Part shown: piece after piece, positions 1 through 64,000 of the stretch
Layout: each line of letters starts with the position of its first letter
Numbering within the stretch: position 1 is the first letter of the stretch
From: Dehalococcoidia bacterium
GTDB lineage: Bacteria; Chloroflexota; Dehalococcoidia; Lucifugimonadales; Lucifugimonadaceae
NCBI GenBank assembly: GCA_012959765.1
Contig: DUCO01000006.1
Span: 914 to 64,913 of the forward strand
DNA: 64,000 nucleotides
Direction of reading: 5' to 3'
Position numbers and translations under genes: made by a program
The notes under the pieces: generated by a model
What the model saw: the letters and a program-made list of their open reading frames with translations, nothing else
Told to the model about the DNA's origin: nothing
The model's database searches: none

Positions 1-875
1 CAAGTCTCGGCGAATATGCAAAGTCCGGGGTTCTGGCCCATCCAGCTGGCGAGAGCCGTGTCGAAAATCTGGATGAAATACTGGCCAATGTCTTTTCGCA
101 CCCACTGATCGAACACGCCGTTCAGGAACCGACCGTACTGCTCGGACCCCACCGACCATTCAGTAACTGTTGCTCCATCACGGAACTCGGGTCCAACGAG
201 TTGTAGGAAGTGTGCGGGTAGCTTGTCGGCAACTCGCTCCACGATCGGTATGAACTGCAGGAAATGGCTTCCCACTTCTCGTGTGAGGAACTCGTACAGC
301 TCCTTCGGATGATCGGCGTTGTGCTTGTGTAGCACGGTGAGTGTGTTGAACTCGACCTTGTGCTTCTTGAGGAAACTGATGCCGACCATCACCTTGTCCC
401 ATGTAGGCTCGCCACCACGTCCAACGCGGTATCGATTGTGGATATCTTCGGGTCCATCGATCGAAACGCCAACTAAGAATTTGTTCTCAGCTAAGAACTC
501 GCCCCACTCGTCGTCTATGAGAATGGCGTTGGTCTGGAAAGCGTTCGTTATCTGCTTTTTGCCAGCGTATTGCTGCTGGAGCTTGATGGCTTTCTTGTAG
601 AAATCAACCCCGAGCAAAGTTGGCTCGCCGCCCTGCCATGCGAAGCTCACAACTGGGATATCGTTAGCTTCGATGTACTGCTTTACGTACGCTTCGAGCT
701 CTGTGTCGCCCATCTTCCACGAACCACGAGCCTTATCCGGGTACAGCTTTTCTTTTTCAAGATAGAAGCAGTACGTGCAATCGATGTTGCAGATAGCGCC
801 ACTCGGCTTTGCCATTACGTGAACAGCAAGCGGGCGTTTCATTGGTGGGCGTTGTCGCTGTTCGGTGGTGGTCAT
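1..875 (-). CDS. Radical SAM protein, anaerobic sulfatase-maturase-like (partial, 3' end outside window)
   Basis: The reading frame runs leftward from an ATG at 875 off the window edge, giving about 291 residues without a stop. An in-frame TAG lies just upstream of the ATG. Near residue 30 is the radical SAM motif CNIDCTYCFYL (CxxxCxxC), followed by WQGGEPTLLG and VSIDGPEDIHNRYR, both typical of anaerobic sulfatase-maturating enzymes. Known members use S-adenosylmethionine and Fe-S clusters to oxidise an active-site Cys or Ser of sulfatases to formylglycine. The SPASM cluster domain expected at the C-terminus lies outside the window. No sulfatase gene is visible here, so the partner is unknown. 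The family is well supported; a maturase for another peptide is possible. Confidence 0.88.
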   Translation of the reverse strand, partial: MTTTEQRQRPPMKRPLAVHVMAKPSGAICNIDCTYCFYLEKEKLYPDKARGSWKMGDTELEAYVKQYIEANDIPVVSFAWQGGEPTLLGVDFYKKAIKLQQQYAGKKQITNAFQTNAILIDDEWGEFLAENKFLVGVSIDGPEDIHNRYRVGRGGEPTWDKVMVGISFLKKHKVEFNTLTVLHKHNADHPKELYEFLTREVGSHFLQFIPIVERVADKLPAHFLQLVGPEFRDGATVTEWSVGSEQYGRFLNGVFDQWVRKDIGQYFIQIFDTALASWMGQNPGLCIFAET

Positions 876-928
876 ATGGAACTAAATTGTACGTGGCGTG
901 ACTGGCGCGAAGTGATGCCGGTTTGCGC

Positions 929-1753
929 TTACGAGAACCAGAGGCGTTCGGCAGTTTTGCCTAGAATCGCTTCTTGATCGGATTGCGAAAGTCCTATTTC
1001 ATCAGTGAAAAGACTCAAGTTCTGGGCGTAGGTGGTGCCTTTCGACCACAAGGCGTTCGGGAAGTTCGACCCCCATACGCACCGTTGTGGTGTGAACGCT
1101 TCGATCACTCGCTTTAATGGCGTGTACATATCTTCGTGAGGGTAAATGCGTGCTGAACCGTGAGTGCCGCTGGTTAGTTTGGCGTTGACGTTTGGCAGAT
1201 TGGATAATCGTTCTAGAGACTGAAGCGTTTCTTCCGTTTTTCTGATGGTATTGAGCATGAAGCAGTGGTCGATGACGATGTTTAGACCGTCTAGCCGACG
1301 TGCCATTAGTTCGATTTCATATAGGCGTTCAAGATCGTCCATGACCATGCAGTTGACTGTAATTCCCAGATCACGAGCTTTCGACCAAAGTCGCCTTACA
1401 TTGGGCGAACCAATTTCGCCGTTTTGGTCAGAAGTACCTCTTAGGCCACGTACTGAGTAGTTCGCTACCGCGTCTTCGAGTACTTCAACGTGCTGCGAAT
1501 CGTCCGGACTGAGCGTTACGACTCCGGTTGCCCATTCTGAGTGCTGGCGAACGGAATCCATCACGTACCGATTGTCGTGAGCGTAGAACGTACTGGTCTG
1601 GATGAACACGGCCTTCGCAACGGCCGCATCGTCCATCTTCACTTTCAGATCTTCAGCAGTCGCCGGTTCACCAGGATTCCACGGATCGTCGATGGTTGGG
1701 TATTTTTGACGATCATTAGAGTAGATATGTGGATGTGCGTCGATGATGTTCAT
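929..1753 (-). CDS. Amidohydrolase family 2 TIM-barrel hydrolase
   Basis: This 274-residue protein begins with the metal-binding motif DAHPHIY, typical of the amidohydrolase_2 group (COG3618-like lactonases and decarboxylases). Further along are VIDHCF and CVWGSNFP, the usual late-strand histidine and aspartate/glycine regions of this fold. Members hydrolyse sugar lactones or decarboxylate aromatic acids with one divalent metal in the cytoplasm. The ATG at 1753 is 6 bases after the stop of the enolase-superfamily gene upstream on the same strand, so the two are probably cotranscribed. A lactonase working next to a sugar-acid dehydratase would make sense, but the substrate cannot be read from the sequence. 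Confidence 0.85.
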   Translation of the reverse strand: MNIIDAHPHIYSNDRQKYPTIDDPWNPGEPATAEDLKVKMDDAAVAKAVFIQTSTFYAHDNRYVMDSVRQHSEWATGVVTLSPDDSQHVEVLEDAVANYSVRGLRGTSDQNGEIGSPNVRRLWSKARDLGITVNCMVMDDLERLYEIELMARRLDGLNIVIDHCFMLNTIRKTEETLQSLERLSNLPNVNAKLTSGTHGSARIYPHEDMYTPLKRVIEAFTPQRCVWGSNFPNALWSKGTTYAQNLSLFTDEIGLSQSDQEAILGKTAERLWFS

Positions 1754-1759
1754 TTGGGA

Positions 1760-2944
1760 TTAAAACCCCGGCCCTCGGGCGGGTTCCCAAACGTGGGAGC
1801 GGGCTACGTCTTCGTCGAGGTCTACGCCCCAGCCGGGCTTGGTTGGAATTTGTAATTCGCCGCCGGTGTAGTCGAGCGCACCGCCGGTGATTTCGTCTTT
1901 CCACGGGACATCGTCGATATCAGCTTCCATGATTCGAACATTCGGCACGGTTGCGCACAGATTGAGCGAGTGCATCGTCGAAAGGTGCGAATAGTAGTTG
2001 TGGGGAGCGATGTTCAGCTCGTAGCTTTCGGCGAGCATGGCTATATCTCGAGAACGTGAAAAACCGTTCCAAGGCACATCGATCATCACGTTATCCATCG
2101 AGCGATTGTCAAAGTAGGGGCGATATTCCCTGATGCCGAACAGATTCTCGCCTGATGTGATCGGAACCGTTGTTCCCGCCTTTACTTCAGCGAGTCCTTC
2201 TGGCTCATACATATCGACCTCGACCCACATGGTGTTGAACTGCTCCATCACTTGGCAGATTTGGCGTGCTGCGAGTGGCTTAAAGTGGAAGTTGAGATCG
2301 ATCGCAATCTGAACTTCGCCTCTTGTACCGTCTTCGAACGCACCGATGTACTTTTCTATGTGATCGAGCGTCTGCCACGTAACGTTCTGATCAGTAGCCC
2401 CCGTTCCAAATCCGCCATCGTAGCCGTGAGCGGGAGTTCCCGGATAGTTGATGTTGGTCTTGAGGGCCTTAAACCCCTTTTCGCGCACTTCTGCGCCGAG
2501 TTCAGCGACCGCCTCGAATGAATCCATCGGCGGGACGCCGATGAGTTCATGCTGTCGGACTCGTGAACTGCCGCAGTGCGACCAGTAGACCTGCTGGCTT
2601 TGGCGCGTCGGGCCGCCGAATAGCGAATAGACTGGAACCCCAAGTGATTTGCCCTTAATGTCCCACAACGCAAGTTCGATTCCAGCGATTGCCTTTGCTG
2701 CGATACCGCCTGTCGATTGGCGGGCGAGCCGGTACATGTCCCAGTAGCGCTTCTCGACTGCTAGTGGGTCTTGTCCTTTTAGAATTGGGAAGAAGTCGGT
2801 TACTGCTCCGACGATTCCGTACGGGTTGCGTCCATCCGACATCTCACCGTATCCAGTGATGCCTTCATCAGTGCGAACTGCAACGTACTGCCAGGGTCGC
2901 CATCCGGCGTCGACGACAAATGTTTCTATGGCTGTGATTTTCAT
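1760..2944 (-). CDS. Mandelate racemase/muconate lactonizing enzyme family protein (acid-sugar dehydratase-like)
   Basis: This is a 394-residue enolase-superfamily protein. The N-terminal capping domain ends near ALWDIKGKSLG. The barrel carries a KxxK-like lysine motif (FKALKTN), metal ligands in IDLNFHF, WVEVD and SGENL, and an Asp/His pair in MIDVPWNG and IAPHNYY, which is a complete mandelate-racemase-type catalytic set. Such enzymes abstract the proton alpha to a carboxylate, and most bacterial ones dehydrate aldonic acids. It starts at ATG 2944 and has a 188-base leader. That leader shares sequence blocks at matching distances with the leader of the enolase gene at 7016-8233. An amidohydrolase follows 6 bases downstream. 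The substrate is unknown. Confidence 0.9.
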   Translation of the reverse strand: MKITAIETFVVDAGWRPWQYVAVRTDEGITGYGEMSDGRNPYGIVGAVTDFFPILKGQDPLAVEKRYWDMYRLARQSTGGIAAKAIAGIELALWDIKGKSLGVPVYSLFGGPTRQSQQVYWSHCGSSRVRQHELIGVPPMDSFEAVAELGAEVREKGFKALKTNINYPGTPAHGYDGGFGTGATDQNVTWQTLDHIEKYIGAFEDGTRGEVQIAIDLNFHFKPLAARQICQVMEQFNTMWVEVDMYEPEGLAEVKAGTTVPITSGENLFGIREYRPYFDNRSMDNVMIDVPWNGFSRSRDIAMLAESYELNIAPHNYYSHLSTMHSLNLCATVPNVRIMEADIDDVPWKDEITGGALDYTGGELQIPTKPGWGVDLDEDVARSHVWEPARGPGF

Positions 2945-2974
2945 GTCGTTATTTGCTCTGTGTGTTGTCGAACA

Positions 2975-3072
2975 ACTTGGTCGTGCGTCGCATGGCGTTA
3001 GTTGCGATCGTCATAGGGTGACTCTGCTCCGCGTCGCAGTTCTTCTACCCTAGCCCTTCCATGCGGAAGGGG
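2975..3072. repeat. Shared leader block, copy A (upstream of the enolase gene ending at 1760)
   Basis: Four short blocks also occur upstream of the gene starting at 8233, at nearly the same distances from the start codon. They are ACTTGGT (31 bases out here, 28 there), GCGTCGCA (41 and 38), CGTCAT..GTGAC (65 and 65) and CCCTAGCCC (104 and 105). The last block opens a hairpin: CCCTTCC at 3054-3060 pairs with GGAAGGG at 3065-3071 around the loop ATGC. It could be a shared leader RNA, a protein-binding region or an intergenic repeat family. The sequence does not decide between them. Confidence 0.45.
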
Positions 3073-3132
3073 ACTATCTGTTGGATTTTTTTTGGGATAA
3101 CTGCCGGAAGTTTAGTGCAGTATGGGGATTTT

Positions 3133-4320
3133 TCAAGGTGCGTCGTACACCGCTCGTTTTTGACCTGAGTAGTCCCACGGAACGATCCATTCTTCGGGAA
3201 TTTCCAGTCCGAAGCCGGGAGCGTTTGATGGAACTACTTTTCCTTCGACGGCTGATGGAACGCCCGGCATAAGTTTGTCGGATACCGGCTGTCCAACGTC
3301 AGTGTCCATGAACCACTCTGCAAGAGTTGTTTCAGGCATGGCGTAAGCGAAATGCTGCCCCCAAGCCGTATTTGCGCCCATGTGAGTGATCGTTTCGATC
3401 CCTGCAGCTTCGGCGTAGGTGTAAATCTTGAGGATTTCCGAAAGTCCGCCCGCCCACTCAATATCGGGCTGAACGATGTCCACTGCACGAGCGGCGATCA
3501 ACTGTTGAAACTGCTTACGACCGTAGTGATGCTCGCCGGTTGCAAGGGCTGTCCAAGTCATAGCTCGCTTGAGTTCTTTGTGGCCTTCTAAGTCCCACGG
3601 TGGAAGAGGTTCTTCGAGCCAGCGTAGTTTGTAAGGGCGTAGACGTTCGGCGACTCTCAAAGCAAGATCGGCGTTGTACGACATCACCGGGTTGAACGTT
3701 AGTTCGGCGTCGTTGCCTGCGATTTCACGCTGGCTTGCAACGTGAGCTTCAAGTTTAACGAGTCCTTCAGAGCCCTCTTCATAGAAGAACGGGTTGCTGA
3801 TCTTAAATCTTTCGAATCCGAGTTCGCGCATCCACTCGATATCGTCGCCAGTTGCGTATAGCTCAACATGATCACGTGAAGGTCCACCGATCAGTTCGTA
3901 TACCGGTCTATCTAGCAGTTTGCCTTTGAGGTCCCAGAGCGCAAGATCGACTCCACTTTGAGCCGCAGTTGCGATTCCACCTTGGAAGCCCTCGTTCATG
4001 CGCCAAATTTGGTCGTTTATTAGCTCAGTGGCAAGTGCGTCCTTGCCTTCGATCAAAGGTGCAATTAGATAATCGACTACCGAAGCACCCATTGCCCCGT
4101 GGGCGAAGGATCCGAGTCCGAACGTTCCGTCTTCAGCGGTGATCTGAACCCACGCTTTTCCAGACTGGCCCGGCTTATTGCCGTCGACACGTGTGTACTC
4201 GGAATATCGTGCTATTGGCTGAGAACGAAGTGAGTATGTGTTCCAGCCGGGTTTGATGTTTGGTCGTGCAGGAGCTGTGGGCTTGTTGATTTGGATGCAA
4301 CGAACGCTTTTGATCTTCAT
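3133..4320 (-). CDS. Rhamnonate-dehydratase-like enolase-superfamily protein, paralogue 1
   Basis: This 395-residue protein resembles L-rhamnonate dehydratase, with RWLEEPLPPWD, ATGEHHYGR, VQPDIEWAGGLSE and ITHMGANTAWGQHF, and a late segment ending AEWFM. The family dehydrates L-rhamnonate or similar acids to 2-keto-3-deoxy acids with Mg2+. By eye, the first metal ligand, an Asp in typical members, is Asn here (TFNPVMSYN). The same is true of the adjacent paralogue. I place the start at ATG 4320, one base after the stop of the upstream gene, which suggests translational coupling. A longer frame to 4404 would overlap that gene and adds an unlikely N-terminus. The two genes are probably a duplicated pair acting on related substrates. 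Confidence 0.88.
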   Translation of the reverse strand: MKIKSVRCIQINKPTAPARPNIKPGWNTYSLRSQPIARYSEYTRVDGNKPGQSGKAWVQITAEDGTFGLGSFAHGAMGASVVDYLIAPLIEGKDALATELINDQIWRMNEGFQGGIATAAQSGVDLALWDLKGKLLDRPVYELIGGPSRDHVELYATGDDIEWMRELGFERFKISNPFFYEEGSEGLVKLEAHVASQREIAGNDAELTFNPVMSYNADLALRVAERLRPYKLRWLEEPLPPWDLEGHKELKRAMTWTALATGEHHYGRKQFQQLIAARAVDIVQPDIEWAGGLSEILKIYTYAEAAGIETITHMGANTAWGQHFAYAMPETTLAEWFMDTDVGQPVSDKLMPGVPSAVEGKVVPSNAPGFGLEIPEEWIVPWDYSGQKRAVYDAP

Positions 4321-4321
4321 G

Positions 4322-5491
4322 CTAGTTCGCCCCCCAGTCAATAATATCGCTCGGTTCGAACTGCATACCGAACCCCGGTTCGTTTGAAGGTCTGACCGTG
4401 CCATTCACGGGCACAAGGGTACCGGGAATACGAACGGTTTCATCGAGAGGAACGCCCGGATCGGAGCCCATCCAGTATTCGGCCATTGGCGATTCTGTTG
4501 CAGCCATTGCGAAGTGCTGACCGAACGGGTTATTTGCTCCGCCGTGCGGAATGGTCGCCATGCCTGCCATCTCGCCGATGGTATGAGCTTTCCACGCTTC
4601 GGTCATTCCGCCACCCCACGTGAAGTCGGGCTGCAGGATATCGACAGCTCGCTTTTCTACAAGATCTAAGAATGCGTGCCGACCATGATGGTCTTCACCG
4701 GCTGCAATCGCTACCCACGGAGCTGATCGGCGCAAGTGGGCGAGTCCATCTGAGTCGGTAGGAACCAACGGCTCTTCGAGCCAGCGCAAGTTGTAGGGTT
4801 TAAGTTCTTCCAATAATCGTAATGCAAATTCGACGTTGTACGACATAACTGGATTGATCATTAGATCGCGATCGATACCAACCCGTTCACGAGCCTGAGC
4901 CACGTGAGTAATCACCGCTTTGATCCCGGCATCGCCTTCTGAATAGTGAGAGGGGTTGGTGATTTTAAATTTGGTGAAGCCGAGTTCTTGCGCCCAATCT
5001 AAATCGTCACCTGTTGCATAGCAAGTGATCGATTCGCGAACGGGTCCGCCTAGTAGGGCGTACACAGGTTGACCAATAATTTTTCCTTTGAGATCCCACA
5101 AAGCAAGATCGACTCCGCCCATTGCGGTTGATGCAGTGCCAGCGGATCCGTATCGCTGAGAAACGCGAAGAATCAGATCGTTCAGGTGCTCGATAGCCAA
5201 GCAGTTTCTACCTTCAAGAATCGGAGCGATCACCTTGTTTACAAACGCCGCAACAGGCTCACCGAACGCTGCCTGTCCAAGCCCGTATGTGCCATCTTCA
5301 GCGGTTACTTTAACCCACACTGCGCCGAGTCCACCGCCCGGCATACTGCTAGGCAATCCTGAAAATTCCGAGTACATGTTTATCGGCATCGCACGTTTCG
5401 CCGAGTTGTTCCACGAAGGGCGAGTTGGCTTGGTGCGATTCGACGGTTCAGACAGCTTTACGTGAACTGCTTTGATGGACTTGATCTTCAA
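4322..5491 (-). CDS. Rhamnonate-dehydratase-like enolase-superfamily protein, paralogue 2
   Basis: This 389-residue enolase-superfamily protein is clearly related to its downstream neighbour. Shared elements include MINPVMSYN, RWLEEPLVP, IAAGEDHHGR, LQPDFTWGGGMTE and TIPHGGANNPFGQHF. It also has Asn where most members carry the first metal-binding Asp. The third ligand region reads GEDHHGR where the paralogue has GEHHYGR. The start is TTG at 5491, preceded by GAGG on the coding strand. A 317-base gap upstream should hold the promoter for this gene and its partner. Dehydration of a 6-deoxy or C5-C6 aldonate is the likely reaction, by family resemblance. Neither substrate nor stereochemistry can be assigned. 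Confidence 0.88.
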   Translation of the reverse strand: MKIKSIKAVHVKLSEPSNRTKPTRPSWNNSAKRAMPINMYSEFSGLPSSMPGGGLGAVWVKVTAEDGTYGLGQAAFGEPVAAFVNKVIAPILEGRNCLAIEHLNDLILRVSQRYGSAGTASTAMGGVDLALWDLKGKIIGQPVYALLGGPVRESITCYATGDDLDWAQELGFTKFKITNPSHYSEGDAGIKAVITHVAQARERVGIDRDLMINPVMSYNVEFALRLLEELKPYNLRWLEEPLVPTDSDGLAHLRRSAPWVAIAAGEDHHGRHAFLDLVEKRAVDILQPDFTWGGGMTEAWKAHTIGEMAGMATIPHGGANNPFGQHFAMAATESPMAEYWMGSDPGVPLDETVRIPGTLVPVNGTVRPSNEPGFGMQFEPSDIIDWGAN

Positions 5492-5808
5492 CTTTGTCCT
5501 CGTAAATTTCTGTGGGCATTCAGGGTAAATTCGGTAACTATTGCGAGTCGAACTTATGCGATCGTTCGTCGAGCGTCATATGCTTGCGACGGTGACAGTT
5601 TAGCCATGCACACAGCATGACACGTAAATTATGACGGAATCGCAACGAATGCAGCCAAGAACAGTCGATATTGAACACCCCGCGTGGTCGTGGTCTAAAA
5701 ACCCAGGTCTCGAAGAACTGCTCGTGATCGGCCCAGTTCGATAATCAGATCGTTTTTCATCTCGACAACCCGAACTTCTTCGTCTGAAATCGGCAGTCGA
5801 ATTTTAAT
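5492..5808. other. Intergenic region upstream of the rhamnonate-dehydratase-like pair
   Basis: There is no credible coding frame in this 317-base stretch. It must contain the promoter for the leftward gene pair starting at 5491 and the 3' end of the nudC transcript. No convincing -35/-10 pair or terminator hairpin was found by eye. Confidence 0.5.
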
Positions 5809-6819
5809 CTAAATATTCGCTGTGTCGTACGCCCACGCTTTGATTAGGTGATGGGCGATGGCAATTGACCCGGGAATGTTCACACCTTCGAGCCTGTCTT
5901 CGAGAGCTAGTTTCACTTCGTCCTTCGTGAACCAGCGAACGTCGGCCATTTCACCTGGATCAGCGACGATCTCGTCGGAAATCGCTTCGGCGTGGCAGCC
6001 GATCATCAGTGACGATGGAAATGGCCACGGCTGTGACGAGTGGTAAGTCACCTTGCCTACTTTGAGACCGGCCTCTTCCATAACTTCGCGTCGAACACCC
6101 TCTTCGATCGCCTCACCCTGATCCATAAAACCGGCCAGGCATGAGTAAAAGGTCGAATTCGAGCGAGCAAGTGTCTGGCCCATCACGCACCGGTTGCCCT
6201 TATAAACGAGCATGATTACCACAGGGTCAGTTCGTGGAAAATGTTGCGATTTACAGTTGGGGCACTGCCGCATAAGCCCCCCCCTAAAACTTTGCGATTC
6301 GGTGCCACATGCCGAGCAGAATCGGTGCTGGGCTTGCCAGTTCAGATTGGACCGGGCTTGGGCGAGAATTCCCGACTGCTCTTTCGGAATGTCAGTCGCT
6401 GCGGCGCGCCCGTCTTCGAACCCAGCGCCTTCGACAAGTGCTGCAATGTGCGAAGGATCCTCCACGGCAGTAACGTCTACCGCAAAATGTGGATTACGTT
6501 CTTCGTCGAATCCTAAAAATTTGGGTCCACCCGCTTCTTTGGGAAGACCATCTAGGAATTCGTGCCCGATCCACGCCAGCTCGGCGTCGGGGCTGCGTCG
6601 CACGAGTGGCTTCAGGCTGTGGAACGGGAGTATTCGGGTGTTGTCTTGCCGGATCATCATCTTCAACAACTCTTCGTCCCGACGTTCAGAATCGCCTCGA
6701 TCGAACGGGTTTCCGGCAAAGATGTGGGTATACGACAAGTGATTTGCTCTCAGGGTGATCAGTGAACGATTCGCAGCACGCCACTGTATCAGCAGCAATG
6801 CTGTGTTTACCTGTGGCAT
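5809..6819 (-). CDS. nudC: NAD(+)/NADH diphosphatase NudC
   Basis: This 336-residue Nudix hydrolase has the full NudC layout. An N-terminal domain contains FAGNPFDRG. A zinc ribbon near residues 170-195 has FCSACG and CPNC pairs. A Nudix box begins GFMDQGEAIEEG and continues REVMEEAGL. After it comes the signature SQPWPFPSS that distinguishes NudC from other Nudix proteins. NudC cleaves NADH to NMNH and AMP and removes NAD caps from RNA in known members. The first 25 or so residues before the conserved N-terminal block are unlike the family, so translation may begin inside the given frame. It stands alone between two sugar-acid dehydratase genes on the same strand. Confidence 0.93.
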   Translation of the reverse strand: MPQVNTALLLIQWRAANRSLITLRANHLSYTHIFAGNPFDRGDSERRDEELLKMMIRQDNTRILPFHSLKPLVRRSPDAELAWIGHEFLDGLPKEAGGPKFLGFDEERNPHFAVDVTAVEDPSHIAALVEGAGFEDGRAAATDIPKEQSGILAQARSNLNWQAQHRFCSACGTESQSFRGGLMRQCPNCKSQHFPRTDPVVIMLVYKGNRCVMGQTLARSNSTFYSCLAGFMDQGEAIEEGVRREVMEEAGLKVGKVTYHSSQPWPFPSSLMIGCHAEAISDEIVADPGEMADVRWFTKDEVKLALEDRLEGVNIPGSIAIAHHLIKAWAYDTANI

Positions 6820-6841
6820 TGATGGGGGAGGGAGGCGCTGA

Positions 6842-6866
6842 TGTCATGCTGAACTTGATTCAGTAT
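6842..6866. repeat. Single arm of a dispersed intergenic repeat
   Basis: The segment beginning TGTCATGCTGAACTTGATTC resembles, in reverse complement, the segment at 39072-39098 (ATCATGCTGAATTCATTTTC and on). Both lie in intergenic DNA. Similar arms are common scattered repeats in many bacterial genomes. Only single arms are present here. Confidence 0.35.
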
Positions 6867-7015
6867 TGCTGACACGGGGCACTGACATGGAAATTCAATG
6901 ATGACCGTCAAAATTCTGAGTTGCACGCAATCGGCGATAGAAAACGACTCGGAAGTTTTTGTCCAACACGTGCGAAGTGCTGTGTTATCGGCGTTAGGGA
7001 ACTAGAGTGAGTCGG

Positions 7016-8233
7016 CTACTCATCATCCTTAGTTGCCCGCGCTCCGTTTGCTTCGTTTGCTCTGTTCCACCAGCCGGGTTGAGCTTCTGGCGAGTCGACA
7101 TCGATAGCAAATTCCTCCAGTGCTTCTGGGATGAGTTCAATCCCCAGTCCCGGCCGACCGTTCGGGAAGATCGAACCGTCACGGACGTCGAACATCGGTG
7201 TAATGACTTTTTCGAACGTCTCGAACCACGTGTGAAGACACTCTTCACGGTAAAGGTTCGGGATTGCAATCGACGCCTGGAACGACGCGGCGATGGCGAC
7301 TGGTCCCAAAGCATCGTGAGGGCTGACCGGGATGTACTGAATCTCGGCCATCGAAGCGATTCGCCTGATCTCACTAATACCGCCGCACCACGCGATATCG
7401 GGCATTATGTAGTCGACCAGACGATCTCTGAGAATCTCGTCGTAGTCCCATCGAGTGAAGTGCCGCTCGCCTACGCAAAGAGGCACATTCGTGTTTTCGC
7501 GAATCTGGCGAAGAGCGTTGTGATTCTCAACGTGAGTTGGCTCCTCGAACCAGACTAGGTCGATGTGCTCGATGGCGTTCGCGCCCTTGATCGCCGAAGC
7601 AACGTCCATTCGGGCGTGGGCGTCCACCAGTATTTCGTACTCGGGGCCAACGGTTTCTCGCAGCGCTTCCATCCATTCGACGGCCTCAGCAATCGCCTTC
7701 GGTTCCATGCGTTCGACCATGTTTGCACCGTAGTGGGTCTCCCCCATCGTGCGGCGACTCGGGAACGGATCGGTTTTGATCGCCTTATACCCGGCTGCGA
7801 CCGTACGTTTCGCCTCTTCGATTAGCGTATCGATGCCCTGCCCTGCGCTTATATCCCGAACGTGGGTGTAGAGCGGCACGCTGTCACGAACTGGACCACC
7901 AAGTAGATCGTAGATCGGGACGCCGAGCGCCTTGCCCTTAATGTCCCACAGGGCGATATCTATGGCGCTGATCAGGTGAGAAATGTATCCGCGCCCGTTG
8001 AGGTCGGAGTTCACGTGGAAGATGCGCTGCCAGATCTCCTCGATGTTCTTGGGGTCGGAACCGACTACAAGCGGTTTGATCGCTTCGAGTCCTCGCACGA
8101 GATGGCTGTTCACAGCGTAGTCGGTGCATTCGCCAAGCCCTGTGACACCTTCGTCTGTTTCGACTTCAACGAACAGCCATGCCAACCCGGGAATCGGCAT
8201 AACAACGTGGGTTTTGATGTCGGTGATTTTCAA
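7016..8233 (-). CDS. Galactonate-dehydratase-like enolase-superfamily protein
   Basis: This 405-residue protein has the pattern of the D-galactonate and related acid-sugar dehydratases: ALWDIKGKALG at the capping domain, YKAIKTDPF, metal ligands in VDAHARMD, VWFEEP and CVGERHF, then MPDIAWCGGISE and the catalytic His in VSPHDALGP. All canonical metal ligands appear present, unlike in the rhamnonate-type pair nearby. It starts at TTG 8233 with GGAG 9 bases upstream. The leader contains a block shared with the leader of the gene ending at 1760. A xylonate-dehydratase-type gene diverges from the same intergenic region, so both could be controlled there. The exact substrate is not determinable. 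Confidence 0.9.
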   Translation of the reverse strand: MKITDIKTHVVMPIPGLAWLFVEVETDEGVTGLGECTDYAVNSHLVRGLEAIKPLVVGSDPKNIEEIWQRIFHVNSDLNGRGYISHLISAIDIALWDIKGKALGVPIYDLLGGPVRDSVPLYTHVRDISAGQGIDTLIEEAKRTVAAGYKAIKTDPFPSRRTMGETHYGANMVERMEPKAIAEAVEWMEALRETVGPEYEILVDAHARMDVASAIKGANAIEHIDLVWFEEPTHVENHNALRQIRENTNVPLCVGERHFTRWDYDEILRDRLVDYIMPDIAWCGGISEIRRIASMAEIQYIPVSPHDALGPVAIAASFQASIAIPNLYREECLHTWFETFEKVITPMFDVRDGSIFPNGRPGLGIELIPEALEEFAIDVDSPEAQPGWWNRANEANGARATKDDE

Positions 8234-8260
8234 CGTAAATGCTCCGTACGTGCGAGGCGC

Positions 8261-8367
8261 ACTTGGTTGCGCGTCGCAATCTTTTTTCTGAACCGGGCGT
8301 CACTTCTGTGACTTGGGTTCGCATTTCTGCGACCCGGCCCTAGCCCCTTCCCGAAGGAAGAGGGGCT
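8261..8367. repeat. Shared leader block, copy B (upstream of the enolase gene starting at 8233)
   Basis: This is the second copy of the blocks described at 2975-3072. It folds well on paper. CGTCAC..GTGAC at 8298-8312 forms a small hairpin. A second stem lies in GGGTTCGCATTTCTGCGACCC-type sequence at 8315-8335. CCGGG at 8293-8297 can pair with CCCGG at 8333-8337 around both. A third hairpin, AGCCCCTTCC with GGAAGAGGGGCT, covers 8342-8367. It may be a leader RNA or an intergenic repeat. Confidence 0.45.
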
Positions 8368-8489
8368 GGTTGCTGGCTGTCGGGAGTTTAGATGAGAATG
8401 CGCTGCGGTGGGGCGAAACCCTACGAGCGGATGCGCCTCAATCCGAACGCCTCGTTCTGAAAAATTCATGACACCCTGACGTGCCTTAA

Positions 8490-8627
8490 GCCCAAGCACA
8501 CGCCGGTCCGACCGGCGATATGCTCGGCAACTTTCCGCAGGCCTTCACGCATCTTGCGCTGATCAACTCAGTATTCATCCTCGACCGCGCTCTCGAGCAG
8601 AGCACCGCGAAAAACGGCCGCAGTTAG
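8490..8627 (+). pseudogene. Remnant of a glycoside hydrolase family 15 (glucoamylase-like) C-terminus
   Basis: A 45-codon open stretch between stops at 8487 and 8625 translates to a segment containing [20 protein letters not shown]. This is the conserved C-terminal end of GH15 glucoamylase and trehalase-like proteins, where GNFPQAFSH is a hallmark. Nothing upstream resembles the rest of such a protein, whose barrel would need several hundred residues more. It therefore appears to be a leftover of a deleted gene, lying between the divergent dehydratase genes. It has no function of its own that I can see. Confidence 0.72.
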
Positions 8628-8697
8628 TCGTATCATACTTGCGCACCTGAACTGAGCGACCTTTCTCAATTCAACAATTCTCGACAGGAACAAGTAA

Positions 8698-10728
8698 ATG
8701 ACCTCACGTGTCTTACCCGGCCACGACACCTCAGACATTTCGATCGACGACGTACTAGGCGTCGGGTCTGACCCGGCACTACGTGAAATTCAAACGCACG
8801 CCGACGGCCCCAAGGGCACCGTCCCGTTCACTGCTGAATTCCTGATCGAAGAGCCGAGCGGCAACCACTTTGGTATGACCCAGAACGCCGGAATGGGCTG
8901 GAATCCTGCTGAGCTTATGCGGAAACAGTTCATCATTCTCTCCACCGTTGGAGGCGTGAAAGAGCAGGACGGTTCTCCGGTCGCACTCGGACTGCATACC
9001 GGCCACTTCGAACTCATCGACATGGTCTCGGCTGCCGCCCACGAACTCAAAGAATTGAAATCCGTCCCGTTCGCAGCGTTCTGTTCCGATCCGTGTGACG
9101 GTCGAACCCAGGGCACCACGGGCATGCTCGATTCGCTTCCCTACCGAAACGACGCCGCGCAGGTGTTTAGGCGCATAGCCCGATCGCTGCCGACTGTGCG
9201 AGGAGTACTGGGAGTTGCGTCGTGCGACAAGGGCCTACCGGCGATGATGATGGCACTCGCAGGCCTGCACAATCAGCCCGGGGTTATCGTTCCGGGTGGC
9301 ACGACTCTCAAGCCGCACATCGGTGAAGACACGGGTCAGATTCAATCGATTGGCGCAAGATTTGCCCAGGGTGAAGTGACACTCGAATACGCTCAAGACG
9401 TTGGCTGCCGGTCGTGTGCATCACCCGGCGGCGGTTGCCAATTTTTGGGAACAGCAGGAACGTCTCAGGTTGTATCTGAAGCACTTGGTATGGCGATCAC
9501 CCACTCGGCGCTTTCACCAAGCGGAACACCAGCGTGGTACGACATTGCACGGCGTTCGGCTCGTGCTCTCGTGATGATGGAGCGACGAGGCGTAGTGTCA
9601 CGAGACATTCTGACCGATGCCGCTTTCGAGAACGCCATGGCGGTTCACGCTGCGTGTGGCGGGTCGACAAACCTGCTGCTCCACATGCCAGCGATCGCAC
9701 ATGCCGCCGGTCGAAGGCGCATGACGGTTGAAGACTGGACACGAGTGAACCTCGCCGTACCTCGTTTGGTCGACGTATTGCCAAATGGCCCCGTCGGGCA
9801 CCCAACCACTCAGCTCTATGCTGCAGGCGGTGTCCCAGAAGTGATGCTTCATTTGCGCAAGATGGGACTCATCGACACGAGCGTTATGACCGCAACGGGC
9901 CAGAAGCTTGACGAGAATCTGGACTGGTGGGAGGATTCGGAGCGAAGGCACGATGTTCGCAAGTATCTGACCGATGTTGACGGCGTAGATCCAGACAACG
10001 TGATCATGTCTCCTGAACGTGCAAAGAGCAAGAATCTCACCAGCACGGTTACCTTCCCGATGGGCAACATTGCTCCAGAGGGATCAGTTATCAAGAGCAC
10101 GGCGATTGACCCTTCGGTCGTCGATGACGATGGCGTTTACCGCAAGATCGGCCCGGCCCGAGTATTCCGTTCAGAGCGGGCGGCGATGGGCGCGATCAAG
10201 TCACGAGACGAGGATCACAAGATCAAGGCTGGCGACATTATGGTCGTAACTTGCGGCGGCCCGCTCGGAACGGGCATGGAAGAGGTTTACCAGCTTACAG
10301 CTGCGCTAAAACACCTCTCGTACGGCAAGCAAGTGGCGTTGATAACCGATGCTAGGTTCTCTGGTGTTTCAACTGGAGCATGTATCGGCCACGTTGGGCC
10401 CGAGGCGCTTGCTGGTGGTCCGATTGGGCGGATAGAAGACGGCGATGTGATCGAGATCATTGTCGACCGCAAGAGTCTTTCAGGATCGCTCAATGTAGTT
10501 GGCATTGACGGCGAAGTGAAGGGTGACGCCTGGGGCACTGCTGAACTGGAACGTCGCGCAGAGCCAGACGATCTTGCGCCGCACCCACAACTGCCGGACG
10601 ATTCGCGTCTCTGGGCGGCTTTACAGTCGGCTTCAGGCGGAACTTGGGGCGGCTGCGTCTTCGATGTCGACGCAATCGTAGAAACCATAGAAGCCGGCAA
10701 GAAGGCGTTGGGCGATAGAGGAGACTAG
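8698..10728 (+). CDS. D-xylonate dehydratase-like protein, YjhG/YagF family
   Basis: This 676-residue protein of the IlvD/EDD superfamily follows E. coli YjhG/YagF closely along its length. It has [25 protein letters not shown] and [16 protein letters not shown], which hold the three Fe-S cluster cysteines. NGPV and [15 protein letters not shown], and [19 protein letters not shown] near the C-terminus, complete the pattern. The family dehydrates D-xylonate (and some other aldonates) to the 2-keto-3-deoxy acid. At 676 residues it is slightly longer than YjhG because of a short N-terminal extension. ATG 8698 is preceded by AGGAA. It diverges from the galactonate-dehydratase-like gene and is the only dehydratase in the window of the Fe-S type. 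Confidence 0.93.
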
Positions 10729-10811
10729 TCCCTTGCCCTCCAAGGGTAGAGGTGTGCGGGAACGTGCGCTATTCTCGCTAGGCGAACGCTATCGTTCGAT
10801 AGTGACCCCAT

Positions 10812-12071
10812 CTAGACCAGCACGGCGTTGTTCAATTTCAGAATTGAACCCGACTGAATGACGGTAGATGCACGGTCCAGGTTACGGATACTTGTGGCGG
10901 GGTCACCACTAAAAGCAGCCATATCGGCGATTTTACCCGCCTGGAGGCTGCCTATTTCGTTAAGCAGCCCAAGCGCCTCAGCAGTTCCGGCGGTTGCAGC
11001 GTTGATTGCATTCCAGTTCGACCACCCGAGCTTTTCGACGAACGCCCATGCGTTTGCAGCCGAACGATCGTGCGTCCCGTAGGTCATTCCCATATCGAGC
11101 CCGGTGGTGAATCGAACCCCAGCGTCGTGCATTTTCGTCAGCGTGCCGATGTGTTCTTCTTCTTCGACAAGTTTGAATGAAACAGCCCAGTGTGGATCCA
11201 TTGGCCCCTTTTCGCCTCGAGCCTTGGCTTCCTGACCGAGCAATGCGTGACCGAGTGTGGGGTCGACCCACTGACCCTGGTCGACCATCTTTTTGACGGT
11301 CTCGTGCGTGTAGTCGAGGCCTTTGGTCGGATCCGAGTCGTACCAGCGGGCGTGAATGAGATGGTCAACTCCAGCATCGACAACGTTGCGAGTGCCCTGC
11401 GCCGACAACGTGTGGGTCACGATCGGCACGTTCATGCGGTGAGCTTCTTCGACCGCTGCCTTTAGAACTGCAACCGAGTACTGCGGTGTTCGCGGGTTCG
11501 CAGTCGGAGTAAACATCCCGCCGGTTGCCATCATCTTGATCACGTTGGCGCCAAGCTTTACCTGAGCTCGAACTGCGGTTCGAACCTGGTCTTCGGTATC
11601 GGCCTCGGTGCCGAAAAACCAGCAGTGGCCGGCTGTGATCGTGATAGGGGAGCCAGCAAGTAGCAGCCGTGGACCCGGGACGTGCCCGTTTTGAATCATT
11701 TGTCGAACTGCGAAAGCAACTTCGTTGCGGGAACCCAAGTCACGAATGGTTGTTGTTCCGGCAAGAACGGCTTTGCGCATGTTGTTGGTTGCGCGAATGG
11801 TGAGCTGCTGGTTGTTTTCGGTAAGAGCAAGCACCTGTGCGTCGGCTGTAGCACTGCAGTGCATGTGGCAGTGGGCATCGATCAGACCCGGCAAGAGCGA
11901 AACGTCGCCAAGATCGTGAACTTCATATGAATCATCTGCCGACGATAGGCTGCCAACGGGGGTAATCGCCGTGATTAGTCCGTCTTCCACGACTACTGCG
12001 TGATCATCAAGCCAACCTGAAACGCCTTCGTTAGCGACGCGCTTTGCTTTGAAAATGCTCTTTTTTATCAT
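10812..12071 (-). CDS. Amidohydrolase, imidazolonepropionase/prolidase-like
   Basis: This 419-residue amidohydrolase-superfamily enzyme has a small beta-sandwich at both ends and a TIM barrel between. The metal-binding residues are visible: HxH in LIDAHCHMH, the lysine in NVIKMMATGG that is usually carboxylated, His in PIVTHTLSAQG and DHLIHA, and Asp in TTGLDMGMT. This matches the COG1228 group, which includes imidazolonepropionase and Xaa-Pro/Xaa-Arg dipeptidases. Members hydrolyse cyclic amides or dipeptides in the cytoplasm. The stop lies convergent with the xylonate-dehydratase-type gene. A cupin gene lies about 110 bases upstream on the same strand. The substrate is not assignable. Confidence 0.88.
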   Translation of the reverse strand: MIKKSIFKAKRVANEGVSGWLDDHAVVVEDGLITAITPVGSLSSADDSYEVHDLGDVSLLPGLIDAHCHMHCSATADAQVLALTENNQQLTIRATNNMRKAVLAGTTTIRDLGSRNEVAFAVRQMIQNGHVPGPRLLLAGSPITITAGHCWFFGTEADTEDQVRTAVRAQVKLGANVIKMMATGGMFTPTANPRTPQYSVAVLKAAVEEAHRMNVPIVTHTLSAQGTRNVVDAGVDHLIHARWYDSDPTKGLDYTHETVKKMVDQGQWVDPTLGHALLGQEAKARGEKGPMDPHWAVSFKLVEEEEHIGTLTKMHDAGVRFTTGLDMGMTYGTHDRSAANAWAFVEKLGWSNWNAINAATAGTAEALGLLNEIGSLQAGKIADMAAFSGDPATSIRNLDRASTVIQSGSILKLNNAVLV

Positions 12072-12181
12072 GGATATTTCGTTCGGACCTTCTACTGCCT
12101 GTTGATGTTTTGGGATTGTCGTTCGCCAACTGGCAGATGATACGTGCTTGAAACTTCTTTGGCTGCTTTAGGTGGCGAGTG

Positions 12182-12568
12182 CTATTTCTCGTCGTTGTAG
12201 TGAATTTCGAATGCGCCGTCGGTTATGAAAATGCCAACCATGTCGGCTTCGTAGGTAGCACCGTGTTCCATCGTTTCGCCCTGCGGGAACCATACCCATG
12301 TTCCGGGTCCATATGTGCCCTGATGGGTTCGAAGTTTGCCTTCCAAAACGAATATTCCGTGACCGCAGGGATGAGTGTGTTCAGGATTCAGAACGCCTTT
12401 TGGGTAGCGGATCATGCGGATTTCAGCGCCAGAATCAGGGTCCTTACGTAGCATCAGGCGGCCCAGATCGACTCCGAGTTTAAGGTTGTGGCTGACGTCC
12501 CAGGGAATCGATTTCGTGTCGATCGGGTTGTAGACGTTTTCACTCGAGTTGTTATCTAGATCAGCCAT
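12182..12568 (-). CDS. Small cupin-domain protein
   Basis: This is a single-domain cupin of 128 residues. The metal-binding motif 1 reads PEHTHPCGHGIFVLEGK and motif 2 follows in PGTWVWFPQGETMEHG. The start is set by an AAAGGAG box at 12574-12580, which sits 5 bases from the ATG at 12568. An ATG six codons earlier overlaps the box and is not the likely start. Small cupins of this ChrR-like type act as isomerases, dioxygenases or ligand-binding proteins, and sequence alone does not choose. It is followed by the imidazolonepropionase-like amidohydrolase and preceded by an MBL-fold hydrolase, all leftward. Confidence 0.82.
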   Translation of the reverse strand: MADLDNNSSENVYNPIDTKSIPWDVSHNLKLGVDLGRLMLRKDPDSGAEIRMIRYPKGVLNPEHTHPCGHGIFVLEGKLRTHQGTYGPGTWVWFPQGETMEHGATYEADMVGIFITDGAFEIHYNDEK

Positions 12569-12624
12569 TTGTACTCCTTTTGGCATTTGGCGGTTGGTGT
12601 TGAATACTCGGGATTTTTTCGTAG

Positions 12625-13488
12625 CTAGAGTGCTTTCCAGTACCTACGGCCTTCCCATCGGACCATCATGCCCCACCCTGGATAGCTGAGGTGGCTACCG
12701 ATGACTACCGCCTCATCTCGTTCTGCGGTATCGAGCATGTCCTTGCGGGTCTGGATGCCCATGGGGCTGTCCCAGTCGGGCGAATAATGGAAATCGGTTT
12801 CGGTCGCCTGCATCGGTGAGCCCAGTATGTCGCCTACGAGTAGCGCCCGTTCGTTGCCTGAGGCGATTAGCAGGCTCATGTGACCCGGGGTGTGGCCCGG
12901 CGTTGGGAATGCGATGATGCCGGGGGCGAGTTCAGTTTCGCCGTCCATAAGATAGAGCACGCCCTGTTCTTCGACAGGCATGACGCTTCTGAGCGTTGCT
13001 TCGCCCCGGTTTGCGTCGGCAAGTAGTTCGTCGGTGGTGAAGTGATTCCAGTCGGCTTCGTGAACTTTGTACCGGGCGTTTGGAAAGCTAAGTGGGCGAT
13101 CCGGGAGGTCTTCACGCAGGTTCCAGCCGACATGATCTCCATGAAGGTGGGTGAGAAATACGGTGTCGATGGATTCGAGGCCGATCCCGTTTCGTTCGAA
13201 GTCAGTGATGAGCTCACCCGGTGCAGGATGGCCAAGCATATCGCCATGGGGTCCAAAACCTGTGTCGGCGAGAACACGTTGATCGCCGGATGTAAACACG
13301 AACGATCCGAGATTGTTCTGGAAGAACTGGCCTGCGAAGTATTCAGGGAACCGGTCGTAGTAGGGCTCCCACACTTCTAGCGGTTGCTCGGGGAATAAAA
13401 CTCTGGGGTCGAAGGAGATGCTGCCGTCGGTGAGGCCAGTGATGTGGACGTCTCCGATTTGGAGAGTGTTGTTTTTATTTATTGTCAT
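12625..13488 (-). CDS. MBL-fold metallo-hydrolase
   Basis: This 287-residue protein has the metallo-beta-lactamase superfamily zinc motif LTHLHGDHVGWN (HxHxDH), then TPGHTPGHMS for the next histidine and LVGDILGSP for the bridging aspartate. The arrangement resembles lactonases and other broad esterase-type MBL hydrolases (AiiA/quorum-quenching-like group) rather than glyoxalase II. The enzyme would be cytoplasmic, as no signal peptide is visible. It begins an apparent leftward run of three genes (this one, the cupin, the amidohydrolase) with gaps of about 56 and 110 bases, so a shared degradative role for a cyclic ester or amide is possible. Confidence 0.87.
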   Translation of the reverse strand: MTINKNNTLQIGDVHITGLTDGSISFDPRVLFPEQPLEVWEPYYDRFPEYFAGQFFQNNLGSFVFTSGDQRVLADTGFGPHGDMLGHPAPGELITDFERNGIGLESIDTVFLTHLHGDHVGWNLREDLPDRPLSFPNARYKVHEADWNHFTTDELLADANRGEATLRSVMPVEEQGVLYLMDGETELAPGIIAFPTPGHTPGHMSLLIASGNERALLVGDILGSPMQATETDFHYSPDWDSPMGIQTRKDMLDTAERDEAVVIGSHLSYPGWGMMVRWEGRRYWKAL

Positions 13489-13735
13489 TATTGGTTTTCA
13501 GAACGGGTGATTAGCTTCATTGTTGTGCGCTACCGCCACGAGTGATGGCAATATAAAAGGTTTTTCGGAATTAACCAGTGCTGGTGAATATGACCTGAAT
13601 CTGATTTCTGGATGCTTGCATCCTTACTTGCCGTTCGACAACATCGTATTCATTAGGAGATCAGCCCTGGTTCCATGATTGCGCTTGCATGCTCTCGAGT
13701 ACGAGAACAGCATACAAGTCGGATCCCGGTCGAAT

Positions 13736-13770
13736 AAAAAAAGCCCTCGACTGAACGTCGAGGGCTTTTT
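13736..13770 (-). terminator. Bidirectional rho-independent terminator after tRNA-Asp
   Basis: GCCCTCGA at 13743-13750 pairs perfectly with TCGAGGGC at 13758-13765 around a 7-base loop. A-runs lie on the left and T-runs on the right. On the minus strand the stem is followed by seven T residues, so it should end the tRNA-Asp transcript, and it would also work on the plus strand. Confidence 0.85.
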
Positions 13771-13782
13771 CATTTGTTGCTA

Positions 13783-13859
13783 TGGCGATCCCGATCAGAT
13801 TTGAACTGACGATCTCCTCCTTGACAGGGAGGCGTGTTAGACCACTACACCACGGGACC
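13783..13859 (-). tRNA. tRNA-Asp (GTC)
   Basis: The minus strand gives a 77-base tRNA with encoded CCA. The acceptor GGTCCCG pairs with CGGGATC (one G-T pair). The anticodon stem CCTCC/GGAGG encloses the loop CTGTCAA, giving anticodon GTC for aspartate. The T-arm GTTCAAATC is standard and the discriminator is G, as expected for tRNA-Asp. Confidence 0.96.
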
Positions 13860-13965
13860 AAGTAACTTGTTGCGGAATGAACCGCTTCTATTGAGAGTAC
13901 GGCGGGTAAAAACGCCAGTCAACAGTCCGAACGACTTTGCTGACTAGCAAAAATTACCCAATCAA

Positions 13966-14223
13966 CTAGTTGTAGTTGCAGCCGATGCCTTTGTAGCCGA
14001 TTTCGACATCGCCCGAGGCGGTCACCATTACGGGGGTTATCTTGTCGCCACCAGAGAGTCTTTCGACTTCGACCCACTTGTCGGGCTCTTTAGACACATC
14101 GATCTCTCGATAGGCGATGCTGTCTTTAGTTAGATCTTCCTTGAGAAGATCGCAGTACCCGCATGTTGGGTGGGTGTACACAATAGCGACGCCATCGGCT
14201 GGCGGCTGTTCGGTTTGAGGCAT
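13966..14223 (-). CDS. Glutaredoxin-like thiol protein
   Basis: This is an 85-residue single-domain protein with the redox motif HPTCGYCDLLKEDL near residue 20 and the cis-proline region ITPVMV near residue 62, both classical for glutaredoxins and the NrdH/mycoredoxin group. It would reduce disulfides or mixed thiols in the cytoplasm. ATG 14223 follows an AGGAATAGGA stretch. It is the last gene of a leftward row with the YHS protein, CopA and CsoR, separated from the YHS gene by 168 bases. This could link it to copper-related thiol stress, though it may have its own promoter. Confidence 0.85.
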   Translation of the reverse strand: MPQTEQPPADGVAIVYTHPTCGYCDLLKEDLTKDSIAYREIDVSKEPDKWVEVERLSGGDKITPVMVTASGDVEIGYKGIGCNYN

Positions 14224-14391
14224 TCCTATTCCTGAAGAATCCGCAGGCTAGCCTGGTTTTTTTAGGCTGGCTAGTGAGCAGTTGTTCGTTCGATTCGATT
14301 TGTTTTGTTAGTTGCAGTGTGTCGACTGTGTCGATCTGATGCGAGAACAGGTCGATTCGGTGCGAACGGCGCAGTGAATCTTACCGCAAAA

Positions 14392-14592
14392 TTACATCTC
14401 TATCGATTTTTCGCCTGAAAGATAGCCTTCGGGGTCTTTTTCGAAAGAGACTCGGCAGCCGGGCCCACAGAAGTAGTAGACCTCGCCCTCATGGGTCGCA
14501 ACGCCGCCGCCGGGGTTACCGGTGTCGACGCCCATGCCGCACACGGGGTCGGTGTCGGTTTCAGATTTGCTACTCAAAAACGGAATTTTCAT
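14392..14592 (-). CDS. YHS-domain protein
   Basis: This 66-residue protein is almost entirely a YHS domain. TDPVCGMGVD near residue 15 and VYYFCGPGCRVSFEKDPEGYL supply the paired cysteines. YHS domains are found fused to, or next to, copper P-type ATPases and are thought to bind metal. It begins 52 bases after the stop of copA on the same strand, with a GGAG site before the ATG, so it is probably part of the copper operon. A role as a small cytosolic copper-binding or delivery protein is inferred from position. Confidence 0.85.
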   Translation of the reverse strand: MKIPFLSSKSETDTDPVCGMGVDTGNPGGGVATHEGEVYYFCGPGCRVSFEKDPEGYLSGEKSIEM

Positions 14593-14644
14593 TGTTTTAT
14601 CTCCAGCTTCGTTTTTATCTTCAGCTTCGTACTGTTTGATCTAG

Positions 14645-17092
14645 TTAGTTGGTTGCTTCGACGGAGGTTGGGATTTTGGTTGATGATGATGGTGGGCCAG
14701 AAGCCGAGACCTTGCGATTTCTGACACCTCGGCCCAGTCTGAGCGAGTTCGTAACTACCGTTACTGAACTGATCGCCATCGCACCTGCTGCGACTATGGG
14801 GTTCAAGAAGCCGACTTCTCCAATAATTGGATGCAAGAAACCCGGAACCGTTCCATCGCTGAATATTGGATACAGAACTCCAGCAGCAATCGGTATCAGC
14901 ATTACGTTGTAGAAGAACGCCCAGAACAGATTTTGCTTGATAGTGCGCATCGTGCTGCGACTGAGGTCGATTAGCTCGGCAACAATCGCCGGGTCGCCTG
15001 ACGTGATTGTTACGTCAGCAGCCTCGATTGCAATGTCGGTTCCGGTGCCAATTGCTATGCCAACATCGGCCATGGCCAGTGCCGGAGCATCGTTGATGCC
15101 GTCGCCCACCATCGCCACAGTCTTGCCATCGTTGTGAAGACCCGAAATCGCTGCGGTTTTTCCGTCGGGCAGTACATCGGCGATTACGAGATCGATTCCG
15201 CCGATGGATGCAGCCACCTTGTCGGCAGTTCGCTGGTTGTCGCCGGTCAGCATTACGGTGCGAATACCCCGTGCTTTCAGCTCGAGAATTGCTTCGCTTG
15301 CGCCTGTTTTTACGGTATCGGAAACACCGATGAGGCCGATCGGCTTATCGTCTTTTGCCACTGCCAGCACGGTTTCGCCGCGTTCGGCTATGGCAAAGCT
15401 GAACTCTGTGAATTCGTACTGTGCGGAAGTTTTTTCAGTGATGAATGCAGCGTTTCCGACGGTGATGATCGAATCCTCGACCTTCGCGGTAATTCCACGA
15501 CCCGGCACAGCATCAACATCGGTGGCTTCGGGAATATCGATACCCTGCGCCGTTGCCTCGGCGAGTACGGCAGTCACAAGTGGGTGCTCGGAGTTCGCTT
15601 CAGCTGCAGCAGCGAGTCGAATCAACTCACGCTTGGTAACGCCGTAAGTTTCTATGCTCGCTATCGCCGGCTTGCCCTCGGTGAGGGTTCCCGTCTTATC
15701 GAACACCACGGTGTCGATCCTGTGAGCACGCTCGAGCGCGTCTGCGTTTCGTATAAGTGCTCCGACCGAAGCGCCTCGGCCTATGCCAACCATGATGGCG
15801 GTCGGGGTTGCGAGTCCGAGTGCGCACGGGCATGCGATGACCAGTACTGCAACGGTCATGAGCAGGGCGTTGATCATCGCTGGCTCGGGAGCCACGAACG
15901 ACCAGGTTGCGAACACGACTACCGCGATGATTAATACAGCGGGTACGAATCGGGCAGTGACTTTATCGACCAGATGTTCGATAGGTGCCTTAGAAGATTG
16001 CGCCTGCTGAACCATGCGAACAATTCCAGCGAGAACGGTTTCACGTCCGACAGCCGATGCCTTGAATCGAACAGCTCCGGTGCCGTTTACGGTTCCTGTG
16101 AAGAGATCATCTCCTGGCTGCTTTTCGGCCGGGAGTGGTTCGCCAGTGAGCATTGATTCGTCGACCGAAGTAGTGCCTTCGGTGATTCTGCCATCGACTG
16201 GAACTCGTTCGCCGGGTCGCAGGACGATGAAATCACCGGATACGACATCGGCGATATCGACTTCAACAGGAATGCCGTCTTTGACGACCATGGCGGTTGC
16301 GGGCTGGAGACCCATCAGCTTCTTGATAGCGTCGGAAGTTCGTCCTCGCGCTCGGGCTTCAAGCCACCTGCCAAGCAGAATCAGCCCGATGATCGCAGCC
16401 GAAACATCGAAATACGTTCCGGTCGAGTGGCTTCCGCCTACTGCAGATCCCGAAAACGTGAGTGAATCCTCGAACAACGGGCGCAGGACGGTAACGGCAA
16501 GACTGTAGAAGTAAGCCGTTGAGGTCCCGATGGCCACGAGCGTGTTCATGTTCGAGGTGCGAAGTTTTGCTGCCGACCATGCCGACCTGTAAAAGCGTGA
16601 ACCTGCCCAGAACTGAACCGGAGTCGCCAGGATCAGGAAAAGGATGTTGACCGTGGTTGGCGCCAGGTTTGAGAGTGAGTCGATCGCTGCGTAGTTCATC
16701 GCAATCATTACAATTGCTGCCACAGCGAGGCTGATGATCATCATGTCGCGTGTGGTTTTCAGTTCGGCTTCTCGAATTGCCTTATCGCCATCGGAGAATA
16801 TCGACTTGTCTTCGTCTGCGAATCCTCTTACGGAGTAGCCCGCGCCCGCGAGGGCCTCTCGAAGATCTGGCTTTGTGACGTCATTTGCTTCGAACTCGAC
16901 AGTTGCAGTTTCTGTGCCAAGACTGACCTGGGCATCGATAATACCCGGTACATCGTTCAGGGCGTTGCCAACGTGGTGTACACAGGCGGCGCAGGTCATT
17001 CCGCCGATGCTGAATGTCAGCGTCGAGAGTTCTTTTTCGACACCGGGGTCGACTTCGGGTGAATTTGCGTTTGGTGGATTAGCGGTCTGCAA
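14645..17092 (-). CDS. copA: Copper-translocating P1B-type ATPase CopA
   Basis: This 815-residue ATPase has an N-terminal heavy-metal-associated domain with [12 protein letters not shown] near residue 30, eight expected membrane helices, the transmembrane metal site [10 protein letters not shown] near residue 422, the phosphorylated aspartate in [10 protein letters not shown] near 464, the SEHPL histidine-proline motif, and [11 protein letters not shown]. This is the CopA class, which exports Cu(I) from the cytoplasm. The TTG start at 17092 lies inside the 3' end of csoR (14-base overlap), which suggests translational coupling to the repressor. Repression by CsoR through the operator upstream of csoR, with release by copper, is the expected control. 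Confidence 0.96.
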
Positions 17093-17384
17093 TTTCGTAC
17101 AACTCCACCAGTTCGCTGAGGACCTGTTCTTCGCGCCCCTGTTTTACTCCATCGACGACGCAGGTGCGTAGGTGGCCGTCGATTAGCTGCGATTCAAGTT
17201 TTTGGAGGGCTCGCCGTACTGCGAACGTTTGTCGCAGGATGTCGACACAGTAACGGTCTTCTTCGACCATTTTCTTCACGCCTGCCAGATGGCCTTCGAT
17301 ATAGCTGAGTCGTTTGACCGCATCGTGTTTGGTCTCATTCTTAGCCAGCTCGTGACCTTCGTGGTTGTGGTGTTCATGAATCAT
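17079..17384 (-). CDS. csoR: CsoR-type copper-sensing repressor
   Basis: This is a 101-residue all-helical DUF156/CsoR family protein. The copper ligands C46, H71 and C75 have the same spacing (25 and 4) as in the well-studied CsoR, and the second-shell residues Y45 and E91 are also in place, which favours Cu(I) over nickel or sulfide sensing. The histidine-rich N-terminus (HEHHNHEGH) is additional. It heads a leftward operon with copA. A near-perfect inverted repeat of the CsoR type lies about 50 bases upstream. The protein would dissociate from this site on binding Cu(I). Confidence 0.93.
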
Positions 17385-17435
17385 GGCAATCTCACGTTGT
17401 TTGTAGTTCGCTGAACGCTGTGTAGCATGTACTAT

Positions 17436-17456
17436 ATACCCCTACCGGGGGGGTAT
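17436..17456. promoter_or_regulatory. CsoR-type operator between csoR and a cytochrome c gene
   Basis: Half-sites ATACCCC (17436-17442) and GGGGTAT (17450-17456) form an inverted repeat separated by TACCGGG. This matches the G/C-tract palindromes bound by CsoR proteins. It sits between csoR (leftward) and a lipoprotein cytochrome c gene (rightward) and could control both. Confidence 0.85.
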
Positions 17457-17505
17457 GGGTCACATTAGTGTGAGGATCCGTCTCGACGAGATAAGCGAGT
17501 TTAGA

Positions 17506-18024
17506 TTGAAGAAGATTTTGTTCGGACTGTTGGTGTTGTTTGTGGCGGTTGTAGTCACCGGATGCGGAGATAACAGCATCGATACCCGGGTTGATCCTGC
17601 GGCGTCTGCCTCTGCCTCTGTGGCTGCCTCTGCCTCTGCCTCTGTGGCTGAGTCTCTGGCTTCGACAGTGAAGTTTCCGGTTGAAGTAACTGGTGCGCGT
17701 GTGAGCGCGGGTGAGGTCATTTATTCGCAGAACTGTGCGTCGTGTCACGGGCCGGTGAATGGTCCGACTGTTTTGGATGCTGCCCCGGTTCACGGCGATG
17801 CTGGCCACACCTGGCATCATCCAGATCGACTGTTGTTCACGTGGATTCTCGATCGCCCGCCGCTGGCGACTCTTATGCCAGCATTTCGCGGCACGTTATC
17901 GGACGATGAGGTGATGGAAGTTCTCGCCTATATCAAGAGCCACTGGCTTCCTGAGATTCAGGATCGTCAGAACGAAGGGTCAGCTCAGTACGAGGCTCAG
18001 GTCATCGAGTTCGGGGTGGAATGA
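17506..18024 (+). CDS. Lipoprotein c-type cytochrome, mono-heme
   Basis: From the TTG at 17506 the protein starts MKKILFGLLVLFVAVVVTGC, a textbook lipoprotein signal ending in a lipobox cysteine. An ATG at 17455 in the same frame would place the start inside the CsoR operator and add a charged N-terminus, so TTG is preferred. A repetitive Ala/Ser linker (ASASVAASASASVAES) follows. The heme site is NCASCHG, and a distal methionine lies in TLMPAFRG. About 172 residues in all. It would be membrane-anchored outside the cytoplasm and carry electrons. Divergence from csoR across the operator suggests copper-responsive expression. The last 45 bases overlap the convergent PAP2 gene. Confidence 0.85.
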   Translation: MKKILFGLLVLFVAVVVTGCGDNSIDTRVDPAASASASVAASASASVAESLASTVKFPVEVTGARVSAGEVIYSQNCASCHGPVNGPTVLDAAPVHGDAGHTWHHPDRLLFTWILDRPPLATLMPAFRGTLSDDEVMEVLAYIKSHWLPEIQDRQNEGSAQYEAQVIEFGVE

Positions 18025-18951
18025 TTGCCCAGCTCTGGGGTGAATCATTACCTGGCGAGTGATCCGCGAGCTACGTGGCTGAATCGCGTGACCGCCCCTC
18101 ACGATGAAGTCAGATAGGAACTGCTGGCGCAGATCTGGTACTTGTAATTGGCCCACGCGTCGGCGCCAGTGAGCGTCTATCTCGTGTAATCGGGTGTTTT
18201 TATCCTGTCCCCATTGCGTGAGTTGCCCATCGTGTTGCTTCCACTTTTTGGCAGCGTAGACAGCGGCCAGTAGAAGCAACGCACCTGCAATTGCATCTAA
18301 AACGTAGTGGTTGGCTGTGGCAATAATCGCCACGAACATCACGGCCTGGTACATAAATCCGGCGATCTTGACCCATAAGCCCCCGAGTTTGAAGGCTCCG
18401 ATCATGACCAGTAGGGCCCATGCGTAGTGCAGGCTCGGCATTGCGGCGAACCGGTTGTAGCTGATAGATGAATCGGAACTTGGTGCGGGGTCGAGGCCCA
18501 GAAGGGTAACCGTATCGGTCATACCGAGTCCGGGCATGAACCTTGGCGGTGCGAGCGGGTAAAGGGCAAAAACCACGGCTCCGAAGATCATCGTAAGAAC
18601 GAATGTACGCCTCAGGTCGATATACGCTACTCGGTTTTTGATGAACAGAATGATCGCGGTGCCGATTAGTCCAGCCCACATGCCGATGGCATAGAAGTAG
18701 GTCAGCGCGATAAGCGCGCCGAGTGATACTCGACCGATGATCTGCTGGATGAACGACTCTTGATTTAAGGCGAGCGCGGTTTCGAGTCTGATAACATCCC
18801 ACCCGTTTGAAACTGCTTTCAGAACTGGGGAAGGGTCGGTCAGATTCTTTACAAGTGCAAAGATCAGGTAGCAAGCCCCGATCAGTGCAATTTCTTTGGT
18901 GACAATCTTCAGCACCACGCAACCCCGAATACGGATCAAATTACTTTGCAC
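17980..18951 (-). CDS. PAP2-superfamily membrane phosphatase (inositolphosphotransferase-like)
   Basis: This 323-residue protein has about six membrane helices. Its PAP2-like signature segments are YPLAPPRF, AAMPSLHYAW and NHYVLDAIAG, the last two holding the catalytic histidines. The spacing resembles the Aur1/Ipt1-type bacterial PAP2 group, which act on lipid phosphates. The region after about residue 240 is hydrophilic and basic, and its end overlaps the convergent cytochrome gene by 45 bases. An internal GTG a dozen codons downstream is an alternative start. No operon partner is evident. The reaction on a lipid or polyprenyl phosphate is inferred from the family. Confidence 0.85.
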   Translation of the reverse strand: MQSNLIRIRGCVVLKIVTKEIALIGACYLIFALVKNLTDPSPVLKAVSNGWDVIRLETALALNQESFIQQIIGRVSLGALIALTYFYAIGMWAGLIGTAIILFIKNRVAYIDLRRTFVLTMIFGAVVFALYPLAPPRFMPGLGMTDTVTLLGLDPAPSSDSSISYNRFAAMPSLHYAWALLVMIGAFKLGGLWVKIAGFMYQAVMFVAIIATANHYVLDAIAGALLLLAAVYAAKKWKQHDGQLTQWGQDKNTRLHEIDAHWRRRVGQLQVPDLRQQFLSDFIVRGGHAIQPRSSRITRQVMIHPRAGQSFHPELDDLSLVLS

Positions 18952-19375
18952 CCATCTCTCTAGAGAGAGTCAGCAAATCATCCGGTTTCACATATTTTTT
19001 GCAATTTTCCGGGTTTAGTCAAGTCGGTGAAGTTAGGATTTAGTGTTTATGGGGGGACTTTTACGAGTAAAAAGGTGTATTTACTAAATTACAGGTAAAA
19101 ATAGCCATGGTTCGAGGCTTACAACTGCCGAGAATGAGTGCCGCGTCAGGCATATTGCTTCGCATGCACGTTGACAGTTAGATGGAGGCAGGGCTAGACT
19201 TTGAGGCTGTCAGAGAAATGTCCATCTCTTTTCGTGTCGCCCTGGTTCATATTTTTTAATTCCCAACATTACCGAATGTACGTGCTGTAGCCCTGCGCGT
19301 TCTTCGGCTTTTACGCGTTTGAGATAGCTTCTCGCACGCGTGTAATCCATACCCAGTCACTCTAGGAGTGTGTGC
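18952..19375. other. Intergenic region upstream of rpoB
   Basis: No coding frame is supported in this 424-base stretch. A 14-base palindrome (TCTCTCTAGAGAGA, 18955-18968) sits at the left edge next to the PAP2 start. AT-rich sequence at 19065-19105 is a plausible promoter area. The ribosomal protein genes that often precede rpoB are absent. Confidence 0.5.
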
Positions 19376-22300
19376 ATGGTCATCGCTGATCGCCGATTAG
19401 CCCCATCTGAAAACCCCGACTTCCAAGGTTTCAACAGCATTGCCAACAATGTTGATGTTCCGAGTCTGGTTCAAGTCCAGGTCAACTCATTCGAATGGCT
19501 CAAGACGGATGGTATAAAAGACCTTCTCGAAGAATTTTCGCCAATAGAAGATTTCTCGGGTGGTCGATTCGACCTACGCTTTTTGGGCCACGAGGTACGG
19601 AAGCCCAAGCACACCGAGCGTGAGTGCCGGAAGCGCGAGATTACTTACTCTGCGCCGCTCTACATCACTGTTCAGCTGGTCATCAAGGAAACTGGTGAAG
19701 TTAAAGAGCAGACGTTGTTCTTTGGCGATGTGCCGATGATGACGGAAAATGGCACGTTCGTGATAAATGGTGCCGAACGAGTTGTCGTATCGCAGTTGGT
19801 TCGATCACCTGGTGCGTATTTCACCACCAAGACCGACCCTGTAACAGGCCGTGAACTTTGCAGCGCCAAGCTGATTCCTTACCGAGGAGCATGGGTTGAG
19901 CTGGAAACCAGCAACAAAGACCTGCTTTCGGTGAAGGTTGACCGAAAGCGTAAAGCACCGATTTCGACCCTGTTGAGAGCGCTTGGCTTCACGACGGATG
20001 ACGATATTCTTGGACTTGTGGCTGATGTTGACGATGATCCGGTTCACAACTACATGCAGGCCACGCTTGCCAAAGATACTGCTGCAACTACGGAGGAAGA
20101 GGCTCTTCTCGAGTTCTACCGCCGATTGCGCCCTGGTGAGCCGCCGAGTGTTGACAATGCTCGTGAACTGATCCAGAACCTGTTCTTTAACGACCGTAAA
20201 TACGACCTTGGTCGCGTTGGCCGTTACAAGTTGAACCGCAGGCTTGGAGTTGATGAGAAGACTCGAACTCTTACCAAGAACGATTTCGTTGAGATGATTC
20301 GACGCATGATTACGATCAACAACGGTCGAGCTTCTAACGACGATATCGACCATTTGGGTAACCGCCGAGTGCGAGCCGTTGGTGAACTCATTCAGAACCA
20401 GCTCCGTGTTGGCCTTCTGCGAATGGAACGCGTTGTAAAAGAGCGCATGACTACGCAGATGGACCCAACTACTACAACTCCTGCCGCGCTGATCAACATC
20501 AGGCCGGTAGTTGCTGCTGTTCGAGAGTTCTTTGGTGGATCGCAGTTGTCGCAGTTCATGGACCAGACCAACCCTCTGGCTGAACTGACGCATAAGCGTC
20601 GTCTTTCAGCACTTGGACCTGGTGGTCTCTCCCGAGAACGCGCAGGATTCGATGTGCGTGACGTGCACGCCTCTCACTACGGTCGTATCTGCCCAATCGA
20701 AACTCCAGAAGGCCCGAACATTGGTCTTTTGGGTTCGCTTTCGACATATGCGCGATTGAACGACTACGGATTTATCGAGACTCCTTACCGAAGGATTCTT
20801 CGGACGATGAATAGCGATAACCCCGACATTCAGGGTCGGACCCCTCTTGAGGACATTGCCGACAAAAGCGGCAAGGTTGTTGCAGAATCTGGCAAGCCGA
20901 TCACGATTCCGGTTGCGGAGTTGGTGAACGCCCTGAAGTCACGAGAAGTGATTGTTCAGGCGTACGTCACGACTGAAGAGGGTGATCGAGATTACCTTTC
21001 GGCCGATGACGAAGAGTTGAACACCATTGGTCAGGCAACTACACCGATGGACGCAAAGGGCCAGATCACAACTGAACTGGTTGAGGTGCGCGTTGGTGGT
21101 AGTGAATCGTATACGTACGTTCACCCGGACGAAGTCAACTACATGGACGTATCGCCGATGCAGATCGTAAGTATTTCGACTGCATTGATTCCGTTCCTTG
21201 AGCACGATGACGCTAACCGAGCCTTGATGGGTTCGAACATGCAACGTCAGGCTGTTCCATTGATTCGACCTCAGGCTCCTCTGGTGGGAACCGGAATGGA
21301 ATACCGCGTTGCTACCGACTCGGGTCAGGTAGTGATGTCGAATACTCAGGGAGTTGTTTCGGAATCGACAAGCGATCACATCAACGTCCTCAGCGAAGAC
21401 GGCGAAACCACCGAGTATCCACTGACGAAGTTCGTTCGATCCAACCAGGGCACATCGATCAACCAGCACCCGATCGTTCACAAGGGAGACAAGGTCAATT
21501 CTGGAACACCGTTGGCCGACAGTTCATCGACCGAGAACGGTGAGCTTGCGCTTGGTCAGAATCTGCTCGTTGGTTTCATGACCTTCGACGGCTACAACTA
21601 TGAAGACGCGATCATCCTTAACGAAGACCTCGTGAAAGATGACCGATTCACCTCGATTCACATCGACAAACACGAAGTTGAGGCTCGTGAGACCAAGCTT
21701 GGTCCCGAAGAGATCACTCGTGACATTCCGAACGTCGGTGAAGAGAGTCTGCGTGACCTCGACGACGAAGGAATTATTCGAATTGGCGCATGGGTAACAC
21801 CGGGCGACATTCTGGTGGGCAAGATCACACCAAAGGGTGAAACCGAACTGACTGCAGAAGAAAAACTGCTGCGGGCTATTTTCGGTGAGAAGGCGCGTGA
21901 CGTAAAAGACACAAGCCTTCGCGTTCCTCACGGTCAGCACGGCAAGGTGATCGACGTTCGAATTCTTACGAAAGAGAAGGGCGACGACATGCTTCCGGGC
22001 GTAACCAAGACGGTTCGCGTTTGGGTTGCTCACACTCGCAAGATCAACCAGGGCGACAAGATGGCCGGTCGGCACGGTAACAAGGGTGTTGTGGCGAAGG
22101 TTCTTCCACGAGAAGACATGCCATTCCTGCCCGACGGCACGCCGCTCGACATTATGTTGAACCCAATCGGTGTACCTTCCCGAATGAACCTGGGTCAGCT
22201 GCTCGAAACCCATTTGGGTTGGGCTGCTAACACTCTTGGTTTCCATGCCCGAACGCCAGTATTCGATAGCGCACAGGATAGCGTTATTGAAGACCAGCTG

Positions 22301-23302
22301 GCGCGGGCGTGGTTTGTTCGTGAATCGAACGCTAAAGAGCACCGCGATCTGGATTCGAACGATATCGATTGGCCGAAGGTTGATGCGTATCTTGAAGAAC
22401 GCGGCTTCGACCGTGACCGACTCTGGAGTGACGCTCAGTCGAACCGTGGTGTTGCCCGAGAGGCATGCTTGCGAATCTGGCTGAAAGAAACTGCAGGTAT
22501 CGAAACTGAAGGTATGAAGCCTTCGGAGCTGATGCAGGAATCACTCAAGATTTCACGAGAGCGAAACCTTTCTGCGCCGATCTTTGGCAAGCAGATGATT
22601 TTCGATGGACGAACTGGTATTGAGTACGACGCTCCGATTACGGTCGGAAACGTGTACATGCTGAAGCTCATTCACCTTGTGCAAGACAAGATTCACGCCC
22701 GATCTACTGGTCCCTACTCGCTTATTACCCAGCAGCCGCTCGGTGGTAAAGCTCAGTTTGGTGGACAGCGATTTGGTGAGATGGAAGTGTGGGCACTGGA
22801 AGCATATTCAGCTGCTTATACGTTGCAGGAAATGCTGACGATCAAGTCTGACGACGTGATCGGACGTGTGAAAACTTACGAAGCAATCGTGAAGGGTGAG
22901 GAGGTCATCCAGCCGGGTGTACCTGAGTCATTCCACGTTCTGCTGAAGGAACTGCAGGGTCTTGGTCTTTCGGTTGAACTTCTTAACGAAGACATCGAAC
23001 GGTTCAACCAGGCTCAAACTCAGGCCCAAGAAATGTCGGCAACCCTTGGTACGCCACTCGGCTGGGACGACTTGAGTGACGAGCCTCTTGATGCGTTGGA
23101 TATCGAAGAACTACCCAGTGGTGAACTGCCGGTTGATTCTGTCGAGACCGACGAGTCGAGTGATGACGAAGAGTCTGATGACAAATCGTCGGATGATGGC
23201 GAATCGGAAGAGCCTACAGAAGACTCGCTTCAAACTCTAGCTTCTGAGGAATCAGAGGAAGTCGTCGATGGCGTTGTTGGCGTCGAAGACGAAGAGAACT
23301 AA
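19376..23302 (+). CDS. rpoB: DNA-directed RNA polymerase subunit beta
   Basis: The start is ATG 19376, 7 bases after AGGAG (19364-19368 region). A GTG two codons earlier is too close to that box. The 1308-residue protein has all main beta-subunit regions. The rifampicin pocket near residues 388-415 reads [20 protein letters not shown] and then RLSALGPGG. The Asp, His and Ser that mutate to resistance are all the sensitive forms. Other conserved blocks include [20 protein letters not shown] near the end. The last 80 or so residues are an acidic Ser/Asp/Glu-rich tail not found in most phyla. It is followed by rpoC after a 127-base gap containing a strong hairpin. Confidence 0.98.
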
Positions 23303-23315
23303 CTAAACAAATTAC

Positions 23316-23340
23316 ATCCCGGCCGAAATCCGGCCGGGAT
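23316..23340 (+). other. Strong hairpin in the rpoB-rpoC gap
   Basis: ATCCCGGCCG (23316-23325) pairs perfectly with CGGCCGGGAT (23331-23340) around the loop AAATC. No T-run follows, so it is not a classical terminator. It may be an attenuator, a processing site or a stabiliser of the rpoB transcript end. Confidence 0.7.
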
Positions 23341-23429
23341 CAATCGATTTGCTGGTTTTGCCAGCTTTACACGACGGGCTAGCCGCCCATAGGGGATTTA
23401 TCCCCGGAAGGCTAAGGAAACGGCCACAT

Positions 23430-26400
23430 ATGACACAGTCTGGCGCCGATTTCAACGCTATTAGAATCTCCCTAGCATCGCCAGAGCAGATTCGAGCATG
23501 GTCATACGGAGAAGTGACCAAACCGGAGACGATTAACTACCGCACATTGCGGCCGGAAAAAGACGGGCTGTTTTGTGAACGTATTTTTGGTCCTACCAAG
23601 GACTGGGAGTGCTACTGCGGTAAGTACAAGAAGATACGTTACAAGGGCGTAATTTGCGACCGATGTGGCGTTGAAGTTGCACGATCCAAGGTTCGACGAG
23701 AACGCATGGGCCACGTCAAGCTGGCAGCCCCTGTTGCTCACATTTGGTTTTCCAAGGGAACGCCATCGCGCCTTGGTCTGATTCTCGATCTTTCACCGCG
23801 TAACCTTGAGCGAGTTCTTTACTTCGCACAGTACGTTGTTACTTCGGTCGACAACATGGCGCGTCAGAACGCCATCGAGCAGCTCGAAGCCTACAGAGAC
23901 GCTGAAACCAATCGTTTGGGCGAAGAGCTGACGGAATCACTTGCGGGCGGCGGCGTTGAGCCGATTCTCGCAACAACGATGCAGGCCATGTTCGACGCCA
24001 AGGTTGAGGCCGACCGCATTGCGCTGGAGTTCTCGGAATCCGATAAGCCGAAGAAAAAGCCGACCAAGGCTCGGATGAACAAGGCTGAAAAAGAAACTGC
24101 AGAACGTATCGAGGCTGAGAAGGCCGAGATTGAAAAATTCAAGGGCGACGACGCGTCGGCCAAGCTCTCAGAGATCACTGATGAGCGAAAAGCAGCTGTT
24201 GAAGCCGATGTTCAGGACAAGATCGACGATCTCGAAGCAATTCGGGTGATGGATCTTCTCACCGAGGCTCGCTTCCGTGAGCTTCGTGACAAGTTCGGAC
24301 AGGTATTCAAGGCATCGATGGGTGCGGAGTCGGTTCTCGAAATTCTTCAGAACACTGATCTCGATGCAGTTCGGGTTGATCTTCACGACCAAGTTCTAAA
24401 CACCTCTGGTCAGCGTCGCAAGAAGGCGATCAAGCGACTTCGTGTTGTTGAGGCCTTCCGCAAGAGTGGCAACAAGATTGAGTGGATGATTCTTACTGTT
24501 CTGCCGGTACTGCCGCCAGAACTTCACCCGATGGTTCAGCTCGATGGTGGCCGATTCGCCACGAGTGACCTGAACGACCTGTACCGAAGGGTTATCAACC
24601 GAAACAACCGGTTGAAGCACCTGATCGAGCTGCAGGCTCCAGACATCATCATTCGTAACGAAAAGCGAATGCTGCAGGAAGCTGTCGACGCACTTATCGA
24701 TAACGGTCGACGTGGTCGCGCCATTCAGGGCAGCCACAATCACAAGCTCAAGTCTCTTACTGACCTGCTACGTGGTAAGCAGGGTCGATTCCGCCAGAAC
24801 CTGCTTGGTAAACGAGTGGACTACAGCGGACGATCGGTAATTATTTCGGGTCCACAGCTCAAAATGTACGAGTGTGGCTTGCCGAAGAAGATGGCGCTTG
24901 AATTGTTCAAGCCGTTCGTAATGAACGCACTTGTTGTGAAGGGTTATGCCCACAACATCAAGAGCGCAAAGCGAATGACCGAACGAGCACGTCCGGAAAT
25001 CTGGGATCTTCTTGAAGAAGTTATCCAGAACCACCCGGTAATGCTTAACCGTGCGCCAACGCTTCACCGACTTGGTATTCAGGCCTTCCAGCCTGTGCTG
25101 GTCGATGGATCTGCCATTCAGATTCACCCGCTCGTTTGCACAGCTTTCAATGCTGACTTCGATGGTGACCAGATGGCCGTGCACGTTCCTCTTTCGCGAG
25201 AAGCCGTGCTTGAAGCAAACCGACTGATGCTTTCAACCAACAACATGCTTGCGCCGAGCTCGGGTTTCCCGATTGTTTCGCCAACGCTAGACATGGTTCT
25301 TGGCATGTACTACCTGACCGGCATCGACAATGATCAGTTGACGCCGGTTGAGCGAGACGAAGAAGGCAACGCAAAGTACAAGACTTTTGCCAATTTCGAA
25401 GATGCCCGATTTGCTCACGACGTTGAGCGGGTCAAGCTTCGCGAAATCATCAAGGTACGGGACGAGGCAGGTGAGTGGATCGAGACGACTGTTGGTCGAA
25501 TCATCTATAACCGTGCGTTGCCTGATGCGATGGACTTCCGGAATCAACTGTTCGACCGAACTGCAATTGAAGCACTTGTGGGCGAAGCAGTGAACGAGCA
25601 CGGTAACGAAGTTACCGCAATCATGCTTGACCAGCTGAAGGAGCTTGGCTTCCGCTACGCGACTCAGTCGGGTACGACTATCGCAATGAAGGACATTGTT
25701 GTTCCGCCGCAGAAGCAGTCGCTGCTTTCAGCTGCCGACACCAAGATTGCTCGGCTTGATGAGCAGTACCAGGAAGGTCTGATCACTGACCCGGAGCGAT
25801 ACAAGGCTTCTGTCAAAATCTGGACCGATGTATCGGACAAGATGACGAAGGCTGTTGAAGACACTTTGCCGAACTACGGCGGTATCTTCACGATGGCCGA
25901 TTCGGGTGCCAAAGGTAACATCGCTCAGATCAAGCAGATGGCCGGCATGCGTGGATTGATGTCAGACCCCAAGGGTAGGATTATCGAGATGCCGATTCGC
26001 TCCAGCTTTGCTGAGGGTCTTTCGGTTCTTGAGTACTTCATTTCGACTCACGGAGCTCGAAAAGGACTGGCTGACACGGCACTGAGAACAGCTGACTCGG
26101 GTTACCTGACTCGACGTCTTGCTGACGTTGCTCAGGACGTGATTATCACCACTGCTGACGATCTGGGTGCTCAGGGCTTCCTGATCACTGGTGACTCAAA
26201 GGGTGGCATTCAGGCACCGCTTGCCGATCGTGTTGTAACTCGATACCTGGCTGAACCGATTGTTCACCCAGAGACGGGCGAAATAATCGCGGATCGTGAT
26301 GAACTGGTCACACGTGAAATCGCCATTAAAATCACTGAAGCTAACGTGACGCAAGCATGGGTATTCTCACCGCTTTCCAGCACAAGACAGCGTGGTATTT

Positions 26401-27881
26401 CTCAGAAATGCTACGGAGCTTCGCTGGCAACAAACACCCCTGCACTTATAGGTGAGGCAGTTGGAATTATCGCTGCTCAGTCGATTGGTGAGCCGGGTAC
26501 GCAGCTTACGATGAGAACGTTCCACACTGGCGGTATCGCCGGAAAGGACATCACGTCCGGTCTTCCTCGTGTGGTTGAACTCTTCGAAGCACGCCAGCCC
26601 AAGGGTATGGCAGTTCTATCCGAAATCGGTGGCAAGGTTGAACTCGCACAGTTGCCGGAAGGCCGTGTGGTTCGTGTAATTTCTACGGAAGAATTCTCGG
26701 AAGAATTGGACATTCCTAGCACGCACCGCCAGACGATCAAGACAGGCGACTGGATTGACGCTGGTGAGGCAGTTCTTTCGGCGAAGAAAACCGCAATGGC
26801 AGCAGCCAAAAAGGCTGGTACCCAGGACGAACTTGTCGAAGAGATTTTTGCTCCGGTAGCGGGGACTGTGCAGGTCACTAAGACTGCAGTTCGCATTACA
26901 TGGAACGAAACTGACGAACGTGAATACGTAATTCCTGCAGCATCGGAAATTCTGATGACTGACGGGGAATCCATCGAACCGGGCACTGCACTGACAGATG
27001 GCCCGAAGAACCCGCAAGACATTCTGCGAATCGAAGGTCAGGGCGCTGTTCAGCGTTACCTGGTCGACGAAGTTCAGGCTGTTTACCGATCACAGGGTGT
27101 GCAGTTGCACGACAAGCACGTCGAAGTAATTGTGCGTCAGATGATGCGCAAGGTTCGAGTCGACAGCCCGGGTGACAGCGATCTGCTGCCAGGCGAGTTG
27201 GTCGACAGGCACGAATACGAATTCACAAACCACAACATTCTGGCTGAGGGCGGCGAACCCGCCACAGCAAGCCCGGTTCTTCTGGGAGTGACGAGGGCAT
27301 CCCTCAACACCCAGAGCTTCCTGGCAGCAGCATCATTCCAGGAGACCGCTCGAGTGCTGACAGATGCCGCTGTAAACGGATCTGTCGACCGCCTGAACGG
27401 TTTGAAGGAAAACGTGATCATTGGACGATTGATTCCAGCTCGACTGGATCAGACGCCTGAAGGTCGCGAGCGTCTTGGTGTGAAAGAGGGCGAGCGCAAG
27501 GCTGGTCGACTTACCGGCTTCACGCAGGCTCCTGCCACATTCGAAGAAGCTCTTGCTGTTATCGGTGGTGGCGATCTGGTTGGCGTTGACGCCGAAACCG
27601 GAGCACCTGCTGGCGGTGATGCAGCGGCGGCCGCAGCGGCTGTGGTTGCAACATCAGACACTGCTAAGGACGATGGCGGTCTGCTCGCAGCAGTATCGGC
27701 TTTGACCGATGCGGCTAAGGCTAGCGATGATTCGCCTAAGGCTGGCGATGACGATGCTGCGAGGGCAGCGGAAGCGCTACGTGCTTCTACGTCGACAGCC
27801 GAAGAGAACGTTGAGCCAGCACCACAGTTTGTGGATGACGGCAGTGAAGGTGATGGCGAAGGCGAAAGCTCGAAAGAGTAG
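23430..27881 (+). CDS. rpoC: DNA-directed RNA polymerase subunit beta'
   Basis: The start is ATG 23430, 10 bases after AAGGAA. The frame is open 27 codons further upstream, but that part is unlike the family. The 1483-residue protein has the zinc finger CYCGKYKK with ICDRCGVEV (cysteines from residue 61), the catalytic [12 protein letters not shown] with D576, D578 and D580, and the bridge/trigger region followed by [16 protein letters not shown]. Between about residues 190 and 270 is a charged coiled-coil-like insertion rich in Glu, Lys and Ala. The C-terminal 100 residues are a low-complexity tail of Ala, Gly, Asp and Ser. Together with rpoB it forms the polymerase core. Confidence 0.98.
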
Positions 27882-27912
27882 AAGCTAGACTTCGTTTTGA
27901 AACGATAACTTT

Positions 27913-27950
27913 GTAGCCCCCAGTCTTTTGGCTGGGGGCTACGTGTTTTT
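27913..27950 (+). terminator. Rho-independent terminator after rpoC
   Basis: GTAGCCCCCAG (27913-27923) pairs with CTGGGGGCTAC (27932-27942) around an 8-base loop, followed by GTGTTTTT. The strong stem and T-run 30 bases after the rpoC stop mark the end of the rpoBC transcript. Confidence 0.93.
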
Positions 27951-28200
27951 GAGAGTTATTGATTGTCCGCTGTCAGTAGCCAGCGATTTCCTGAGCGAAG
28001 CGACAGCGAAGTCGAAGGACCTCCAGTGATTTCGGGATCAGCTGGCAGGTTGGCACGTTACTTTCTCCGGCTGATCCGTTATTCCTCCGAGATCCCTCTA
28101 TTCCGCTATTGCTCCAATCGGGAAATAGGATTCACCTAAATCACAAAGCTTTCCGAAAATGAGTGTAATTGGGTATAGCGGCAGGACGCTACTTTTCTCG
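27951..28200. other. Non-coding stretch between rpoC and tRNA-Val
   Basis: No gene is visible. Positions about 27990-28020 (CCTGAGCGAAGCGACAGCGA and on) resemble one arm of the scattered palindromic repeats with GAGCGAAG...CGAAG cores found in many bacterial genomes. No second arm was seen nearby. Confidence 0.4.
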
Positions 28201-28206
28201 TATAAT
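28201..28206 (+). promoter_or_regulatory. -10 box of the tRNA-Val promoter
   Basis: A perfect TATAAT lies 16 bases before the first base of tRNA-Val, too far upstream for a start at the mature end but right for a short 5' leader. The -35 region has no clear consensus. Confidence 0.6.
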
Positions 28207-28221
28207 TGAACTTCGGATTGA

Positions 28222-28298
28222 GGGCGGTTAGCTCAGTTGGCTAGAGCGCGTCGTTGACATCGACGAGGTCACAGGTTCAAGTCCTGTACCGCCCACCA
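28222..28298 (+). tRNA. tRNA-Val (GAC)
   Basis: This is a 77-base tRNA with encoded CCA. The acceptor GGGCGGT pairs with ACCGCCC. The anticodon stem CGTCG/CGACG encloses TTGACAT, giving anticodon GAC for valine. D-loop and T-arm (ACAGGTTCAAGTCCTGT) are standard, and the discriminator is A. Confidence 0.96.
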
Positions 28299-28601
28299 CC
28301 ACTTCTGTCATGGCAGAAACATTTGGTAATCATGTGCAGCAGGTCGCAAATAAACATCAGAACCACACTGGTTCAGAGCGACTCAGCGGAGTGCAGCCCG
28401 TCTAACGGGCGCAGTACCGCCACTACGTAGGCGCGCCGCCCCCCACGCCATTCATGGCTCGGCGACGTGCCCCTTCCAATTCAACGTAGTAAGTTCACTT
28501 CATCGACTCACGCACCAGTTATTTTTTGGGCGTGTCTCGATATGCACAGCGAGTCGTTACGTACACCGTAGTTCGATTCGCAAAAATTGGAGCCACTCGA
28601 C
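28299..28601 (+). other. Structured leader upstream of thrS
   Basis: This 303-base gap has no gene. A small hairpin TTCTG/CAGAA follows the tRNA. The part at 28380-28480 is very G+C-rich with several possible stems and includes AGTACCGCC, faintly like a T-box core. However, the T-box element that must pair with the tRNA end (TGGN within AGGGTGG) is missing, so I do not call a T-box riboswitch. Confidence 0.4.
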
Positions 28602-30362
28602 ATGGCAAACAGAGTTAAATTCAAAGACCTCTCACCCGAAGATCAGCAAGATCATCGCGATCGAATGCGTCACTCGACGGCGCACGTACTGGCTGAAGCG
28701 GTAACCAAGCTGTTTCCAGAAGCCCAGTTGACTATCGGACCTCCGATCGAAGACGGTTTCTACTATGACTTCGCGGTTCCCGAGCCTTTCACGCCAGACG
28801 ATCTGAAGAAGATCGAACTCGAAATGCGCGGTTCGATTCGAGCAAACACCGAGTTCGTAGAGCGCGAAACCAGCCGTGATGAAGCGCTTGAGATAGTCAA
28901 AGACAATCTGTACAAAGTTGAAATTCTCGAAGGTATTCCTGCCGATGAGCGGGTTACTTTCTGTAGCCACTCGGATGGAGCTTTCGAAGACCTTTGCCGT
29001 GGTGGTCACATGGAGCGTACTGGCGATATCAAGGCGTACAAGTTGATGTCGACGGCTGGTGCTTACTGGCGTGGTGATGAGAAGAATGCAATGTTGCAAC
29101 GCATTTACGGAACGGCGTGGGAGTCGCGGGATGCCCAGAAGGAGTATCTCAAGCGTATTGAGGAAGCTGAAAAGCGCGATCACAGGAAGCTGGGTCGCCA
29201 GTTAGATCTGTTCTTCTTCGATCCCATCGCCCCGGCAAGCCCGTTCTTCCTGCCAAAGGGCACGGTGTTAATGAATACCCTGATTGATTACGTCAAAGAG
29301 TTGTACGTAAAGTACGGCTACGACGAAGTGATGACTCCCCAGATATTTAACACCGACCTGTGGAAGAAGTCAGGCCACCTCGAAGCGTACGCAGAGAACA
29401 TGTTCTTCGTGAATGTCGACGAGCGAGAGTTCGGTGTGAAGCCTATGAACTGTCCTGCTCATGCCATGTTGTACCAGGCAAATTCTCGAAGCTATCGAGA
29501 GCTGCCGATGCGATATGCCGACTTCGGACGGCTGCACCGCAACGAACGGTCGGGTGTGACTGCGGGGCTGACGCGGGTTCGATCGATGGTGCAGGACGAT
29601 GCGCACATATTCTGTACGTTCGATCAGATCGGCGAAGAGATCAACTGGTTCTTGGAGATGTTGAAAGAGGCGTACCACGCAATTGGTTTTGACGAGTACC
29701 GCATAGAACTGTCACTTCGACCCGATAAGGCTATTGGATCGAGTGAAATGTGGGATCAGGCCGAGGCGATTCTTACCGAGCTTCTTGAATCCTCAGATTA
29801 TGATTACACAGTCGAAGCTGGTGAGGGTGCGTTTTACGGTCCTAAGATCGATATCTTCATCCCCGATGCGCTTGGTCGAAGTTGGCAGTGCGGAACTGTT
29901 CAGCTCGACTTCTCGCTTCCTGAACGTTTCGATCTTGAATACGCGGCCGAGGATGGCACCCGGCAGAGACCCGTGGTTATTCACAGGGCGATGTATGGCA
30001 CGCTCGAACGCTTTTTGGGCGTGTTGATCGAGCATCTTGCTGGTGCGTTCCCGCTGTGGATGGCCCCGGTTCAGGCTGTCGTTGTGCCGATTGCCGATCG
30101 CCACAACGACTTCTGCCACGAGGTTGGAGCAAAGCTCAAGGCTGCTGGAATTAGGGTTGAAGTGGACGATTCGAACGACCGAATGAACAATAAAATTAGG
30201 CAGGCACAGCTACAAAAAGTGCCGTACATGCTTGTTGCTGGAGATCGAGAAATTGAATCGGGCACTCTTGCAGTGCGCACTCGCACCGGCGAAAACCTCG
30301 ATCCGATGTCGGTAGACGAAGCCGTCGAGAAGTTCCTGAAACAGATTGCCGATAAGTCGTAA
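28602..30362 (+). CDS. thrS: Threonyl-tRNA synthetase, TGS-less
   Basis: The start is ATG 28602, 9 bases after TTGGAG. The 586-residue protein begins directly at the editing domain. The editing-site residues H24 and H28 (HSTAHVLAEA) and C132 and H136 (DLCRGGHMERTG) are present. The class II catalytic core follows with GVKPMNCPAHAMLY, TRVRSMVQDDAHIF and VVIHRAMYGTLERF, then the anticodon-binding domain ending near KFLKQIADKS. The usual N-terminal TGS domain of about 60 residues is absent, and the open frame upstream does not supply it. It charges tRNA-Thr and clears mischarged Ser-tRNA. Transcribed alone, with a hairpin 40 bases downstream. Confidence 0.97.
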   Translation: MANRVKFKDLSPEDQQDHRDRMRHSTAHVLAEAVTKLFPEAQLTIGPPIEDGFYYDFAVPEPFTPDDLKKIELEMRGSIRANTEFVERETSRDEALEIVKDNLYKVEILEGIPADERVTFCSHSDGAFEDLCRGGHMERTGDIKAYKLMSTAGAYWRGDEKNAMLQRIYGTAWESRDAQKEYLKRIEEAEKRDHRKLGRQLDLFFFDPIAPASPFFLPKGTVLMNTLIDYVKELYVKYGYDEVMTPQIFNTDLWKKSGHLEAYAENMFFVNVDEREFGVKPMNCPAHAMLYQANSRSYRELPMRYADFGRLHRNERSGVTAGLTRVRSMVQDDAHIFCTFDQIGEEINWFLEMLKEAYHAIGFDEYRIELSLRPDKAIGSSEMWDQAEAILTELLESSDYDYTVEAGEGAFYGPKIDIFIPDALGRSWQCGTVQLDFSLPERFDLEYAAEDGTRQRPVVIHRAMYGTLERFLGVLIEHLAGAFPLWMAPVQAVVVPIADRHNDFCHEVGAKLKAAGIRVEVDDSNDRMNNKIRQAQLQKVPYMLVAGDREIESGTLAVRTRTGENLDPMSVDEAVEKFLKQIADKS

Positions 30363-30401
30363 ATAGGCGACGAAATTCGTCCATAAAAACCTCATAAAAA
30401 A

Positions 30402-30430
30402 CAATAGGGCGTCAATTTGACGCCCTATTG
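30402..30430. terminator. Perfect inverted repeat downstream of thrS
   Basis: CAATAGGGCGTCAA (30402-30415) and TTGACGCCCTATTG (30417-30430) form a perfect palindrome with one central base. An A-run precedes it, which would be a T-run for the minus strand. On the plus strand no T-run follows, so it may work as a weaker or bidirectional terminator. Confidence 0.7.
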
Positions 30431-30552
30431 CGCGCAGTGTAGCCTCGAATCGCTTGTTATGCGTTTCACACGCCATCTGGCGCAAATCATCGAGTATTAA
30501 TTTTCACAACGCGGCGGCGTCGCGGGCGTGGCGATTGGATCAGTAACCCCAC

Positions 30553-31692
30553 ATGACATCTGACGACATAACAATTCATCGAGGGTTAACTGGCGTTTAT
30601 TTCGACAGGAGTGCTACGACCTTCATCGATGGTAAAGAGGGTGTCCTCGAATACAGGGGATACAACATCAATGAACTGGCCAAGCACTCGACGTTTGAAG
30701 AGACCGGCTATCTGCTGATTCACGGCAAACTGCCGAACCAGGCTGAGTTGGACGAGTTTGATGCCGAGCTAAAGTCTGCTCGTGAACTGCCGGAGCGCAT
30801 CTTCGATGTGATCGATCTGGTCAAAGACTCTCACCCGATGGACGCTCTGCGTACTGCGGTTTCGGCACTCGCATCGTTCGACGAAGACCGTAACGACAAC
30901 TCGACCGAAGCGACCATTCGCAAGGGCAACCGGCTAACGTCGCAGGTGCCGTCGATAGTCATGGCGCACCACAACATTCGCCAGGGCAAGGATCCGGTCA
31001 AGCCAAGTTTAACGTTCAACCACGCTGGAAATTTCCTGTACATGCTCGATGGCAAGGAGCCCAGCGCAGATGCTATGGCTCTGATGGACAAAGATTTTGT
31101 GTTGCACGCCGATCACGGTTCAAATGCTTCAGCATTTACGGCCCGCGTGGTTGCAGGCACTGCCGCCGATATTCATGGCGCGGTAACTGCCGGTATCGCA
31201 GCACTTTCGGGTCCTTCACATGGTGGAGCCGCCGAAAATGTGATGCAGATGGCCAAGGAAATCGGCACGGCAGATAAAGCTGCCGACTATGTTCAGAATC
31301 TTCTTTCAAACCGTGAACGCGTTATGGGCTTTGGGCACCGCGTTTACAAGGCTGAAGACCCCCGAGCGGGACACCTTCGCGAAGGCGTGAAGAACCTGAG
31401 TGAAGAGATAGGGCAGCCCGAGTGGTACCAGATCCTCGAAGCTGTGGTTGAGGCGATGAAGCCGTACGCACGACGTGGAATCCACGTAAATGTCGATTTC
31501 TTCGCTGGAGTTATCTACTACCTCAACGGCATTCCGCAGGATTTGTTTGTTCCGATCTTCGCAGTTGGTCGAATTCCTGGCTGGACGATTCAGGTTGTCG
31601 AGCAGTTCGAGCACAACATTCTAATTCGACCGCTACTTCAGTACATCGGCGAGCGTGAACAGGCGTACGTTCCGATCGGGGAGCGCGAGTAG
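30553..31692 (+). CDS. gltA: Citrate synthase
   Basis: This 379-residue type I citrate synthase has the active-site residues His in VLHADHGSNAS, His in MGFGHRVYKAEDPR and Asp in HVNVDFFAGV. It condenses acetyl-CoA and oxaloacetate in the cytoplasm. The compact length and the RGYNINELAKHSTFEET segment fit the short bacterial/archaeal form, some of which also use propionyl-CoA (2-methylcitrate synthase). No prp genes are nearby, so citrate synthase is the better call. It has its own terminator 33 bases downstream and is probably monocistronic. Confidence 0.94.
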   Translation: MTSDDITIHRGLTGVYFDRSATTFIDGKEGVLEYRGYNINELAKHSTFEETGYLLIHGKLPNQAELDEFDAELKSARELPERIFDVIDLVKDSHPMDALRTAVSALASFDEDRNDNSTEATIRKGNRLTSQVPSIVMAHHNIRQGKDPVKPSLTFNHAGNFLYMLDGKEPSADAMALMDKDFVLHADHGSNASAFTARVVAGTAADIHGAVTAGIAALSGPSHGGAAENVMQMAKEIGTADKAADYVQNLLSNRERVMGFGHRVYKAEDPRAGHLREGVKNLSEEIGQPEWYQILEAVVEAMKPYARRGIHVNVDFFAGVIYYLNGIPQDLFVPIFAVGRIPGWTIQVVEQFEHNILIRPLLQYIGEREQAYVPIGERE

Positions 31693-31724
31693 AAGCGTTC
31701 TTCTCCCGCCGCAATATAGAATTT

Positions 31725-31751
31725 CGAGGTGCTTCAGGCACCTCGTTTTTT
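31725..31751 (+). terminator. Rho-independent terminator after citrate synthase
   Basis: CGAGGTGC (31725-31732) pairs with GCACCTCG (31738-31745), followed immediately by a run of T residues. It ends 14 bases before the next gene's start. Confidence 0.92.
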
Positions 31752-31764
31752 ATTTAGGTGATAA

Positions 31765-33057
31765 GTGACAACCCCTCAAAGTCATAGTCCGCTCGAACTG
31801 CGTTTGATCGATCACATCAATCGATACGGTCCGGTCACGTTTGAAGCGTTCATGGATGCTGCTCTATATGACGAGCAGCACGGCTACTACCCGCGCCGTC
31901 GCCGTTCGGCGGGATCAACCCCAGTTGGCACCGATGGCGACTACTTCACAAGTCCCAGCAGCCACCCTGCGTTCGGAGCCTTACTGGCGCTGCAGCTTGA
32001 AGAGATGTGGCGGTGTTTGGGGTCGCCGGGCGAGTTTGTTGTGGTCGAGATGGGTGCGGGTGACGGGGTGTTGGGTTCGGATATTTCGGAGTACGTGGAA
32101 AGAGAACTTCCAGAGTTTGCCAGGGCAATTCTGTATTCATCGACGGATCTGGTTCCGCCGGCGGGTTCTGAGTGGGTTGGCGATAACTCGCGACTACCAG
32201 TTGGAGTAACCGGGTGCGTTATTTCGAACGAACTTCTCGACGCGCATGCAGTAAACCGTTTCATTGTTCAGGGTGGCGAGGTTAAGGAGATATTCGTTGA
32301 CTATCGAGATGGCCAGTTTGTTGAGGCCGTTGGTGACGTCAGCGATCCAGAGGTAGCTGCGCGGGTTGAGCCGTTTCTGGGTTTGCTTCCAGAGTCGTAC
32401 AGGGGTGAGGTTAATCTTCGGCTTGGGTACTGGTCCGACTCTGTTTCGGCGACGTTAGAACGCGGCTATGTGATTACGATCGATTACGGGTACGACCGAC
32501 CCGAGTTGTACAAGCCGGCTCGCATCGATGGGTCGCTTCGTTGCTATTACCAGCACACGTTTGGTCAGAATCCTCTCAAGCGAATCGGCAGGCAGGACAT
32601 TACGGCTCATGTCGACTTTACGGCGGTTGATCATGTGTTGATGGTCAATAGATTCGAACGGCTTGGAAAGCCGTCTCAGCAGGAGTTTTTGTCGAACGTT
32701 GGGATCGATGGGTTTCTGGACGAGATCAGCGAGCGGGCAAGCCGTGGCGATATGCCGAGAAGTGAGTCGGAAGAGGATCTTGCGGGTATTGGATCGCTGA
32801 TCAATCCGGAAGGGCTTGGTCGGTTCAGGGTTGCTGTGCATTCCAGATGGGTCGGCGTCGACGGAGAGGCTGCGCTCCCGCTTACGGGAGTAGGTGGAGG
32901 TGTGGCTCTTACGAGTGGTCATAGAGCGCCCACGTTGAACTCGGCTAGTGCCGGTCATGCCCGGTTGCTCAGGGCCAGCAACCCGTTTTCACAGGGGTCG
33001 TCGGCGCAGGCAGGTGATTTGTCGACGTGGGAGCAGCTGTTCAGCGACGAGACTTAG
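31765..33057 (+). CDS. SAM-dependent methyltransferase, MidA/NDUFAF7 family
   Basis: This 430-residue protein starts at GTG 31765 after AGGTG. It has family-typical blocks: RYGPVTFEAFMDAALYDEQHGYY and DGDYFTSPSSHPAFGALLA (shown in parts), the SAM-binding loop VVVEMGAGDGVLGSD near residue 95, ISNELLDAHAVNRF, and VITIDYGYDRPELY. Known eukaryotic members methylate an arginine of a complex I subunit; bacterial substrates are not established. The last 60 residues are less conserved and Ser/Gly-rich. It lies just after the citrate synthase terminator and before a palindromic repeat element, with no operon partner. Confidence 0.87.
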   Translation: MTTPQSHSPLELRLIDHINRYGPVTFEAFMDAALYDEQHGYYPRRRRSAGSTPVGTDGDYFTSPSSHPAFGALLALQLEEMWRCLGSPGEFVVVEMGAGDGVLGSDISEYVERELPEFARAILYSSTDLVPPAGSEWVGDNSRLPVGVTGCVISNELLDAHAVNRFIVQGGEVKEIFVDYRDGQFVEAVGDVSDPEVAARVEPFLGLLPESYRGEVNLRLGYWSDSVSATLERGYVITIDYGYDRPELYKPARIDGSLRCYYQHTFGQNPLKRIGRQDITAHVDFTAVDHVLMVNRFERLGKPSQQEFLSNVGIDGFLDEISERASRGDMPRSESEEDLAGIGSLINPEGLGRFRVAVHSRWVGVDGEAALPLTGVGGGVALTSGHRAPTLNSASAGHARLLRASNPFSQGSSAQAGDLSTWEQLFSDET

Positions 33058-33072
33058 GGCTGTGGTGACCGC

Positions 33073-33310
33073 TGTCATTGCGAGGAGTGAGGAACGAGCG
33101 ACGTGGCAATCGGTAGCCATGGCGCGGCAGCTTCACGAATCGTTGAGTAGTTCGCTTGCCTTCACAGCGTTACCCCGGCTGTTGACGGCGGATCTTCTAT
33201 GGTTTGTGAGGCGGGTGGTTCCGGCAGGTCTACTGCAGGTTGATATGTATTGTTTTTCAGGTTGAACAGTGATTGCCACGTCGCCTCAGGGCAGGCTCCT
33301 CGCAATGACA
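33073..33310. repeat. MITE-like element with about 40-base inverted ends
   Basis: The left arm (33073-33111) starts TGTCATTGCGAGGAG and ends GACGTGGCAATC. The right arm (33271-33310) is its inverted counterpart, GATTGCCACGTC to CTCCTCGCAATGACA. Each arm has a different short centre. The 160 bases between them encode nothing recognised. Elements with TCATTGCGAGGAG ends are scattered in many bacterial genomes as non-autonomous or REP-like repeats. Confidence 0.8.
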
Positions 33311-33333
33311 GAAAACGAGCCGGTGGGTGACAC

Positions 33334-34476
33334 CTAATCTCCACGAACCGCTCTTGCTTCGATCTCGACTACCACTTCGGGTCGGCCCAGCACAGGCACT
33401 CCGACGATCGTGTTCGCTACCTGACCAGTTGGAAATGCTTGCTCTAGTGCGGTGACGGCTTCGACTATCTCGTCGTCGCCTCCGACCACGTAGGTTCGCG
33501 TCTGAACGAGATCGCTCCACTGGAAACCAAGTTCGATGATCGCATTCTTGATGATCTCCAGCGTGTCGCCAACCTGTGGGCCTACTTCGCCGGGGTGCTG
33601 CACTATTTCGCCGACAATGATTGATGTGGTTCCGGCGACGTAAACAACGTCGCCGCCATCTATTAGCACCGCACGGCAGTAGTTGCGATCGACCTCGAAT
33701 GTCCGCCCCGTGCGTAAATTCGTTCGACCTGCCGACGCACCAGCAACGCCTTCCATTTCGAACGTGAAGGCATGACCGGCGACGCCAACCCCCGAAACCG
33801 CAATGCCAGCTGAGGTGGGTATTGAAGGCTCCTTGAACGCCAGCCACTCGGGAGGATCGGCCTCGAACTGAATGTCGTGTCGCATGAAGTGTCGGGTCGA
33901 AACGATATCGCCCGGGCCGATGCCTGCCCGCTTCATCAGGCCTTCGGCGTCGCCAACTGCCTGGATAACTTGAGTATTACGATCGGTTGAAGGGTCGCCA
34001 CGAAGCCCGGATGTCCAGAGTTCGCCGTTTGCAAGCACAGCCAGGGAACTCGACGAATCGAAGTCGGGTTCAAATTTCTCGGCTGTCTCCGCACCTCCGG
34101 CAATCGCTTCAAGTTCAACCGAAATCTTGACCCCGTCTGGAAGCCTTTCGACCTGAATTATTGTCAGAGCAGGACCCGGGTAGTTGAATATCACGCCGTG
34201 GACGGATCTGAGTAGTTTCTCGGTCGCACCGCCTTCTTCAGATGTGTGACAGATGCGAGTTCTCACCACGTCGGCTGTCGAAACCCCGCTGTTTCTGAGC
34301 AGTTCGGCTAACAGTTGAAATACCCGGTGTGATTCGGATTCAAGCCCGCCCGTTCGATCAGAAACGATTCCCGATGTGAAGAATCGGGTGCCAACTTGCA
34401 CGGCTGCTGGTGAACCCGAAGGCAGCGGCGTAGATGAGGAAAACGTTTTTCGAGTCGTCGGTTCTGCCATTTTCAA
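33334..34476 (-). CDS. Triple RidA/YjgF-domain protein
   Basis: The 380-residue protein reads as three tandem RidA-fold units at about residues 20-126, 140-245 and 255-378, each ending in the typical strand (VELEAIA, FEMEGVA, VEIEARA). Ordinary RidA proteins are one domain of about 130 residues that trimerise and hydrolyse reactive enamines from PLP enzymes. A tandem fusion could form the trimer from a single chain. The arginine needed for deaminase activity, expected just before the last strand, seems to be Leu in unit 1 (GPALTII), Asn in unit 3 (VANTIV) and absent in unit 2, so classical deaminase activity is doubtful. It diverges from the glycine cleavage operon. Confidence 0.8.
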   Translation of the reverse strand: MKMAEPTTRKTFSSSTPLPSGSPAAVQVGTRFFTSGIVSDRTGGLESESHRVFQLLAELLRNSGVSTADVVRTRICHTSEEGGATEKLLRSVHGVIFNYPGPALTIIQVERLPDGVKISVELEAIAGGAETAEKFEPDFDSSSSLAVLANGELWTSGLRGDPSTDRNTQVIQAVGDAEGLMKRAGIGPGDIVSTRHFMRHDIQFEADPPEWLAFKEPSIPTSAGIAVSGVGVAGHAFTFEMEGVAGASAGRTNLRTGRTFEVDRNYCRAVLIDGGDVVYVAGTTSIIVGEIVQHPGEVGPQVGDTLEIIKNAIIELGFQWSDLVQTRTYVVGGDDEIVEAVTALEQAFPTGQVANTIVGVPVLGRPEVVVEIEARAVRGD

Positions 34477-34592
34477 TGCTCCAATTTCGCCGAATTCAGG
34501 TTAATATTTGATGTGCCCGCAAGTGTGCGTGGGTCAGAAGCCTAACGCACATGGCCCCCAGATAACGGAACCGCCCGTAACCGGAGTTGACG

Positions 34593-35729
34593 TTGAGCGA
34601 CGAATCGCAAACCCAGCCAGAAGCTACTCTGAAGAAGACCGTTCTTCACGCATTGCACGTCGAGTCGGGCGCCAAGATGGTGCCGTTCGGCGGGTGGGAC
34701 ATGCCGGTTCAGTACTCGAACGGGATCATTTCGGAAGTAAAAGCGGTTCGCAATTCGGCTGGAATCTTTGATGTGTCGCACATGGGTCGGCTTGAGTTTG
34801 AAGGTTCGGGTGCCGAATCGTTTCTTGGCTCGATTCTCTCTGCGAACATGCCCATATTGAAGGTGGGGCGTAGTAAATATAGCTTCATATGCAACGCGTC
34901 CGGCGGGATTATCGACGATGCGATGGTTTACAAAGTTGCCGATGAAAAGTTTCTGCTGGTGATCAACGCTGGCAATGCCGATGTCGACATGGAGTGGATC
35001 AATCCTCTGGTAGCGGGGCGTGACGATTTCACAATGACGATTACGACCGCCGAGACCGCGATGATTGCGATTCAGGGTCCGAATGCCGTGGAAATCGTCG
35101 ATCAACTCACCAGCAGCGAAGCATCGAAAATCAGGCGCTTTCGTACTGGTAGTGCTTCCGTGAACGGCATTCCAGCAATACTTGCCCGAACCGGGTATAC
35201 CGGTGAAGACGGATTCGAAATAATTGTTGCGGCTGACAAGGGCGCAGTGCTGTGGAACACGCTGAAAGAAGCTGGAGCGACCGAAGCGGGACTCGGCGCA
35301 CGGGACGTACTTCGTCTTGAGGCCGGACTGCCACTTCATGGAAACGACCTCTCGGAAGAGACGAATCCGTTCGAGGCCGGGTTCGGTCGATTTGCATCAT
35401 CCATAGCCCCCGATTCGATAGCGGCTGACGCACTGAACCAGATCGCAAAAACCCCGCTTCAGCGTACTCTCGTTGGGTTTAAAATGACCGGTCGGGGCAT
35501 CCCTAGAACCGGTTTGAACATCCTATCGGATGACGCATCGGCGACCAGCGACGCAAACTCAATCGGAACTGTAACCTCGGGTACCCATTCACCCACTGTT
35601 GACGGTGGTATTGGCATGGGCTACGTTGAGCAAAAGTACTCTGCAATTGACACCCAGATCGTGATCGACGTTCGTGGGCGGCTGGTTGAAGCAGAGATAG
35701 TTGAAATGCCCTTTTACAAACGCGGTTAG
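34593..35729 (+). CDS. gcvT: Aminomethyltransferase, glycine cleavage T protein
   Basis: This 378-residue T protein has PFGGWDMPVQY near residue 28, FDVSHMGRLEF, GNADVDMEWI and RTGYTGEDGFEI, all family hallmarks for tetrahydrofolate and aminomethyl-lipoyl handling. I place the start at TTG 34593, 6 bases after CCGGAG; a TTG two codons earlier touches that box. It transfers the methylene group from the lipoylated H protein to tetrahydrofolate and releases ammonia. It is first in the order gcvT-gcvH-gcvPA-gcvPB, all rightward. The lipoamide dehydrogenase partner is not in the window. Confidence 0.95.
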   Translation: MSDESQTQPEATLKKTVLHALHVESGAKMVPFGGWDMPVQYSNGIISEVKAVRNSAGIFDVSHMGRLEFEGSGAESFLGSILSANMPILKVGRSKYSFICNASGGIIDDAMVYKVADEKFLLVINAGNADVDMEWINPLVAGRDDFTMTITTAETAMIAIQGPNAVEIVDQLTSSEASKIRRFRTGSASVNGIPAILARTGYTGEDGFEIIVAADKGAVLWNTLKEAGATEAGLGARDVLRLEAGLPLHGNDLSEETNPFEAGFGRFASSIAPDSIAADALNQIAKTPLQRTLVGFKMTGRGIPRTGLNILSDDASATSDANSIGTVTSGTHSPTVDGGIGMGYVEQKYSAIDTQIVIDVRGRLVEAEIVEMPFYKRG

Positions 35730-35809
35730 ACTCGCCCGTCTTATCGGTTTGTCGTGACTGAAAATAGGCTCGTGAAAAAGCCAACTGAACTGCAGGAATT
35801 GGAACGTAC

Positions 35810-36184
35810 ATGTATCCGGACGATCTCAAATACTCAAAAGAGCACGAATGGGTGCGAATGAACGGCAATATTGCTGAAGTCGGCGTGACGGTTTTTGCGC
35901 AGGAATCACTTGGCGATGTTGTGTTCGTCGATCTGCCAGATGTTGGTAGCGACATCGAGCAGTTCGCAAAGTTTGGCGAAATCGAATCGGTGAAGGCAGT
36001 GAGCGATCTGTTTTCGCCCGTTGGTGGCAAGATTGTCGAGGTGAACTCGGAAGCCACCGACAACCCGGAGTCTGTGAACGCAGAGCCGTATGGCGTTGGC
36101 TGGCTGATCAAGGTTGATCTTTCCGACACGGAGCAGCTCGACGGGCTGATGGACGCAGCAAGCTACGAAGCGACGTTGGAGTAG
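35810..36184 (+). CDS. gcvH: Glycine cleavage system H protein
   Basis: This 124-residue lipoyl-carrier protein starts YPDDLKYSKEHEWVR, typical of GcvH. The lipoylated lysine is K62 in IESVKAVSDLFSP. GVGWLIKVDL and the C-terminal helix complete the fold. It shuttles the aminomethyl group from the P protein to the T protein. It follows gcvT after 80 bases and is followed by gcvPA after 11 bases. Length and motifs are full. Confidence 0.96.
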   Translation: MYPDDLKYSKEHEWVRMNGNIAEVGVTVFAQESLGDVVFVDLPDVGSDIEQFAKFGEIESVKAVSDLFSPVGGKIVEVNSEATDNPESVNAEPYGVGWLIKVDLSDTEQLDGLMDAASYEATLE

Positions 36185-36195
36185 CGATCACGTTA

Positions 36196-37548
36196 ATGGC
36201 TTCAGTAAATTCTTACGTAAACACCTCAGTAAACCACCCGTACATTCCATCGACCGACTCTGAGCGAGCCGAAATGCTTGGCGTTATCGGGGTCGATTCG
36301 CTCGATGGGCTGCTTGGTGATATTCCTGCCGAACATCGGCACCCGTCTTTAAATCTTGCTCCCGGACTTTCCGAGCAGGAACTTTCTTCGGTTTTCGTGA
36401 CGATTGCCGCTGAGAATGCGTCGTCTTCGAATGGGTACATTTCGTTTTTGGGAGCGGGGGCTTACAGCCACTACATTCCATCGACCGTGCGATCGATTTT
36501 GCAGCGGGGCGAGTTCGTAACTGCCTACACGCCGTATCAGCCTGAGGCTGCGCAGGGCACTCTTCAGGTTGGATTCGAGTTCCAGACGGTTATTTGCCAG
36601 CTCACTGGAATGGAAGTTGCCAACGCTGGGATGTACGACGGGCCAACGGCGTTTGCTGAGGCTTGTTTGATGGCAGCTCGGGTGACCAAGCGGACCCGAG
36701 TTGGGGTGCTTTCGAGTATAGACGCTCGATTGCCAGATACGCTGCGGGCGTATTCGAAGTACCAGGGAATCGAGATCGTCTCGATAGATCCTGACGTTTT
36801 GGAAATTCCCGATGACCTTGCGTGTATTGGTATTCAGAGTCCGAACTTCTTCGGCGGTATCGAAGATGTCGAACGGCTGACAGAACTCGCCCATGCCAGC
36901 GGTGCACTTTCTGTAGTTCACGTAAATCCAACTGCGTTAGGCATGTTCAAGGCACCCGGCGAGTTCGATGTGGACATTGTTACCGCCGATGGTCAACCGC
37001 TTGGTGTTCCGATGGCGTTTGGTGGTCCGTACGTCGGCCTGTTCGCGTGCAAAAAGGCGCACATCAGGCAGATGCCGGGTCGGATTATTGGACGTACGAC
37101 CGATACGAAGGGTCGAACGGGATATGCGCTCACGCTTCAAACTCGTGAACAGCACATCAGGCGCGAGCGTGCCACTTCGAACATCTGCACAAGCACACAG
37201 CTGATTGGTCTGATGGTTACTGTTTACGTCGCCACGCTCGGTAAGCAGGGCATGAAGGATCTGTCGAATCTCTGCTACCAGAAGGCGCACTACGCAGCTT
37301 CCGAAATCAATCGGCTAGCCGATTTTTCTGTGGACGTCAGCGGTACTTTCTTTCACGAGTTTGTTGTTTCCTGCCCGACTGATCCGGCGAGGGTCAACGC
37401 TGCTTTGCTTCGACAGAAGATCATTGGTGGGCTTGATATTTCAGATCGTTCTGACAATGGAATGCTGATCTGCGTTACCGAGACAAGCTCGAAGGCCGAT
37501 ATCGATAGATTGGTTGCGGCCCTGAGCGAGATCGGAGTCACATCGTGA
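36196..37548 (+). CDS. gcvPA: Glycine dehydrogenase (decarboxylating) subunit 1
   Basis: This 450-residue protein is the N-terminal half of the P protein in its split bacterial form. It has FLGAGAYSHYIPSTVRSIL, YTPYQPEAAQGTLQ, YDGPTAFAEA and MAFGGPYVGLFACK, all characteristic. It pairs with the PLP-bearing subunit encoded next to decarboxylate glycine and load the H protein. The stop overlaps the GTG start of gcvPB by 4 bases (GTGA), suggesting coupled translation of equal amounts. Confidence 0.96.
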   Translation: MASVNSYVNTSVNHPYIPSTDSERAEMLGVIGVDSLDGLLGDIPAEHRHPSLNLAPGLSEQELSSVFVTIAAENASSSNGYISFLGAGAYSHYIPSTVRSILQRGEFVTAYTPYQPEAAQGTLQVGFEFQTVICQLTGMEVANAGMYDGPTAFAEACLMAARVTKRTRVGVLSSIDARLPDTLRAYSKYQGIEIVSIDPDVLEIPDDLACIGIQSPNFFGGIEDVERLTELAHASGALSVVHVNPTALGMFKAPGEFDVDIVTADGQPLGVPMAFGGPYVGLFACKKAHIRQMPGRIIGRTTDTKGRTGYALTLQTREQHIRRERATSNICTSTQLIGLMVTVYVATLGKQGMKDLSNLCYQKAHYAASEINRLADFSVDVSGTFFHEFVVSCPTDPARVNAALLRQKIIGGLDISDRSDNGMLICVTETSSKADIDRLVAALSEIGVTS

Positions 37549-39011
37549 CTATTTCCACAGGCGCAGGTGACGTTGATCGCCGTCTGTTGATGGATCGTTC
37601 GGTAGCTGGGCGACGGGCGTTTACGCTTCCGGAATCTGATGTTCCGGCGCAGGGGCTGCCCGACTCGGCGTTTTTGCGTGACGATGTCGAGCTTCCCGAG
37701 GTCTCGCAGCTTGAAGTCATTCGCTACTTCTCGGTGCTGAGTCAGCTGAACTTTTCTATCGACACAAATTTCTACCCTCTCGGCTCCTGCACGATGAAGT
37801 ACAACCCGAAGATCAACGACGAACTGTCGAATCTGCCGGGACTTGCCGACATTCACCCGCTTCAGCCCGATGAAACGGTTCAAGGGGCGATTCGACTGCT
37901 GAAAGGCTTGCAGGACGATCTTGGCGAGATAACCGGCTTACCGGGCGTTTCATTGGCTCCGCTTGCCGGTGCTCAGGGTGAGTACGCAGGTTTACTGATC
38001 GCCCGTGCTTATCACGAGGCTCGCAACGACTCAGAACGTGTTGTGGCGATCGTTCCCGACTCTGCTCATGGCACCAACCCCGCTTCGGCGGCGATGGCCG
38101 GTCTTGAGGTGGCGACTGTTCGCTCCGACGAGCAGGGCAATGTTGATGTCGAAAACCTTCGAGAGCTTGCCGATGGCAGAACGGCCGTTTTCATGCTCAC
38201 TATTCCGAACACACTGGGTTTGTTCGAGCCGAACATTCTCGAAATCACGAAGATCATCCACGACGCTGGCGGACTGGTTTACGCCGATGGAGCGAACCTG
38301 AACGCACTGCTTGGGATCGTGAAGCTTGGCGATCTTGGTGTCGATATATGCCACTCGAACTTGCACAAAACTTTCTCGACCCCGCATGGTGGCGGTGGTC
38401 CTGGATCGGGTCCGGTGATGGTTACCGACGAGCTGGCGAAGTTCCTGCCGAAACCGGTTGCTGAACTTACCGGCGATGGCTACGTGCTGACGACTCATGC
38501 AGAGTCGATCGGGGCGATAAACGGATTTCATGGATCGTTTTCTATCGCGGCCCGGGCGTATGCGTACATAAAGGCGTTGGGACTTGAAGGCTTGCGGTCG
38601 GTTTCGGAAAACGCCGTTATCAGTGCCAACTACATTCAGGCGAAGCTCAAGGATAAATACGCTCTTGCCGCCGACCGATACTGCATGCACGAAACCGTGC
38701 TTTCGGCATCGCTACAGAAGAAGCGTGGGGTTGCCGGGCTCGATATCGCCAAGCGGTTGTTGGACTTCGGTATTCACGCGCCAACGATGTACTTCCCGAT
38801 GATCGTTGATGAAGCGTTGATGGTCGAGCCGACCGAGTCGGAATCAAAAGAGACGCTCGATCACTTCATCGCTGTAATGCGTCAGATCGATGATGAGATC
38901 GATGCCTCGCCTGAGTTGGTTCTCGAAGCGCCACACGACCTGCCGGTTACGCGGCTGGACGAGGCAAAGGCAGCTCGCAGGCCGGTGCTGCGCTGGACGG
39001 CTGACGAGTAG
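37545..39011 (+). CDS. gcvPB: Glycine dehydrogenase (decarboxylating) subunit 2
   Basis: This 488-residue subunit carries the PLP site: K275 in HSNLHKTFSTPHGGGGPGSG forms the Schiff base. YPLGSCTMKYNPK, PLAGAQGEYAGLL and DSAHGTNPASAAM are further P-protein signatures. It starts at GTG 37545 inside the end of gcvPA. With GcvPA it decarboxylates glycine, passing the aminomethyl group to GcvH. The operon ends here, and a degenerate repeat arm and a broken small gene follow. Confidence 0.96.
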   Translation: MTISTGAGDVDRRLLMDRSVAGRRAFTLPESDVPAQGLPDSAFLRDDVELPEVSQLEVIRYFSVLSQLNFSIDTNFYPLGSCTMKYNPKINDELSNLPGLADIHPLQPDETVQGAIRLLKGLQDDLGEITGLPGVSLAPLAGAQGEYAGLLIARAYHEARNDSERVVAIVPDSAHGTNPASAAMAGLEVATVRSDEQGNVDVENLRELADGRTAVFMLTIPNTLGLFEPNILEITKIIHDAGGLVYADGANLNALLGIVKLGDLGVDICHSNLHKTFSTPHGGGGPGSGPVMVTDELAKFLPKPVAELTGDGYVLTTHAESIGAINGFHGSFSIAARAYAYIKALGLEGLRSVSENAVISANYIQAKLKDKYALAADRYCMHETVLSASLQKKRGVAGLDIAKRLLDFGIHAPTMYFPMIVDEALMVEPTESESKETLDHFIAVMRQIDDEIDASPELVLEAPHDLPVTRLDEAKAARRPVLRWTADE

Positions 39012-39071
39012 GTTCGGGCTGACGGGGACGGGTGTGGTGGCCGAGTTGATCGGTCGTTCCAGTTGTGCGGT

Positions 39072-39098
39072 AGATACTGAAAATGAATTCAGCATGAT
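39072..39098. repeat. Single arm of a dispersed intergenic repeat
   Basis: AGATACTGAAAATGAATTCA followed by GCATGAT. Its reverse complement resembles the arm at 6842-6866 (TCATGCTGAA..TTCAGTAT). It lies between gcvPB and a broken small gene. Confidence 0.35.
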
Positions 39099-39181
39099 AA
39101 CGCACAGGTCTACCGAGTCGAATGTTCCGTAATCCGTAGCCGAAGTTCGCTTACGCGCCCAATTACTGCCTTGACAGCGTC

Positions 39182-39585
39182 ATGCATAATGCCCGGATGG
39201 CAAAACAGATGATTAAGTGGGCTGCTCTGATCATTGTGGTGTTTGTTTCGTTAGCTGGCACATCGATATCGGTGCAGGCGGCGACAGGCGATCAACTCGT
39301 GGCCCCAAACCCAAACAGTATCGATCGAAGTTTCTCGGAAGTTATCTCGGTTCAAACTGGCGATAGCGAAGTGGCAGTAATGCCCACTCACAAGACACTT
39401 CCATAACCGCAACAACCCATGCTTCCGGTGTGAAAACTGGATTCGGGTATGGACTGCTCGCTCTAGGTGGCGTCGCGGTGTTCATCTTTTACTCGAGATT
39501 GGTGTCTGACGTGTGCAGGCGACGAGTGGTTGCGGTGGTAAAGCGCTGGCGACGGCGTGATCGTTACGAACTATTCGTTGAATGA
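39182..39585 (+). pseudogene. Small exported/membrane protein gene with a frameshift
   Basis: The first frame (39182-39406) encodes 74 residues starting with a clear signal peptide (WAALIIVVFVSLAGTSISVQAA). Close to its end the reading shifts: from about 39395 another frame continues TSITATTHASGVKTGFGYGL, a membrane helix (GLLALGGVAVFIFYS) and a basic tail ending RRRDRYELFVE at 39585. Joined, they make one protein of about 134 residues with a signal peptide, a short external part, one helix and a positive cytoplasmic tail. The layout is coherent, so a single-base indel is the simplest reading. The family is not recognised. A sequencing error is as likely as a real mutation. Confidence 0.6.
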
Positions 39586-39674
39586 GCCGCCGAAGGTGCT
39601 CAGGATGGTCCGGGAGCAGTAAGCTTGCACCGCCTTGATGAAATCCTGAAAGATACCCGGAGGCCTGACACCGA

Positions 39675-40529
39675 ATGATTGTCGATACCCATGTTCATAT
39701 TTGGGAGATGCCGCCGATTGCGCCGATCGGTCCCAGTGCGCCCAACTTCACTTCCAAGCCCAGTGCCCACGGAAATGCCGAGCTTCAGCTAGCCGACATG
39801 GACGATAATGGCGTCGATAAAACCGTGCTGGTGCAGACGTCGTTTTCGACGTGGGACAACGAGTACGTAGCAGCTTCGGCGATCAAGTATCCGGGTCGAT
39901 TCGTGTCGATGGGTCTGGTCGACCCGATGGACGATCGAAACGCAGCGCAGGCTGTCTACTGGATGGACGAGCGGGAGATGCAGGGGTTTCGGTTTCATCC
40001 GCAGTACTACGACTATGTCGACATTCTGAAGCGCCCTGAAAATGACGCGATGTTTCGGGCGATCGAGCAGCGTGAAGGCATCGTTCAGATACACAATCGA
40101 ACCGAGCATGCTCATCAGCTCGACTATGTTGCAGCCAAGTACACGGGCATCACATGGCTGATCGATCACATGATGTACCCGGAGCCGAACATGGCGCCTG
40201 ACTGGGAGGCGTATAAGCCGGTTCTGGATCTCGCCAGATACGATAACGTTCTGATGAAGATTTCGGACATTCACAATCGTTCTGAGAACGATGAGCACCC
40301 GTTTGCCGATATACACGATGTGATCAAGATGGCAATCGACGCCTTTGGAATCGATCGTGTGATGTGGGGCACTGGCTATCCCGGTTATCACCGGGTTGAG
40401 CACGGCTGGCTATCTCTCGCTGACGAACTGAAACTCGTTCGTGAAGGATTTGATTGGCTTACCTCGCAAGAGCGGGCGAAGTATCTGGGCGAAAACGCAT
40501 TGCGCATATGGGACTGGAATCGAGAGTAG
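39675..40529 (+). CDS. Amidohydrolase family 2 TIM-barrel hydrolase
   Basis: This 284-residue protein opens with IVDTHVHIWE (HxH metal motif), has TVLVQTSFSTWDNEY, GFRFHPQYYD, WLIDHMM and the late VMWGTGYPGYHR. It is the same group as the gene at 929-1753 (COG3618-like), whose members act as lactonases, decarboxylases or related metal hydrolases. It is 68 bases before the selenocysteine-type peroxiredoxin on the same strand, but no functional link is evident. The substrate is unknown. Confidence 0.87.
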   Translation: MIVDTHVHIWEMPPIAPIGPSAPNFTSKPSAHGNAELQLADMDDNGVDKTVLVQTSFSTWDNEYVAASAIKYPGRFVSMGLVDPMDDRNAAQAVYWMDEREMQGFRFHPQYYDYVDILKRPENDAMFRAIEQREGIVQIHNRTEHAHQLDYVAAKYTGITWLIDHMMYPEPNMAPDWEAYKPVLDLARYDNVLMKISDIHNRSENDEHPFADIHDVIKMAIDAFGIDRVMWGTGYPGYHRVEHGWLSLADELKLVREGFDWLTSQERAKYLGENALRIWDWNRE

Positions 40530-40597
40530 TATTGCGGGTCGCAGAGCCCGTCGACCAAAATTTAGCGCAGAAGCGTAAAACGGAGCAGAAACCACAT

Positions 40598-41080
40598 ATG
40601 GCACTTCAACCCGGTACTCAGGCCCCCGATTTCACCCTCGATTCTCATCTGGGCGAAGTTAAGCTGTCAGATCTTCGAGGCAAGACGGTTGTTATCGGCT
40701 TTCATCCGGCCAGTTTCACCGGTGGGTGACTGAACCAGGTGCGCGGGTTCCGCGCAAGTTACGATAAGTTCCAGGCTCTGAACACTGAAATCGTCGAGAT
40801 CAGCTGCAATACTCTGCCGGTTCAAAAGGCGTGGGTTGCCAGTATGACTGAGGACGATGACGAGGAAGAGGGGCATGTGCCGTTCCCGGTGGCATCTGAC
40901 TTCTGGCCGCACGGTGAAGTTACGAAGGCGTTCGATGTGTTTAACGAGGAGCGGGGCAACGCCAAGCGTTCGGTGTTCATTATCGATGGTGAAGGCACGA
41001 TTCGCTGGTCAAACGTGTATACCGACTCGATCCCGGCTTCAGGCGAGCTGCTGCACGAGATAGAGAGGCTTGTGCCTTAG
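40598..41080 (+). CDS. Peroxiredoxin with a probable selenocysteine (TGA) at the peroxidatic position
   Basis: From ATG 40598 the frame encodes MALQPGTQAPDFTLDSHLGE, the standard AhpC/TSA N-terminus, up to FHPASFTGG. It then meets TGA (40727-40729) and continues without interruption as LNQVRGFRASYDKF to the stop at 41080. TGA falls exactly where the peroxidatic cysteine of the PxxxTxxC motif belongs, making codon 44 a candidate selenocysteine in a 160-residue protein. A compact hairpin lies 10 bases downstream with the features of a bacterial SECIS. The rest (WSNVY near the end) matches the family. It would reduce peroxides in the cytoplasm. The alternative is a TGC-to-TGA mutation or base-call error. 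No sel genes are in the window. Confidence 0.78.
40740..40756 (+). promoter_or_regulatory. Candidate bacterial SECIS hairpin
   Basis: TGCGCGG (40740-40746) pairs perfectly with CCGCGCA (40750-40756) around the loop GTT. The loop begins with G, and its first base is 18 positions after the TGA. Both features fit the published bacterial SECIS rules (short apical loop, G in the first two loop positions, about 16-37 bases from UGA). Confidence 0.65.
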
Positions 41081-41095
41081 GCACGTATTGGTTAT

Positions 41096-41132
41096 CAAAA
41101 AGACCGGAGGGATGATCTCTCTGGTCTTTTTT
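41096..41132 (+). terminator. Terminator after the peroxiredoxin gene
   Basis: AAAAAGACC pairs with GGTCTTTTT across a partly paired inner region, followed by further T residues at 41127-41132. The symmetric A- and T-runs mean it could also serve the convergent aldolase gene. Confidence 0.85.
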
Positions 41133-41149
41133 GTCCGATTTGTCGGGAG

Positions 41150-41965
41150 CTAGTAGAACGTTCCACCGTCTTTGCTGTCATCGTCTAGTTGGCCCTCTAG
41201 CCCGGCCTTTACATCGGCAAGTTGCCCTTCGACGCCCATCTTGAGCATCCCGGCGTCTGAGCTGATTGGGAACCACTGCATGATCTGCGTGATACGTCGT
41301 CGGGACGACTCTTCGCCTGAAGCTGTGTGGGCGCCAGTGAAAACGCCATGACGTTTGCCTGCGTCAACGACCTTCTGAACGGCCGCGACGTGATCGGGAT
41401 GCTTGTTGTCGAGGCCGATCGGAACGCCCATGTTCTGTGCGAGGTCGTTGGGTCAGATGAAGCACACATCGACGCCTGGGACAGCGATGATCTCGTCGAT
41501 CTGGTCTACAGCTGCGGGATCCTCGATCATGATCACGACCAGCGTCATGTCGTTTGCCTTCTGGTAGAAACCGGGTCCGTATGCAATCTGTCCACGCGCA
41601 CTGCAAATTCCACGAATACCTTCGGGTGCGTACTTGGCAGCCTGCACAATTTCACGAGCCTGTTCCGCATTTTTTACATCTGGTGCCGCGATTCCCATGA
41701 ACCCGATATCGAGAATCCTCTTGATCCAAACTTTCTCGCCGTAAGGGGCGCGGGCGAACATAGGAATGCCACTACCCTGCGCCGCCCGAAGGCAGTTGAC
41801 GGCGGTTGAGACATCGATGGCGTTGTGTTCAAAGTCGACTACGATCCAGTCGAGCTCGGTCGTGTAGGCAAGTACTTCGATTACCGACGGATCGCCGGTG
41901 GTCGACCATGTTTCGACGATCGCTTCGCCGCGTTTCATCTTGTCTATGACAGGATTTGAGTCCAC
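41150..41965 (-). pseudogene. HpcH/HpaI-type aldolase with an in-frame TGA
   Basis: Read through, this is a 271-codon class II aldolase of the HpcH/HpaI (2-keto-3-deoxy-rhamnonate aldolase-like) family: DWIVVDFEHNAID, FARAPYGEKVWIKR, GFMGIAAPDVKNAEQA and MIEDPAAVDQIDEI. At codon 171 the strongly conserved IGPxDLA motif reads I-TGA-PNDLA, so a glycine codon (probably GGA) has become TGA at 41453-41455. The frame on both sides is otherwise intact. Selenocysteine makes no sense there and no SECIS-like hairpin follows, so it is a nonsense mutation or a base-call error. Such enzymes cleave 2-keto-3-deoxy acids to pyruvate and an aldehyde, which would complement the dehydratases in this window. Confidence 0.8.
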
Positions 41966-42155
41966 GTGGGCATTTTCCTCGTGTTTTCGTCACCGAGCCG
42001 GTGTCGCCGACGTGGCTTCGCCGGTTTTGGGGAGAAAAGTGGTGTTCGCGTGAGTGTTCTTTATCTAGCGAGGTTACAGAGGTTACTACTAGCTTCGCGA
42101 ACGATAAACTAGCCCGCGGATAATTTTGAAAACATCTCGCTAAGGAGAACCCGAG

Positions 42156-42827
42156 TTGGCCAGACACACGCGGCTACAGGCGCTAAACGCAGTTCACGAA
42201 ATTGGCGTTGTGCCGATTTTTTACAACGGCGATATCGCTACCGCTCAAAACATTGCAAGAGCCTGCGTAAACGGCGGAATCAAGGTTCTTGAGTTCACAA
42301 ACCGTGGCGATCACGCATGGGAAGTGTTCACTGCACTCGACAAGTTCTGCACCGCCGAGCTTCCCGACGCCATTCTGGGAGCGGGCTCGGTTCTTGATGC
42401 TGGCACAGCTTCGATGTACATCGGATCGGGTGCCAGCTTCATCGTTGGGCCTGTTACTAACCCCGATGTTGCAAAGGTATGTAATCGACGAAAAGTCGGA
42501 TACATACCTGGTTGTGGAACCGCTTCCGAGATTTCTTTTGCTGAAGAACTCGGCTGCGAAATCGTGAAAGCCTTCCCGGGAAGTGCAGTTGGTGGCCCCG
42601 GATTCGTCAAGGACGTTCTGGCTCCCATGCCGTGGACTTCGATCATGCCTACCGGTGGAGTCGACATCACTGAAGAGTCGCTTCGACCTTGGTTCGAGGC
42701 TGGCGTGGTGGCTGTTGGGATGGGTTCGAAGCTCGTTTCAGCCGACATTTTGAAAGACGGAGCGTGGGACAAGCTAGAACAGCGCAGCAAAGACACAGTC
42801 GCCCTAATCAAGTCAATCAGGCGGTAA
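42156..42827 (+). CDS. KDPG/KHG aldolase family protein
   Basis: This 223-residue class I aldolase starts at TTG 42156, 8 bases after AAGGAG. The Schiff-base lysine is K138 in CEIVKAFPGSAVGG. The catalytic glutamate lies in VLEFTNRGD, and GAGSVLDAGTA and IMPTGGVDI are family motifs. It cleaves 2-keto-3-deoxy-6-phosphogluconate (or 4-hydroxy-2-oxoglutarate) to pyruvate and an aldehyde. A KDG kinase gene follows in the same direction after about 108 bases, so the pair forms the lower half of an Entner-Doudoroff-like branch fed by the sugar-acid dehydratases. Confidence 0.92.
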   Translation: MARHTRLQALNAVHEIGVVPIFYNGDIATAQNIARACVNGGIKVLEFTNRGDHAWEVFTALDKFCTAELPDAILGAGSVLDAGTASMYIGSGASFIVGPVTNPDVAKVCNRRKVGYIPGCGTASEISFAEELGCEIVKAFPGSAVGGPGFVKDVLAPMPWTSIMPTGGVDITEESLRPWFEAGVVAVGMGSKLVSADILKDGAWDKLEQRSKDTVALIKSIRR

Positions 42828-42935
42828 TATCGCTTTTTTCAGCGCGGGTCACTGGTGGCTCAGATGTTCACACGCTGATTTTGATTTCAATTTAGAAACT
42901 ATTTGGCAAACGAAGAAAAAGGATCGAGATCCCCC

Positions 42936-43961
42936 ATGGTTAAGGTTGTTACTTTTGGCGAGGTTATGCTCAGGCTCGCAACGATGCGACGGGAGCGATT
43001 CACCCAGGCACGTGAATTTGAAGTCACCTACGGCGGTGGTGAGTGCAACGTTGCAGTCTCGCTGGCACAGTTCGGCGTTGACGCAACGTTCGTGACAGCC
43101 ATCCCCGACAACGACATCGGACAGGCCTGCATCAACTACATCCGCCAGTTCGGAGTCGACACAGGCGAAATCCTTCGACAGGGTCAGCGACTCGGAACGT
43201 ACTACCTCGAGTCTGGCGCGTCGATGCGCGCTTCGAAGGTTGTTTACGACCGTGCAGCTTCGTCGATTGCTGAGATCAAACCCGGCGATGTCGACTGGGA
43301 GAAGGTGTTTGACGGCAAGGACTGGTTCCACTTCACTGGCATCACCCCGGCGATTTCGAAGAGCGCGGCTGACGCCTGTACCGAAGCGGCCGCAGCAGCC
43401 CAGCAGATGGGTCTGACGGTCAGTGCCGACATGAACTATCGCAAGAATTTGTGGACCTCTGAAGAGGCGCAGGCGACGATGATTCCGATGATGAAGTACG
43501 TTGATGTTTCGATCGGTAACGAAGAAGATGCTGAAATGTGTCTTGGTGTCGCCGCCGAGGGCGTTGATGTGACCACGGGCGAGATCGACCCCAACGCCTA
43601 CAGGCCCGTTATGCAGGAGCTAGTGGACAAGTTCGGATTCAAGAAGGTTGCTATCACTTTGCGTGAGAGCATTTCGGCTGACGATAACGATTGGAGTGCG
43701 ATCTATTTCGATGGCGATGAGATTCTCGTTGGCAACAAGTACCCGGTGCGAATTGTCGACCGTGTTGGTGGTGGTGACTCTTTCTGTGCAGCGATGATCT
43801 ACGGTTTGAATCAGGATGGCTGGAATTCACGACAGGTTCTCGATTTCGCAGTTGCTTCTTCGGCGATGTCGCACACGTTCCATGGCGACTTCAACCTCGT
43901 CAGCGTGAAGGAAGTGATGGCAGTAGCCGGCGGAGACACCTCAGGCCGAGTCCAACGCTAG
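42936..43961 (+). CDS. kdgK: 2-keto-3-deoxygluconate kinase-like PfkB carbohydrate kinase
   Basis: This 341-residue ribokinase-family enzyme starts at ATG 42936; a TTG 33 bases upstream in frame is less likely. It has VTFGEVMLRL, the substrate-binding EVTYGGGECNVAVSLAQFG, SADMNYRKNLW and the ATP/anion-hole motif DRVGGGDSFCAAM, where the usual GAGD reads GGGD. Known KdgK phosphorylates 2-keto-3-deoxygluconate to KDPG, which the aldolase gene just upstream would cleave. That adjacency is the main reason for choosing KDG over other sugars. A strong terminator follows 92 bases after the stop. Confidence 0.9.
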   Translation: MVKVVTFGEVMLRLATMRRERFTQAREFEVTYGGGECNVAVSLAQFGVDATFVTAIPDNDIGQACINYIRQFGVDTGEILRQGQRLGTYYLESGASMRASKVVYDRAASSIAEIKPGDVDWEKVFDGKDWFHFTGITPAISKSAADACTEAAAAAQQMGLTVSADMNYRKNLWTSEEAQATMIPMMKYVDVSIGNEEDAEMCLGVAAEGVDVTTGEIDPNAYRPVMQELVDKFGFKKVAITLRESISADDNDWSAIYFDGDEILVGNKYPVRIVDRVGGGDSFCAAMIYGLNQDGWNSRQVLDFAVASSAMSHTFHGDFNLVSVKEVMAVAGGDTSGRVQR

Positions 43962-44052
43962 GTGCCATTGGCACGTTTTCTACGAGGGTCGATACGTGTT
44001 GGCTTAGTTGTAAATGTGTGGCTTGTGGATGGTTGAGTGAAAGTGCAAACAA

Positions 44053-44085
44053 AAGAAACCCCGGTCATTCCGACCGGGGTTTCTT
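44053..44085 (+). terminator. Strong terminator after kdgK
   Basis: AAGAAACCCCGGTC (44053-44066) pairs perfectly with GACCGGGGTTTCTT (44072-44085) around 5 bases. The A/T ends make it bidirectional, so it may also end the leftward secreted-protein gene. Confidence 0.9.
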
Positions 44086-44121
44086 GTTGCATGGAGAGCT
44101 TGGTTATTTAGTTGTGAAGAA

Positions 44122-44457
44122 CTAGGCCTGCTCGGCTGGGTCGGAGGCTCCGACGTTCAGCCTTACTCGGGGCATGTCTGAGTCGTCGCCACCACCGATG
44201 TTCAGCTTTACGGGCTGTTCAACTGTGATTGCTGCCTGCACCTTGGTGTCGATATCGTTCGATATTTCTTCGTTCTCATCGCTGTTGGCAATGGTGAAGT
44301 TGGTGTAGTCGAGAACTGCGCCGGGCTTGTCGTTGTCGTAGCCGGCCTGGACATTGAGTCGAACCTGCTGCTCGGCGGTTACTGCTTGCTCTACTTGCGC
44401 TGGCTACTGTTGCCAGGCTGAGGGCTGAGATCGATACTGCGTATGTGACTTGAACAT
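44122..44457 (-). pseudogene. Small secreted acidic protein, frame broken twice
   Basis: From an ATG at 44457 to a TAG at 44122 the length is an exact multiple of three, but the start frame stops after 17 codons. Between, a second frame encodes a signal-peptide core (TYAVSISALSLATVASAS). From the cleavage region the first frame resumes AQVEQAVTAEQQVRLNVQAG and runs to KLNIGGGDDSDMPRVRLNVG and ASDPAEQA. Two compensating single-base indels would restore one 111-residue exported protein with repeated VRLNV/VKLNI strands. The family is not recognised. It has no clear neighbours in function. Mutation and sequencing error cannot be told apart. Confidence 0.55.
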
Positions 44458-44762
44458 TTTGGTTTCCCCAGTGAGTCTTGAAATGACTCTTTTGTTTTGT
44501 TGTCCACACCTCGGTGGACTTGATGAGTTCAAATATGCAACCGGGAGAAAGGGCTGCCATCTCGGAGTCTTGCGATCTTTCAAAACAGGGGGTTCGGGCG
44601 CGTATAGCAAGACCTTGCCATGTGGCAGTTTGGGGGAGTGAGAGAAGGAGGGCAAAGCATAGTCGACCGCATCGACGGTAGACTGATGAGGTTGGTTGAT
44701 ATCTCTTTGAGAATTGACTTACGATCTTGCTTAACGCACTGATTATGTTCGACAGGAAGTAA

Positions 44763-45506
44763 ATGGGACTGAAAGAGAACTGGTGGCGGTTTAATTACCA
44801 CATGATGAGGCTGGGATTCATTCCCGTTGCGAAGCGGGCACTGATGTTGAACGCTCGAGTAGAGGGTGAAATTCCCAATATCCGCCCCATATTCCTCGCT
44901 CCTGTGCACCGGACTACGGCCGATGTCTACGCAATTGCTCACGTATCGGGCGAGTTCATAAGCTTTGTCTCAACCGACTCGTTTGGTCACAACGGTCCAA
45001 TCAATTTTGTGCAGAAGCACGCTACAGCTGCCATGGGGACGGTTATCTGGAAAAAAAGTGGAATTCAAAACGTGCGCAGACGCGCGCTTGCCCTTTCGAT
45101 TGATGTGGATGACAGGCTGGATCGCCGATTGATTGTGGCTGCGTTTACGCAGGGTGAATATCAGTACGATGCGGTTGATTCGATCGAAGACGGGCTGATC
45201 GGATTGTTGCGCAGGTATGAAAAGCGGCATGAGAAGAAGCACGGCCAGGAGCTTCGAATTCCGATTGTGCCGGTGGGGATTGAGTACGACCGCAAAGGCA
45301 GAGGTCTGCAGGAATCGAGGGTATACAACTGGCTATCAAGGTGGATACCGTTTACTCCGAACTGGACCATTCCGGGATTTCGAACCCGAGTAACAGTAAG
45401 GTTTGGTTCAACGCACTACTTCGATGGGCGCACTTCTCAGGAGATCGCCGAGTTGGTGATGCAGGAAGCTGCTGAGCTGAGCAGGATTCCGTATGAGGTT
45501 GAGTGA
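44763..45506 (+). CDS. PlsC-like lysophospholipid acyltransferase
   Basis: This 247-residue protein has the acyltransferase motif HX4D as APVHRTTADVYA near residue 49, a weakened second block FTQGEYQYD in the position of FPEGTRS, and IPIVPVGIEYDRKG as block IV. This order is characteristic of 1-acyl-glycerol-3-phosphate acyltransferases and relatives that build phospholipids at the membrane. No transmembrane helix is obvious, so it would bind peripherally. ATG 44763 follows GGAAGTAA. It lies alone between two broken genes. The FxxGxx block is unusual, so the acyl acceptor is uncertain. Confidence 0.8.
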   Translation: MGLKENWWRFNYHMMRLGFIPVAKRALMLNARVEGEIPNIRPIFLAPVHRTTADVYAIAHVSGEFISFVSTDSFGHNGPINFVQKHATAAMGTVIWKKSGIQNVRRRALALSIDVDDRLDRRLIVAAFTQGEYQYDAVDSIEDGLIGLLRRYEKRHEKKHGQELRIPIVPVGIEYDRKGRGLQESRVYNWLSRWIPFTPNWTIPGFRTRVTVRFGSTHYFDGRTSQEIAELVMQEAAELSRIPYEVE

Positions 45507-45516
45507 CTCCATATCG

Positions 45517-46040
45517 CTAGCGCGCTATTGCGTAGCTTTCTCGGCGGTGGCCTGCTGCGGCTGAGAGTGAATTCTGATTCGGGTTCACTTCGATTGCGCA
45601 GATTGCAACTGCGCTGCCGTCGTAGGTCTGCATCCGTTCGATCTTGTGACTGAGCCGTGATAACCCTTCGCCAACCGTTGCGCCGATAGCGCCTTCGAGA
45701 GATGAGAGCGCTTTGAGTGGCACGTCTACGAATTTGGGATCGCCGATGAACGCGTCACGGTCTGAGAACGCCAGCTTCAGTGCTTCGGTTACAAGATGTA
45801 TGTACTCGACAGAGTTGTGTTCGAGTCCCTATAAATCGTCTGGTTGGAGAATTTGGAGCGTCTCGGCGAGGGTCGGTCCCTGACACCAGGCTCCGCAGGT
45901 GACGATTCCGTAGTTGCCAAAGTTGGCAGTACTGTTTCTTCTACTTCGATCTCGAAATTCACCAAATCATCCTGATCTAGCAGCCCGCCTTCGCTCTGTA
46001 CAAAATCGATCATCTGGTTGACGATTTCAGTGGATTCGAT
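45517..46040 (-). pseudogene. Gamma-glutamyltransferase fragment, decayed
   Basis: Pieces in two frames match the middle of gamma-glutamyltransferase (GGT). EIVNQMIDFVQSEGGLLDQD is followed by LVNFEIEVEE. After a frameshift comes NFGNYGIVTCGAWCQGPTLA and, beyond an in-frame TAG, EYIHLVTEALKLAFSDRDAF and IGDPKFVDVPLKAL. The catalytic C-terminal half with the TxHxS autoprocessing threonine is absent. The fragment abuts the truncated PEP-utilising-enzyme fragment upstream on the same strand, so the two genes seem joined by a deletion. It cannot make an active enzyme. Confidence 0.75.
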
Positions 46041-47101
46041 ATGACTCCTTCATCGGCCAATCTGCGCCCGGCGCCAAGAATCGCTTTGCGCATAATCCCG
46101 CCAGCACAGATATCGCAGTAGAGACCTCGTTCGTCTTTGATACGCGCGATCTGCCGGGCATCTGCAAGCAGCTCGTTGAATTTTGCGATGTGTTCCGCTG
46201 GCACTAGAGTTCGAACGAACTCGACGTCTTCTTCTGCTTCTTTCGTGCGATCGACGAATCCGTTTGCGACTGCATCGTTCAGGCGATCAATGATCGTCTC
46301 TGGTAGTTCGTACAAGCACTGGCCTTGTAGATCAAAACTATTCGCCAGTCGGTGGCCATCCATCAGAATGAACCGGTCCATCGCCTCGCCGACTGCGCCG
46401 GATAGCTCACGCAGTATGTCAACCTGGGTGGCCGCTGGAGGGTTGGAGTTCAAAATGGCGCGGGCGCTCTCGTCGTCTTTAATTGCGAGAACGACATTCT
46501 CGATTTCTGGACTGAATCCTGTTGAAATTGGGGAAGCTCCATCGAGCAAGAGTAGTAGTTGCTGGAGTTCCAACCGCGTCCACTCCATGGCGTGGTCGTA
46601 GAACAGGCTTGCTGTGGGTTTTGCGAGGAATGAGAACGTGTGGTGGCGTCGGATCATTACGGCGCAGTTGTCTCGGCACTCCTGAAGATATTCGACTAAT
46701 TCGTCGTGGTTCAAAGCATCTATGTCGACTGAAGCCAGTTTGACATTGCGTTCAATGGAGTCGGGTTTGTCGATGTTGTCCCATCGCTCCAGATCCGCTT
46801 TCCACGACTTGTTGATGAACGCCTGTTTTCCTCGTTCAACCCGCTCGGCAACTACCGGGTTGTCCATACTTGGCGGTTCGGATGATCCAGCGTTGGCTCC
46901 GATGATCCCGAACTGGTTATACAGATACCCGTTTATTGACACGATTTTGAAAATCGTCAGCCGACCGTGGCGAGCCATCGTGGTGTTGAAGGCGGGACCG
47001 ATTCCATCGACAAAATACTCGCTCATGAACCGGCTCATCGGAGTCGGAAAGTGTTGGGTGTCCAGCATCGAGGCACCTGGTCCAAGCACTTCGTAAACCA
47101 A
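46010..47101 (-). pseudogene. PEP-utilising enzyme fragment (rifampin-phosphotransferase/PEP-synthase-like middle region)
   Basis: This 363-codon frame (TTG start, uncertain) resembles the central region of PEP-utilising phosphotransferases: HFPTPMSRFMSEYFVDGIGP, a late DGHRLANSFDLQGQCLYELP segment (compare YGHRg..DL..PRW.E.P) and ARIKDERGLYCDI followed by GAGRRLADEGVI. In intact proteins this last helix leads into the PEP/His mobile domain. Here it runs into SNPLKSSTR and a stop, at the join with the gamma-glutamyltransferase fragment. The N-terminal ATP-grasp part is also missing, though some relatives lack it naturally. Probably a truncated, non-functional gene, although the frame itself is intact. 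Confidence 0.6.
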
Positions 47102-47352
47102 TTCGTTCTAGTTGGTTTGATTGGTGATCTTTTCAACGAATAATGCATGGATTGCAGTCGAAATCGTCGGAATAGTATCACTCGTATGACTGAGAGTGAT
47201 AACCAGGGGTGGTTCGGCATGGAGCTGCCCGTTGTCGCAGAGTGGTTTTCTAGTTATGGACTGGGCGTTGCGTTGTTGGGCGACTTTGGTCGCGACTGGT
47301 TTGCGCGGGATCTGGCGCGTGGTTTCGTTTGAGCGGAGTTTTGGCGGGCGCT

Positions 47353-48303
47353 TTAGTCGTGGGGCGGAAGGTTTACGCCGAGCATTACTCGCAGGTAGTT
47401 GACGTTGTGGGCTAGATAATCGTCGACGGCGAGGTCGAGATTTCCGCCGATCGTATCGAAGCCATCATCGCCTTCACGTGGGCCGTCCATGTCGAACACT
47501 ACCCAGCCTTTGTAGTGTCGGTCTCGCAGGATCTTCATTACGGCAGGGAAGTCGACGCCTCCGCCGCCCATTTGGTGGTAGACGCTGGCTTCGGCGTGTT
47601 GTTCTCTGGTGGGGGTTGCCGTGTTTCCGCGGTATTTTGCGTAGGTGTCTTTCAGGTGGACTTCTGCGATGCGGGGTAGGTACTCGCTCATCAGATCGAC
47701 CGCATCCATGCCGCCGAGGGTCAGGTGGCCGGTGTCGGGGGTCATCCATACGTAGTTTGGGTCGGTGAGATTGAGCATTGCTCGGACTTCGTGTTCGCGT
47801 TCTATTGGACCCCAGATGTGGGGGTGTGGCGCGATGCGAATTCCCATTTCTATTGTTTGGCGGCCTATTTCGTTTAGCGTGTCGGCGAGTCGTTTTAGCT
47901 GGTCTTCTGTTGGACCGCCTTCTGGGCGGGCGCCCATGTTGCACTTGTACATGTCGCAGCCGAACGGCTGGAGGAAGTCACGGGCGAATGCCACGTGGTC
48001 GGCGATGGTTTTGGGCGTTTCTTTGGGGTCTACGTAGTTTGTTGATTGGCCTTTTGATCCGTTCGATACGTCGATCAGGGTTACGCCCGCTTCGTCGAAC
48101 TTTTGTTTTAGTGCCAGCGGGTTGGCGCGGTGGTCTTCTACTTGTTTCGCGTAGGGCTCGATGCCTTGAAGTCCGAGGGCAGCGATCCGTTTGATTCCCC
48201 ATTCGATCGGGTGCCGGGCGTCCCACAGCGAGCTGGTGGAGCCGTAGAGAATGTCAGGGTTTTCGGGATCGAGTGGGAGGTGGTTTGGGGATGCCGCGGG
48301 CAT
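47353..48303 (-). CDS. Sugar phosphate isomerase/epimerase-like TIM-barrel protein
   Basis: This 316-residue protein of the xylose-isomerase-like superfamily has GIKRIAALGLQGIEPYAKQV near residue 35, RIAPHPHIWGPIER, WMTPDTGHLTLGG, EVHLKDTY and VVFDMDGPREGDD. The His, Asp and Glu residues fit the metal site of IolE/IolI-type isomerases and dehydratases. Such enzymes act on inosose, keto-sugars or hydroxypyruvate-type substrates in the cytoplasm. It is transcribed alone, upstream of the decayed cluster. Codon usage is richer in G/C than neighbouring genes. The substrate is unknown. Confidence 0.85.
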   Translation of the reverse strand: MPAASPNHLPLDPENPDILYGSTSSLWDARHPIEWGIKRIAALGLQGIEPYAKQVEDHRANPLALKQKFDEAGVTLIDVSNGSKGQSTNYVDPKETPKTIADHVAFARDFLQPFGCDMYKCNMGARPEGGPTEDQLKRLADTLNEIGRQTIEMGIRIAPHPHIWGPIEREHEVRAMLNLTDPNYVWMTPDTGHLTLGGMDAVDLMSEYLPRIAEVHLKDTYAKYRGNTATPTREQHAEASVYHQMGGGGVDFPAVMKILRDRHYKGWVVFDMDGPREGDDGFDTIGGNLDLAVDDYLAHNVNYLRVMLGVNLPPHD

Positions 48304-48588
48304 GGGGGGCTCTGGGTTGTGGTGGTGGGTTGGATTTGTTTGGGTGTAGCGTTCTGAGCGGACAGCTTAACCTACTCCTGTGACGAGGGGAGGGATTAGC
48401 GTTGACGTTAGACGCGTTGAAAATGGCTGGATGAACGGGCGAAGGGCTCGCCTGAGCTTGCGCGAGCTCGGAGGTTGGCCAGGGGTGGATGGCGGTAATT
48501 CTATTTCCTTACAAAGTCTGAAGTTGATCAATGCCTGGATCACCATCAATGGCTCACGGACAATGTCAAAGGTCAGTTCCGGCTTGTC

Positions 48589-48843
48589 GTGGTTGTAAGA
48601 ATATTAGCGGTCCATGAAAGCGCCAATCCTCATACTGATCACGAGGTGGTCGATTTGGACGATTTTTCAGACATAGCGCGATCGGGAAAGCAATTATTTG
48701 AAGCCTGTTCGACACAGTCGGATGAACTCAGGCCAAAATCAGTTTCCGATTGGCTGAACTATCAAGGATTGAACTGGGGTGTCTTGATTCAGCGACTTAC
48801 TGGACCTACTCTCATCGATCTAAAATCTACAACAGGAACCTAG
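48589..48843 (+). CDS. Hypothetical small protein or gene remnant
   Basis: An open frame from GTG 48589 encodes 84 residues (MVVRILAVHESANPHTDHEV and on). The same frame is open back to 48499 without any ATG, reading EVDQCLDHHQWLTDNVKGQF, so it may be the 3' piece of a longer lost gene. No signal peptide, helix or known motif is visible. It lies in the 650-base gap between the isomerase-like gene and acs, the rest of which shows nothing recognisable. Confidence 0.3.
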   Translation: MVVRILAVHESANPHTDHEVVDLDDFSDIARSGKQLFEACSTQSDELRPKSVSDWLNYQGLNWGVLIQRLTGPTLIDLKSTTGT

Positions 48844-48922
48844 GCAACTCTATTCGAGCGAATTTAGGCGCAGGCTTAGTTGCCGATTTGTGTCCAATAT
48901 TATGAGTTCGAGATCATCGGAT

Positions 48923-48970
48923 AAGGCGTGTAGCTGTAGCTTCACCATAGAAGCTACAGCTACACGCCTT
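48923..48970 (-). terminator. 21-bp perfect hairpin over the acs stop codon
   Basis: Positions 48923-48943 and 48950-48970 are perfect inverse complements (21 pairs) around the loop ACCATA. The right arm contains the last codons and TAG stop of acs. No T-run follows in the acs direction. It probably acts as a terminator or 3' stabiliser. Confidence 0.75.
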
Positions 48971-50939
48971 TGTTGGCTATCAGCGCGTCTACTACTTCTG
49001 GTTCCGCTAGGGTTGAGGTGTCGCCTATTGTTTCGATTTCGTTTGTTGCTATCTTCCGCAAGATGCGGCGCATGATTTTGCCGGAGCGGGTTTTTGGGAG
49101 GGCTGGTGCCCAGTGGATTACGTCGGGTGAGGCGATGGCTCCGATGACCTGGCGGACTTGGCCTCGGAGGATCTGCTTCAGCTCGTCGGTGTATTCCTGT
49201 CCTACATTCAAAGTGACGTAGGCGTAGATGCCCTGTCCCTTGATATCGTGGGGGAAGCCGACTACTGCCGCTTCTGCCACGGCTTCGTGCAGCACGAGGG
49301 CGCTTTCGACTTCGGCTGTGCCCATTCGGTGGCCTGAGACGTTGATAACGTCGTCGACACGCCCGGTGACCCAGTAGTAGCCATCTTCGTCACGGGTCGA
49401 GCCGTCGCCGGTGAAGTAGTAGCCCTTGTACATGTCGAAGTAGGTACCTTCGAAGCGCTTGTGATCGCCGTACAAAGTGCGCATTTGGCCAGGCCATGTC
49501 TCCTTCAAAGCAAGCACACCTGAAACGCCGTTGCCTTCAAGAGGCTTGCCGGTTTCGGGATCGAGGATTTCGGGTTCAATGCCAAAGAACGGCATCGAAG
49601 CAGCGCCTGGTTTGGTCGGTACTGCGCCCGGGATTGGCGTTATAAGAATTCCGCCAGTTTCGGTCTGCCACCATGTGTCTACGATCGGGCAACGTCCTTT
49701 GCCGACGTGGGTGTTGTACCAGCGCCATGCTTCGGGGTTGATGGGTTCGCCAACGGATCCGAGAAGCTTCAAAGAAGGCATTTCATATTTGTCAGGGTAG
49801 TCGTCACCGAGTGCCGCGATTGCTCGGATGGCCGTTGGAGCCGTGTAGAACTGGTTCACGTTCCACTTTTCGACGATCTGCCAGAAGCGGTCGGGTGCGG
49901 GATACGTGGGAATTCCTTCGAACATGAGCGTTGTTGCGCCGTTCGCTAACGGTCCGTAGACGATGTAGGAGTGTCCGGTTACCCAGCCGATGTCGGCGGT
50001 GCAGAAGTAAATGTCGCCGTCGTGGTAGTCGAAGACGTACTTGTGGGTTTGCGAGGCGTAGACCATGTAGCCGCCGGTGGTGTGGAGCACGCCCTTGGGC
50101 TGGCCGGTTGATCCGGATGTGTAGAGGATGAAGAGGGGGTCTTCCGATTCCATGTGTTCGGCTTCGCAAACTGGATCGGCGTCGGCCATTACGTCGGCGT
50201 ACCAGACGTCTCGGCCTTCTTTCATATCGTGTTCAACGCCTACGCTGCCGGGAATTCGTTCGACGACGATACAGGTTTCGACGGGGATGCCCATTTTGGC
50301 TTCGGCGATTTCGATGGCGGCGTCGGCAACGGTCTTCATTTCGAGTGGCTTTGCGCCGCGGTTTGTGCCGTTGCAGGTGACGAGGACTGTGGAAGTGGCA
50401 TCGGCCATGCGGCCGCCAAGTGCGTCGGCAGAGAAGCCCCCAAACACGATCGAGTGGATCGCACCGATACGTGCGCATGCGAGCATGGCAACCGCGAGTT
50501 CGGGGATCATTGGCATGTAGATCGTTACGCGGTCGCCACGTTTTACGCCTTGTGACTTCAAGACATTTGCGAACTTGCTTACTTCGGCATGAAGTTCGCT
50601 ATAAGTGATTGTGCGTTCTTCGCCGGGTTCGTTGCCTTCCCAGATGATGGCGGTTTGATCGCCTTTCGTATCCAGATGTCGATCGAGACAGTTGTAGGCG
50701 ATGTTTGTTTGTCCGCCCTCGAACCACTTGATATCGACCGGGCCTTTGCGCACGTCGTAGTTGAATTCTCGAACGGTGTCCCACTTTTTGAACCAGTGGT
50801 ACTCGGAGGCTTTTTCAGCCCAGAAGCCGTCGGGGTCGGAGATCGAGCGTTCGTACTCGGCCTTGTATTCGTCGAAGCTCTTTACGTGAGCGTTCGCTGC
50901 GAACGATTCCGATGGTGGGTAAAGTTCCGAATCAGACAT
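48960..50939 (-). CDS. acs: Acetyl-CoA synthetase
   Basis: This 659-residue AMP-forming ligase has the ATP loop [20 protein letters not shown] near residue 265, [16 protein letters not shown], the conserved [30 protein letters not shown] and the regulatory/catalytic lysine in [14 protein letters not shown] near residue 620. The N-terminal WFxGGQTN-type segment reads [14 protein letters not shown]. It activates acetate to acetyl-CoA through acetyl-AMP. Acetylation of the lysine in the PKTRSGK motif is a common control in this family. The gene is monocistronic, ending in a 21-bp hairpin, and would feed the citrate synthase encoded elsewhere in the window. Confidence 0.96.
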
Positions 50940-51036
50940 CAGGGTCTCCAGTTACCTAGTAAATTTCATTACGCGGTTTAGAGGTGTGGTTGTGTGAGCC
51001 AATTTGCGAGAAGGATACAGATGATCGGCGATTTTG

Positions 51037-51154
51037 CTAAGCAGGAACAGGCTCTGGAACGGCCTCGATGCCTGATTCTTTGCTTGTTGCGACCAGTACT
51101 CCCGCTACCAGACATAGGCTTCCGGCGATCATGAATGGTGCCAGCCAGACGCTT
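51037..51154 (-). pseudogene. C-terminal remnant of a membrane protein cut by an IS element
   Basis: The frame outside the IS encodes a membrane helix (FMIAGSLCLVAGVLVATS) and a short tail ESGIEAVPEPVPA before the stop at 51037. Upstream it passes directly into the IS6-family left end, and no matching N-terminal part is found beyond the right end. The original gene has therefore lost its 5' part. The family is not recognised. Confidence 0.6.
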
Positions 51155-52103
51155 GGTTCTGTCAGAACTCGGTGCTCTAGGCGAAACTGGATCGACCTAA
51201 ATACATCTTCGTCCCCTGTATTTAAGCTGACGGCTCGGTCAATAGAGTTGACCACTTTTCGGTGAAAATCTCTCTCCGACTAGATGCTGAGACATGTTCA
51301 CCACCCACCGACCGAACTCTTAGATAGTTTCGTAACTCGTCGAAGGCACTACAGAAGCGGATCGCCGATTCAAACTTGGCGAACCCGAGCATCGGGTAAT
51401 AGCGTTGCTTGATCGATCTATGATCTTGCTCGATACGGTTATTCAGATATTGGTTGTGTCGATGAAGAACTTTTCGATCGACGATCCAACGAATCGCCTT
51501 CGTGTAGGCCGGATGTTTGTCTGTCGTCATCCGTAAAGGCTTACGCCCTGCACTATCGATCAGGCGGCGCAAGAATCGTCGTGCTGCATGCTTGTCTCTG
51601 TGCTCACTGAGCATCGAATCAAGCAGATTTCCTTCTCGATCGATAGCTCGATAGAGATATCGCCAGCGACAACTGACCTTGATGTACGTCTCGTCCAAAT
51701 ACCAGGAATGGCCCGCAACTCCGCGGCGTTTGGCACGTAGGTTCTCACTGACCAGCGGGGCAAAACGAAACTCCCACACCCGTATTGTTTCGTAGCTGAC
51801 TTCGAAACCTCGTTGCAAGAGAAGTTCAGCAACATCACGAAATCCGAGCTTGTATCTCAATCGCCAGAGCACAGTGAGCAAGACAATATCGTTCGGAAAC
51901 TGGAGATCGTTGAAGGCTGTGCCCGATCGCTCATTGAAACGTCTATCGCAGTCTTGGCAGTAGAAAGTTCGATACCCAAGCGAGGTTCGGCGTTTTCTCT
52001 TAGAGACGGACGTAGATAGGCGGTGCGGGCATGACATAAACAGATCTCCTCAGTAAATGAGGAATGATCCTATTCCACCCCGACACTGAGTCCTGATAGA
52101 ACC
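51155..52103 (-). mobile_element. IS6-family insertion sequence
   Basis: A 949-base element has imperfect terminal inverted repeats. GGTTCTGTCAGAACTCGGTG starts at 51155, and the inverse of the right end (52084-52103) reads GGTTCTATCAGGACTCAGTG, with 3 mismatches in 20. The ends begin GGTTCTG, as in IS6 relatives. It holds one intact transposase gene. No 8-bp target duplication is visible (AGACGCTT on the left, AAACTCGT on the right), so the flanks have probably rearranged since insertion. Confidence 0.85.
51222..52037 (-). CDS. IS6-family transposase
   Basis: This 271-residue DDE transposase has an N-terminal zinc-ribbon-like segment (MSCPHR, FYCQDCDRRF), a helix-turn-helix (ELLLQRGFEVSYETIRVWEF) and the catalytic residues D in WYLDETYIKV, D in RMTTDKHPAYTKA and E in NNRIEQDHRSIKQRYY. 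It is full length and uninterrupted, so the element may still be active. ATG 52037 is preceded by a GGAG site. It is the only complete transposase gene in the window. Confidence 0.95.
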   Translation of the reverse strand: MSCPHRLSTSVSKRKRRTSLGYRTFYCQDCDRRFNERSGTAFNDLQFPNDIVLLTVLWRLRYKLGFRDVAELLLQRGFEVSYETIRVWEFRFAPLVSENLRAKRRGVAGHSWYLDETYIKVSCRWRYLYRAIDREGNLLDSMLSEHRDKHAARRFLRRLIDSAGRKPLRMTTDKHPAYTKAIRWIVDRKVLHRHNQYLNNRIEQDHRSIKQRYYPMLGFAKFESAIRFCSAFDELRNYLRVRSVGGEHVSASSRREIFTEKWSTLLTEPSA

Positions 52104-52214
52104 AAACTCGTTTTGTCGATCCCGGATTCAGCCCTCATAGAGTCGATACAATCGTTGTACAGAGAGGCGGAATGATTCTAGGTGTAATCTCCAAATCAAC
52201 TGGTCAAAGAATAG

Positions 52215-52886
52215 ATGCCGCATCAATTGATCGAAGAAAGTAAGCTCTCCAAATCGTATGACGTTAGTAGCTGTCACGATGGTGATCTGTCGACGCAGTT
52301 CGAGCATATTTCTGAATTTGAATCGGCTGCAGAACATGGCGATTGGAAGCAGTTCAAGAAGATAGTCAATGGTGATGGGTCGGTTTTTCTAAAGCTGATG
52401 AGAAGATCTGACGGAGACCCAAGGCTTCGTCTTCCTCTCGTACAGAGTGGAGAGCTTGAAGAGAGATTTACGAGGTCACTCCAGAAACTCGGTAAATCTT
52501 GGACGCATTTGATGCCATGGTGGGCGAGGCTGGGCTACCGATATGAGGTACTGCTCACGTGGTTGAGTATCGTATTCGCACTGGGAGCGGCCGGTGGGGC
52601 TGTATCAGGTAATCCAGGATTGGGTGGAACACTCGGGGCGGTTGCAATCCTGACCCTCGTTGTGGTCGACAACTCCGAGCCTAGATTCCGAGGTAATCGT
52701 CGATGGTGGGTTCGATTGACCAATCCAAAATCCAAATCACTGCTGCACCGCTGGCGTATGGTGATCTATTTAATTGCAGCTTTGATGATCAGCTGGGCGG
52801 CGTTGGCCGATACTTTCAAAACGCCTACACAGAATTGTGAAGGGTTGAGTCCGGCAGATCTTGTTGTACTAAATGGTTGCAACTAG
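52215..52886 (+). CDS. Hypothetical membrane protein
   Basis: This 223-residue protein of unknown family has a soluble N-terminal half (about residues 1-105, charged, with no motif recognised) followed by membrane helices near 112-130, 136-152 and 180-198, separated by a basic loop (EPRFRGNRRWWVRLTNP). The short tail ends VVLNGCN. It lies just outside the right end of the IS element and before an amidohydrolase on the same strand. The N-terminal cytosolic part with a membrane-anchored C-terminal part is a layout seen in several unrelated families, so nothing functional is claimed. Confidence 0.6.
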   Translation: MPHQLIEESKLSKSYDVSSCHDGDLSTQFEHISEFESAAEHGDWKQFKKIVNGDGSVFLKLMRRSDGDPRLRLPLVQSGELEERFTRSLQKLGKSWTHLMPWWARLGYRYEVLLTWLSIVFALGAAGGAVSGNPGLGGTLGAVAILTLVVVDNSEPRFRGNRRWWVRLTNPKSKSLLHRWRMVIYLIAALMISWAALADTFKTPTQNCEGLSPADLVVLNGCN

Positions 52887-53056
52887 GCTCATCCGAGTTG
52901 CCTTGAGCGCGTAGGTGTGATTCGTCGTTGCCGAGCGACGAACCTGTTACCTTTCCGTTGGGTCCGTTGGGCGAAACCGGTAAACCCGAAGCATTCATTC
53001 GGATGGGTTACTAAATTTCCGACAGTCGGCAAATCCGAGAAACAAGGTAGACCACC

Positions 53057-53911
53057 GTGACAGCCACATCGAATTCCCGCTCCATCGTTGTAGATGCCGC
53101 GGCGCACGCCTGGGTGGCAAACGACCCACGGTACCCACTGGATCCTGCCGTCGCTACCTGCCCGGACAACATGCCGGTGATCGATGAGTCTGCTGAACAT
53201 TTAATCGCGCGTATGAACACGTTTGGAATCGATGAAACCGTTGTCAGCCATGTTTGTTATTACGGGCGTGACAACAGATATACGGCACATTGCGTGAATT
53301 CATATCCAGAGAGATTCACCGGGGTGGGTCTGCTGGTGGGCCACAGGCTACATTCTCCTGACGATTCTGAAAACCCTGCGAGGCTCGAACGTCTTATGCG
53401 TGAAGATGGACTCTCAGGTTTGCGACTCAGTCCGATATACGATCCAGACGTTGTGTGGATGAACGATCCTGTTTCATACCCTTTGTGGAGCAAAGCTGAA
53501 GAGCTAGGTGCCGTTTTCAACATATTTGCAGCGCCACACCAGGTTGGCCAGATAGGCGATATGGCGGCTCGTTTTCCTGGGGTCAATATCGTTGTCGACC
53601 ACTTCGCCATGATCGACATCACGGCCTCTGATTCCGACGGCTTCAAGCCACTGCTCGATCTCAGTACGTACCCGAACGTCTATATCCGCACGTCACTGCA
53701 CAATCCATCCCGTCAGGAACTTCCGTATCGAGACATGTGGCCGTATCTCGAACGGGTCTATGACTCGTTCGGTCCCAAAAAACTGATCTACGCGTCCGAC
53801 TACGAGCTGCTTGTCATGAAGGACTTGATTCCGTTCTTCACAACCGAGGATAAAAAGTCGATTCTCGGAGGCAATGCGTTGTCCATATATCGGGATAACC
53901 TGCGCACCTAA
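53057..53911 (+). CDS. Amidohydrolase family 2 protein with an altered HxH motif
   Basis: This 284-residue protein starts at GTG 53057 after an AAGG site. It shares the COG3618-type layout with the two other small amidohydrolases here: ETVVSHVCYYGRDNRY, GLRLSPIYDPD, NIVVDHFAMID and LIYASDYELLV. The opening motif reads VVDAAAHAWV, so the first metal-binding histidine of HxH is replaced by alanine. Metal binding may be changed, or activity lost. It begins an apparent rightward series with the alpha/alpha-type protein and the ABC importer, though gaps of about 165 and 215 bases follow. The substrate is unknown. Confidence 0.8.
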   Translation: MTATSNSRSIVVDAAAHAWVANDPRYPLDPAVATCPDNMPVIDESAEHLIARMNTFGIDETVVSHVCYYGRDNRYTAHCVNSYPERFTGVGLLVGHRLHSPDDSENPARLERLMREDGLSGLRLSPIYDPDVVWMNDPVSYPLWSKAEELGAVFNIFAAPHQVGQIGDMAARFPGVNIVVDHFAMIDITASDSDGFKPLLDLSTYPNVYIRTSLHNPSRQELPYRDMWPYLERVYDSFGPKKLIYASDYELLVMKDLIPFFTTEDKKSILGGNALSIYRDNLRT

Positions 53912-54076
53912 CCTGATTCGTAGCGTCGACACATATAGACCCTCTTCACAGAGAATTCTTCGAAAGCTCAGCCCAATGCAGTAAGGCGAATGGCAGGTCA
54001 ACTCCTGCTAGAATCCCGCCGATCACAGCCGTAGAAGGTACTCCGAAACTCACTTTGCCTAAGAAAAGAACAGATA

Positions 54077-55813
54077 ATGACAATCGTATTGAACACTCCC
54101 TCTTCGCCTCCTCAATGGGCACTCCTTGAGCGAGAACTGTTGAACGCACAAACGGCGGCCTGCGAGCGGATCTTCGACAAGTATTTTGACGAGCGCGGGT
54201 ACTTACTCTGCTTGCCACGATGGGGTGGCAATGATGGATCGGACGATGCCATCGAAAACCTCGCTGGATGGCCTGTGCTCCACGCACTCGGAGCACCGGA
54301 CTCCATCCTTGAAATGTACAAATTAGGGTGGGAGGGTCATCTTCTCCAGTACACAGAGGCCAAGACCGTCGATGTCGAGTTGGCTCGAGATGGGATGCTC
54401 TACAAGGAATTCCCAGTGAGCCTCGACTGGTTCCACCACGGCGAGAGCATGAGCGTCTTCAATCTTCAAGGATTATCCGATCCCAATGACGCCTCATTCC
54501 TGACGCGAGTTCGGCGTTACGCAGGTTTCTATATGGATGAGGATCCTCAGGCCAAAAACTATGATTCCGAACACAAGATCATTCGAAGCCTGTTCAACGG
54601 CAGTCGCGGTCCACTATTGCGAAAGGCGACCGCACTCGACTGGGCGGGTGATCCATTTGAGGCCGAGGGCAGATTCGACGCGGCACACGGCGAGCGAAAT
54701 TTCGATGAGATGCTCGCGCACTTCGAGGATTACACCGAAATAGTCGGCGATCACCCAATTAATCTGGCGGCGACAACGCTTGCCGTGAATGCCTACATGG
54801 CGACAGGCGATCAGAAATACAAAGACTGGTTGCTTGAATACGTTGATGCTTGGAGCCAACGAGCCAAAGACAATGGCGGAATTCTTCCAAGCAATATCGG
54901 CCTAGATGGCACCGTTGGTGGCGAGACTGACGGCAAATGGTACGGAGGCTGCTACGGCTGGGGCTTCACTGTAGTAGTGCCGCAGACCGGAGAGCTATCG
55001 GATCGTAATGCGTTGTACCGGGGAATCGCCGGGTTCGGGAATGCGCTACTGATGACGGGAGACCGATCGTACGTCGACGTGTGGAGGCAGATGCTCAACG
55101 CAGTTAATGGGAATGCGAAAATCGAGAATGGCAAAACTCTGTACCCCCAGATGTACGGAGACGATGGGTGGTACGGATATGACGAAATGCCTTACAACTG
55201 GGGCGCTTTGGATACGTACTTCTGGTCGATGGATTCGGCCGATCGTAAGTATGTACCCGCTTCTGAGTGGCTAGATTTTCTCGATGGCGATTTTGCAGAG
55301 TTTCCGATCTCGGCGATGGAGCGAGAGTTCGAATCGATACACCAAAAAATACAGGGTGTTGATGCCGATACGAGTTCGCCTGATACGCGACTCTCGGACA
55401 ACACGCTCCAGTTCAATACAGCAAATCAAACATGTTTGACTCAACTCATGATGGGCGGTTTGACACCACGATTTGGTGAGCCACTCCACGCACGGGTACG
55501 TTATTTCGACCCGAAGGAGCAGCGAGCAGGTATTCCTGAAGACGTTGCGGCGTTAGTAGTGGGGATGACGGATACAACGACTACGCTTTCGCTAGCAAAT
55601 CTTAGTCCGGTTAAAAGCAAGAGAGTGATTGTTCAAGCCGGCGCTTACGGTGAGCACCAGGTGGCTTCGGTCGAAATCGCCGAGAAAATAATCCCGGTAA
55701 ACGGACCTCACTTCACGCTTGAGCTCAGCCCGAGCACGGTCTCAACGATCGAAATACGTCAAGAGAGATTCGCCAATCAACCCACGTTCGCTCACCCGTG
55801 GAACAGGGGATGA
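54077..55813 (+). CDS. Large protein of unknown function, alpha/alpha-toroid-like
   Basis: This 578-residue soluble protein has no signal peptide. Repeated aromatic and helical segments (YDSEHKIIRSLFNGSRGPLL, DHPINLAATTLAVNAYMATG, KWYGGCYGWGFTVVVPQ, GWYGYDEMPYNWGALDTYFW) suggest an alpha/alpha barrel of the six-hairpin glycosidase or polysaccharide-lyase kind. The last 100 residues look like a beta domain (TTTTLSLANLSPVKSKRVIV). I cannot place it in a named enzyme family. It sits between an amidohydrolase and a dipeptide-type importer, so a hydrolase or lyase for an imported compound is a guess. Its Gly/Trp/Tyr-rich motifs should make homologues easy to find. Confidence 0.7.
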   Translation: MTIVLNTPSSPPQWALLERELLNAQTAACERIFDKYFDERGYLLCLPRWGGNDGSDDAIENLAGWPVLHALGAPDSILEMYKLGWEGHLLQYTEAKTVDVELARDGMLYKEFPVSLDWFHHGESMSVFNLQGLSDPNDASFLTRVRRYAGFYMDEDPQAKNYDSEHKIIRSLFNGSRGPLLRKATALDWAGDPFEAEGRFDAAHGERNFDEMLAHFEDYTEIVGDHPINLAATTLAVNAYMATGDQKYKDWLLEYVDAWSQRAKDNGGILPSNIGLDGTVGGETDGKWYGGCYGWGFTVVVPQTGELSDRNALYRGIAGFGNALLMTGDRSYVDVWRQMLNAVNGNAKIENGKTLYPQMYGDDGWYGYDEMPYNWGALDTYFWSMDSADRKYVPASEWLDFLDGDFAEFPISAMEREFESIHQKIQGVDADTSSPDTRLSDNTLQFNTANQTCLTQLMMGGLTPRFGEPLHARVRYFDPKEQRAGIPEDVAALVVGMTDTTTTLSLANLSPVKSKRVIVQAGAYGEHQVASVEIAEKIIPVNGPHFTLELSPSTVSTIEIRQERFANQPTFAHPWNRG

Positions 55814-55969
55814 AGACCTCACTTTCTATCACCTCGGCACCTCTAATACGTACTAAAAACGATTGTTGAAGACGGATAAAGCCATACTTATCTCCAAAGA
55901 GTTGTTGAAATGAAATTATAGACGGTGTACAGTCTCGCCAGCGCAATAGGTTGAATATCACCAATTGCC

Positions 55970-55996
55970 GTGCATGGTCTGTAAAGAACCATGCAC
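55970..55996 (+). other. Hairpin in the leader of the ABC importer operon
   Basis: GTGCATGGT (55970-55978) pairs with ACCATGCAC (55988-55996) around a 9-base loop, 34 bases before the substrate-binding protein start. It may be a leader stem or a terminator for the preceding gene, without a T-run. Confidence 0.5.
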
Positions 55997-56029
55997 CGAC
56001 TTACGTCATCCGAACAGGAGAGACACGGT

Positions 56030-57736
56030 ATGTATGGAATTCGATATCGAGGCCTAATATTGCTACTGATCACATCAGTAGCAATGGTCATTATGGCCTG
56101 TAGTAGCGAAACGGTTATCGAGACCGTAATCGTTACTGAAAAGGGAGATACTGTCACCGTCGTAGCCACCCCGACCGCAACGTTGGAAGAGCGAACTATG
56201 GCAGCGGTAGATGCGAAGAGGGGGGGACACCTCAGAATTTCGTCTGTCGGAAGTGTTCAGTCATTCGACCCGTTGTGGACCACAGCGTCCTCGACAGGAA
56301 ACGTGTCGAGCATGATCCTCGAAGCGCTATTTGCGTATAAAGAGGACAACACGATTGGGAAGATGCTCGTAGACGATTGGGAAGTCAGTTCAGACGGACT
56401 TAAGTGGACCTTCAAAATCCGTGAGGGTGTTGAGTTCCACAACGGTACTCCGCTGTCCACAGACCAGGTCATTGGCACGCTCAGGCGCCAGAGTGAACGC
56501 GCTCCAGTGTTCAAACTGGTTTGGGAGCAGTTTGGTCCAGCCAGTTTTGATGACTTCATCACAAAGGAAAGCGATCTAGAGTTCAGCATGAACTTGGATG
56601 GGTCGACTGGTCTCGTATTGGACGCATTGGGTCCACAGAACTTCACACCTCAAATGGTGCTTGCGTCCTGGTACGACCTTCCGGCGACGGAATCGGCTCC
56701 AGGAACACCAATCGGAACTGGCCCGTATCGTTTTGAGTCTTGGACTCCAGGCGACCGCTGGTCTGCTATTCCTTACGCCAACTACGCACCGAGTAGCGAA
56801 CCGTCTGATGGTCAGTCGGGAGCACACACAGCATTCTTTGACCGAGTTTCATACATTGAAATTCCGGATCAGGCGACGCGTGTTGCAGCCCTCCAGACCG
56901 ATGCAGTCGATCTTGTCCAGGAATTCTCCCAGGACCTTATCGACCGTGTGAAGGCAGACTCTAATCTTCAGTTGATTGCCAATCCGCCACTCCGGCTGCT
57001 TGGTCACTTCAACTACCAGATTCCGCCGTTCAACGACCCGGAACATGGTCGAGACCTACGACGAGCTGTCGTCATGGCCTACGACAATGAGAAGGCTCTG
57101 CTGGCAGCTGCCGGAACCCCTGACCGAATCAACCTCTGTGCTTCTTTGATGGAGTGTGGTTCAGCATGGGAATCGAACGCTGGTAGCGAGAACATGTACA
57201 ACGCCAGGCGTATTGAAGACGCCAAGAAGATCGTGAAAGATGCCGGATACGAAGGCTACACGATTCGTTTGATGGACCCTGCCGACCGCCAGCCTGCACA
57301 CGGTGCAGCGCAGGTGACTCGTGAGGTGCTTGAGGACATTGGCTTCAACGTTGATCTACGGGTGATGGACTGGGCCACAATGGTTCAGGACAGAGCAACG
57401 GTAGACCGTTGGGAGTTCTTCCACACATGGAGCGGACGTAGTGTACGGATCGGCCCGATTGGGCACCTCAGGTTCGGCGAACTGCAGTTCGATGCGTGGT
57501 TCAACCACTACACCGACACAGACGGAATCCAGCGTAAGGTGTTCGAGACATTCGCTTCGGAAACCGACCCCGCGAAGATAAACGCAGCGATGGAGGAGTT
57601 CCAACAGTACTTCTACGACGATGCAATCTTCCTCCAGGTTGGTGAGTTCTACAGCAACTGGGCAGCCAGCAACAAGATTGAAGGCTTGCACGGCAACCCG
57701 GGCGGACAGAACCCGTACGACAAGTGGTTCAAGTAG
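56030..57736 (+). CDS. ABC transporter substrate-binding lipoprotein, peptide/nickel family 5
   Basis: The start is ATG 56030, 9 bases after AGGAG. A longer frame to 55991 adds an unlikely charged lead. The 568-residue protein has a signal peptide ending MVIMACSSE, a lipobox cysteine, then a Thr-rich spacer and the family 5 extracellular fold: GHLRISSVGSVQSFDPLWTT, WTFKIREGVEFHNGTPLS and a late DPAKINAAMEEFQQYFYDDA. It captures dipeptides, oligopeptides or similar ligands outside the cell for the permeases encoded downstream. A 10-bp hairpin separates it from the permease genes, which would keep its mRNA level above theirs. Confidence 0.93.
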   Translation: MYGIRYRGLILLLITSVAMVIMACSSETVIETVIVTEKGDTVTVVATPTATLEERTMAAVDAKRGGHLRISSVGSVQSFDPLWTTASSTGNVSSMILEALFAYKEDNTIGKMLVDDWEVSSDGLKWTFKIREGVEFHNGTPLSTDQVIGTLRRQSERAPVFKLVWEQFGPASFDDFITKESDLEFSMNLDGSTGLVLDALGPQNFTPQMVLASWYDLPATESAPGTPIGTGPYRFESWTPGDRWSAIPYANYAPSSEPSDGQSGAHTAFFDRVSYIEIPDQATRVAALQTDAVDLVQEFSQDLIDRVKADSNLQLIANPPLRLLGHFNYQIPPFNDPEHGRDLRRAVVMAYDNEKALLAAAGTPDRINLCASLMECGSAWESNAGSENMYNARRIEDAKKIVKDAGYEGYTIRLMDPADRQPAHGAAQVTREVLEDIGFNVDLRVMDWATMVQDRATVDRWEFFHTWSGRSVRIGPIGHLRFGELQFDAWFNHYTDTDGIQRKVFETFASETDPAKINAAMEEFQQYFYDDAIFLQVGEFYSNWAASNKIEGLHGNPGGQNPYDKWFK

Positions 57737-57775
57737 AGAACATTAGGATCACTAGAAAATAAGATCCTCCATAGA

Positions 57776-57810
57776 CCGGGGAGCGGTGCTAATCTTGGCA
57801 CGCTCCCCGG
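57776..57810 (+). other. Intra-operon hairpin after the binding-protein gene
   Basis: CCGGGGAGCG (57776-57785) pairs with CGCTCCCCGG (57801-57810), with inner GTGC/GCAC pairs. No long T-run follows. Partial termination or mRNA protection between the binding protein and permease genes is the usual role of such stems. Confidence 0.7.
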
Positions 57811-57901
57811 TTGTGGATGCTCCTTGATTGGGTGGTTGAATATCTGGTTGCTCCAGCCCAATTTTGCGGTGACCTTCGCCAAGTGAACGGAACTATTTGA
57901 T

Positions 57902-58843
57902 TTGTGGCGTTATATTGTCCAACGCGTTCTAGTGTCGATACCAGTAGTGATCATGGTTGGAATAATCACGTTCACTTTGGTTTACGTAGGACCGGGTGAT
58001 CCCGCAGCAATCATTGCGGGCGATGAGGCCACTCCGGAGATCCTTGAGGCAATTCGTGAGGATCTTGGTTTCAACCGTTCATTCCCTGTTCAGATGGGAG
58101 ACTGGTTCTGGAAATTGGCCCATGGCGACCTTGGTACGTCATACTTCTCCAGGCGAGAGATAACGGAACTCATTACGCCACGACTTCAACCGACGTTGTC
58201 ACTTGGATTTCAGGTTGTTGTACTTTCTACGCTCATCGGCATTAGCACCGGGATGTTGGCTGCGTGGAAAGCCGGTACGCGTTTGGATCGAAACCTGATG
58301 GTTCTGGCTGTTCTTGGATTTGCAACGCCTGGATTCTGGTTGGCGTTTTTAACTATCTGGGTATTCGCTGTTAACCTCGGGTGGTTCCCTGTGATCGGAT
58401 ATAGTCCGATTCAAGACGGGTTGTTTTCGCACCTCCACAGTCTTTTCTTACCGGTGATGGTTAACAGCATCCTCGCGTCTGCATTTATTTCAAGAATTAC
58501 AAGATCGGCAATGCTCGAAGTGCTTCGAGAGGACTATATTAGGACTGCTAGAGCCAAGGGCGCGTCAGAATTCTCCGTGTTCTTACGGCACGCATTCCGG
58601 CCATCAGCGATTCCAGTAGCGACCGTAATCGGCGCTTCGATCGCGGGTCTTGCGACCGGGTTCGTACTCACCGAGACGATATTTGCCATTCCAGGTCTCG
58701 GCCGAATGCTGGTGGATGCAATCGTCAGACGGGACTACCCGATCATTCAGGCGCTCCTGATGGTGGTTGCAGTCGTTCTTATCGGGGTGAATCTAATTGT
58801 CGACATCCTCTATGCATATATTGACCCGAGGATACGGTACTAA
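57902..58843 (+). CDS. ABC transporter permease, DppB-like
   Basis: This 313-residue membrane protein with six helices starts MWRYIVQRVLVSIPVVIMVG (TTG start at 57902). The permease-ATPase contact loop reads DYIRTARAKGASEFSVFLRH, and the GPGDPAAIIAGDEATPE segment after helix 1 is typical of DppB/OppB. It forms the channel with the DppC-like partner encoded 2 bases downstream. Position in the operon after the binding protein supports a dipeptide-type importer. Confidence 0.94.
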   Translation: MWRYIVQRVLVSIPVVIMVGIITFTLVYVGPGDPAAIIAGDEATPEILEAIREDLGFNRSFPVQMGDWFWKLAHGDLGTSYFSRREITELITPRLQPTLSLGFQVVVLSTLIGISTGMLAAWKAGTRLDRNLMVLAVLGFATPGFWLAFLTIWVFAVNLGWFPVIGYSPIQDGLFSHLHSLFLPVMVNSILASAFISRITRSAMLEVLREDYIRTARAKGASEFSVFLRHAFRPSAIPVATVIGASIAGLATGFVLTETIFAIPGLGRMLVDAIVRRDYPIIQALLMVVAVVLIGVNLIVDILYAYIDPRIRY

Positions 58844-58845
58844 CC

Positions 58846-59769
58846 ATGTCAGTAGCATCTGAACCCAGAACTGAATGGGAACTTGCGCCGCCCTGGTCAA
58901 CCCGGCTGAAAGGGATGTTTGGGTCGACGGTTAAAGCGGCGAAACGGGACGTAGTTCTCGCTGTTTCTATCACCATCTTGTTGATAGGGCTGTTCTTGGC
59001 CTTTTTCGGTCCGACGCTGGCTCGAACCGATTACGAACGCACTGATCCGATAAACCGGATGCAGGCTCCAAACACTAACCACTGGTTCGGCACCGACAAT
59101 TGGGGACGTGACGTCTTTGATCGCACGATAGTCGGTACCCGCCTTTCATTCCTCGTTGGATTTTCAGTGACTCTGATTTCAACTGTTATTGGAGTTGGTG
59201 TGGCTCTCGTCATCAGCTATTTCAAAATACTCGACGCGATAATGATGCGATTTGTCGATGGGTTACTCGCGTTCCCCACTATCCTTCTCGCGCTCGCACT
59301 AATTTCATTAATCGGTCCAAGTGTCGGCAACGTAATCATTGCTCTTTCGTTAACTGCCACCGCGGGCAAAATTCGGCTTGTTCGTGGAGCAGTATTGAGT
59401 TTGAGGGAATCGACATATGTAGATGCAGCCCGAGCTGTTGGGGTGCCAGTGCCGCGCATACTGTTCCTCCACGTGCTGCCGAACATCGTAAGCATTATCA
59501 TCGTGCAGGCAACGTTTACCCTCGCATCCGCCATCCTCGCAGAAGCCAGCTTGAGCTTTTTGGGCGCAGGTGTACCGGAGTACGTGCCCAGCTGGGGCAA
59601 CATCATCGCAACTGGCCAGGGTTACATCCAGGTCGGATTCCATATTTCATTCTTCCCTGGTCTGTTCTTGACGATCACGGTACTGGCGGTCGTATTGATC
59701 GGGGATTCTGTTCGAGACCATCTTGATCCGAAACTAAGGGGGCGACTCAAGACGACGGCACAGCAGTAA
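58846..59769 (+). CDS. ABC transporter permease, DppC-like
   Basis: This 307-residue inner-membrane protein has an N-terminal cytoplasmic stretch, a first helix (LAVSITILLIGLFLAFFGP region), then NHWFGTDNWGRDVFDRTIVG, which is characteristic of DppC/OppC. The EAA loop reads TYVDAARAVGVPVPRILFLH. It pairs with the upstream permease. It starts at ATG 58846, 2 bases after the previous stop, so the two are coupled. An ATPase gene follows after 27 bases. Confidence 0.94.
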   Translation: MSVASEPRTEWELAPPWSTRLKGMFGSTVKAAKRDVVLAVSITILLIGLFLAFFGPTLARTDYERTDPINRMQAPNTNHWFGTDNWGRDVFDRTIVGTRLSFLVGFSVTLISTVIGVGVALVISYFKILDAIMMRFVDGLLAFPTILLALALISLIGPSVGNVIIALSLTATAGKIRLVRGAVLSLRESTYVDAARAVGVPVPRILFLHVLPNIVSIIIVQATFTLASAILAEASLSFLGAGVPEYVPSWGNIIATGQGYIQVGFHISFFPGLFLTITVLAVVLIGDSVRDHLDPKLRGRLKTTAQQ

Positions 59770-59796
59770 TAAACCGGATCGTTTGCGGTCAATTTG

Positions 59797-60786
59797 ATGA
59801 CAGAAGCTCTCCTAAAAGTAAAAAACCTGCACACTGAATTTCGTACTGAAGGCGGTATTGTAAAGGCAGTCGACGACGTTTCGTTCGAAGTTAATGCGGG
59901 CGAAATATTCGCGCTAGTAGGCGAAAGTGGTTGTGGTAAAAGCGTCACAGCACTTTCGATAATGGGATTGATCCCCAACCCGCCCGGAGAAATCACTTCA
60001 GGTTCAATTGAGTTCGATGGAGTCGACCTGCTCAGCCTGCCGTCTAGAGAAATGCGTGCAATACGTGGTTCACGAATCGGGATGATATTTCAAGAACCGA
60101 TGAGTTCCTTGAATCCGGTCCTGACCATTGAATCTCAACTTGCGGAGCCGCTGAAAATTCACGAAAATCTTTCTGGGAATGTAGCGAACGACCGGGCTAA
60201 GGAATTGATCGATATGGTCGGCATTCCCGATTCTGCAACCCGGATGAAGCAGTACCCGCACGAGCTCAGCGGGGGGCAACGCCAGCGAATCATGATCGCG
60301 ATGGCGATGGCGTGCAGCCCACAACTGTTAATCGCTGACGAGGCGACGACTGCGCTCGATGTAACCATTCAGGCACAGATACTTGATTTGATGCAGGATG
60401 TCACTTCGCAGACGGGAGCCTCGTTGCTGATCATTACCCACAACCTCGGAATCGTCGCCAGATACGCGGACCGAGTTGGTGTGATGTACGCAGGAAAACT
60501 TCGAGAAGTAAGCGATGCCAGTGATCTGTACGCCGAGCCTCATCACCCGTACACCGTCGGGTTGCTTCAGTCGGTTCCACGGCTCGATGCTGACAAGGGA
60601 TCGCCGTTATCTCCTATCGCCGGTGAAATCCCGGATCTCACTGATTTGCCAGAAGGTTGTGCATTCAATCCAAGGTGTGAGTGGGCTGTCGATAAGTGCC
60701 GCATCGAACAACCGACTCTGGAAGAAACTAAACCGGGCAAGCAGGTTGCGTGCTTCGAACATGAAACAGTTGCGCTCCGTGTCTGA
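59797..60786 (+). CDS. Peptide ABC transporter ATP-binding protein, DppD-like
   Basis: This 329-residue ATPase has Walker A GESGCGKSVTA near residue 43, the signature LSGGQRQRIMIAMA, Walker B LLIADEATTALD and the switch histidine in IITHNLG. The C-terminal oligopeptide extension contains CAFNPRCEWAVDKCRIEQP, the cysteine-rich motif found in DppD/DppF, where some members hold an Fe-S cluster. The start is ATG 59797; the TTG directly before it is an alternative. It energises the importer with the DppF-like partner next to it. Confidence 0.95.
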   Translation: MTEALLKVKNLHTEFRTEGGIVKAVDDVSFEVNAGEIFALVGESGCGKSVTALSIMGLIPNPPGEITSGSIEFDGVDLLSLPSREMRAIRGSRIGMIFQEPMSSLNPVLTIESQLAEPLKIHENLSGNVANDRAKELIDMVGIPDSATRMKQYPHELSGGQRQRIMIAMAMACSPQLLIADEATTALDVTIQAQILDLMQDVTSQTGASLLIITHNLGIVARYADRVGVMYAGKLREVSDASDLYAEPHHPYTVGLLQSVPRLDADKGSPLSPIAGEIPDLTDLPEGCAFNPRCEWAVDKCRIEQPTLEETKPGKQVACFEHETVALRV

Positions 60787-60807
60787 TAATCTGAGGAGTT
60801 TTCGTAT

Positions 60808-61836
60808 TTGAGTACAACAGCCGTATCGCCCGAGCAACAATCGATCAAACCGGAAACGGGTCCGATCCTCGAAACGCGGCAGCTAAAAATTCACTTCCCT
60901 GTGAAGCGCGGTCTGATCATTCAGCGTACGGTCGGCGTGGTGAAGGCAGTCGACGGCGTAGATATTCAAATAAAACATGGTGAAACCCTTGGCCTTGTCG
61001 GTGAATCTGGGTCAGGTAAAACCACCCTCGGGAGAGCCATACTGAGGCTCAATGATGTTGCTGACGGCAGCGTTCGGTTTGAAGGCCAAGAAGTACTGGA
61101 ATTACCGGGACGCGAAATGCGTCGCCTGCGGCAGAAGATCGGCATGGTGTTTCAGGATCCGTATGGATCTTTGAACCCGAGAATGACAGCTGGCAACATC
61201 GTTGCCGAGCCAATGCTGGTCCACAAAATATTTAAAGACAGATCGGAAATTACAGATCGAGTTATGGAACTCTTCGACACGGTCGGGCTGAATCGGTCGA
61301 TGGCCACTCGATACCCACACGAATTTTCCGGAGGGCAGCGTCAACGGATTGGGATAGCTCGCGCACTTGCACCGGGACCAAGCCTGTTGATTTGCGATGA
61401 ACCGGTGTCTGCACTGGACGTTTCGATTCAGGCGCAAATCATCAGTCTTTTCGATCGCCTGAAAGAAGAACAAAAACTCACATATCTGTTCATTGCCCAC
61501 GATCTATCTATCGTCAGGCACGTTAGCGACAGCGTCGCAGTGATGTATCTCGGAAAAGTGATGGAACAGGGGAACGCCGACGACGTTTACCGCAACCCCC
61601 AGCACCCGTACACAAAAGCCCTGCTTTCAGCAGTCCCAATCCCCGATCCGAAGGTCGAGCGGAAACGTGACCGAGTTGTTCTCAAAGGTGACATTCCGAG
61701 CCCGCTTAACCCACCAAAAGGCTGCGTGTTCAACACCAGGTGCCCGGTTGCAGAAGATCGATGCTTTGTCGAGGTTCCCTTGCCTCAAACGTTCTCCGAT
61801 GGGCGACAAATCGCCTGCCACAAAGTGAACCCCTGA
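60808..61836 (+). CDS. Peptide ABC transporter ATP-binding protein, DppF-like
   Basis: This 342-residue ATPase starts at TTG 60808, 9 bases after AGGAG. It has Walker A GESGSGKTTLGRAIL, the Q-loop GMVFQDPYGSLNPRMT, the signature FSGGQRQRIGIARAL, Walker B LLICDEPVSALDVS and the switch IAHDLSIV. The C-terminal GCVFNTRCPVAEDRC is the oligopeptide-type cysteine motif. It is the last gene of the importer operon. The convergent PLP-enzyme gene ends 21 bases beyond its stop, with no terminator seen in the gap. Confidence 0.95.
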   Translation: MSTTAVSPEQQSIKPETGPILETRQLKIHFPVKRGLIIQRTVGVVKAVDGVDIQIKHGETLGLVGESGSGKTTLGRAILRLNDVADGSVRFEGQEVLELPGREMRRLRQKIGMVFQDPYGSLNPRMTAGNIVAEPMLVHKIFKDRSEITDRVMELFDTVGLNRSMATRYPHEFSGGQRQRIGIARALAPGPSLLICDEPVSALDVSIQAQIISLFDRLKEEQKLTYLFIAHDLSIVRHVSDSVAVMYLGKVMEQGNADDVYRNPQHPYTKALLSAVPIPDPKVERKRDRVVLKGDIPSPLNPPKGCVFNTRCPVAEDRCFVEVPLPQTFSDGRQIACHKVNP

Positions 61837-61857
61837 ACAACATTCGGCGGCGGGACG

Positions 61858-62910
61858 TTACTTGACCTTGCCTCTGCCTTCGTTCTGCCAGACTCGTTCA
61901 ACCTGGTCGTTTCTTACCCAAACGATCTCATCGTGCAAGTTGGTCACGCCTTCCTGATACGTCGGAATAACGGTCAACTTGTCACCAACCTTGAATTTGC
62001 GGTCTGATGCGCTTGTGTCAATGTGCCCGTGTTCGACCGACATCCCGGCAAACTTGATGATGTCGTCTTCAATAATCAAGCCATACGGCATCGACGGGAA
62101 CAATCTAAATGTTTTCATCCCGCCGTCGATGATCAGCCGATCTCCGGTAGGCACACTGACTACCGTGGTGACAACTCGAAGCGGGCAGCGTTCAGTTGAA
62201 AGACCGTCATTTCCCTGAGAGCCTTGGATTCTGCTTAGACCCTCGTATACATACGAGCCACTGCGGTGCTCTGTGAATCCCAGTTCTTTCGAGTCAATCT
62301 CCTCACCGGTACCTCCGCCGCTGAAAATTTCGAGAGAAAGTCCCGCTTTTTTGAACCGTTCAACGACATCTTGAACAATCGGCTTGGACTCAGACCTGCT
62401 CGGGTATGTCATTAGCCCACGTAGCTGTAGCCCGGGGAGATCCTGAATTTGCTTGGCAAGTTCCTCAGCTGCTGCTGGCGAGAGAACACCGGTGCGGTTG
62501 CCTCCAGTGTCAATCTCGACGAGCACCCCGACAGTTACGTCATCCAGACTCGCCTGCTCTGATATGCCCGCCGCCACTTCGATCGAATCGACAGTGACGG
62601 TCATTTTGCATTGCCTTGCCAGCGCGGTCAGACGTCGAGTTTTCTGTGTTCCAACGATGTTGTAAGTCATTAGAATGTCGTCGAGGCCATTTCGGACCAT
62701 ATTCTCGGCATCGCCTAGTTTCTGGCACACGATACCCACAGAGCCGGCAGCTACCTGCATTTTTGCGATCTCGGGATTCTTGTGACTCTTGGTGTGTCCT
62801 CGTAGCGTGATTCCCAGATCGCGACAATGAGCCGCCATTTCCTCGATATTTTTCTCGAGTACGTCCATGTCAATTATTACCGCCGGTGTATCTAGATCAT
62901 AAATGTGCAA
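61858..62910 (-). CDS. D-threonine aldolase / D-serine dehydratase-like PLP enzyme
   Basis: This 350-residue fold type III PLP enzyme has the N-terminal alanine-racemase-like barrel starting DLDTPAVIIDMDVLEKNI. The PLP lysine lies in RGHTKSHKNPEIAKMQ, the usual RPHxKTHK motif of this group with changes. VLVEIDTGGNRTGV and SGGGTGEE follow, and a C-terminal metal-site segment reads SVEHGHIDTS. Members cleave D-threonine-type beta-hydroxy amino acids or deaminate D-serine. The gene is convergent with the peptide importer and downstream of an M19 dipeptidase on its own strand, which favours a role with D-amino acids released from imported peptides. Confidence 0.87.
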   Translation of the reverse strand: MHIYDLDTPAVIIDMDVLEKNIEEMAAHCRDLGITLRGHTKSHKNPEIAKMQVAAGSVGIVCQKLGDAENMVRNGLDDILMTYNIVGTQKTRRLTALARQCKMTVTVDSIEVAAGISEQASLDDVTVGVLVEIDTGGNRTGVLSPAAAEELAKQIQDLPGLQLRGLMTYPSRSESKPIVQDVVERFKKAGLSLEIFSGGGTGEEIDSKELGFTEHRSGSYVYEGLSRIQGSQGNDGLSTERCPLRVVTTVVSVPTGDRLIIDGGMKTFRLFPSMPYGLIIEDDIIKFAGMSVEHGHIDTSASDRKFKVGDKLTVIPTYQEGVTNLHDEIVWVRNDQVERVWQNEGRGKVK

Positions 62911-62989
62911 AGTGAAGTCTCTTGTTCAGGTGGATTGCGGGTCGTCTTGGAACTTCCAAGGCAGTCGAGTTGTTATTTCTTCAGACGAT

Positions 62990-64000
62990 CTACTTTGGTA
63001 GAAATTCTTCAAAATACCTCTGCCAGTTGCGCCACATAATGTTTTCGATGTCAGCGGTGCTCCAGCCGCGTTCTCCGAGAATAATTGCCACCTTCTGGTA
63101 GTCGGCAATTGTGTCGACATCGTATGGAGCTCCAATCGCTCCACCCTGTCCGTCGGTATCACCACCGATCGAGGCGTGCAACGTGTCTCCGGCAAGTTCA
63201 CATACATACTCAATATGATCAACGACGTCCTCGAGAGTAACGTCCTCAGGTCGGAACAGCTCTTCTCGAGTTTGCGGAATCTTTCCACTCCAGTCCTTCT
63301 CGACGTTTCGGGTGAGCATCCACGTATCCATTGAGGCTCCGATAACCGCACCTCGTTCGATCGAGCGTTTTAGTAGATCATCGGACATTTGTCGTTCGCC
63401 GGGCACAATCGACCGGCAATTTTGATGACTCGCCAGAATCGGGCCATTGAAAATATCGAGCGCCTGCCTGACAGTCTCGTCGGCTGTGTGGGTTACATCG
63501 AGGATCATGCCACATGCATCCATTTCTCTCAGGAGTTCTGGGCCTCGCTCGAAAAGCCCGCCTTCCGTTCCCGTGCCTGTGCCGTGCCCGAATCGGCTTG
63601 GTCCGTAGTGGCCGAGACTGATGACTCTCAGGCCGTCGGCGTGCCACTCGTGAACCTGCTCAGGCCAGAGGATGGGATCGGCGCCTTCCATGCCCAGAAA
63701 GAAACCCACTGGTAGGTCGTCGTACGTCTCCTGGCTTTCCCACTGCTGCATGTGTTCCGTGACGTCGGATGAAGTTCGCAGTATTCGTGCTTCGCCCTTG
63801 GTTTCAAGTATGCGGTAGTAGGCCATCTGACCTTGGCCAAGTGCATACGAGAGCTCGTCGCTCCGGGGACCGCCTGCCATGGGCGCTCCGTCCCGGTGCT
63901 GATCGACTACAACCTTCACGAGTGCTGCGGCAACGCCACCACGGCGCATCTCGGGAAGCGAAGACATGGTTTCCGAGTCGTCTCTGTTTGACCTCGCACC
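62990..64000 (-). CDS. Membrane dipeptidase-like zinc peptidase M19 (partial, 5' end outside window)
   Basis: The protein has M19 hallmarks: GMEGADPILWPEQVHEW, VISLGHYGPSRFGHGTGTG, LDVTHTADETV and GPILASHQNCRSI, with metal-binding Glu and His residues in these blocks. An ATG exists at 63967, but the frame stays open to the window edge and reads ARSNRDDSETMSSLPEMRRG. Residues upstream of that ATG also fit the family, and the essential first DxHxD motif is not yet reached, so the start lies outside the window. Known M19 enzymes cleave dipeptides, including those with a C-terminal D-residue. This fits the D-amino-acid enzyme encoded next. Confidence 0.9.
   Translation of the reverse strand, partial: GARSNRDDSETMSSLPEMRRGGVAAALVKVVVDQHRDGAPMAGGPRSDELSYALGQGQMAYYRILETKGEARILRTSSDVTEHMQQWESQETYDDLPVGFFLGMEGADPILWPEQVHEWHADGLRVISLGHYGPSRFGHGTGTGTEGGLFERGPELLREMDACGMILDVTHTADETVRQALDIFNGPILASHQNCRSIVPGERQMSDDLLKRSIERGAVIGASMDTWMLTRNVEKDWSGKIPQTREELFRPEDVTLEDVVDHIEYVCELAGDTLHASIGGDTDGQGGAIGAPYDVDTIADYQKVAIILGERGWSTADIENIMWRNWQRYFEEFLPK

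Follow-up and report, generated by a model that had tools for sequence, protein, structure and literature searches.

A putative AhpE-like selenocysteine peroxiredoxin of SAR202 Chloroflexota with a SECIS-like hairpin conserved in its genus

PrxU of Eubacterium (Peptoclostridium) acidaminophilum is a bacterial peroxiredoxin that carries selenocysteine (Sec). Sec peroxiredoxins with a TxxU motif are already known from marine metagenomes, with counts of 43 for the Sargasso Sea and 253 for the Global Ocean Sampling set (PMC1088965, PMC2398784), and a 2026 review places Sec peroxiredoxins ahead of its 'predicted' group (PMC13188914). The Chloroflexi, for their part, were credited with three selenoproteins in a 2006 survey (PMC1794560). 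The gene described here adds another candidate to the TxxU proteins, and its genomic setting and sequence tie it to a particular lineage and a particular branch of the peroxiredoxin family.

The window that we analyzed, a 64,000-nucleotide stretch of a Dehalococcoidia genome, appears to derive from a SAR202 member of the genus of Candidatus Lucifugimonas; its closest named loci are found in SAR202/Dehalococcoidia MAGs and in Candidatus Lucifugimonas marina JH1073, whose chromosome sequence is complete (CP046147) and in which the match occupies the same contig position as in G013, a genome assigned to the genus of the window genome. The peroxiredoxin gene (Table 1) is a continuous frame in which a single TGA, at codon 44, is the only internal stop, and the frame 3' of this codon is open, intact and conserved. 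The TGA sits within P-A-S-F-T-G-G-U, such that P37-xxx-T41-xx-U44 reproduces the PxxxTxxC/U pattern and residue 44 occupies the position that is Cys in homologues. These features, on which the original prediction of a selenoprotein was built, proved exact on recheck. A profile search assigns the protein to the Pfam AhpC-TSA family (PF00578) with a score of 110.7 bits (cut-off 26), and P37, T41, U44 and R124 are invariant in the alignment. Taken together with the evidence below, the gene almost certainly encodes a 160-residue AhpE-like Sec peroxiredoxin in which UGA-44 would be decoded as Sec through SelB and a hairpin immediately downstream.

Table 1. Positions of the peroxiredoxin locus and of other features discussed in the text; unprefixed positions are those of the window.
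Feature	Position	Strand	Remarks
Predicted Sec-containing AhpE-like peroxiredoxin gene	40598..41080	+	160 aa if TGA encodes Sec; start ATG at 40598, stop TAG ends at 41080
In-frame TGA, putative Sec codon, peroxidatic residue 44	40727..40729	+	TGA in 17/17 genus homologues; Cys in Cys-type homologues
Bacterial SECIS-like hairpin	40740..40756	+	7-bp stem TGCGCGG (40740-40746) / CCGCGCA (40750-40756), loop GTT (40747-40749); fits published model; lowest synonymous diversity in gene
Terminator-like hairpin 3' of peroxiredoxin gene	41097..41132	+	-21.8 kcal/mol, z -5.2 vs shuffles
HpcH/HpaI aldolase gene	41150..41965	-	TGA at 41453-41455
tRNA-Sec directly behind thioredoxin gene	C25:18095-18610		L125, G000:C25:15000-18882
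Two FYRGGW-U-xYC proteins	C18:71859, C34:14119		In-frame TGA
Lipoprotein-like FYRAYW-U-TFC protein	C29:26097		SelL-related, sub-cut-off score
WASW-U-AC protein	C40:24882		Related to ResA-like WAxxUGC family, sub-cut-off
Thioredoxin/NHL-repeat-like protein, C-U-INC	C40:89428		In-frame TGA
Tandem SelW-like genes, CVPU beside CVPC copy	C4:33022 and 33387		L141 and L142, G000:C4:33022-33602

The hairpin begins 10 nucleotides after the TGA, and its loop, which has G as the first residue, lies 17 nucleotides from that codon; every coordinate given for it in the original prediction was recovered. The consensus for bacterial SECIS (bSECIS) elements specifies a loop of 3-9 nucleotides with a G within the first two positions, an upper stem of 4-16 base pairs, a UGA-loop distance of 16-37 nucleotides and a minimum free energy (MFE) of -7.5 kcal/mol or lower (PMC13188914). 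With a loop of three nucleotides, a stem of seven base pairs and an MFE of -11.1 kcal/mol for the stem-loop alone (-12.0 kcal/mol over 42 nucleotides), the window hairpin satisfies this model throughout, which bears out the claim that it has bacterial SECIS geometry. Rfam scans at gathering and permissive thresholds gave no SECIS family match at the peroxiredoxin gene, an unsurprising outcome given how variable bacterial SECIS elements are.

A selenoprotein gene implies that its host carries the machinery for Sec, and this expectation held. The window genome (2.6 Mb, 92% complete) contains selA (511 bits), selB (320 bits against a cut-off of 242; the C-terminal end of the SelB model is matched separately as well), selD (371 bits; this gene, too, has an in-frame TGA, close to the N-terminus) and selC, a tRNA-Sec with anticodon UCA (66 bits). 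Thus selB and selC, whose absence was to count against the prediction, are both present. The tRNA-Sec gene is located directly behind a thioredoxin gene. A second above-threshold tRNA-Sec match, on C40, was rejected as tRNA-Ser(GCU). Across 100 related genomes, the TGA form of the peroxiredoxin occurs in 66, accompanied by selA in 58. The eight relatives with the TGA form and no detected selA are all only 61-86% complete, and all TGA-carrying relatives with a completeness of 90% or more have a detected selA. The association between the TGA peroxiredoxin and selA gives a Fisher p of 0.004 when relatedness among the 100 genomes is ignored.

The peroxiredoxin is not the only gene of this kind. 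One in-frame TGA is present in six of the 15 AhpC/TSA-family matches of the window genome, the window peroxiredoxin among them, and when redox genes and selD are considered together the genome holds at least eight candidate selenoprotein genes. In the seven besides the window peroxiredoxin, the TGA falls at Cys/Sec positions. Most of the TGA genes have a stable hairpin behind the TGA, with MFEs of -10.5 to -19.9 kcal/mol over 45 nucleotides, and that of the SelW-like gene is weaker (-7.6 kcal/mol). The tandem SelW-like genes form a natural Cys/Sec pair. Searches with AhpD-like PF02627, DsbA-like PF01323, thioredoxin PF00085 and PF13911 yielded no further TGA genes.

By itself the hairpin is modest evidence, given a chance occurrence of about 1%: an equally stable, model-conforming hairpin arises in 23 of 2000 synonymous-codon shuffles and is found behind 16 of 2154 codon positions of neighbouring genes. 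It is the comparative evidence that makes the case strong. The shuffles lend some credit to the idea that the hairpin is a codon-bias by-product of the peptide V-R-G-F-R-A, with UGA being translated through near-cognate read-through or as Cys. However, the TGA and the hairpin are kept at the same place in all 17 homologues of the genus, whose members other than the window protein are 72-86% identical to it, and the synonymous sites within the hairpin have hardly changed, unlike those in the rest of the gene. Specifically, synonymous diversity among the 17 sequences is 0.06 in the six hairpin codons versus 0.49 in the remaining gene, the lowest value of 152 six-codon windows (Mann-Whitney p = 4e-5). 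Moreover, homologue L070 carries a single two-sided compensatory change, in which A-T replaces G-C as the second stem pair, both sides being altered, with an accompanying Ala to Val substitution; two other homologues lengthen the stem to eight base pairs. Given the near-invariant synonymous sites and the compensatory change, we consider the by-product idea very unlikely.

An error of sequencing or assembly, or a nonsense change in a pseudogene, could likewise place a TGA within a frame, and a private TGA of this sort exists only 372 bases away. The HpcH/HpaI aldolase gene has an in-frame TGA where all covered relatives encode Gly, with no stable hairpin behind it. We rejected it as a Sec codon, and it is a private nonsense change or an assembly error, in contrast to the putative Sec TGA. 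For the peroxiredoxin, such an origin is extremely improbable, since the TGA stands at the same codon in all 17 genus genomes and the remaining frame is intact and conserved. One of these genomes is the complete sequence of the cultured isolate JH1073 (82% identity), which answers the concern about sequencing error and stands in for raw reads. A genome-wide reassignment of TGA to an ordinary amino acid would account for in-frame TGA codons in several genes, yet TGA is the ordinary stop of 10 of the 39 long genes in the window, which argues that no such reassignment has occurred. The in-frame TGA codons also coincide with Cys/Sec positions in redox proteins and in SelD, and the genome carries a full Sec system, so we regard reassignment as next to impossible. 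Insertion of Sec at codon 44 is the reading that we retain, and TGA conservation, the hairpin, its protected synonymous sites and the Sec machinery all support the original proposal of a selenoprotein.

Beyond the 17 genus members, 51 further SAR202-related sequences have the TGA form, and for these the assignment of a SECIS element is less certain. A model-conforming hairpin with a shuffle p below 0.1 is present behind the TGA in 17/17 genus sequences and 22/51 of the others, and at the corresponding place in 0/12 Cys homologues; a strict hairpin without bulges at -7.5 kcal/mol or better occurs in 10/51 of the TGA homologues outside the genus. Folding z-scores are lower in these more distant TGA sequences than in the Cys ones (p = 0.0004). 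Because hairpin sequence and position turn over outside the genus, conservation of this specific predicted element is claimed for the genus only. Five sequences from one other genus of the family (L091, L093, L099, L101 and L104) share a post-Sec stretch NQLGIL..IR and a different hairpin around GGATCC-TYGG-GGATCC, as if the SECIS element had been rebuilt together with the changed protein sequence.

The original prediction also looked for TGA/TGC alternation at codon 44, with the hairpin kept only in TGA versions. The second part stands, in that model-conforming hairpins do not exceed chance in Cys forms, but the Cys set includes many paralogues, so the pattern is not a clean swap between orthologs. 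When the Sec label is mapped onto a tree built from 81 homologues, five changes are required, compared with a mean of 12.3 for shuffled labels, and a few Cys forms, such as G083 (TGT) and one L094 copy (TGC), are nested among Sec forms. In 23 of the 51 Sec homologues outside the genus (including L082, L086-L090, L092, L097, L100, L102, L107 and L110-L113), the Pro of PxxxTxxC is replaced by Val, Ile or another residue. Loss of this normally invariant residue hints at an altered active site.

We infer the following course of events from the locus and its machinery. SelB, Sec-tRNA(UCA) and GTP would bind the hairpin just behind UGA-44, with the result that Sec is inserted there instead of termination. 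Sec-44 would then attack H2O2 or an organic hydroperoxide and become a selenenic acid. The position five residues after the peroxidatic residue is Cys in 7/12 Cys homologues. Every one of the 17 genus sequences has Arg there, and other Sec sequences almost always have a residue other than Cys, with L079 as an exception. The aligned part of 31/68 Sec homologues has no cysteine at all, and Cys70 of the window protein is not conserved within the genus. Since there is no conserved second cysteine, the enzyme should act as a 1-Sec peroxidase restored by an outside thiol. Thioredoxin, a low-molecular-weight thiol or another redox protein encoded in the genome, for instance the SelW-like one, might fill this role.

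The TGA form of the enzyme appears to be the rule across SAR202, a large ocean Chloroflexota group, and the standing of this group as a broad selenoprotein-using lineage seems to be new. The SAR202 papers that we consulted do not treat selenium, the term matching only an author's name, and a full-text search of open-licence literature, judged by titles and counts and thus able to miss a report, pointed to no description of selenium use in SAR202. We are evenly divided on a wider proposal: that an old AhpE-like clade, made up largely of Sec forms, is present in SAR202 and related Dehalococcoidia and constitutes a distinct 1-Sec subfamily, often cysteine-free and in 23/51 cases outside the genus lacking the canonical Pro, and that this clade belongs to a so far unreported selenoproteome, comprising at least eight genes, of ocean bacteria that are aerobic and inhibited by light. 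SAR202 is a widespread and abundant dark-ocean lineage whose peroxide defence probably relies on selenium, and standard gene calling cuts such genes off at the TGA. Selenium dependence can be tested directly in the cultured relative Candidatus Lucifugimonas marina, which is aerobic and light-inhibited.

Among described proteins, the window protein is, by sequence and predicted structure, most like the 1-Cys AhpE peroxiredoxins. Its best sequence match is Mycobacterium tuberculosis AhpE (Rv2238c; E 2e-21), and its predicted fold (pLDDT 91) superimposes on that protein with a TM score of 0.88, an rmsd of 1.9 and 32% identity. Both share the SDFWPHG...VFNE stretch and lack a resolving Cys at +5, whereas the window protein differs in its putative active-site Sec in place of Cys and in an acidic loop, around residues 83-93, that is longer. 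In the 81-homologue tree, M. tuberculosis AhpE falls beside Cys paralogues, next to the Sec clade, with weak support (88/17). The NCBIfam model for PrxU (NF040737) is longer, at 233 positions, and scores the window protein at 77 bits, far below its cut-off of 270, which places the window protein on another branch. With the known bacterial TxxU Sec peroxiredoxins the window gene shares the Pfam family PF00578, the TxxU motif and, as proposed here, the recoding mechanism; unlike the metagenomic examples, it is tied to SAR202 Chloroflexota and to the AhpE-like branch.
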